Virus record (IMG/VR): IMGVR_UViG_3300020215_000115
Location: 1-30,026 of that record
Length of the DNA: 30,026 nt
Direction: 5' to 3' (one strand)
From: a virus
The notes below the pieces were generated by a model, which was not told the origin of the DNA, did not search any database, and saw only the letters and a program-made list of their open reading frames with translations. Shown piece by piece: positions 1 to 30,026 of this stretch (positions within the stretch are counted from its first letter, which is position 1; every line of letters starts with the position of its first letter). Made by a program: the position numbers and the translations under genes.

Positions 1-213
1 CGTGATTCTGAAGCCAATGTCAGGATCGAAAAAGAAGGATTCAACTCCTACGTCAATGACCAGAATAAGGTCGTGGCTGGTTGGTTTTTTGGAAACCTCT
101 TACTTGGCGGGGTAATCGGCATGACGGTTGACCTGATCACCCACAACCAAGGGAAGTACAAAGATCAGCCGATTTACGTGGAACTTGCTCCTAAGGTCGC
201 CGTAGGTAATTAG
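1..213 (+). CDS. C-terminal part of a small exported/lipoprotein-like protein (cut by window edge)
   Basis: The frame is open from base 1 and ends with TAG at 211-213, so only the last 70 residues are visible. They contain a hydrophobic Gly-rich stretch (GWFFGNLLLGGVIGMTVDL) followed by a short hydrophilic tail rich in Tyr, Pro and Val. Bacterial envelope lipoproteins often end with a pattern like this, a glycine-rich segment followed by an aspartate and a Thr/Gly-rich tail, but I cannot name a family with confidence. The start and any signal peptide lie outside the window. The next gene on the same strand starts 8 bases downstream, so the two are probably co-transcribed. It may be a lysogenic-conversion (moron) gene, or host DNA flanking a prophage; the sequence does not decide. 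Confidence 0.6.
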   Translation, partial: RDSEANVRIEKEGFNSYVNDQNKVVAGWFFGNLLLGGVIGMTVDLITHNQGKYKDQPIYVELAPKVAVGN

Positions 214-221
214 GATAGCTT

Positions 222-602
222 GTGAAATCACTTCTAATCCTGGCGGTACTATCACTTTCCGGATGCGCTTCGCCTCCGATCATGCTCTTTGACCGTAAAG
301 GCGATAATGGATCAAACGCATTTAGCCGTGATTGGGCTGAATGCACGCGCTTGCACTCACCTAGCCGTGGAATGGTTCAATCATGTATGCAGGGTGAAAA
401 TTGGGAGCGTGTGTACTTCTCCCATGAACGGAAATCCCCTTCTTATTTAGATAAGGATTTTAAAGTCTGTGACTATCAGCTCATGGTCACTGGAAAACCT
501 TACGGGTTTTCCGACCTTCGGAGCTGCTTAGCGGGAATGGGATGGAAACAAGAAAGCTGTATCACTGACCCTCGTAAATCTAGGCCCGGCTACTGCCTCT
601 AG
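222..602 (+). CDS. Small lipoprotein, unknown function
   Basis: The 126-residue product begins with a short charged N-terminus, a hydrophobic segment and a good lipobox, L12-S13-G14-C15, so it should be exported, lipidated on Cys15 and anchored in a membrane. The mature part is hydrophilic and has about seven further cysteines that could form disulfides in the periplasm. The start is GTG at 222, preceded by an AGGA-like site (212-215), and the gene follows the previous one by 8 bases. No enzymatic motif is visible. Together with the upstream partial gene it looks like an accessory envelope operon, perhaps altering the surface of an infected or lysogenic cell; that role is inference. Confidence 0.7.
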   Translation: MKSLLILAVLSLSGCASPPIMLFDRKGDNGSNAFSRDWAECTRLHSPSRGMVQSCMQGENWERVYFSHERKSPSYLDKDFKVCDYQLMVTGKPYGFSDLRSCLAGMGWKQESCITDPRKSRPGYCL

Positions 603-687
603 AGCACTGTAAATAGGCCGTAATTGGTCTGCGTTGAACAAACGCACATAGGGTATAGTAGATATAACCCATTGATTTAACTACGTC
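603..687. other. Intergenic segment with two small hairpins
   Basis: Between the lipoprotein stop and the promoter at 688 there are two short inverted repeats: TGCGTT/AACGCA (630-635 and 641-646, 5-base loop), and GGGTATA/TATAACCC (651-670, with one bulged A). Neither is followed by a T-run, so they are not textbook intrinsic terminators, though they could slow read-through from the lipoprotein genes into the toxin-antitoxin pair. No RNA gene is recognised here. Confidence 0.4.
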
Positions 688-716
688 TTGACACTACGCA
701 TCGCGTGATATATATT
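688..716 (+). promoter_or_regulatory. Near-consensus sigma-70 promoter for the TA-like pair
   Basis: A perfect -35 box TTGACA (688-693) is separated by exactly 17 bases from a -10 box TATATT (711-716). Transcription would be expected to start near 722-724, which is only 1-3 bases before the ATG at 725. The transcript should therefore be leaderless or nearly so. It is the best sigma-70 match noticed in the window. Confidence 0.75.
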
Positions 717-724
717 CTATATAT
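708..724. promoter_or_regulatory. Palindromic operator candidate over the -10 box
   Basis: ATATATA (708-714), TTC (715-717), TATATAT (718-724) form a perfect inverted repeat with 7-base arms. It covers the -10 box and the predicted transcription start and abuts the ATG. Autorepression by a ribbon-helix-helix antitoxin bound to a palindrome over its own promoter is normal for toxin-antitoxin operons, so this is a plausible site for the protein at 939-1286. The AT-rich sequence could partly reflect promoter composition alone. Confidence 0.5.
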
Positions 725-955
725 ATGCCGGTAGTACTTACGGCGGGACGATTCAAATTCTGCATCTACTTCAAGGATCATAACCCGCCGCACGTACACG
801 TTATGGCTGGAAATGCTGAGTGCGTGATCAACCTTCTTACTCGTGAAGTGATGGCCGTGAGGATTTTTACAAAACGCGACGTGAACCACATTCAGCGAAT
901 CTTAGTCGATCACTACGAGAAATTCTTGGAGCTATGGAATGACTACCAAAATTAA
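725..955 (+). CDS. DUF4160-family protein, putative toxin of a TA-like pair
   Basis: The 76-residue product has the hallmarks of DUF4160: an N-terminal MPVVL-type strand, a Phe/Tyr-rich strand, the signature PPHVHV at residues 21-26, and a short C-terminal helix ending in a W-N-D motif. DUF4160 proteins are small, often lie beside DUF2442 proteins, and have been suggested to act as toxins; the biochemical activity is not established here. The gene has its own strong promoter and its reading frame overlaps the next gene by 17 bases, which implies coordinated translation. The downstream partner is not DUF2442 but an RHH/BrnA-like protein, an uncommon pairing. The ATG at 725 has no room for a ribosome binding site on the predicted transcript. 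Confidence 0.8.
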   Translation: MPVVLTAGRFKFCIYFKDHNPPHVHVMAGNAECVINLLTREVMAVRIFTKRDVNHIQRILVDHYEKFLELWNDYQN

Positions 956-1286
956 AATCGGCGAATTCAACTATGGAACTACGGATGTTCTCACTGAAGA
1001 TGAGATCAACCTAGTCGGCGCTAAGGTTAGGATCAGCATGATGATTGATCTCGACCTCCAAAGTAAACTCAAAGAGATCTCCGCTACCCAGCACAAGGGC
1101 TATCAGACTCTCATTCAAGAGGTTTTGCGGGAGTACGTGCAGAAGTCCGCGCCAAAATCTCAAGAACAGCTCTTTAAAAGCGAACTAGAGCATATGAGAA
1201 ATTTCGTGCGGAAATTAGTCATTCAAGAAGTCCCGGCTCAAGTGGAGCGTGCTCTTGGGAAGTCGAAAAAGAAGAAGACCGGTTAA
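939..1286 (+). CDS. Ribbon-helix-helix (BrnA/CopG-like) antitoxin candidate
   Basis: This 115-residue basic-tailed protein has a central segment (about residues 28-68) reading as a beta strand (KVRISMMIDLD) followed by two helices containing KGYQTLIQEVLREYV. That resembles the BrnA-type RHH antitoxin pattern, in which a K-G-Y-Q-T-x-I-x-x-V-L-R motif precedes the C-terminal helix. RHH proteins dimerise through the strand and bind palindromic operators. A GGAG site lies about 8 bases before the ATG, inside the end of the DUF4160 gene. The C-terminus is Lys-rich. It probably neutralises the upstream protein and represses the promoter at 688-724. Its TAA stop overlaps the stop of the convergent zincin gene. 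Confidence 0.7.
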   Translation: MTTKIKIGEFNYGTTDVLTEDEINLVGAKVRISMMIDLDLQSKLKEISATQHKGYQTLIQEVLREYVQKSAPKSQEQLFKSELEHMRNFVRKLVIQEVPAQVERALGKSKKKKTG

Positions 1287-1579
1287 CGGAACATTTCTAA
1301 CCAAATCGGTAACTGTTCCCAAAGCGCTTCCTCCATCTTCCGAATATCGGAATGGGATATCTTCATTTTATATTCCTTGTTCGCTCCATGAAGCCACTCA
1401 TGAACCAGGCTTTTGAATAGCTCTACACGATCTTGGTTCAATGAAAGCGCGATCACCTTATGGGCGTCATCGCACCAGCCGTGATCATCGTCAGTTAACC
1501 GACCGTATAAGATGCAGTGATAGAGACGCCGGTTGATTGGAAGTAATGGCGGATACCTTTTAGGGCTCGGCGGTTTCAC
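1283..1579 (-). CDS. Minimal zinc metalloprotease-like protein (HExxH)
   Basis: The 98-residue product contains H60-E61-W-L-H64 within LVHEWLHGANKEY, the zincin signature in which two His residues bind zinc and Glu is catalytic. The rest is short and has no signal peptide. Small phage proteins with this motif occur but their substrates are generally unknown; a third ligand could be the Glu or His residues downstream. I chose the GTG at 1579 because it overlaps the TGA of the metallophosphoesterase as GTGA, the coupling used all along this operon; a GTG at 1603 would add 8 residues. It is the last gene of the minus-strand block and meets the RHH gene tail to tail with overlapping stops at 1283-1286. 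Confidence 0.65.
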   Translation of the reverse strand: MKPPSPKRYPPLLPINRRLYHCILYGRLTDDDHGWCDDAHKVIALSLNQDRVELFKSLVHEWLHGANKEYKMKISHSDIRKMEEALWEQLPIWLEMFR

Positions 1580-2517
1580 GCAGGAATAAACCTCGAACCC
1601 CACTTATCGCGTGCCCCGAATCCGGGGGTTTGAGTGGTCGCCTTTTGATGTGTGTACGAAAGGCCCTTTGACTCCATGTCTCCAGCAAACCCGGAATTGC
1701 ACTCGTAAATGACCTTTCCTCGGACCATACGATAGACGCATCCGCCATGATGTGTGTGGCCGACGTGACAATTCATAAGCGTGTAATCCCGGTGATCGCC
1801 TAACTTCCCACGGTGGCCGTGAAAAACAAACGTGTCGTCATCGACTTGAAGCTCTTCACGCGGATCGTGAATGGTCGTCACACCTTCAAACGTGAAAAGC
1901 TCTTTCAGCTTTTCCGTTATCCAGTCCTCCGCCTCCGGGTATTCCTCTAACACTCGCTTCAAAGGGCGAATGTCGTGGTTTCCCATGAGTTGATAGCATT
2001 TAGAATTAGGAGAACGCTCTTTTACGTCCTTCCAAAACTGGACGTTCGCCTCTCGGGCTAGTCTCTGTTCTTCGCGGGGAGTAAAAACGTTATAGGACCT
2101 TGGGAATTTGGAATGCGAGTACATATCCCAAGCATCACCGTTCAAAATGACGTAATCGGGCTTAAACTCAGCGACGTACTCTAGAAATTTATTGATTACT
2201 CTCTGACTGCAAAAGGGCCAGTGAATGTCAGAGATAATCGCAAGCGTCGGGCGATCACGCGGCTCCTCAAAGGGGCGAGGCTTATAGTTAGCTAAATGCT
2301 TAACTAAATCCCTCTCAAATACGGAGTTATCGATCTTCCTCCGGTCGTCATACGTTTCAAGCCCGGCCGCCTGGAGAAGAGCTGCGAATTTGCCGAACTG
2401 TTTTTTGATCTGGTAGTGCGCGCCCTTAACCGTAGGCGCAAACTCCATAAGCGTTGGGGATCGGCCCAAATCTAGAGCCATCGCCTTCACAGAAGATATC
2501 AGATCGTGCTTATCCAA
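1576..2517 (-). CDS. Calcineurin-like metallophosphoesterase
   Basis: All the metal-binding motifs of the metallophosphoesterase superfamily appear in order: D97-x-H99 (SDIH), G-D at 127-128 (LNGDAWD), GNHD at 179-182, HGH at 233-235 and GHTH at 253-256. It should be a cytosolic two-metal phosphodiesterase or phosphatase; the substrate (nucleic acid, cyclic nucleotide or phosphoprotein) cannot be read from sequence. About 50 N-terminal residues form a separate small helical domain containing LGRSPTLMEF, which looks like a DNA-binding-type module. The start is uncertain: TTG at 2517 has a strong GAAGGGGA site 4-5 bases upstream and gives 313 residues, while TTG at 2541 (321 residues) has only a weak site. 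The preferred ribosome site lies in an RNA stem described separately. Confidence 0.85.
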   Translation of the reverse strand: MDKHDLISSVKAMALDLGRSPTLMEFAPTVKGAHYQIKKQFGKFAALLQAAGLETYDDRRKIDNSVFERDLVKHLANYKPRPFEEPRDRPTLAIISDIHWPFCSQRVINKFLEYVAEFKPDYVILNGDAWDMYSHSKFPRSYNVFTPREEQRLAREANVQFWKDVKERSPNSKCYQLMGNHDIRPLKRVLEEYPEAEDWITEKLKELFTFEGVTTIHDPREELQVDDDTFVFHGHRGKLGDHRDYTLMNCHVGHTHHGGCVYRMVRGKVIYECNSGFAGDMESKGLSYTHQKATTQTPGFGARDKWGSRFIPA

Positions 2518-2594
2518 TTGGTCCCCTTCCCTGGTTTCCAACTACTTTTCTTCACGTGCCGGGGAGACATGGGACCAATTCCCACTCCCCCCGG
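2516..2594 (-). promoter_or_regulatory. Leader with two mutually exclusive RNA hairpins (switch candidate)
   Basis: The gap before the metallophosphoesterase gene holds a compact hairpin at 2559-2594: CCGGGGAG (2559-2566) pairs with CTCCCCCCGG (2585-2594, two extra bases), enclosing a perfect inner stem TGGGA/TCCCA (2570-2574 and 2580-2584). The same GGGACCAATT (2571-2580) is also perfectly complementary to AATTGGTCCC (2516-2525), which in the transcript covers the ribosome binding site and TTG start of the gene. The two pairings cannot coexist. No T-run follows either stem, so control of translation is more likely than termination. Confidence 0.55.
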
Positions 2595-2630
2595 CCAAGA
2601 CTCACAAAGCGCGGCCCACTCTTCCTCGCT

Positions 2631-3005
2631 TCATGAATTCTTTATTTCGAAATGGACAAAATCCTTCAGCTTCTCAAAATCTCCACCCCAGCGAAGTGCC
2701 GCGCCAAAGTGCCCGTTGATTTTCGTCATCATAACGGGGTCAAACTTCGCCACTCCATCGGGAGTGATCTCAAATAGGTCGATCGCCAATGAAGGCATTT
2801 GATTGTGTTTGGAGTTAGGCCACTTCACGTGTGACCTTCCCTCTTGAAAGGCTTCCATTTGCGCGACTTCATCCCGGTATACACAACTCGTGTGGATCGT
2901 CTGATAGGCGTCTTTCACCTGGTGGAACCATTCACGTATGGTGGGATGTGCATGAATCAGTTTCTCTTCGCACGACGGGCAAACAGGGCCTTGAACGTGC
3001 TTCAT
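2631..3005 (-). CDS. Endolysin, M15-family (VanY/D,D- or L,D-) peptidoglycan peptidase
   Basis: The 124-residue product carries the zinc-site signature of M15 peptidases: S65-K66-H67 through A74-I75-D76 (the SxH...AxD pattern) and H118-F-E120 (VHFE) near the C-terminus. It also has the YR motif near residue 43 seen in this family. Such enzymes cut peptide bonds in peptidoglycan and act as phage endolysins. The N-terminus has a CPSC pair (residues 9-12), which may be structural or bind zinc. There is no signal peptide, so it needs a holin. The ATG overlaps the stop of the upstream lipoprotein gene as ATGA and follows a GGGGA site. It closes the lysis cassette. Confidence 0.88.
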   Translation of the reverse strand: MKHVQGPVCPSCEEKLIHAHPTIREWFHQVKDAYQTIHTSCVYRDEVAQMEAFQEGRSHVKWPNSKHNQMPSLAIDLFEITPDGVAKFDPVMMTKINGHFGAALRWGGDFEKLKDFVHFEIKNS

Positions 3006-3220
3006 CGTTTCCCCTGATTGATGATCTTGGACAGTTCATCGATCCGAAAGCATCCAAACGCCTTCATTTCAGAAGCCTCAATCACCCTCTGAGTCCCGAT
3101 CTCATCGGTACAAGCGAACTTGCCCGTTCCCATGATCGGAAGACAAGTCTCCCTAATCGTCGGACGGCTTGCGCACGAGACGCTGGATATCGCTACTAGT
3201 AGCAAGTGCATCTTTTTCAT
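3002..3220 (-). CDS. Small lipoprotein-like protein, outer-membrane spanin candidate
   Basis: The 72-residue product starts with MKKM, a hydrophobic run and Cys16 in the sequence SSVSC. This resembles a lipoprotein signal, although position -3 is Ser rather than Leu. The gene lies in the lysis cassette just before the endolysin and overlaps the preceding gene by 68 bases in another frame. That arrangement is typical of Rz/Rz1 pairs, in which the outer-membrane lipoprotein gene begins inside the inner-membrane spanin gene. It lacks the proline-rich body of classical Rz1 and has three further cysteines in its mature part. Spanin function is inferred from position; a generic lipoprotein is the alternative. 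Confidence 0.55.
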   Translation of the reverse strand: MKKMHLLLVAISSVSCASRPTIRETCLPIMGTGKFACTDEIGTQRVIEASEMKAFGCFRIDELSKIINQGKR

Positions 3221-3353
3221 TCAGGTCTTCCTTTGCACGCAAAATTGCGTGATCAAACTGCGCCTTCCACCAGGGGTCTGAGAAGTAGAGCTTGAAGAGT
3301 CGAACGACGACTTCCCCGATAATGGGGGCTAGGAACTTCGCCAGTGTGGTCAA
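3153..3353 (-). CDS. Short lysis-cassette protein, inner-membrane spanin candidate
   Basis: The 66-residue product has a hydrophobic/amphipathic N-terminus (LAKFLAPIIGEVVVRLF) followed by a charged helical tail with coiled-coil character. It overlaps the upstream membrane-protein gene by 4 bases (ATGA) and the downstream lipoprotein gene by 68 bases out of frame. The arrangement fits an Rz-like inner-membrane spanin, but it is shorter than usual and the N-terminal helix is only moderately hydrophobic. It may instead be another small holin-associated protein. Confidence 0.5.
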   Translation of the reverse strand: MTTLAKFLAPIIGEVVVRLFKLYFSDPWWKAQFDHAILRAKEDLNEKDALATSSDIQRLVRKPSDD

Positions 3354-3580
3354 GCCGCATCCTTAGGAGGCTCACCGTCTTCGCCGATCGCGGGCTTTTT
3401 CACGATCTTGGCTAAGAAGTTGTAAACGCGCTTAAAGAACCCGTCAGGCTGTTCGCCAGGGATTTTTCGGGCGATCTTGTAACCAATGAGAATAGCTCCA
3501 GCCAAAGCAGCTAAAAACATCGCTCCAAGCTGCAAAATCTCCTGATAATTCGCGATCAGGTTAACGATAAATTCCTTCAT
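3350..3580 (-). CDS. Single-span membrane protein, holin candidate
   Basis: The 76-residue product has one clear transmembrane helix (about residues 17-35, LGAMFLAALAGAILIGY) followed by a basic segment and a Pro/Lys/Glu-rich tail. It lies between two other small lysis-cassette genes and overlaps the upstream gene by ATGA. A single hydrophobic helix with a charged C-terminus in this setting suggests a holin or antiholin that times endolysin release. No specific holin family was recognised. Confidence 0.55.
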   Translation of the reverse strand: MKEFIVNLIANYQEILQLGAMFLAALAGAILIGYKIARKIPGEQPDGFFKRVYNFLAKIVKKPAIGEDGEPPKDAA

Positions 3581-3747
3581 ATTTGGGCCTCCAGTTTAGT
3601 TAAACGTCTGTCGTGCGATTCAACGCGTTCGATAAAAGTAGCCATAGCGATATGCAGGTCATGAACGCCCTTAACGAGATAGATGAGCGCTGCGGTGATC
3701 ATGGGAGCGCAAACACCTGCTATGATTTCTAATGCGAGCGTGTTCAT
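3577..3747 (-). CDS. 56-residue membrane protein, XhlA-like holin/antiholin candidate
   Basis: This short frame starts with ATG at 3747, which overlaps the upstream stop as ATGA, and ends with TGA overlapping the next ATG. The product has a hydrophobic N-terminal helix (LEIIAGVCAPMITAALIYLV) and an amphipathic C-terminal helix with the heptad-like sequence FIERVESHDRRLTKLE. Phage hemolysin/XhlA-type proteins have the same two parts in the opposite order, so the similarity is of layout only. The tight coupling on both sides argues that it is real. Confidence 0.6.
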   Translation of the reverse strand: MNTLALEIIAGVCAPMITAALIYLVKGVHDLHIAMATFIERVESHDRRLTKLEAQI

Positions 3748-5441
3748 TTTGATGCGACCCGTTTTTTACCTTTCCGGTCATCTGCGACCGATACTCCGAG
3801 TTGCTTAGGTTGATTGAAAATACGCGCTCCAGCGGAGCCAAGTCCGGCAGGATCTTTCGCTAGCAACCCCGTTACCTTTTCGACCGTTCCAGTGACTGGA
3901 GAAGGAAGATTTGAAATCAGACCGCCCACCTTATTGGCAGCCGTAGCAGCAACTGGTCGCCCATAGAGCCTCGCTCCTCGCGCCGCCATTCCCGCGCCAG
4001 CCCCTATCAGCCCGGCCTTCAGTAATCCTTCCGGACTAGTGTCGCCACCAGATCCAATTACAGCCCCACCCATACCGGTGATGCGATCACCAAGGGTGAA
4101 CATCCGATTTGCACCCTCTCTCGCTACCCGATCACTGGCCATCGAGTTAATTTCACGAAGATTGCCGTATCGCCTGTTCAGCTTAATGAGTTCTTTTTTG
4201 AGCGATGGGTCTCCAAGCATGTTGCCGGTCGTTTCAACTAGTCCGTTGAGTCGCTCCCGGAGAAACCGCCGCATTTGGAGATAGCCCTGCTGTACCGCAG
4301 GGAGGTCACCAGCCCGCTTAGAATGATTAATCAGAGTATCTAACTCACCGATAAGGTCGTTCACGTAACGAACGTCCCCGAGCTTATTTGGATCTTTAAT
4401 TAGGTCCTTCACCACGCCGATCATGGCGTCATCGTACTTATCGACGCCCACGGTGGGACGGATCTTAGGGTCAAGAGCTGCGTCTAATAATTCGCCCGCA
4501 AATTTTTGAGGATTTACTTGAATGGTGAAATTTGCATTTACCTTGTCGTAAATCTTTCCGATCTTGTCCCCAACCGTTGTAACTAGCTCCTTGCTCTTAG
4601 CTGCTACGTCGTCAAACGTCATTCCCGGCTTAGTGAGACCGGAATCAATCATCTCTTGCCCTACTTCGGCGACGCGACCCTTACCGAACGCTCGCCGAAA
4701 GTCCTTAAGCATTGCGCCGGACGATTTGAACGCTGAAAACTGGGAAGATTCTTTGAGCCTTCCTGGAAGGTTTTTTAGTGCAGTAGCGCCCTTTCTAATC
4801 CCCTCGGTTCCCACTTGTGTAAGGCCGCCGAGAACAGCGCCGGTTTTCGCGTTTTTCTTCCTGGCTTCGAGCTGCACTGGATCTATTACACCCTGCTCAT
4901 CGCCTGGGTTCTGTACTGCACCCAGAACTGCTCCACCCGCTGCGGCTTGCGTGGTTCGACCCATGAGCCCCTGAGCAGGCTTCGCCAGTCCCGGAAGTTG
5001 AGTGAGTGCTTTTCCGTACATCGGCGCACTGGAAATGGCCCCGGCGACCTGACCGCCATAATAGGACCGTGGCATTTCTTCAGCGTATTTAGCGTGCCTC
5101 GCGATGTTTCGATCCCTGGCCGCAACATACGAGTCATCCGGTCCCTGGATCGTAAATCCTTGCGCTTCAAGCTGCTTATCAGTATCCGACTTCCCAGCGC
5201 CCGCCATGCGGGCAAGAAGACCAATCGGAGTAACGGAGGCGGGACTATCCGCGATAAAGTCCATGGCCTTCTCTGCACCGGCTTGAAGCTGCGGGAGGTA
5301 TCCTGCGGCAACGCCCTGACCGAAGCCCTCAACGCCCGCCTGAACGTTTTCCTTGATATGACCCGGCTTCGCAGACGCGTAACTCTCCCACGGTTTACCG
5401 GGAGTTTGCGTTGAAGAATACTTCTCCCATGGTCCGCTCAT
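3744..5441 (-). CDS. Large internal virion / DNA-ejection protein candidate
   Basis: The 565-residue product starts MSGPWEKY and repeats a PWE(K/S)Y motif near residues 4 and 18. Several Ala/Gly-rich stretches (around residues 150-180 and 465-490) could insert in membranes. Short-tailed phages carry two or three such proteins in the capsid, eject them first and use them to form a conduit through the envelope. Its position after the tail nozzle genes and before lysis matches that role. I chose the ATG at 5441 because it makes an ATGA overlap with the upstream gene and has GGAG 8 bases before it; an ATG at 5456 would add five residues. Family assignment rests on context and composition. Confidence 0.6.
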   Translation of the reverse strand: MSGPWEKYSSTQTPGKPWESYASAKPGHIKENVQAGVEGFGQGVAAGYLPQLQAGAEKAMDFIADSPASVTPIGLLARMAGAGKSDTDKQLEAQGFTIQGPDDSYVAARDRNIARHAKYAEEMPRSYYGGQVAGAISSAPMYGKALTQLPGLAKPAQGLMGRTTQAAAGGAVLGAVQNPGDEQGVIDPVQLEARKKNAKTGAVLGGLTQVGTEGIRKGATALKNLPGRLKESSQFSAFKSSGAMLKDFRRAFGKGRVAEVGQEMIDSGLTKPGMTFDDVAAKSKELVTTVGDKIGKIYDKVNANFTIQVNPQKFAGELLDAALDPKIRPTVGVDKYDDAMIGVVKDLIKDPNKLGDVRYVNDLIGELDTLINHSKRAGDLPAVQQGYLQMRRFLRERLNGLVETTGNMLGDPSLKKELIKLNRRYGNLREINSMASDRVAREGANRMFTLGDRITGMGGAVIGSGGDTSPEGLLKAGLIGAGAGMAARGARLYGRPVAATAANKVGGLISNLPSPVTGTVEKVTGLLAKDPAGLGSAGARIFNQPKQLGVSVADDRKGKKRVASK

Positions 5442-6343
5442 TTCACCGGCTCCCATGATTTAGGGTTTGATGGATCTCCGCCCTTAAATCGGAACCCCAT
5501 TTGAATCTCACCCACCGCCGGAAGTCCTCCAGCGTGGGCTGAATTTATGAGCCCTCCCGAGTCCCCAGGTTGCTTTATTGAAAGAAGCCCAGGAGAATCG
5601 GGCACTGGTAGGTTATTACCTAAACCAGAAACGTCCCATCCAGACTCTCTCAAGGCCGCAACGTCGGAGTTGCGCTTTTCTGCCAAAAGCCTGTCCACGA
5701 TAGCGAGTTTGTTTTTAGCAACCTCAGGAGTGTCGTGAAGTTGAGGGAACATCCTGCGATACTTGTCTTCATCTTCTTTTCGTAGGACACCACCCTCCAT
5801 GTACCGTCCAAACGTCTGAGATGCAGTCCGCATCTCTGCGTCGATAGTCTGCGCCTGCACATTGTAAGGATTCATAGAACCCAGGCGTCCTTGTACGGGT
5901 CCAAAGAGATCCACATTGTTTTCTATCGAGGATCTGACGGCATTGAGCATCTTTGGAATCGTATTACTTTCGTTCACAGCGAGTACTTTGTCTGGGGGGA
6001 GCTGCTTCCCGTTGAGTAATCCTTTTCGTTCGCGACGCTTATATTCGGCGTCTGCGTTATCTTTGTTAATTTCAGCTTCTACTCGGCGCTTCTTTAAGGT
6101 CCGTTCTTCGACCGCTTCAGGGGAATAACTAAGGACCCCATCCTGATCGATGATTCCCTTACTGAAGGTTTCAGCACGATACGAACGATCAGCATTACTT
6201 TGTGCTTGTTCGGCCATGCGCTTTCTAAGCTCCGCCTCTTGAGCTTCTTGACGTTTCTTGTCGTAATAGCTTCGCTCTGTACGATACGACTCGACGCCGC
6301 TTTTCAAACCTTCAGCCAAACCTAAAAGTAGTCCGCCGTTCAT
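5438..6343 (-). CDS. Internal virion protein candidate with coiled coil
   Basis: The 301-residue product has a short hydrophobic N-terminus (NGGLLLGLAEGLKSG) followed by a long charged, probably coiled-coil region (about residues 20-120, rich in Glu, Arg, Lys and Gln) and a Gly/Pro-rich tail with an SHAGG-like segment. It is the second of three adjacent genes that look like ejection proteins. The start at ATG 6343 has GGAG 9 bases upstream; a TTG at 6349 overlapping the previous stop is the alternative and would add two residues. No enzymatic motif is evident. Confidence 0.55.
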   Translation of the reverse strand: MNGGLLLGLAEGLKSGVESYRTERSYYDKKRQEAQEAELRKRMAEQAQSNADRSYRAETFSKGIIDQDGVLSYSPEAVEERTLKKRRVEAEINKDNADAEYKRRERKGLLNGKQLPPDKVLAVNESNTIPKMLNAVRSSIENNVDLFGPVQGRLGSMNPYNVQAQTIDAEMRTASQTFGRYMEGGVLRKEDEDKYRRMFPQLHDTPEVAKNKLAIVDRLLAEKRNSDVAALRESGWDVSGLGNNLPVPDSPGLLSIKQPGDSGGLINSAHAGGLPAVGEIQMGFRFKGGDPSNPKSWEPVK

Positions 6344-6345
6344 AA

Positions 6346-6912
6346 TCAAAACTCCGATCTATTAGCGCCGAGTTTACCGGGCAAGCTTCCGGATTGTGCT
6401 CCGACCATCGCTCCAGGGGGGCCAGCCACAGCCGCTCCAAGAACAGCCCCGCCAATCGCACCGGCTGCGCCTAAGACGCTTCCAATAATGTTGGCTCGTG
6501 CTGCTTTTCTAGCCGCTTCCGCTTCCTTAAGCCTTCGATAGCTATTCGAAGCAGCTCCAAGCTGTTTCAGAGCGTTTGACCCGGCTTGCTGAGTCTCTGC
6601 GAAAGCGCGTTCGTGAGCTGCGGGTCTGAGTCCCGATTTCATGTTGTTGAGATCGCGATCATAGGATTTACGCGCCCGCGATTGCAGAGCTTCCGAGAGA
6701 GTCGAACTCGCTCCACCCAACTGACCATTCTGGCGAGAAAGGTCATCCATAATCGGCTGGAATGAGCGGGATTGATCAACGCCGGAAAGCGCTTCCGCTT
6801 CGAGATCCGCCCGCAACTGCTCATCGGGCTTATCCATCCTCATTCGTTGCTTAGTTATGAGTTGCTGAGTAACCGGGTCGAGTTCCGGTACTGCTCTATC
6901 GAAATTACCCAT
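6346..6912 (-). CDS. Internal virion protein candidate with Gly/Ala hydrophobic C-terminus
   Basis: The 188-residue product is hydrophilic and helical for about 135 residues. A Gly/Ala-rich hydrophobic segment then follows (about 140-175, IIGSVLGAAGAIGGAVLGAA), a pattern found in pore-forming ejection proteins. It starts at an ATG that overlaps the upstream stop as TAATG and has an AGGG site about 7 bases before it. The gene belongs to the three-gene ejection-like cluster; the exact family is not recognised. Confidence 0.55.
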   Translation of the reverse strand: MGNFDRAVPELDPVTQQLITKQRMRMDKPDEQLRADLEAEALSGVDQSRSFQPIMDDLSRQNGQLGGASSTLSEALQSRARKSYDRDLNNMKSGLRPAAHERAFAETQQAGSNALKQLGAASNSYRRLKEAEAARKAARANIIGSVLGAAGAIGGAVLGAAVAGPPGAMVGAQSGSLPGKLGANRSEF

Positions 6913-7472
6913 TACTTAGCCCTCAATGCGGCTTCTTTTCTTCCCGCAAGGTAGCTTCCGCCTAAAGTTCCCAGAGCGCCCGCACCAGCCGCGATCAACC
7001 CTTGATTGGCTTGGTTTTGTTGCATCTGAGCTGCGAAGGCGGAATCCGATGCGCCACCTTCCGCACCTAGAATGGACACGTCCTGGTCAATCGCGCCTGT
7101 TTCCATCGCATTTGCGCGATCTTGAAGGGCTGCATTGATCCGCATTCGATCAGCGGCGATATTCCGCATCGTATCGCCAGCGGCGGCGACTTCAGCGCCC
7201 TGCCTGAGTCCTGAATAAAGGAGCCCACGGCTATTGGCATTTGATTTGATCTGCTTCATCTGACTTGCAAGCTGCATACGTCGCTGATCCGCAGCCCGAT
7301 TGCCCTGGTCCTCTTGAAATCCAGGTAACGCCTCTCGGTACTGGCTGGCCTGATCGACCATTCGACGCTGAATGTTGCGATTGTTCCCGATTGCAGCCTC
7401 TTGGCGCTTTCTTGCTGCCTCTTCGGGGTTATCCTGTGCGCCTGGGTTATTATTGTAGAGAAATTGCGCCAT
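6912..7472 (-). CDS. Internal virion protein candidate
   Basis: The 186-residue product begins MAQFLYNNNPGAQ, is rich in Gln, Arg and Ala, and ends with a short Gly/Ala hydrophobic helix (LIAAGAGALGTLGGSYLAG) and a basic tail. It resembles the next gene in layout (charged helix then Gly/Ala helix), so the two may be related or act together in the ejection machinery. The ATG at 7472 has a strong AAGGAAGG site 8 bases upstream; a frame extending to 7532 would add 20 atypical residues overlapping the previous gene and is rejected. Confidence 0.6.
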   Translation of the reverse strand: MAQFLYNNNPGAQDNPEEAARKRQEAAIGNNRNIQRRMVDQASQYREALPGFQEDQGNRAADQRRMQLASQMKQIKSNANSRGLLYSGLRQGAEVAAAGDTMRNIAADRMRINAALQDRANAMETGAIDQDVSILGAEGGASDSAFAAQMQQNQANQGLIAAGAGALGTLGGSYLAGRKEAALRAK

Positions 7473-7485
7473 ATAATTACCTTCC

Positions 7486-7818
7486 TTAGAAAACCAAGAG
7501 CTTAAGCATCGTTGCGCCTGAAGCCCTGACATAGAGTTTTGAATCAGTATTTGCTGTAGCGCCGTCGTAAACGGTTACGTTCGCTGAATTCCCAGCGATC
7601 AAGTAACCTTGAGGAGTTTTTCCTAACTTATGCTCTACAACCGTGTCCGTATCTGCTGCGGTAACGGATACAGTCACTAATGACGTTTGGCAGTTATCCG
7701 TTAGGCCGACATTCCCGTTGATCACGGCGATCATCTCGGAAAGTGTCTGGGCGAGATAAGGCCTAGCCTCGATCCAGCTCGCCACATTGTTAATGTCCTT
7801 GCTTGAAGTCATTTTCAT
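7486..7818 (-). CDS. Small beta-rich tail protein
   Basis: The 110-residue product has an N-terminal helix (about residues 1-35) followed by strands containing DTVVEHKLGKTPQGYLIA and VTVYDG. This pattern (an H-x-L-G-x-x-P-x-G-Y core) is common in small phage tail or fibre-tip proteins and in the C-termini of tail fibres. It lies between the nozzle gene and the ejection genes. The ATG overlaps the nozzle stop as TAATG, with AGGG 8 bases upstream. It is probably a virion component; the exact location is unknown. Confidence 0.6.
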   Translation of the reverse strand: MKMTSSKDINNVASWIEARPYLAQTLSEMIAVINGNVGLTDNCQTSLVTVSVTAADTDTVVEHKLGKTPQGYLIAGNSANVTVYDGATANTDSKLYVRASGATMLKLLVF

Positions 7819-9581
7819 TAGGTTGCCCTCTGAAAACGAGATTCAAACGCGTAACCGTAAACCGTGATCGGAAAACTTGCGGAAGAATGAATGACTTGAG
7901 CTTGAATGGATTTAGCGGAAAGCCCAAAGTCGATCCGGCCCTGAAATGGGTTTCGGTACATGGTGCGCGTCGCCTGGATCGTCGTTCCGTAGTTCGTCCG
8001 AAGATGAACGGAGATCGGGAGCGTGATCCCAAGGATGGGATTCGTATTGAGGTAAAACCTGCGGTACATATTCTCGGTCGTTTGACCCCTTGGGTGTTCA
8101 AACGATGGAGTCAGCATACAAGTGATCGCCCTTCCGAGATCATTAGGAAGAGTCGCGGACGCGTAGCCGAGAGTTCCGGTATAACCGCCGTAAAATGGCA
8201 ATCGCTGGCCTAAAGCGCCCTTAGCCATGAACAGAACGCTTGGCTTAATACCCTCGTAAACAGTCCAAGCTTGAGCGACGTAATCATAGACGACGATCGC
8301 GTTATTCTCCGTTGATCCATCAATGGGAATAGCGAACCACAGTTCATTTCTCTGCCTGTCATGAATCGCCGTGGCCTGATCTCTCGCAGCATATAAATTC
8401 ATGCGCGAGAAAATATCTTCAACCTTTGTGGAAACTACTCTTGGAGTAGCGCCGTCGTATTCCACAATTCCCTTGGTATCGAGGAACCACAGCTTATCTT
8501 CCCAGACGATCATTGCGCGATTAGAGACACATCCGTACTGATCTGTAACTTCGCGGAACAGGAAGTCTTCAGGGTCATTCCCGGTTACGCGGTGAAACGA
8601 TCTTTCCTTAGCCACCACGAGAGATCCGCTATAGGCTTTCATGCCCGTTATGCGGTCGCCGTCGTTTGTCCTGAATTCGGCGTGAAATGTTGGCTCAATT
8701 CCTTCCGGTTCGCCGATCTGACTCCACCAAACGGTGGAAAGCTGCGAGGAGAATCCCGCCAAAAAAAGCTGATTGTTATAGATCTCCATGTATTTCGGAA
8801 TGAGCGTGAAATAGATCGAATCCGGCTCAGCGCGTGTCGTAAGGGGCCATCCCGGATCGTTAAAGCGTGCCGCACCACTTGAAACGCTAATTCCGGGAAT
8901 GATCGTTGTACCAAAGAGATCAACGCCTCCGGCACTTGACCTAAATAGCATGATCCCTGAGATCCCAAAACCACTCGGAATAGTAAGGCCGTAGTAATCA
9001 ATGGAGTTCGTCGTTACTCCGTTCACGGTGATCGTGAACCCGCGCGAAACTGGTCCTACATAACCACGGTCATTGATGTAGGCATAAGCCGCGATAAATG
9101 TTCCTGTCACACCAGCGGTGAGAGATCCGCCCGCAGCCGCTGCCATTTCTAGTGCGGAAAACCCAGAAGGGAGACTGAACGCGCTTGTGTTCTGTCCGTC
9201 AAACTTAAAGAAGTCCTGACCGTTACAGGCAAAAAGCCGATCAACTAGTGTGACGAAATCAAAAATGGCGTTATTAAGGAGTCCTGACTTAAACGTCGTG
9301 AACGCGCCCTGCGTGACCGTGTATGCATTCGTATTTGCGGTGGCTACGATGTAGCTCGCGCCCGACAACCGCTCAAATTCCACGCCACCCGTGATCTTTC
9401 CTGAAACCGTAGCACCCGCATAATCCGCAGTGCCCGGCCTTTGCGTCAGAGCGCCGGGAACTGTGAAGTTGAGATTCACTAACTCGCGAAATTCAGACGG
9501 ACCCGTAGCATAGGGAGACGCCTTTGAATTGCGCCCGCCTAATAGCTCATAGGTTTCTGATTTCTGCTTGTCGTAAGCCAT
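7818..9581 (-). CDS. Tail nozzle / tail tubular protein B-like (T7 gp12, P22 gp10 type)
   Basis: The 587-residue beta-rich product begins with a segment typical of podovirus nozzle or stabilisation proteins (YELLGGRNSKASPY, then LVNLNFTVPGALTQRPGT). A series of beta-propeller-like blades follows, with repeated Trp- and Tyr-containing strands such as ERSFHRVTG and KLWFLDTKG. Such proteins form the distal tube below the head-tail adaptor and close the DNA channel. It starts directly after the adaptor gene (stop and ATG adjacent), the usual order for adaptor and nozzle genes in short-tailed phages. Family identification is by pattern and order, not by search. Confidence 0.75.
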   Translation of the reverse strand: MAYDKQKSETYELLGGRNSKASPYATGPSEFRELVNLNFTVPGALTQRPGTADYAGATVSGKITGGVEFERLSGASYIVATANTNAYTVTQGAFTTFKSGLLNNAIFDFVTLVDRLFACNGQDFFKFDGQNTSAFSLPSGFSALEMAAAAGGSLTAGVTGTFIAAYAYINDRGYVGPVSRGFTITVNGVTTNSIDYYGLTIPSGFGISGIMLFRSSAGGVDLFGTTIIPGISVSSGAARFNDPGWPLTTRAEPDSIYFTLIPKYMEIYNNQLFLAGFSSQLSTVWWSQIGEPEGIEPTFHAEFRTNDGDRITGMKAYSGSLVVAKERSFHRVTGNDPEDFLFREVTDQYGCVSNRAMIVWEDKLWFLDTKGIVEYDGATPRVVSTKVEDIFSRMNLYAARDQATAIHDRQRNELWFAIPIDGSTENNAIVVYDYVAQAWTVYEGIKPSVLFMAKGALGQRLPFYGGYTGTLGYASATLPNDLGRAITCMLTPSFEHPRGQTTENMYRRFYLNTNPILGITLPISVHLRTNYGTTIQATRTMYRNPFQGRIDFGLSAKSIQAQVIHSSASFPITVYGYAFESRFQRAT

Positions 9582-10238
9582 TTACCAAATAGTCCCACCG
9601 CTGTAATCGGCAACTTCTCTCACTTCACGCGAGAGATCCTGACGACGCTCGTTCGCGTCGCTCACCATGTCTTTTTCGTAGGATCGAAGCTTTTTTTCTA
9701 AGAGTTCAGGAACACGGCCGTCCTTAATGAAGCCGTCTTCGCAAGCAAGGAGTGCGATCAGCTCGTGATAGCTTTCCGGAACGTCGGGCATGTCGGTATC
9801 GAGCGACATGTCACCGACTAGGTAGGAATAGCTCAGTCGAAGAGACAGAGCGGAATCAGGATAGGGATAAAGAACAATGCGGTTCTTCTTGATCGTGTAG
9901 GTTGATGGAGTGCCGCTTCCTGTGCCCACGAGATCTTTCTGATTCAGCGTGATTGGCGTGAGAGAGGAAATAGACTCATTCGGAGCCGTACCCGAAATGA
10001 CCAGCTCGACCCGATGAATTTTTTTTATGTTCGAAGGTAAGACGTATTCATTTTGGTTAACTACGAGAGTCGTGCAGACATTCTTGACGTAGTAATTCTG
10101 GCCAGCCGCGATCAGCCGCTTTTGAACTTCTTTATGTGCGTTATTGATCCAAACGGTGACTTGGGCTTCGGTGAAATACCCGAACTCTAGGTCATCAAGC
10201 CAGCTAGCTACGAGATCTTTGAGCTGTCGGAACGTCAC
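9582..10238 (-). CDS. Head-tail adaptor (tail tubular protein A-like / gp4-type)
   Basis: The 218-residue product begins with helices (FRQLKDLVASWLDD, then AQVTVWINNAHKEVQKRL), has a beta-rich middle (YVLPSNIKKIHRVEL, NRIVLYPYPD) and ends with helices (SYHELIALLACEDG). This is the layout of phage adaptor proteins that bind the portal ring and receive the nozzle. The start is GTG at 10238, with AAAGG upstream. The start codon sits in the 3' arm of a perfect 7-base inverted repeat, which may gate translation. It is followed directly by the nozzle gene. Confidence 0.75.
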   Translation of the reverse strand: MTFRQLKDLVASWLDDLEFGYFTEAQVTVWINNAHKEVQKRLIAAGQNYYVKNVCTTLVVNQNEYVLPSNIKKIHRVELVISGTAPNESISSLTPITLNQKDLVGTGSGTPSTYTIKKNRIVLYPYPDSALSLRLSYSYLVGDMSLDTDMPDVPESYHELIALLACEDGFIKDGRVPELLEKKLRSYEKDMVSDANERRQDLSREVREVADYSGGTIW

Positions 10239-10264
10239 GAGATACCTTTCGGGGTCTTCTCGTG
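10236..10264 (-). promoter_or_regulatory. Hairpin enclosing the adaptor gene's ribosome site and start
   Basis: CACGAGA (10236-10242) and TCTCGTG (10258-10264) are perfect 7-base complements. In the transcript the 15-base loop carries the AAAGG ribosome binding site and the 3' arm includes the GTG start codon. Folding would hide the start codon but leave the binding site exposed, so it may limit translation or couple it to upstream ribosomes. Confidence 0.45.
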
Positions 10265-10318
10265 CAGTTCCCAGAGGCAGGATTATTGCACTTTGTAATC
10301 ATAGTTTAACCGGGTTTT

Positions 10319-10525
10319 TTAGTCCGTACAAGTCTCCGATGAGTCTGCGTCCAGACAGTTTTCCCAGGTAGTCGTGATCGGAATTTCATCAGAAACCCAG
10401 TGTTCATCGCAGGGGAAGAGAAACCCAAAGGTTAGGAGCCCAATTCCGGCGGTCGCGAAATTGAGCCCCAAGAACCCCTGGGTTTCGAGATTGGTCCCAG
10501 AAATCACAACATCAATAGGATTCAA
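10319..10525 (-). CDS. Small hypothetical protein, one hydrophobic segment
   Basis: The 68-residue product starts at TTG 10525, which overlaps the glycosyltransferase stop as TTGA, and runs to a TAA at 10319-10321. It has a hydrophobic Gly/Phe/Leu stretch (about residues 16-37) and an acidic C-terminus with three Cys. No family is recognised. The coupling and open frame support a real gene, but the TTG start and lack of an obvious role keep confidence moderate. The 80 bases between it and the adaptor gene hold the hairpin at 10236-10264 and nothing else I can identify. Confidence 0.45.
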   Translation of the reverse strand: MNPIDVVISGTNLETQGFLGLNFATAGIGLLTFGFLFPCDEHWVSDEIPITTTWENCLDADSSETCTD

Positions 10526-12714
10526 GCGGCACCTTTCTGGTTATGAAGGATTTGCGGGAGGTCTTCTAGCCACTGACGGGCCACTTGCTCCCAAGTCCAC
10601 GAGTTGGCATCCCAAAAGACGCGCTTATAGCGTTCTTCGCTCATCGCGGTCAGAGTCTCATTTACATAAACCGCATAATCCATCTCCGTTATGCAGTCAG
10701 AATCGACTAGCGACGCCATTCCGGCTTTCGCCACTGGCCCCAAGGTATCGACGCACCCTCCGATTGCCCTCGTGATCTGGTACACACCGCAACATGCCAT
10801 TTCAAGAGCGGTGATCTTGGAGGTTTCTATGAAATCGCTGGGCTGAACGCAGTAGGCAGAGCTTTTCATAAGCCTCATAAGCGCGTCCTGCTGCATGGCT
10901 CCTTCGTAAATGACCCAATCCTTTCGCTCTTCCATCATTCCCTTGAGCTTATCGTGCAGGGCCTGGTGTCCCCACTTCGGAAGATGCTCAATCCCGTAAG
11001 CCACATGAAGCTTTACGTCGGGGAATTTCTCTCTGACTCGGTCAAGAACGCGCATTGCACGGTCTAACCCACGATCCGGAGAAGAGGAGAACACGAATCG
11101 GTTGGGATCTTTCTCCCACGGCCCGTCATTAAACCGTTCGGGCTTAAGTCCATTCCGGGTTACATAGATCTTGTGCTCTGGAACCCCTTGAGTGCCCATC
11201 ATGAAATTCTTATGAAACGGGGTAAGACAAAGAACTTTGTCATAGTTATCGGTCGCCTCCACGCCCTGCGTTTGAAGGTCATGCGACCAAACAACGGTTT
11301 TAGCGTCGGTGAGCTTATTGGAATGTCTCCAAGCGACGTGCAAATAGGGTTTATGCTTAGAGAAGTAATCAACCACCTGGTCGGCTTTTAGGTACTCGAC
11401 CCCATCGAAGATCCCCTCTTTCTCGCGCGGGGAAAAGACCTTCACTTTCCTGCCTGAAATCTTATGGAGCCAGTAGGCCATTTCAATCAAAGCAGTCTCT
11501 GATCCACCCATTGCCTTTGATTTGGCGATCTCTGGATCAAATTCGTAAGCCGTCACTGGAGGAGTGGTAAAAACAATGTCTTCGCAGGGCTGGGCAAAGA
11601 GATAACCCTTAGTCGTGGTTTTAATACGATCCAGCTCCGTGATCAGCGTTCTATTCTCCGTATCCGGAAGGATGGAAAGGCTTTCAGCCGCCTCTTTCCT
11701 GGCGCGGTCGATATCCCCTAAGTGCGCATAAACCCTAGCTAGCTGATTCCGAGGGTAAACCGTGTAGGACGCCTCATGAGAGAAAATCGGCGAAAGTTGG
11801 CCCTTATTCAGAAGGCAGCCCTTAGCCGCATTATAATGAGGGACGGAATCGGCGAGTCTTCCCATCTTCAGGAACGTATCCCCCAGGATGCAATGGAACT
11901 CAGCCCGATTAGGTGCCAGCATCGCGCCCATATGCGCGAACTCAAGAACCTTCTCAAACTTGGTTGTCGTCATGTACGCGTAGCAAAGATATTGAATCGC
12001 TAAAATCCGGTCATGAAGCTCTAATGCCGGATCAGCTACTGCTGAAAGAAGAACAGGAATCGTGTCCTCTGTCTTTCCTGCCTCAAATAGCTCCTTCCCG
12101 TAATAGTACCGCATACGAGCGTCGAGCGGCCCTTCAGTCATCTTCTTTTCGAAGATCGAAAGATTTCTAGAACGATCTTTCTTCAGATCCTCTTCAGTCC
12201 GCTTATGACGAACAGCCCATGTGTTCACAACTTGAGCCTTGACCTCTTGATCGGGAAGAACTGGGATCACACCCTCATGGATGAAATATCTCCACTGCAT
12301 CCCTCGGGATACTTTGAAAACGCGCTCGCGTGCGAAGGTGCAGATTGCATTTCCATTTGCGTCAGAAGCGTAATGGTAGGGTGCAACCCAATAGTCAGCC
12401 ACCTTCATGACGTGATCTCGGAAGTGAATGAACGCTTCCTTATTTTCAAGCACGTCGTCGCCATCCATCCAAAAGACGAAATCGGTTGTGACCGGTTTGA
12501 AGCTTGCGTTCCTGGCTGCTGCAAAGTCATCGCACCATTCAAAGTGGTGAACCTTCGCGCCGTAACTTTCTGCAATTTTCACCGTGTCATCGGTTGAGCC
12601 CGTGTCGGTGATATGGATTTCATCAAAGACGCCTTGAATCGATTCAAACAACCGCGGAAGGTTTTCCGCCTCGTTTTTCACGATCATAGCTAGAGACAGA
12701 GTGGGTCTATTCAA
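10522..12714 (-). CDS. Bifunctional glycosyltransferase: GT2 domain - TPR - GT-B (GT4-like) domain
   Basis: The 730-residue product has three parts. Residues 1-220 form a GT-A (family 2) domain with the SLAMIVKNEAENLPR opening, the ITDTGSTDDT strand and D84-G-D86-D87 for the metal-nucleotide site. Residues about 220-370 contain TPR-like helical repeats. Residues about 400-720 form a GT-B domain with NGLKPERF, FVFSSSPDRGLD and an E630-x7-E638 pair typical of GT4 donor binding. It should transfer two sugars, or extend one glycan, onto a cytoplasmic or virion acceptor. The start is TTG at 12714, directly after a copy of the repeated leader element. Lying among tail genes, it may decorate virion proteins; acceptor and sugars are unknown. 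Confidence 0.85.
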   Translation of the reverse strand: MNRPTLSLAMIVKNEAENLPRLFESIQGVFDEIHITDTGSTDDTVKIAESYGAKVHHFEWCDDFAAARNASFKPVTTDFVFWMDGDDVLENKEAFIHFRDHVMKVADYWVAPYHYASDANGNAICTFARERVFKVSRGMQWRYFIHEGVIPVLPDQEVKAQVVNTWAVRHKRTEEDLKKDRSRNLSIFEKKMTEGPLDARMRYYYGKELFEAGKTEDTIPVLLSAVADPALELHDRILAIQYLCYAYMTTTKFEKVLEFAHMGAMLAPNRAEFHCILGDTFLKMGRLADSVPHYNAAKGCLLNKGQLSPIFSHEASYTVYPRNQLARVYAHLGDIDRARKEAAESLSILPDTENRTLITELDRIKTTTKGYLFAQPCEDIVFTTPPVTAYEFDPEIAKSKAMGGSETALIEMAYWLHKISGRKVKVFSPREKEGIFDGVEYLKADQVVDYFSKHKPYLHVAWRHSNKLTDAKTVVWSHDLQTQGVEATDNYDKVLCLTPFHKNFMMGTQGVPEHKIYVTRNGLKPERFNDGPWEKDPNRFVFSSSPDRGLDRAMRVLDRVREKFPDVKLHVAYGIEHLPKWGHQALHDKLKGMMEERKDWVIYEGAMQQDALMRLMKSSAYCVQPSDFIETSKITALEMACCGVYQITRAIGGCVDTLGPVAKAGMASLVDSDCITEMDYAVYVNETLTAMSEERYKRVFWDANSWTWEQVARQWLEDLPQILHNQKGAA

Positions 12715-12715
12715 G

Positions 12716-12746
12716 CCTAGAGTCGTTTTCTCAGGGGACTTCTAGG
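12716..12746 (-). repeat. Leader element copy A (before the glycosyltransferase gene)
   Basis: On the minus strand this copy contains CCTAGAAGTCCCCTGAGA and ends with CTCTAGG two bases before the TTG start. CCTAGA (12716-12721) and TCTAGG (12741-12746) are perfect complements, giving a 6-base stem. Copies B (19038-19067) and C (21430-21469) share the 12-base core GAAGTCCCCTGA. It may be a phage-specific promoter or a translation-control hairpin. Confidence 0.7.
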
Positions 12747-12759
12747 TTAAACTACCTTT

Positions 12760-13236
12760 TCAAGTCTTCGTTGCAGAGCTTGTATTGTTCGCTAAATCCT
12801 TTTCGGCAATGAGCGTTGACGATCCTCTTGAATAGACCTGCCACACGCCGGTTGCCTTCGTATAGGTCGCATTTCCTTCCTGGAATTCCTGGTTTCTTTT
12901 GAGATAGCCGAACACCGTTGAAGGATCAATAGAGGTTGAGCCGAAACTATCGGTCGAGAAGCCTAGTTTTTCGTCAACTGCCTGAATCGGGTCAAGCGCG
13001 TCGCAAATGTACCGAACCGATGAAGCGAGCGCCGCCCCACCGTCGAGCTTAAACACGATAGGCAGCGTTGGGCTGTACTGCATCTGGTAAAGTCCGCTTC
13101 CAGCCGGTGTTTCTGTGATCCCTGGGGCCGTAAGAGCGGTCACGCCAAAGGCTGAAAAGATCACAAGCGTAGGGCTCAATCCCGTGTAGTCAGACGGGTC
13201 ACCTGAACCAAATTTGAAGTAATAAGTCTTAGCCAT
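12760..13236 (-). CDS. Beta-rich virion protein, unknown
   Basis: The 158-residue product starts MAKTYYFKFGSGDPSDYTGL and is composed of short strands with many Gly, Ser and Thr; the C-terminus is Ser/Thr-rich. An upper-fibre or baseplate-like role is plausible because it sits with other appendage genes between the head genes and the glycosyltransferase. The ATG at 13236 overlaps the upstream stop by 8 bases (CATGGCTAAG) and has GGGG 7 bases before it; a TTG at 13242 is the alternative. No family is recognised with certainty. Confidence 0.6.
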   Translation of the reverse strand: MAKTYYFKFGSGDPSDYTGLSPTLVIFSAFGVTALTAPGITETPAGSGLYQMQYSPTLPIVFKLDGGAALASSVRYICDALDPIQAVDEKLGFSTDSFGSTSIDPSTVFGYLKRNQEFQEGNATYTKATGVWQVYSRGSSTLIAEKDLANNTSSATKT

Positions 13237-13579
13237 GGTCAATCCCCAAGTGTTCTAAAACGGCTGAAAGAACGTCTTTCACCTTCTCAACTGAATTAGC
13301 GTCCTTAAGCTTTTTCATCTTATCCATGCGAGCTTTCACTTTGTCGGCTTCGCTCACTTCCTTAGCCTTCACGAGATCATGAGCGGCTTTCTTATCGTGA
13401 TCAAGAACCAGCACACCGCCTTGACGCTTCCAGCCTCCCACTTCGTTCTTTTCTACTGGCAACGTCCCGTGAATTCGGTCGTCCCAATCGACTCGGCTCG
13501 GATCGTAGAAGTCCCCACCGGGTCCGACCTCTATTACCTCTTGAAGTCCGCTCGGATGAGTAACGAGTAATTTAGCCAT
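13229..13579 (-). CDS. Small charged protein, possible fibre accessory or chaperone
   Basis: The 116-residue product has a short beta N-terminus (LLVTHPSGLQEVIEVGPG), a middle with Trp residues (RVDWDD, GGWKRQGG) and a very charged Lys/Asp/Val-rich C-terminal helix that could form a coiled coil. It begins at an ATG overlapping the previous stop as TAATG, with GGAG upstream. Its position after a large appendage gene fits an accessory or assembly protein. The function is not recognised. Confidence 0.55.
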   Translation of the reverse strand: MAKLLVTHPSGLQEVIEVGPGGDFYDPSRVDWDDRIHGTLPVEKNEVGGWKRQGGVLVLDHDKKAAHDLVKAKEVSEADKVKARMDKMKKLKDANSVEKVKDVLSAVLEHLGIDHG

Positions 13580-15978
13580 TAGGGTAACTCCATAAGTAGC
13601 GTGACTTTCAAGAAATACCGGGTTTCATTCGTAACGGCGGGAGGAGAATTCGAAAGCATTCTCACCTGATCGCCAGGGTTTAAAACCTTCATTCCTCCGA
13701 AGCTTCCAAAGATTGAACCCGTTCCTGCGGCAATGCTCGATTGAATATGGCCTATCCCCCCTCCTTGCTCTGAATTTGGGCCTACGGCACTCTTAGAGTT
13801 CACAGTGAGCTGGGCGTTTAAGCTGTTATTTGCCGCCGAGCCACCTAAGATCGCATACATTCCACGCTTCACCGCTGTAACAATAATTCCAGTGGCATCC
13901 TGATTGTTAAAGTTATGTTGAATAAACTTACCGTTCCCCACGTCCTTGAACTTGACGGCGAACTTCACTCCGTTCGTATCGGCGGAACCGGCACCGTTAG
14001 CGCCCCAAAACCAGACTTCATGCTCGGCCTGATCGCCATTCAGTAACGTCGGATACTTCTTATAGGGATCGTCGAGGTTCAAAAGCGGCTTGATCTCATC
14101 CTTAGATGCAACGTAATCAATGGCCTGAATGACGCAACTTCCGCCCGGATTGTATTGGATCGTGTGGAATCCTTCTGATGCTACCGAATGGAGAATATTA
14201 AACGTGCAACCTACTCCAGCCCCGTCAATGGCGAGAGTTCCGCCGTTGACTGTTCCAATGATTCCCACGTCTTTCCCGTAGTAACGAAGGGTCACCGCGC
14301 TACCACTTGAGCTTGAGTACTTCACCCCACCCGCGTTGAAGCTTTCCACTTCACGCGTCCATGTACCTTTAAGATAGAGCTGATCCGCGTAAACACGCCG
14401 ATGAGTCCCTAGCGCACAGATCGTGGCGTTGATCGCTCCATTCGGAGTGTAGCTGTGGTTAGTCGTTAGGGCGGCTAGCTGGCCAAAACTAATGCCCTTA
14501 TCCCAATTCCATTGGTAGAGATTGATCTTAGCAATGCCCAGAGTCGCGCCTAAAGACGCGCCAGGCCCAATAGCCAGGTTGTACCAACTCTGACCAGCGT
14601 CAGTGAGAATGGTCTTACGTAAATATCCGGTTGCTCCTTCGCTCATGGACCAGGCCTCTAGTCCGTTGATGTAGAAAGTGGCGGAAAGTACACCCGCACC
14701 CGCGAACTCCACGTCAGCCGCAGCGAAATAGCCTTGGATGTTGATCCTCCCCGACGCTCCATTGAAACGAAGTGCGTTCGGGAAGTTCATCGATAGTGCG
14801 GTAATCCCAATGTTCTCACCCCATAAGCAATATCGCCCATAAGGATCAAGAACTGTGGCGCTTACACCCGCTATCTTTCCAAAATCGAGCGTAGCGACGC
14901 GTACTAGTAAGCTTGCGTTGATAGCAAAGGTGGGTCCGGTAAAAAAGTTCCTGTAAATCGCGTTTGAAATTCCAAACGGAAGGGTTGGGCTAACTGTTAA
15001 CGTGTCAGTTGAAACTGATCGGACGATTCCAAAGTAATGACTCGATCCATTCGGGACTACTACGCCAGAGCCCGCAGGAAACGAAGCCCCGTGTCCAGCC
15101 GATAGAGCAAGCAAGTTCGTCCCACTTGAGCCTTGAGCGATACTTACCACAGTACTCGCCGAAAGATGGGAGGCTGCGTAGTCACCACTTGAATTTTTAT
15201 AATAGACGCTCGTTCCGCCAAGGGAGGAGCCAAATGTTCCCAAAGGTAAGCTTGCACCTGCGGTGGTTACGATCTTAGATTTATTGACGTAACTCGTTCC
15301 GGGTGGCAGCTCGACGTTGGCTCCAGAGTTCTCGTAATAGACAATTACGCCAGAGATCGTGAGCGTATTGTCCTGAAGAGCGATCATCCGGTAATCGTGA
15401 AGGTCATTCGTCTCGTTTGACGTGCTGTGAAAGTAAGGAATCACCTTAGCTGGAGCACCAATAAAGTTATCCGCTCCAGTAGCCAGAGAAGCAAAATCAA
15501 TGGTGGTTGTATTTGTACCGTCAGTTGCTAGCTGAGCGGTCGCTGTGGCCGAGGCGTTCGGGTAAATCAGCCACGCTAACCGACGAATTCGACCAGAGAT
15601 TCCAAATCCCCCGGTGATCGTGGTAATGGATGCGGTTGGTTGTCCGCCCTTCCCACTCATCGCTACAGCGCCGAACGCATACCCAGACACGCCTGGAAAA
15701 TCTTCATGAAAGATCATCCGATAAGTGGCTTGATTGTTGATCCATTTGGATCTGTCCTCAATCAAAACCATGTCCTTCAGATAGAGCGTCTTTCTGGAAT
15801 ATTTCGGGTTATCGTCGTTAGCGAATAGATCGCCAAGCGGATTAACCGAGGCGTTCGAAGTCAGACCCGTATTGTTGCTAGCCGGAAGGGTTAAGTCTTC
15901 GAATACGTCTTTTACGTAATCGGTCCCTTCTGTACCAGCACCCGCCGCGTTTCCAAAAAACGTGATTGATCCGCTCAT
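13579..15978 (-). CDS. Large beta-rich structural protein (tail appendage or fibre-like)
   Basis: The 799-residue product is dominated by short Gly/Ser/Asn/Thr-rich beta strands, with repeated motifs such as SGVIVYYENSG and SVYYKNSSG, suggestive of a beta-helix or fibre. The N-terminus (SITFFGNAAGAGTEGTDYV) may attach it to the virion. No catalytic motif for depolymerase activity is obvious. The ATG at 15978 has no purine-rich ribosome site; the 13 bases before it follow a strong nested hairpin (15992-16047). It lies between a decoration-like head gene and small tail genes. A head fibre is the main alternative. Confidence 0.6.
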   Translation of the reverse strand: MSGSITFFGNAAGAGTEGTDYVKDVFEDLTLPASNNTGLTSNASVNPLGDLFANDDNPKYSRKTLYLKDMVLIEDRSKWINNQATYRMIFHEDFPGVSGYAFGAVAMSGKGGQPTASITTITGGFGISGRIRRLAWLIYPNASATATAQLATDGTNTTTIDFASLATGADNFIGAPAKVIPYFHSTSNETNDLHDYRMIALQDNTLTISGVIVYYENSGANVELPPGTSYVNKSKIVTTAGASLPLGTFGSSLGGTSVYYKNSSGDYAASHLSASTVVSIAQGSSGTNLLALSAGHGASFPAGSGVVVPNGSSHYFGIVRSVSTDTLTVSPTLPFGISNAIYRNFFTGPTFAINASLLVRVATLDFGKIAGVSATVLDPYGRYCLWGENIGITALSMNFPNALRFNGASGRINIQGYFAAADVEFAGAGVLSATFYINGLEAWSMSEGATGYLRKTILTDAGQSWYNLAIGPGASLGATLGIAKINLYQWNWDKGISFGQLAALTTNHSYTPNGAINATICALGTHRRVYADQLYLKGTWTREVESFNAGGVKYSSSSGSAVTLRYYGKDVGIIGTVNGGTLAIDGAGVGCTFNILHSVASEGFHTIQYNPGGSCVIQAIDYVASKDEIKPLLNLDDPYKKYPTLLNGDQAEHEVWFWGANGAGSADTNGVKFAVKFKDVGNGKFIQHNFNNQDATGIIVTAVKRGMYAILGGSAANNSLNAQLTVNSKSAVGPNSEQGGGIGHIQSSIAAGTGSIFGSFGGMKVLNPGDQVRMLSNSPPAVTNETRYFLKVTLLMELP

Positions 15979-15991
15979 AATGAAGAGTAGA

Positions 15992-16047
15992 CGGGCGGGA
16001 AAGCTCTAGCCGCTATCACCTGGCTAGACCCATGACTCCCCCGCCCG
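15992..16047. terminator. Nested double hairpin, terminator or attenuator candidate
   Basis: An outer perfect 8-base stem CGGGCGGG/CCCGCCCG (15992-15999 and 16040-16047) encloses an inner perfect 7-base stem TCTAGCC/GGCTAGA (16005-16011 and 16022-16028). The structure fills the gap between the highly expressed head genes and the 799-residue protein gene. In the transcription direction it is followed by a mixed T/C stretch (TCTACTCTTCATT), not a clean T-run, so it may attenuate rather than fully stop transcription, or stabilise the upstream mRNA end. Confidence 0.55.
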
Positions 16048-16059
16048 AATCCTTTTTAG

Positions 16060-16494
16060 TTATCCAGCCGTGTAAGTGACGATATCCTGAGTCTTCTGAA
16101 CGACAACGCTCACTACAGGGCACACAGCCGCAGTGTTCGCAGTGCCGAGACGAATCTGGATGCAATCACCCGCCATGACGTTCAAAAGGGTGCTACCGGC
16201 AGCGACCATCGAAAGCCCGAGCGTGCCCGAAAGCCCGCGAACAGGAATGATGAACGAAGCAGCAAGACCCGAGATCACCGTGGCACCTGCGCCAGCGATG
16301 AACCGGCTGATCTCAAGCGAAGAGGTCGGAGCGCCGGAAGCGCCCTGAGCCGCAACGAAAGCAGCCGAAAGAACACCAGGAAACGGGATCGGAGCCGAAA
16401 GCAGAGTTGCACCCGTTGCAACCACGCCTTGAGCTACGAGCTGGACCACTTCTTTTTGCTGAGAAGCGTCCATCGAACGGTTATTGATAGGCAT
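16060..16494 (-). CDS. Head decoration-like protein candidate
   Basis: The 144-residue product has a polar N-terminus, then is rich in Ala, Gly, Val and Ser with strand-forming segments (GDCIQIRLGTANTAAVCPVV). Its location two genes downstream of the major capsid gene and its small beta-rich makeup fit a capsid cement protein, but no family is recognised. A strong AGGAG site lies 9-10 bases before the ATG. Expression is probably high, as for capsid genes. Strong hydrophobicity makes a minor membrane-associated virion protein an alternative. Confidence 0.5.
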   Translation of the reverse strand: MPINNRSMDASQQKEVVQLVAQGVVATGATLLSAPIPFPGVLSAAFVAAQGASGAPTSSLEISRFIAGAGATVISGLAASFIIPVRGLSGTLGLSMVAAGSTLLNVMAGDCIQIRLGTANTAAVCPVVSVVVQKTQDIVTYTAG

Positions 16495-16496
16495 TT

Positions 16497-16955
16497 TTAT
16501 TTTCTCCTATGATCGGACATTTTCATGCCCGATGTATTGATATCGTTAGTCACCTTGGCGAATTCGGAGCGCATATCTAGGGCCTTCGCCCTAAAGTCAT
16601 TTCTCCGAGCGCGTTTCTTTTCTTCCTCGACTCGATCCCTAGCGGCTTGCCTTTCAGCCCTACGCTCACTTAGAGATCGATGATCTTGATGAGAATCCAT
16701 AAGTGAGAGCTTGAACCAAATTGGGTCAATCCCCCGCTCCACTGGCTTTCCATTCATTGACCAGTCGTCAGTTAGAGAAAAAACGTACTGAGGATTTGAA
16801 AGAACCGGGTCGGGCTCATCCTGAAAGTAGTCGGATGCATCAACTGTGGAGCCTTCGCGAAGAATATGAATCACTCCATCTTTCTCCCGATAGGCGTACA
16901 GCCGCCTGTCATAACGGCGAACTACTTCTGTTAGTCGCTCAACCCGGCCTCTCAT
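16497..16955 (-). CDS. Charged hypothetical protein next to the capsid gene
   Basis: The 152-residue product has an N-terminal half with strands and Trp/Tyr residues (YDRRLYAYREKDGVIHIL) and a C-terminal half of strongly charged helix rich in Arg and Glu (about residues 85-130), likely coiled coil. It starts 13 bases after the capsid stop with a GGGGAT site, and ends two bases before the next gene. The position is typical for small head-completion or accessory proteins in this gene order. No function is recognised. Confidence 0.55.
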   Translation of the reverse strand: MRGRVERLTEVVRRYDRRLYAYREKDGVIHILREGSTVDASDYFQDEPDPVLSNPQYVFSLTDDWSMNGKPVERGIDPIWFKLSLMDSHQDHRSLSERRAERQAARDRVEEEKKRARRNDFRAKALDMRSEFAKVTNDINTSGMKMSDHRRK

Positions 16956-16967
16956 ATCCCCGCTTCC

Positions 16968-18188
16968 TTACGGTGAAATGTAGTTACGAAGAACCGCGTT
17001 AGCGTTCGGCTTTTCGCAGAAAATGTTAGCGAACAAGCGCAGACGAATTTCGAAAGCGTCAGCGTCGCTCTGAGCGATCATCTGAGATCCCGTTTCGTCA
17101 GCCCATTCGAGTTCCGAAAGAACGTATTTCTTCCAGGTTTTCGGATCGAGCATGAACACGCGTTGAGGACAATCCTTATCCGGAACCCAGGGGAGCCCCG
17201 CGTATTCCAGATAGTTCTCATCCTTATTCGAGAACGTGCCGTCACCCTTCACCTTGCCCATGTACCGCTTGTCGGAGATCAAGAGCTTTTCATAGAAACG
17301 CTCCGAATCGTAATCCGAGAAGATCGCACCGATCTTGCCGCCGCCTTTAGAACGGGCCAGGTTGTGCGCTTGCTTGAGCAAGTTCAGGTTCATCTGAGCG
17401 CCGTTAGCGTTCACGACGTTGCCCTGAAATACCGGGTAGGTCGCACGGTTGATGCCGTAAATGGCGCTTGTTCCGCCATCCAAGGTATAAAGCAGACCTT
17501 GAATTTCCTTATCCAAGCTTCCCGAACGGATCACGATATCACCCGAAGCCGCCGTCACGTTCTGATCAAGCGTCAGGGTTGCAGTCGTGGTGCCCGAGAT
17601 CGCCGAGATCGTCACGCCACTAGCTTTTGCTACGCCAGCGGAGGTGTAGATATCGATGACCATTCCCACGTCCAGGAACTTCGATCCGTCTTCAGCCGAC
17701 TCACGGCCAGTGACGGTGATCACGTTCGTAGCAACGGCATTAGCCGAAAGAACGGCGAGATCGCATGAGCCATCCCAGAAAAGCTGACGGTTCACGTCGT
17801 TCTTGAGATCCTCAAGACCGCGCTCCATTTCAAATTCCACAATCGAAGCAAACCCGGCCTTGTCGCCCTGGGAAGCCTTGATCATTGGGGCGGTGACACC
17901 GAAACGCAGATAGTTAAACTTGTAACCAATCGTAGCGTTCTGAGTCGTCTGAGTTCCGATAGCGGGAAGATTGCCGCCATCGGAGGTAGCGCCGATGCCG
18001 GGGTTCCTACGAACCGCGACCGAACGAACAACCTGGAGACCCGCAGCTTTTTCTTTGCCCTTTTCCATCTCGCGATAAAGCGGAATGGAGTCATTGAACT
18101 GAGCGACGACTCCGCCGCTATACCAGTTCTTGAGAAGGGCCAAGGTCGCTGCAAGGCTCGTGCTTGCAAATGCGTTAGGCATATTCAT
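16968..18188 (-). CDS. Major capsid protein (HK97-like fold)
   Basis: The 406-residue product has the features of phage major capsid proteins: a helical N-terminal arm (NAFASTSLAATLALLKNWY), an E-loop-like region with NPGIGATSDGGNLPAIGTQ, a long spine-like helix (about residues 125-150, FEMERGLEDLKNDVNRQLFW), and a beta-rich insert (about 175-235, VTISAISGTTTATLTLD). The C-terminal domain ends with a strand (IRLRLFANIFCEKPNA). It follows the scaffold-like gene and uses a GGAT site before ATG. It should assemble into the icosahedral shell on the portal and scaffold. Gene order and composition make this a firm call. Confidence 0.88.
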   Translation of the reverse strand: MNMPNAFASTSLAATLALLKNWYSGGVVAQFNDSIPLYREMEKGKEKAAGLQVVRSVAVRRNPGIGATSDGGNLPAIGTQTTQNATIGYKFNYLRFGVTAPMIKASQGDKAGFASIVEFEMERGLEDLKNDVNRQLFWDGSCDLAVLSANAVATNVITVTGRESAEDGSKFLDVGMVIDIYTSAGVAKASGVTISAISGTTTATLTLDQNVTAASGDIVIRSGSLDKEIQGLLYTLDGGTSAIYGINRATYPVFQGNVVNANGAQMNLNLLKQAHNLARSKGGGKIGAIFSDYDSERFYEKLLISDKRYMGKVKGDGTFSNKDENYLEYAGLPWVPDKDCPQRVFMLDPKTWKKYVLSELEWADETGSQMIAQSDADAFEIRLRLFANIFCEKPNANAVLRNYISP

Positions 18189-19036
18189 TATCCTTCAAGT
18201 TCTTGCAGAGCAAAGGCAGTTGCTTCCTTGATCGTGCGAGCTTTCCTCGGAGCTTGTCCGGGAATCCCGCCGCCAGGAGCTACGTCCTTCACCTGCTGGT
18301 TAGTTTGTTTTTGCTTTTTGACTTTCTCTGCGAAGAACTGCTCAGCGAGCTTCTGATTCTCATCGTGTACGGACTTGTAAGCGCGGTCCCAATCAGCCTC
18401 AGTAAGAACTGCGTCCGGATCATCTTTCCGAATCTCGCTCAAGCGATGCTCAAGAATATTCATCGCCAAGGCTTCGTATCGGCCTTTGACGCTGGGGTAT
18501 TTCTGAGAAAACTTTTCACAATTCGAATCGACTTCCGCCTTCGCTGCCTTAGCGGTCTGATCGTTGTAATACTTCTCCACGCGCTCCAGTCGCTCGGCCA
18601 CTTGAGGGTCAAGAGCTGGCTTTGCCTGGTTCTCGGCTTGAGGTTTGGCGGTTTGAGTGTCGGGAAGGATATGCGAGAGGTAGTCGTGAAACTCCTTCGG
18701 ATAGACCTTCTTGAACTCAGCCGCCAACGCGGGATTACGCTTCACATTGGCCAGGTCGTAACGAAGGTTGGCGTAATACTTACGCTCCTCCGCGAGTTTC
18801 TGGGTTTTGCGCGTGTAATCCTCTTGACGTAGAATGGCGTCGCGAATTTCTTTCGCAGTCCATTCTTTCTCTTGAAGCTTTAGCTTTCGATTTTCATCGA
18901 AGGAATCGAGATCAAGGAGGTCACTCGCTTGATCCGGTTGCTCCGGAGCTGCTTCACTTGAAACTAAATCTTGTGTGGGTTCAGCGGTACCAGTACTGGC
19001 AACATCGCCTAGAGTGGGATTTTCATTTTCGAACAA
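18188..19036 (-). CDS. Scaffolding-like protein
   Basis: The 282-residue product has an acidic, disordered N-terminus (residues 1-60, rich in Asp, Glu and Pro), a long helical, probably coiled-coil middle (60-240) and a basic Gly/Pro-containing C-terminus that could contact the capsid lattice. This is the usual makeup of phage scaffolding proteins and it sits immediately before the major capsid gene, whose start overlaps its stop by one base. The start is TTG at 19036, directly after copy B of the leader element; GGA lies 7 bases upstream of the TTG. No protease motif is visible. Confidence 0.75.
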   Translation of the reverse strand: MFENENPTLGDVASTGTAEPTQDLVSSEAAPEQPDQASDLLDLDSFDENRKLKLQEKEWTAKEIRDAILRQEDYTRKTQKLAEERKYYANLRYDLANVKRNPALAAEFKKVYPKEFHDYLSHILPDTQTAKPQAENQAKPALDPQVAERLERVEKYYNDQTAKAAKAEVDSNCEKFSQKYPSVKGRYEALAMNILEHRLSEIRKDDPDAVLTEADWDRAYKSVHDENQKLAEQFFAEKVKKQKQTNQQVKDVAPGGGIPGQAPRKARTIKEATAFALQELEG

Positions 19037-19037
19037 A

Positions 19038-19067
19038 CCTAGGTCCAGATCTCAGGGGACTTCTAGG
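19038..19067 (-). repeat. Leader element copy B (before the scaffold gene)
   Basis: The minus strand reads CCTAGAAGTCCCCTGAGA, identical over 18 bases to copy A, and ends CCTAGGT before the TTG start. CCTAG and CTAGG make the closing stem (19038-19043 with the complementary arm ending at 19067). An AGATCT palindrome (19047-19052) lies within the loop. An in-frame TGA in the core rules out extension of the scaffold gene upstream. Confidence 0.7.
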
Positions 19068-19078
19068 GCTGTTAAAGA

Positions 19079-19390
19079 CTACTTGCGAGACTTCATACGA
19101 GCTAGCGCATCTTGCTTAGCACGCTCGCCAAGAGACTTAGGCTTTCCTGTCTCCAATCGCTGCTTATCAAACTCAGATACGTCAGCCATCATTTCGTCAT
19201 CAAGCGCTGCGGCCTCATCCAGTTCCGGTGCCTTATCTTCAAGTGGCTTATCTCCCATCATAGCCGGTTCTTCAGGCTGCGCAAGAGAGGCGTCCACGCC
19301 TTCGCCGCCTTCTTTTGGCGTGATCGTGATTTCAAGCGTGATCGCCTGACCTTTACGCCCTTTGATTGCGTCCATCATTGAATCATTCAT
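19079..19390 (-). CDS. Acidic hypothetical protein between portal and scaffold
   Basis: The 103-residue product is acidic in the middle (PELDEAAALDDEMMADVSEFD) with a basic C-terminal tail (RAKQDALARMKSRK). The ATG overlaps the portal stop as ATGA. Small acidic proteins in this location can be scaffold accessory or head-completion factors, but no family is recognised. Methionine content is high. The stop is followed by leader element B. Confidence 0.6.
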   Translation of the reverse strand: MNDSMMDAIKGRKGQAITLEITITPKEGGEGVDASLAQPEEPAMMGDKPLEDKAPELDEAAALDDEMMADVSEFDKQRLETGKPKSLGERAKQDALARMKSRK

Positions 19391-21429
19391 ACATTTCCTA
19401 ACGGTTGTGGTTGGTTGGGAACTAATTCTTCAGAAGGTGCGTCAAGCGGTGAGCTTCCGACTTCACCTAAAGCTGCTACTTCATCTTGAGCCGCCATGAC
19501 GGGCTCTAACTCTTCAGCAAGTGCGGCTTGCTGACCTTCGGGTGACTTGGCGATCAGCTCTTGAAGGCAAGCTTCCATGACTTCAAGAAGAACGCCCTTT
19601 TTCTCAGGGTCAAGTGAGTCGTATTTGTCCCCGAGACGATAGGCATTCAATTCTTGCAACCAAAGAGCGTGGTTATCGAATTCCACCATTTCAATCGGTT
19701 GGCCTTCCTCGATTGCTTTGATCACTTTCTTCGTTTGGGCCATCGTCAGCGCGTAGTCGCGCCAAATTCCATTGGTATCGCCAAATTCAATCAGTGAAAG
19801 AACTTTCTCCTTCACCTTGGGATCAGCCGGATCGCCGAGTAAGCCCATATTAAACGCGTTGAGGATTTCTTGGCGCTTCAGAGTCTTCGATCCGGGTAAA
19901 GTCGATCCTCGGATCACGTAAGCGTCCGTATTTCCCCTTAGCATCTCGCCGGAAAACTCCCTAACCGTGTAAGCGAGATCAGGACCGGCGATCTTGAGCT
20001 TTCTTTTTAGCGTATAGCCACGCTCTACTGCTTTCAGGATGAGAGATCCGATTCTCGCCCATGCGTGCTCGTGCTGTTCAGTCATAACACCGATCCGCGT
20101 GTCATCTTGCTCAGTCAAAAGCTGCATCCCAATGGCGGGAATGCTTGCGCTCGGAATCGTGCCGCGTGAAACTTCCGAGATCCCAGAAATATCGTTAAAT
20201 ACTTTATCTAGTCGTTCTTCCTCTTGAAAAACCCACTGAGGAAGAGATGGAACCTGCACCGCCGAAGGTCTACCGCTATCAATCGCATTAGGAACAACGT
20301 CAAATTCGATGACTTCGCTTTCACCGTTGTGCAAAGTCTCTTCGCCGAGATTCGCGCCACGCGGAACGGCGTACTTTCCAGCGACGAACTTCCGAATCCA
20401 TGCGGCTTTTCTTCGCATGAGTTCGTTATATTGGTCTTGGATTGGCCTTAAATGCGTGATCACGGCCTCGGGGTAGTACTTTCCACCTACAGGAATGTCG
20501 TCAAAGCGTGCGAAAGGGATTTCACCTAGCGGGAGCGGCTTATCGCAAAGAAGAATCCCATTAGCAGCCACGATCATGCGGCCTTCCGGGTGCTCTTTTG
20601 AGGGCGCTTCATACTTAGTCAGCTCAATAGCGCAGTTTTTCATCTGCTCTTGCATTCCGCCTTGAGACTGATTGCGAGCGATAAGGCTATTGACCCGACC
20701 TTCGTACATAGCTGAGAGCAGCCACGCGTCCTCTTCCTTTATGAGATGCCCCTTCTCTGGGTAATGAAGCCTGAAATAATCCAATGGCCTGACCTTGGCC
20801 TCGATGATCCAGGTTCTTAGGGCTTCCTCGAAACTTTTAGCTTGGGGATTGGGAAATATCTCGAAGGGCGAAACGACATTTACCGCCACGTCGCCCTCGA
20901 ACTCAGCTCCGCCGCCCATGTCAGGCATAAGCTCGCCTAAGCTCACATCCCAGGACACTTTCCCGTAAGCGTGACCGGCTTGCTGTACCCACATGTAGAG
21001 CGGAATGCGTTTTTCATTCAAATGCTGGCGATCCCAGATCGCGGCAAGCACTTGCGCACCAAGGCGTGCGGCCTCTTTATCTTCGTTTCCATTAGACTCG
21101 GGCCGAACATCGTATTTCGGCGGGTTCTTGCAGAGACGCGCAAGACGATTTTGGATTGTCGGTAGGATCTTATTGACGTGAACGCGGTTTCGTTTGATCG
21201 ACGTTCCGGCCCGGTCTATCGATTGGAACGTGCGGGAGTTCGCATTAAAGTAAATCCCATCCATTCCACACAAATAGGCAATGTTCGTAAACCAGTTGCT
21301 TTCGTTGGCAACCCGGTTGGCAGACGCGCGTGACTCCTCTACCTTCTTTCGAACGTGAGAAGCTATTTCCTCTTCGGATTTTTCGGATTGCTCAGAAGGT
21401 GAAAACGCCTTCTTTAGTTTTTCAAGCAA
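19387..21429 (-). CDS. Portal protein
   Basis: The 680-residue product has the portal layout: an N-terminal helical region, RNRVHVNKILPTIQNRLARL (about residues 79-98), KISWD-like core strands, a stem and clip region, and a long helical C-terminus (residues 560-640). The segment PIQDQYNELMRRKAAWIRK (about 328-346) with following YAVPRGA is typical of P22-type portals that form the dodecameric DNA-entry ring. The length matches that class (about 700). The start is TTG at 21429, right after leader element C, with AAGG 8 bases upstream. It lies downstream of the TerL nuclease gene, the usual terL-portal order. Confidence 0.88.
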   Translation of the reverse strand: MLEKLKKAFSPSEQSEKSEEEIASHVRKKVEESRASANRVANESNWFTNIAYLCGMDGIYFNANSRTFQSIDRAGTSIKRNRVHVNKILPTIQNRLARLCKNPPKYDVRPESNGNEDKEAARLGAQVLAAIWDRQHLNEKRIPLYMWVQQAGHAYGKVSWDVSLGELMPDMGGGAEFEGDVAVNVVSPFEIFPNPQAKSFEEALRTWIIEAKVRPLDYFRLHYPEKGHLIKEEDAWLLSAMYEGRVNSLIARNQSQGGMQEQMKNCAIELTKYEAPSKEHPEGRMIVAANGILLCDKPLPLGEIPFARFDDIPVGGKYYPEAVITHLRPIQDQYNELMRRKAAWIRKFVAGKYAVPRGANLGEETLHNGESEVIEFDVVPNAIDSGRPSAVQVPSLPQWVFQEEERLDKVFNDISGISEVSRGTIPSASIPAIGMQLLTEQDDTRIGVMTEQHEHAWARIGSLILKAVERGYTLKRKLKIAGPDLAYTVREFSGEMLRGNTDAYVIRGSTLPGSKTLKRQEILNAFNMGLLGDPADPKVKEKVLSLIEFGDTNGIWRDYALTMAQTKKVIKAIEEGQPIEMVEFDNHALWLQELNAYRLGDKYDSLDPEKKGVLLEVMEACLQELIAKSPEGQQAALAEELEPVMAAQDEVAALGEVGSSPLDAPSEELVPNQPQPLGNV

Positions 21430-21469
21430 CCTAAGCGCCTTGAGTCTTCAGGGGACTTCAGGAGTTAGG
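21430..21469 (-). repeat. Leader element copy C (before the portal gene)
   Basis: The minus strand contains CCTGAAGTCCCCTGAAGA, sharing the 12-base core GAAGTCCCCTGA with copies A and B. The outer stem here is CCTAA/TTAGG (21465-21469 and 21430-21434), so the stem sequence differs from the CCTAG/CTAGG of the other copies but still pairs. The TTG start follows TTAGG directly. The remaining gap to 21509 holds nothing else I can identify. Confidence 0.65.
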
Positions 21470-21509
21470 ATAAGAAGTCGAAGCGAAATCTATTCTTAGT
21501 GTACCACGG

Positions 21510-21719
21510 CTAAAACACGCTCGCCAAGTCCTCGTCTGGAGAAGTATCAGGCCTGATCTGAGGCTCGGTTTTTGTCTTTGGATGAGCTATCGTTGCGTAC
21601 TCGGCGAAATTCCGACTCATGAGTTTATTGATGAGCTTTTGAACCGTCACATAATGCATGGCCTCTCTCGCCAAAATGAACGCAAGCAAGCCATAGACTA
21701 AAAGTTCATACTCCATCAT
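21510..21719 (-). CDS. Small single-span membrane protein
   Basis: The 69-residue product has an N-terminal hydrophobic helix (about residues 3-18, YELLVYGLLAFILA), a helical middle and a hydrophilic tail with Pro, Thr and Asp. It starts at an ATG overlapping the upstream stop as ATGA. Its role is not recognised. Confidence 0.55.
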   Translation of the reverse strand: MMEYELLVYGLLAFILAREAMHYVTVQKLINKLMSRNFAEYATIAHPKTKTEPQIRPDTSPDEDLASVF

Positions 21720-21871
21720 TTCGGTTTCACCTTCGATAACGCGTTCTTCGCCTGCCTCACTACATTAGCGAAGATCACGGGGTACTGAGCCGAAAGCATT
21801 TTAAGCTCCGAATCATCCCCCCGCGAGATCGCGTCCAAGATCAGGGATCTTGCTTGCCAGTAGTCGCTCAC
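21716..21871 (-). CDS. 51-residue hypothetical protein
   Basis: The short frame starts at GTG 21871, which overlaps the upstream stop as GTGA, and ends in TGA overlapping the next ATG. The product (VSDYWQARSLILDAISRG at the start, basic ...SKVKPK at the end) is predicted helical and hydrophilic. Coupling at both ends supports it as real; the function is unknown. Confidence 0.55.
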   Translation of the reverse strand: MSDYWQARSLILDAISRGDDSELKMLSAQYPVIFANVVRQAKNALSKVKPK

Positions 21872-22227
21872 CCAATCCCCTCCACTTTTCCCTCGGTGTC
21901 GCCGTGGAGCTTGTAATGCAAGGGCGTCGCCTGTTCAGCTTCGATCTTCTCTTTCATCCCAATGGGGTAGACCTTAATCCCGCCGTAAATAAAGAACTCA
22001 TTGGGCTTTCCAGTAGATGGATTCGTTCCTAGTCCACGCAGATTGTAATGCGCAATGATCTCGGGCGTGGCTTCGACGTACTCCATCCCGTTAGCTTGAG
22101 CGTGAACGATCAGGTTCATAAACTCGCTCACTGTCATTTTTACGTCATTCACCTGGGAGTCAATCATTCCAGGATCAACGTCTTTTTTCGGGCGACCGGG
22201 TTTACGAACTTTTTGAGTGGTTTCCAT
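21868..22227 (-). CDS. Hypothetical protein with AT-hook-like N-terminus
   Basis: The 119-residue product begins with a basic segment, RKPGRPKKD (residues 8-16), which matches the GRP core of an AT-hook, a short minor-groove DNA-binding motif. The rest is mixed helix and strand (MTVSEFMNLIVHAQANGMEY, FFIYGGIKVYPIGM) with no known fold recognised. Its ATG overlaps the TerL nuclease stop as TAATG, so the two are co-translated. A role beside DNA packaging is conceivable but unproven. Confidence 0.55.
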   Translation of the reverse strand: METTQKVRKPGRPKKDVDPGMIDSQVNDVKMTVSEFMNLIVHAQANGMEYVEATPEIIAHYNLRGLGTNPSTGKPNEFFIYGGIKVYPIGMKEKIEAEQATPLHYKLHGDTEGKVEGIG

Positions 22228-23015
22228 TAGTCATTTTCTCCTTGGTTTTGTCGTTTGGTCATCTGATCAATCACCCAACGCTCCCAATTCTTGTCATGGG
22301 GACTATGGGGTTTGGTCAATACGTCTTTTTTCTTCACTGGATAATGCACAAGCTCTTCTAAGCTAGCTAACGCATCTAAGAGATCGTCATGCATCCCCCT
22401 AGGAAAGCTCGCTAGCTCATCTTCAAGATCCTTCAGTCCTGGGGAAAGTAAGATCCTTCCCCATTCAAACCTTGGGACTAACCCCAAGATCCGAGTTTCC
22501 TTACTGATCGCCACGCGTTTTACGCCTGTGACGGGGATCGTCTTTTGACGCTTACGCATCTCTTCGGAAAGAAGATAGAGAAGCGCCTCTTGATAAGCGA
22601 CGACTTCCACTCCCAACGCTTGCACCTTGAACTGGTCGCAGATCTCAAACATCTTGGAGACGATCTCGGTTGGCGTCATCCGATAGCGATTAGCCACCCG
22701 GACATACCAGCTCCCATCGGTTGAAGCGTCAATCACGATAATTCCCGTGTAATCGTGATGGTCCTTCTGACCAATCGCAGGATCAATAAACGCGAATCGG
22801 TAAGTATCTGAGGGAAGCTGATCGTAATAGCGAATCCATTCCTTCTTAAATCGCTTCTCATCTTCCGGGATCACTTCGTTTTGATACTGGTTAGCAAAGA
22901 GATAAGAACCCATCGAACGACGGGCTTGCGCTAGGAACTCCTCCGTAAGCCTCTCGGGAAAAAGAAGACTCCCGTCATCTCGGATCGCTTTTTCGTAAAC
23001 CACTGACCATTGCAT
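22227..23015 (-). CDS. terL: Terminase large subunit, C-terminal nuclease half (separate gene)
   Basis: The 262-residue product is the RNase H-fold nuclease domain of a terminase large subunit. It opens with the linker/start-of-nuclease pattern DDGSLLFPERLTEEFL and SYLFANQYQNEVIP (about residues 13-50), which in intact TerL follows the ATPase domain. The catalytic acids are all visible: D78 in FAFIDPA, D88, E137 in GVEVV and the HDDLLDA motif (D210, D211, D214). The nuclease should cut concatemeric DNA at initiation and end of packaging. There is no Walker motif; the ATPase half is at 27895-28614. The ATG lies 2 bases after the stop of the Gly-rich protein gene and has no ribosome binding site, so translation is probably coupled. 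Confidence 0.93.
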   Translation of the reverse strand: MQWSVVYEKAIRDDGSLLFPERLTEEFLAQARRSMGSYLFANQYQNEVIPEDEKRFKKEWIRYYDQLPSDTYRFAFIDPAIGQKDHHDYTGIIVIDASTDGSWYVRVANRYRMTPTEIVSKMFEICDQFKVQALGVEVVAYQEALLYLLSEEMRKRQKTIPVTGVKRVAISKETRILGLVPRFEWGRILLSPGLKDLEDELASFPRGMHDDLLDALASLEELVHYPVKKKDVLTKPHSPHDKNWERWVIDQMTKRQNQGEND

Positions 23016-23017
23016 GG

Positions 23018-23854
23018 TTATTGGAATTGGTAGCGAATGAGGACGATCCCCGATCCGCCCGCTTTACCCGTTGAGGTTCCTGTATTGTTGTTGGCAAGAA
23101 CTCCACCACCGCCACCCGTATTCGCTGCACCGTCGGCAGCCGAGCCACCGCCGCCGTTAGGTGCCGTGCCATCGGGTTGACCGCCGCCGCCGCCGCCCGA
23201 TGCGAACCAACCATGTGGTGATCCCGCTTCCGCTACGGCGAACTGTGAGTATTGAACCCCTGCTCCACCGTTTCCAGCCAGAGTGCTCGTGGTATCTCCG
23301 CCAGCACCGCCCGCGCCTCCTCCGCCTGCGCCGGGGAATGGGGATACGCCTCCAGCCGTGGTGTCTCCGCCTTTATTGCCTTGTCCGGATGTACCCGCAG
23401 CGCCGACGTAATTTGCGTCTCCAGATCGTCCTGCGCCACCGCCCGATCCGCCTGTTCGGGCGGTGTCTGCATCGTTCTTACCTCCACCGCCGCCACCCAC
23501 AGCACTGACACCAGCGAAAGATGAAGGTGAACCGTCCCCGCCTGCGGCACTTCCAGATCCGCCTGACCCGCCTGCACCCACCACGACGGGATAGGTTTGA
23601 GCGGTTACAGCGAATGAAGCCGAGTAACGGACGCCTCCGGCTCCGCCTCCGCCTGATCCGCCTCCGCCGCCACCAGCAACAATCAAATACTCCACGTTGC
23701 CCGGCGAGGTGACGACGAAATCACCGTCCCCTGTAAACTTATGGATCTTGTAATTCCCGTCCGTCGTGACAGTTCCACCCGTCGCAGCGACAAGCGAAGC
23801 CGCGCTATTGAGATTCTTTGAACCCAGTCTCCCAAATCGTGATCTTTTAGACAT
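23018..23854 (-). CDS. Glycine-rich tail fibre/adhesin-like protein
   Basis: The 278-residue product has an N-terminal segment with KIHKFTGDGDFVV and VEYLIVAGGGGGGSGGGG. About 180 Gly-rich residues with GGGG, GAGGxG and SGG runs follow, and it ends GGSGIVLIRYQFQ. This opening and ending are typical of phage and bacterial Gly-rich surface proteins; polyglycine II-type packing has been described for some phage adhesins and is a structural guess here. The start at ATG 23854 overlaps the upstream gene by 8 bases; an extension to 24061 would run inside the previous gene. It is the last gene of the cassette that splits terL. Confidence 0.7.
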   Translation of the reverse strand: MSKRSRFGRLGSKNLNSAASLVAATGGTVTTDGNYKIHKFTGDGDFVVTSPGNVEYLIVAGGGGGGSGGGGAGGVRYSASFAVTAQTYPVVVGAGGSGGSGSAAGGDGSPSSFAGVSAVGGGGGGKNDADTARTGGSGGGAGRSGDANYVGAAGTSGQGNKGGDTTAGGVSPFPGAGGGGAGGAGGDTTSTLAGNGGAGVQYSQFAVAEAGSPHGWFASGGGGGGQPDGTAPNGGGGSAADGAANTGGGGGVLANNNTGTSTGKAGGSGIVLIRYQFQ

Positions 23855-24125
23855 GTTCGGCCCCTTGGAAATCTTCATGCAGCATAAGCCCGGCATAAGC
23901 TTGGGCGAGTGCGGGAACATCTGATTCTTTGTCGTAGGCCACCTGATATGCGAACCCCATTTTGAAAAGGGGAACAGCACCCTCCACCGCTGCGTGTGCG
24001 GAGTTGATGTAAACTCCCACGTCGCAATACGCACGGTTCGGCTCGGATCGAATGTAATCAAACCGATCGATTCGTAGGTAATTCCCTGTACGCCCGCCGT
24101 TTGTTATTTCTTTTTGAAGTGCCAT
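23847..24125 (-). CDS. Small phage protein of the adhesin cassette
   Basis: The 92-residue product (MALQKEITNGGRTGNYLRID at the start) has strands with Arg/Tyr (YIRSEPNRAYCDVGVYIN) and a helical C-terminus (ALAQAYAGLMLH). An AGAGGA site lies about 8 bases before the ATG. Small proteins of this kind lie beside tail-fibre genes in many phages, but I cannot assign a function. It overlaps the Gly-rich gene by 8 bases. Confidence 0.6.
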   Translation of the reverse strand: MALQKEITNGGRTGNYLRIDRFDYIRSEPNRAYCDVGVYINSAHAAVEGAVPLFKMGFAYQVAYDKESDVPALAQAYAGLMLHEDFQGAEHV

Positions 24126-24137
24126 TTCATTTCCTCT

Positions 24138-24749
24138 TTAGAACGCGATCCCACGCCATGCAGCCCCAGGGTTTCCAAGGGAATAATCCACCGTGATCGT
24201 AACGTAAGTGATACGGGCCTCTGCGAAGATGGCCTCATCCACAAAGCTATTGTTGTCGGATGTGATCCGGATGCGAACTCCAAAGTTCGAGGCAATCACA
24301 TCGGCCTGAGTCAAAGTGAGCCCCCACAAGTCGGAAGCGCCGCCATAGGTGGCCGCCGCGTATGCACCTTCCGGCCAGTCGGTGCTCGTGGCTGCCTTGT
24401 CGTCCCCTTGTGCGGTGCCGCCCTTAATGAGCTGAACGTCTACGTCTCGAACATCGTAGGTCGTGTTACTGGTTTGGTTTCGGCGCTTAATCGAGACCGT
24501 GATTCCGTTGATCACGGCTCCCGTGGGAACATCGGATGACGTGAAAAAGTTGGTGAGATTGAGATCAAAAGATTGGTTAGTGCCGAATCCAAGAAAATCA
24601 CTCGCGCACCCAGCATAAGACGTATCCCCGTTATCGTTAGATAGGGAATTCTGAAGGCTCGAACCGCCGACGTTCGTCCAATCCGTAGAACCCGCACCCG
24701 TCGAAACGGTAGCTACGGTTCCGGCTGTTTTTGCGGAAGTAGTTGCCAC
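24138..24749 (-). CDS. Beta-sandwich surface protein of the adhesin cassette
   Basis: The 203-residue product starts at GTG 24749, 8 bases after an AAAGG site and 4 bases after the fibre gene stop. It contains a pattern seen in fibre-associated beta-sandwich domains: PTGAVINGITVSIKRRN, DVDVQLIKGGTAQGDDKA, TYGGASDLWGLTLTQADV and FGVRIRITSDNN, ending in ITYVTITVDYSLG. It is likely a receptor-binding or fibre-accessory protein. The same frame stays open upstream to 25181, but that part lies inside the fibre gene and has a basic, low-quality composition. Confidence 0.65.
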   Translation of the reverse strand: MATTSAKTAGTVATVSTGAGSTDWTNVGGSSLQNSLSNDNGDTSYAGCASDFLGFGTNQSFDLNLTNFFTSSDVPTGAVINGITVSIKRRNQTSNTTYDVRDVDVQLIKGGTAQGDDKAATSTDWPEGAYAAATYGGASDLWGLTLTQADVIASNFGVRIRITSDNNSFVDEAIFAEARITYVTITVDYSLGNPGAAWRGIAF

Positions 24750-24753
24750 CGGG

Positions 24754-26556
24754 TCAGCCTTTATTGATGTACGCTGCACGCCAGCGACTCGCGGTTGAAT
24801 TCCATGCCCATCCAAGCTCCATCCATGCATTGGCCGCAGTCGGCATCGTGGCGCTGGCCGATGGAACATCGGTTGTCCACTCAAACGACTTTGACGATCC
24901 CGTTGCAAAGGCAAGCGTGTTCGCTGATCCCCCTCCGGTTGCGTTCTGACGAAAGCGCATAACCAAGGGTTGGCCGTCGTATTGACCCACACCTGAATCA
25001 GCCGAGATCGTGGCATTATGCCCAAGCACAAGTGTCGTCCGGTCGGCGTTATCTGAGTTCCAACTGACGCTGGTCCCGCTGGTGAGCGCGACGCTCCTGC
25101 GTTGGATCTTTTTCTCGGTGAGCGTTGCAGTCGTGCTGTTCGTAACAATGGAATCACCCGATGACACGTTCGGAACCGCAAGGGATTGAGAAGTGGTTTG
25201 AGCCGTCGTAACGGTGAGCTTTTGGCTTGAGGAGTTACCCGACGAATTGAACTGGATCGTCTTGAGTCCTGTCGTATCGGCGATATCGTAAACGACGGTT
25301 CCGCTCCCGTCTTGAAGCCGCATCGTCCGGGTTGCGGTCGTCGGGTTCCATGAGAGTGAGCCCGTCACGCCAGCCCTGAACTGATAGGACATGGTATTTA
25401 CGGTGCCGTCACCAATTGAGAATGTTCTTGCCGACGTGCCTGTTTCGTTACCGTCGATTTCTAGAACCCCGACCTCAATCACGCCTGTCGTAGCGCTTGA
25501 CACCGCAACACGGGCCATTCGCTGGGAGAAGTTCGGAGCCGAGGGAGCCGTTGCCGTGAAAGTGCCAGCCACGGATTCAGACAAGTAAAGGATCGCACCC
25601 ACGGAAAAGGCCGATGTATCGATATTCTCGATTCGACCTCGAATGAGGATACGTCCAGAGCCGTTATTGGCGATATCTTCCGCAGCGATTCCAGCGGCAA
25701 TCGTAGATTGTGCGTTCGCCCTTGCGAGCGATACGCGCATAAGAACGGCACCGCTCACCGTGGTCACTGCACCGTTGAAATAGACGGGCGTTCCTTTAGT
25801 AATCGTCGATCCGGTGCTTTGAGCAACCATGACATAGCATTCGCGGTTAACGAATTGAACAAGCCCACCAGGCGCGACCATTCCTAAATGTGATTTTGAT
25901 CCCATCGAAAACCCATACAGGCGTGTCTTCGAGGATGCCCCTGCTGAAGGGGCCGCCATATCGGTGAACTCTTGATACCCGGTGAGGATCTCGTTTGTGA
26001 ATGTTGGGCTTGCGCCGGAATGAATATCTTGAGGGGTACTTAGCGCGACGGTTTGACCGGCGCCGTTGTCCGTGACCGTGATTTGATTGGCGGTACCGGC
26101 AAGTCTTCTTTCGTTGGAAAGTAGCGGTTCAGCGCTGATCGTAACAAAGCTTGCTGTGTTTGGAGCATTTCCCCCAGCTCCGATATGCGGAGGTCCAATG
26201 CTATTACTGGCGTCCGCAGTGAGCTGGGAAAGCTTTTGCTGGACTCGATAAATGATCGCCACTGGATAGGCGCTAGGTGCGTCAGTGAGAGTGTAAGCGC
26301 CGTTAGCGTCAAAAGTCGTCGCAACCACGTCACCACCCGACGTAATCGCCTGTTCAAACGTAGGGCGACTCGCCGAGACCTTGGAAACCACGGCGTCCGT
26401 CGCGCCCCCGAAGTCGTCGAGTACGATCGTGGAATTTTCAGGGAGCGTAACCGTGCCGCTTGTGCCCGAGCTAACGAGTTCAAATCTTGTGGTTCTGACA
26501 TATTTATCCTCGAGGGTAACGATCCGGTTGGGATCGATACCGATGAAGCCTTCCAT
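24754..26556 (-). CDS. Tail fibre-like protein
   Basis: The 600-residue product is rich in Ser, Thr, Ala and Gly, with repeated beta segments and an N-terminal attachment-like region (MEGFIGIDPNRIVTLEDKYV). A central segment (about residues 225-360) has SHLGMVAPGGLVQFVNRE and RGRIENIDTSAFSVGAILYL, motifs common in phage fibres. The C-terminus contains strands and Trp residues (WMELGWAWNSTASRW). I chose the ATG at 26556 with a GGGA site; a TTG at 26565 preceded by AAGGA would add three residues. It probably binds host receptors. No intramolecular chaperone or protease motif was recognised. Confidence 0.7.
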   Translation of the reverse strand: MEGFIGIDPNRIVTLEDKYVRTTRFELVSSGTSGTVTLPENSTIVLDDFGGATDAVVSKVSASRPTFEQAITSGGDVVATTFDANGAYTLTDAPSAYPVAIIYRVQQKLSQLTADASNSIGPPHIGAGGNAPNTASFVTISAEPLLSNERRLAGTANQITVTDNGAGQTVALSTPQDIHSGASPTFTNEILTGYQEFTDMAAPSAGASSKTRLYGFSMGSKSHLGMVAPGGLVQFVNRECYVMVAQSTGSTITKGTPVYFNGAVTTVSGAVLMRVSLARANAQSTIAAGIAAEDIANNGSGRILIRGRIENIDTSAFSVGAILYLSESVAGTFTATAPSAPNFSQRMARVAVSSATTGVIEVGVLEIDGNETGTSARTFSIGDGTVNTMSYQFRAGVTGSLSWNPTTATRTMRLQDGSGTVVYDIADTTGLKTIQFNSSGNSSSQKLTVTTAQTTSQSLAVPNVSSGDSIVTNSTTATLTEKKIQRRSVALTSGTSVSWNSDNADRTTLVLGHNATISADSGVGQYDGQPLVMRFRQNATGGGSANTLAFATGSSKSFEWTTDVPSASATMPTAANAWMELGWAWNSTASRWRAAYINKG

Positions 26557-26577
26557 TTTTCCCAAAGGATATTGTCC

Positions 26578-26868
26578 TTAGACGTTGAGCGCCGAACGTC
26601 CGCGCATGACTACAGCCACAGCGGTTGCGCCAGTAGCGACCATGTAGACCGTGCCTGAACAATCGAGGTTCACCACTTCACCAGCACTCATCTGGTATCC
26701 ACCACCCCAACCACCACCGGAAGTGACGCCGATCTCCATCGATCCGCCTGACATGTACTTCACTGAGGCTGCGATCTGTCCCGCCACAGCAGTGAGGCCA
26801 ATGACAGACGAAAGCCCAATGTGAATGCGCTCACCCAGGACAGAGTTAATATCTTCAGATCTAGCCAT
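26578..26868 (-). CDS. Small beta-rich virion protein
   Basis: The 96-residue product (MARSEDINSVLGERIHIGLS at the start) is made of short strands with Gly/Ser/Ala and a Trp-containing loop (GGGWGGGYQM). The composition resembles small phage decoration or fibre-base proteins. The ATG at 26868 follows GGGGAAAG and overlaps the glycosyltransferase stop by 8 bases in the sequence CATGGCTAG. A start at 26907 would add 13 residues inside that gene and is less likely. Confidence 0.55.
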   Translation of the reverse strand: MARSEDINSVLGERIHIGLSSVIGLTAVAGQIAASVKYMSGGSMEIGVTSGGGWGGGYQMSAGEVVNLDCSGTVYMVATGATAVAVVMRGRSALNV

Positions 26869-27643
26869 GCTTTCCCCATTTCCGCGCAAAATGCCTGGAG
26901 GCTTCATCCATCTCGCCAGGTTTCGCTGCTTTGTAGAGCGTCTTGGTTCCGAAGTGGAACGCGAAGGCGCTGAAATTAATCAGAGTGGGGATTCCGAGTC
27001 GTTCAGCTCTTAGACAAAGATCCTCATCATTATGTCTGTATTCTAAAGCTTCATCAAGAGGGCCAGCAATTTCCCAAACCTTACGCGGAATCATCGTGCA
27101 AAAGAAGGACACCCACGGTTGCCGAACCAGCATCGGGATCGAAACTCCAAAGTTTTGAACACAATGCGTGAATCCTTCCATGTCGCTGTAGTCCATGTCG
27201 GGCTTGAGTTGCACGGTCTTGCCGTCTTCCCTGGAGGCTTGGAGGTTAATCAGAATTCTCCCGCCTATGTCTGAATTACTGAGCGGGTTCATGATGAAAC
27301 CCATCTCCGGATCTTGCCACTTCACCATGTTGGCAATCATGTCCTTAGAAACGATCACGTCGTCCGAAAGGAGGAGGAAGTACTTCGATGCAGGATGGGC
27401 AAGCTTAATGCCGTGGTGGACTTTCTTAGTCGCTGTATCGAGCCGATTGTCATGAACGACAAGAACAGAGGGGGGAACTTCAGGCACCGTGTCGGTGTCA
27501 CACAGGAGAATGACTTCAAATTCAATCCCTTCGCTTGCGAGTACGGATTTCAGCGCGAGATCAACGTATTTCCGATTCTCATCCAAGTGGTGTGTGAGAA
27601 GGACTGTAACGACAGGATTAGATGGCACCGCAATAATCCTCAT
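26861..27643 (-). CDS. Glycosyltransferase family 2-like protein
   Basis: The 260-residue product has a GT-A fold pattern: VTVLLTHHLDENRKYVDLAL, a strand EFEVILLCDTDT, the D94-D95 site in FLLLSDDVIVS that would bind metal and nucleotide sugar, and a late acidic site (RHNDEDLCLRAE, about residue 215) that often supplies the catalytic base. It lacks membrane segments. The ATG overlaps the upstream small gene by 26 bases. It sits directly before the fibre genes in the cassette splitting terL, so it may glycosylate fibres or alter the host surface; the acceptor is unknown. Confidence 0.82.
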   Translation of the reverse strand: MRIIAVPSNPVVTVLLTHHLDENRKYVDLALKSVLASEGIEFEVILLCDTDTVPEVPPSVLVVHDNRLDTATKKVHHGIKLAHPASKYFLLLSDDVIVSKDMIANMVKWQDPEMGFIMNPLSNSDIGGRILINLQASREDGKTVQLKPDMDYSDMEGFTHCVQNFGVSIPMLVRQPWVSFFCTMIPRKVWEIAGPLDEALEYRHNDEDLCLRAERLGIPTLINFSAFAFHFGTKTLYKAAKPGEMDEASRHFARKWGKHG

Positions 27644-27806
27644 CGTCCGGGGGAAAGATCACGTCAAGCTTAGCGTTCATGATCTTGAGTTCCCGAAGGA
27701 TCTCCTCCAAGATCGCCGCTAGCTTATCGTCAGGCTTCAGTGTTCGCTTCGCAGAGCGCATAACCTCTTCCCGATTCTTCGGACCGTACCCAAATACGTC
27801 GCTCAA
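27618..27806 (-). CDS. 62-residue helical hypothetical protein
   Basis: The product starts at TTG 27806, which overlaps the stop of the 30-residue gene as TTGA. It has a basic first half and an amphipathic helix (DDKLAAILEEILRELKIMNA) of coiled-coil character, then an acidic tail. It may oligomerise. No family is recognised. The 3' end overlaps the glycosyltransferase gene by 26 bases. Confidence 0.5.
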   Translation of the reverse strand: MSDVFGYGPKNREEVMRSAKRTLKPDDKLAAILEEILRELKIMNAKLDVIFPPDDEDYCGAI

Positions 27807-27895
27807 TAGTCACCCCCATAGTCGCTCATGATCAAATAGACGATCACCACGGCGGCGAAGAGAAGCATGAGAATCATTCCCTCATCGTGAACCAT
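27803..27895 (-). CDS. 30-residue single-span membrane peptide
   Basis: This tiny frame starts at ATG 27895, overlapping the TAA of the TerL ATPase gene as TAATG, and ends with TGA overlapping the next TTG. The peptide has a hydrophobic run (MILMLLFAAVVIVYLIM, about residues 7-23) long enough to cross a membrane and a Tyr/Asp/Gly tail. The double coupling supports translation. The function is unknown; it begins at the exact point where an intact terL would continue. Confidence 0.45.
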   Translation of the reverse strand: MVHDEGMILMLLFAAVVIVYLIMSDYGGDY

Positions 27896-28614
27896 TAGGC
27901 TGCACCCTTCAGTTCTGGTCCCACTTCGTTTCGGAGAATGTGCCCAATCACATCATCTTCCGCGTAACGTGTTCCGATGATCGCGTAAGTACCGTCCGGC
28001 TCTAAGATTGCAGTGTTCATCTGGTAATGCTGGATCACCTTTTGACGGCCTTCGGGGGTTTCGGAGTTATTGCCCGAGTTCATGTCGTCGCCGATGATGA
28101 TGGAATAGTGCTGGCCTACTTTGACCGTCCCAATGCCACCCGCCGTGATTGATGCCTCTTTGTACGTCTTCGTGCGTTGACCAATCGTGATCTCGCCTTC
28201 GTTCCACACCTTGTCTGTCCGAAAGGGTCCGAAGATCTCAGTCAGCTTAGGGGACTCTAGGTGATACCGAATCTCGCGAAGGAAGTTCTTAGAGTTCGTA
28301 TAGACCTCAGAATCGAGTAGAATTCTTTCATTCGGATTTCGCAGTAACCGCCAGATAGAGTAGGCAACCGTTCCGACAGAGCTTTTGAAAGTCCCTCGGG
28401 GCATGACAATAAGTTTTCGCCTCGTGTCGGATTCAAGCGCCTCGATCATCTTTCCATGCGTGAACCAAGTCATATGCTCGTAACCAAGCAAGTCCTTTGC
28501 GGTCCAGTAGAGTGACTTACGATAACTCTCAGCTAATAATTGCCGCATGGCCTGGATCTGCTGATCCATGTTCAGGCGCTTTAAATCGGATTGAAGCTTC
28601 TTAGGATCAATCAA
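27895..28614 (-). CDS. terL: Terminase large subunit, N-terminal ATPase half (separate gene)
   Basis: The 239-residue product is the packaging-motor ATPase domain. The Walker A motif is MPRGTFKSS (residues 71-79), Walker B is SIIIGDDM (171-178), and the coupling motif AIIGTRYAED is at 211-220. An intact large terminase would continue into a linker and nuclease domain, but here the frame stops at residue 239 (LRNEVGPELKGAA). The nuclease domain is a separate gene at 22227-23015. Together the halves give 501 residues, close to a normal TerL. The start is TTG at 28614, with GGGGATCAGG upstream, overlapping the small Cys-rich gene by 8 bases. Confidence 0.93.
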   Translation of the reverse strand: MIDPKKLQSDLKRLNMDQQIQAMRQLLAESYRKSLYWTAKDLLGYEHMTWFTHGKMIEALESDTRRKLIVMPRGTFKSSVGTVAYSIWRLLRNPNERILLDSEVYTNSKNFLREIRYHLESPKLTEIFGPFRTDKVWNEGEITIGQRTKTYKEASITAGGIGTVKVGQHYSIIIGDDMNSGNNSETPEGRQKVIQHYQMNTAILEPDGTYAIIGTRYAEDDVIGHILRNEVGPELKGAA

Positions 28615-28786
28615 GCCTGATCCCCGCGTTCTTGAGATCGCATCTCTCTAGGAGATCTTGAACCGATGCACCCTTACCGTCCGTTTGAAGGTGAATATCT
28701 AGGAGATTCCGAGAGGGGAACTTCCCCGGGCACTGAGGGCGCTTGCAGCAGCAATACCATTCTTGGAATTGTTCAGTTTCAGGCAC
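28607..28786 (-). CDS. 59-residue Cys-rich small protein
   Basis: The frame starts at GTG 28786 (GGAG 7 bases upstream), overlaps the GT10 stop by 8 bases and ends overlapping the TerL TTG. It has a Cys cluster, YCCCKRPQCP (residues 11-20), and further His32 and Cys49, so a small zinc-binding fold is plausible. Overlaps on both sides support translation. No family is recognised. Confidence 0.5.
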   Translation of the reverse strand: MPETEQFQEWYCCCKRPQCPGKFPSRNLLDIHLQTDGKGASVQDLLERCDLKNAGIRLD

Positions 28787-29723
28787 AAGCTAGCTCCGCC
28801 ATTCTTCGAGCAAATCCTTGGTAGCTGTACCGCTTACCGGCTTCAGTCTTTAACCATTGCCGCCCTTCATCGATCCGCCGTTCATGTGACCCGGCTCCAA
28901 TCCAGTTCAAACAATCGGGCCACGAGTTGAAGTGTCGAAAGTTGATATAGAGGTGCTTAGGAATGATCTCGCCGATATCAGGAGCGCCGAAATAGATCGG
29001 GACCACGCCAGCCACTAGGCAATCAATAATCTTCTCGGTCACGTAACCCGGCATGGCTAAGTTCTCGAAACACACCGCGTACTTATAATTCTCAATGCAA
29101 GCGATCTTGTCTCGGATTTCAGGCGCGTAACCCTGCGGCCAGCCCTTACCGTAGAGATCCATGATCCCAAGCGCGTCCTTGAGTGTCCCAATAACCGTAT
29201 AACGGTGATCTTGGAGCTGATTTTCTAGCGCAGCCTGATAGGACTTCGACCACGGGAGGACCCTGGAGCTGTAGTGCTTGTTACTAGCCACCATGACTAA
29301 AGGTCTTCGGAGGTTCCACGCCTTCGGAGTCTTAAACGTCATCTCCTCATCGAATGATGGAAATGGGATGCGCTCCCCGTGGGTGAAGGACCAGGTATGG
29401 CGGAAGAACTTCATGTCGGCTTCAATGCCGTCGTAAAAGTCAGGGACGTATAGGGGACTCTCTAAGCAGAATAGAACCGATCCTTGCGCTCCTCGCTCAA
29501 TGAGTTCGCGCCCATAACTCTCTTGATCCTCTTGAATGACATGGACCATGCCAGCGGGCATTTCCCTAGCCTCTTTACCAGCAACGACTTGATGACCTCT
29601 CTCTTCGGCCATTCTGATGAAGTGGGGAATCCAAGAAGCGCCGACGAACTGAGCGCAGTAGGTTGGGTCCTTAAGTTGGGACGTGCTTGCGTCACGTAGG
29701 GATGTGCAGAGGGCTAGGATCAC
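28779..29723 (-). CDS. GT10-family fucosyltransferase
   Basis: The 314-residue product carries the alpha-1,3-fucosyltransferase signature near residues 213-247: FENLAMPGYVTEKI with E220 and E230, then GVVPIYFGAPDI. This motif binds GDP-fucose. The N-terminal half has weaker similarity, as usual in this family, and contains a GT-B-like pattern. It should add fucose to a glycan, cytoplasmically. The start is GTG 29723, overlapping the terS stop as GTGA. A fucosyltransferase between terS and terL is unusual; it may modify the host lipopolysaccharide or fibres. The donor is inferred from family knowledge. Confidence 0.85.
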   Translation of the reverse strand: MILALCTSLRDASTSQLKDPTYCAQFVGASWIPHFIRMAEERGHQVVAGKEAREMPAGMVHVIQEDQESYGRELIERGAQGSVLFCLESPLYVPDFYDGIEADMKFFRHTWSFTHGERIPFPSFDEEMTFKTPKAWNLRRPLVMVASNKHYSSRVLPWSKSYQAALENQLQDHRYTVIGTLKDALGIMDLYGKGWPQGYAPEIRDKIACIENYKYAVCFENLAMPGYVTEKIIDCLVAGVVPIYFGAPDIGEIIPKHLYINFRHFNSWPDCLNWIGAGSHERRIDEGRQWLKTEAGKRYSYQGFARRMAELACA

Positions 29724-30026
29724 TTCGGAACCCCATTCATCTTGATATAGGTTTTGACGAACTCTTCGACCTTGGATTGGTCTTCGGAGACTTCTTTGAC
29801 CTCGACCTCATGGCGATCACCCCACTTGAATCGGTTCTTCATATTGAAGATCCAGAGCGTGGGATTCAGGCTGCGAATCACTACGTTTCCGTCGTCGCTC
29901 TTGATCGTTTCGTTGTACATTCCGTCGCGCCCAGCCTTGGCCCAGAAACGGTACGAAAGCATGTCACCGATTTTTTTGGCGTCTGAAAACTCTGGGAATT
30001 TACTCAGCCATTCATAAATCGTGCTA
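29720..30026 (-). CDS. terS: Terminase small subunit, C-terminal part (cut by window edge)
   Basis: The frame is open from the right edge and ends at 29720, leaving 101 residues. The edge sequence STIYEWLSKFPEFSDA is the helix-turn-helix end typical of small terminase proteins, which recognise phage DNA, and is followed by the LNPTLWIFNMKNRFKWGDR pattern found in this family (an A/P-x-x-W-x-L-K-N-R sequence). The C-terminal tail is acidic and may contact TerL. An ATG at 29962 is internal, not the start. It lies upstream of GT10 and TerL, the expected terS-terL order apart from the inserted genes. Confidence 0.78.
   Translation of the reverse strand, partial: STIYEWLSKFPEFSDAKKIGDMLSYRFWAKAGRDGMYNETIKSDDGNVVIRSLNPTLWIFNMKNRFKWGDRHEVEVKEVSEDQSKVEEFVKTYIKMNGVPK

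Follow-up and report, generated by a model that had tools for sequence, protein, structure and literature searches.

Three copies of a repeated element in the late operon of a tailed phage, each found directly ahead of a gene starting with TTG, correspond, on what is a slight balance of probability, to a lineage-specific RNA hairpin, one that would serve as a translational operator for genes with weak start sites. This reading draws on predicted folds, as does the idea that the hairpin restrains translation, which we infer from the sequence and the modeled structure. That a single trans-acting factor is involved, and the direction in which such a factor would act, is speculative.

The window, i.e., the whole stretch of DNA that was analyzed, is a complete IMG/VR virus record of 30,026 nt. 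Profile matches revealed a tailed-phage late operon on its minus strand, with genes encoding a split large terminase, a P22/SU10-like portal, a scaffold-like protein, a major head protein, an SU10-type adaptor and a large glycosyltransferase. The GenBank phages nearest to the window encode portal and capsid proteins that are just 21-30% identical to those considered here, and a DNA search of phage records with the window sequence revealed no relative. Likewise, no relative was found in a capsid single-sequence scan, nor was one encoded in bacterial genome contigs scanned with a portal profile and the patterns used. In IMG/VR, 20 portal relatives sharing 46-62% identity were identified, with none closer being found. 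The large terminase of the window is divided between an ATPase-half gene (27895-28614, minus strand) and a nuclease-half gene (22227-23015, minus strand), with some 4.9 kb of other genes lying between. As two separate phrog_38 matches, with the break mostly near profile position 465, were detected in each of the 10 relatives searched, this fission looks like a feature of the clade and not an assembly error. In those relatives where both halves are found on one stretch, they are 0.4 to 5.6 kb apart. In one relative (L024:4482-6254), the ATPase half contains an intein with a LAGLIDADG endonuclease domain at the Walker A motif (PRGSLK/C...HN/SSLG).

The core of the element, GAAGTCCCCTGA, is found at positions 12731-12742 (copy A), 19052-19063 (copy B) and 21448-21459 (copy C), in all cases on the minus strand, which is the coding strand. 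Its end is 16-18 nt upstream of a TTG start, belonging to the glycosyltransferase gene (A), the scaffold-like gene (B) or the portal gene (C). It is the only 12-mer with at least three copies in the window, and occurs there exactly three times. Copies A and B share CCTAGAAGTCCCCTGAGA at 18 of 18 positions and, when the whole hairpin is considered, are identical in 26 of 31 columns, with the mismatches corresponding to four loop-tip bases and one bulge. The distance from AGG to TTG is 1 nt in A and B and 0 nt in C. As such, re-examination bore out the preliminary description in terms of the location and sequence of the three 12-base cores, the 18-base identity of A and B, and the placement of TTG 0-1 base after AGG. 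Its further statement that the copies occupy three of the few gaps in the operon holds insofar as all three are intergenic, although similar or larger gaps (15978-16060, 21719-21868 and 3580-3744) contain no element. As for the key roles that it assigned to the downstream genes, profiles support those of the portal gene (19387-21429, minus strand; P22/SU10-like) and of the glycosyltransferase gene (10522-12714, minus strand; GT2 domain, TPR and GT1-like), whereas that of the scaffold-like gene (18188-19036, minus strand) is deduced solely from its place between the portal and capsid genes.

Among simulated sequences of 30 kb, approximately 6% contained a 12-mer three times on one strand and 0.5-1% contained an 18-mer twice, such that the repeats taken alone are only moderately rare. 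The case gains its strength once position is considered as well: all three copies share one orientation, are intergenic and contain a stem that ends 0-1 nt before TTG. When the flanks of the three copies were shuffled, a stem abutting the start codon was obtained in 0.4, 2.8 and 3.3% of instances, respectively.

According to structure prediction, element A (12716-12746, minus strand) folds as CCUAGA-A-GUC-[CCCUGAGAAAAC]-GAC-UCUAGG, and element B (19038-19067, minus strand) as CCUAG-AA-GUCC-[CCUGAGAUCU]-GGAC-CUAGG. In element C (21430-21469, minus strand), covariance modeling and folding point to an inner hairpin, CCU-GA-AGUC-[CCCUGAA]-GACU-CA-AGG, held within an outer stem, CCUAA/UUAGG. The inner hairpin (21438-21462; CCT-GAAGTCCCCTGAA-GAC-TCA-AGG in DNA) is homologous to A and B, with the outer stem (CCTAA/TTAGG) being an addition. 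Common to all three are nested stems comprising CCU(AG)/(CU)AGG, a bulge (A in copy A, AA in copy B and a GA/CA internal loop in copy C), GUC/GAC and a loop beginning with CCCUGA. The preliminary description spoke of a stem that changes in sequence yet stays paired; the arms are, however, the same in A and B, save for one extra pair in A, and the sole change is in C, where one pair is compensated (G-C to A-U). Because no relative conserves core or stem, covariation amounts to this one pair. At the same time, the loop measures 12 nt in A, 10 nt in B and 7 nt in C, and the arms keep pairing. When the whole window was searched with a covariance model trained on A and B alone, C ranked next (21.9 bits, E 3.3e-4), with the place after C scoring 10.8 bits (E 1). 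As modeled, C is thus the same kind of element as A and B, differing from them in its shorter loop and additional outer stem. RNAalifold detected no consensus structure in the MAFFT alignment since that alignment does not register the arms. Relative to dinucleotide shuffles, the folding energies are modest, with 7, 21 and 8 of 200 shuffles being equally good for A, B and C, respectively.

The predicted hairpin overlaps the ribosome-binding region in all three copies, as would be expected of an operator, with C being the weaker case. Outer pairs between UUAA (12747-12750) and UUGA (12711-12714) in A, and between ACAG (19069-19072) and UUGU (19033-19036) in B, are predicted to bury the start codon, the unpaired probability of which is 0.04 in A and 0.08 in B in a 100-nt context. 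In C, the inner stem covers the AGG of AAGG, the sole Shine-Dalgarno-like stretch there, found 8 nt upstream of TTG; when more flanking sequence is folded, an alternative fold competes, in which the start codon of C is mostly open. A buried start is, moreover, not unique to the elements, given that structured starts are also found elsewhere in the window (10238, 16955, 7818 and 13236). Two further pairings were noted. Just upstream of C (21448-21475, minus strand), GACUUC can pair with GAAGUC of the core, in competition with the operator hairpin, possibly creating a two-state switch; a shorter GACUU is seen at A and none at B. In addition, GGGGACTTCTA, at 13506-13516 (minus strand) in the early coding part of the gene at 13229-13579, is a perfect 11-nt complement of TAGAAGTCCCC in A and B on the same transcript strand (9 nt for C). 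Such complementarity would arise by chance with an estimated frequency of approximately 6%, and long-range pairing of the two stretches is possible judging from their sequences.

In alignments of the glycosyltransferase gene, TTG is matched by the ATG of relatives (LNRPTLSLAMIVKNE vs. MTRPSISLAMIVKNE, with similar starts being seen in relatives), arguing that this TTG is the real start, while the portal start region, GCTTAGGTTGCTTGA, aligns with GCTTAGAATGCTTGA of relative L006. The first 80 codons of the scaffold-like gene contain no other standard start codon. The Shine-Dalgarno energies of the three TTG genes range from -2.7 to -3.0, with most other genes showing values of -4 to -9. As the relatives mostly start these genes with ATG and have a stronger Shine-Dalgarno site there, the combination of hairpin and TTG is a derived, lineage-specific state. 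Several portal genes of relatives also present weak or odd Shine-Dalgarno sites. The portal genes of L007 and L014 seem to start at ACG and CTG, respectively, where the family has M-G-L-(F/L); these would be unusual weak starts on the portal within the clade.

In the proposed mechanism, late transcription would yield a polycistronic mRNA in which each copy folds directly ahead of a start codon. The fold of A and B would also pair UUG and that of C would tie up AAGG, a potential Shine-Dalgarno sequence. With no strong Shine-Dalgarno sequence left, initiation on the portal, scaffold-like protein and glycosyltransferase genes would be slow. The CCCUGA of the loop and the A/GA bulge are the same in all copies, with the 3' half of the loop drifting, and this constancy suggests a single trans-acting reader. 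Such a factor, either a small RNA or a phage protein, for example a structural protein that acts on its own message, might read all three copies and so adjust these low-copy products together. Complementarity of the element to Escherichia coli 16S and 23S rRNA extends to 6 nt at most.

The preliminary description had offered a promoter or an RNA control element as alternatives. A phage-specific promoter or transcription-factor site, with the core being read as double-stranded DNA and the three key genes being transcribed as leaderless or nearly leaderless mRNAs, is unlikely. The single orientation of the copies, their location directly upstream of genes and their identical core would fit such a site, phage single-subunit polymerases do recognize short specific promoters, and a near-leaderless start would account for the missing Shine-Dalgarno sites. 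Yet conservation is interrupted by the variable loop, with GAC and AGG being kept at changing distances, the inverted repeats pair at variable spacing, unlike a dimer site, and the start codon itself lies within the paired region. Promoters of phage single-subunit RNA polymerases are expected to present a contiguous conserved block of 15-23 bp at the heads of transcription units; here, the 18-bp block of A and B falls within that range and the 12 bp of C fall short of it, with further conserved bases found at variable distance. No sigma-70 promoter (-35/-10 hexamers) was detected at A, B or C, and other operon gaps lack the element. Because loop length changes and the arms stay paired, with the 3' arm ending at the start and the Shine-Dalgarno sites being weak, an RNA element is favored over a double-stranded promoter. 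No support was obtained for the proposal that the elements divide the late operon.

Less likely again is a hairpin serving RNA processing, antitermination or mRNA stability, for which proximity to the start codon would be secondary. Intergenic hairpins in mRNA orientation within a polycistronic late transcript are what such a role would entail, but no intrinsic terminator (GC stem and T run) was detected at any of the copies, the 8-11 pairs of the stems make them short as RNase III targets, and processing would not call for a fixed distance of 0-1 nt to the start. Improbable as well, and if anything more so, is a small dispersed repeat, whether mobile or duplicated through recombination, that settled between genes by chance and has no regulatory role. 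The lineage-specific nature of the element, the near-identity of A and B, and the likeness of B and C that extends past the start codon (TAGG(T)TTGYTYGAAAA) agree with this origin. Against it, all three copies abut a start codon in the same orientation, none is found elsewhere, and the start-codon stretch of C (GCTTAG-TGCTTGA) resembles that of L006 and so looks to have been inherited with the gene. Finally, a chance repeat next to ordinary weak start sites, as the simulated frequency of the 12-mer and the other structured starts of the window would allow, is very improbable when the A/B identity, the leave-one-out recovery of C and the common position are considered jointly.

Evidence bearing on a translational operator was also sought beyond the three copies. 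The preliminary description had proposed looking in relatives for conservation of core and pairing, the lack of which would count against its reading; neither the core nor a significant match to the model was found in any of the 20 portal relatives (46-62% identity), whereas two relatives have start-abutting hairpins of other sequence ahead of the adaptor gene and one has such a hairpin ahead of the portal gene. The relatives did not contain a repeated leader of another sequence of their own common to portal and scaffold genes. An 11-mer shared within L005 was set aside, as on one side it lies in coding sequence, and matches of viral contigs to exact or gapped A/B-type and more general patterns were attributed to chance only (L025; L026 and L027, inside coding sequence). 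A scan of bacterial genome contigs with the A/B pattern yielded nothing. Searches of the whole window with Rfam release 15 covariance models gave nothing at the gathering threshold, and nothing up to E=1 around A and B. Elsewhere, a 16-nt start region, TGGGGATTAGGGAATG, is common to two adjoining genes of L021 (560-832).

In the window, the best place after A-C in the search with the A and B model, at 10.8 bits only, is candidate D (10236-10264, minus strand), predicted to fold as CACGAGA-AG-ACC-[CCGAAA]-GGU-A-UCUCGUG, situated on the GTG (10238) that starts the SU10-type adaptor gene (9582-10238, minus strand; profile match), with 0.7% of shuffles folding as well. Part of its resemblance to the core is inherited, AAGA..CGAAAGG being also present in L046, and D is therefore considered a candidate only, either degenerate or independent. 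In L045 and L046, contigs of L024 and L008, respectively, a near-perfect 12-bp hairpin with a GAAA tetraloop ends exactly at the adaptor ATG (locus position ~1501); six other adaptor relatives show no obvious start-abutting hairpin. In L005, UUGAAG/UUUCAA abuts the portal gene, which likewise starts with TTG (3.5% of shuffles). The adaptor hairpins of the window and of L045/L046, together with that of the L005 portal gene, hint at repeated use of start-abutting hairpins within the clade. A 7-bp stem at the L006 portal start, seemingly homologous to C, was not counted as it folds worse than shuffles, and a candidate hairpin at the terminase TTG (28614) was rejected as its folding is no better than that of shuffles.

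Going beyond the operator reading itself, it can be tentatively proposed that the elements represent a so far undescribed class of multi-copy RNA operator, in which one phage factor would read the CCCUGA-loop hairpin at the portal, scaffold and glycosyltransferase starts, and perhaps at the adaptor via a degenerate copy, so as to fix the amounts of low-copy virion proteins relative to capsid protein at the level of translation and not by promoters. A tailed phage has to obtain hundreds of capsid proteins, but only a few portal rings, from a single late transcript. If the proposal is true, placing the same hairpin at the starts of portal, scaffold and adaptor-side genes would offer a compact means of setting such ratios, with coordination via one factor, and the hairpin might find use as a small part for controlling translation.

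Several known systems invite comparison, and the first two below, together with T4 RegA, offer precedents for how such an element could work. The coat-protein operator of MS2-type RNA phages is a small bulged hairpin at a start codon that represses initiation when bound. The elements likewise are predicted to be small bulged hairpins with a specific loop at a start codon, but the RNA phages contain one operator per genome, whereas here three copies precede three genes of a dsDNA phage. The P22 scaffolding protein is subject to autogenous post-transcriptional control, and the likeness lies in the P22-like portal and in a scaffold gene as target. In control of the T4 gene 38 type, a hairpin between the Shine-Dalgarno sequence and the start brings an upstream Shine-Dalgarno sequence close; the elements similarly place a hairpin directly ahead of the start codon, but no upstream Shine-Dalgarno sequence is found ahead of B or C. 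T4 RegA is one repressor acting at the start sites of some 30 mRNAs, at sites that overlap or lie just 5' of the start codon and that are A+U-rich, without structure and of varying sequence (PMC3014915). Whereas a RegA-type site would be A+U-rich and unstructured and would include AUG, the elements are structured, nearly identical and associated with TTG; what RegA shares with the model proposed here is the principle of one repressor acting at many start sites.
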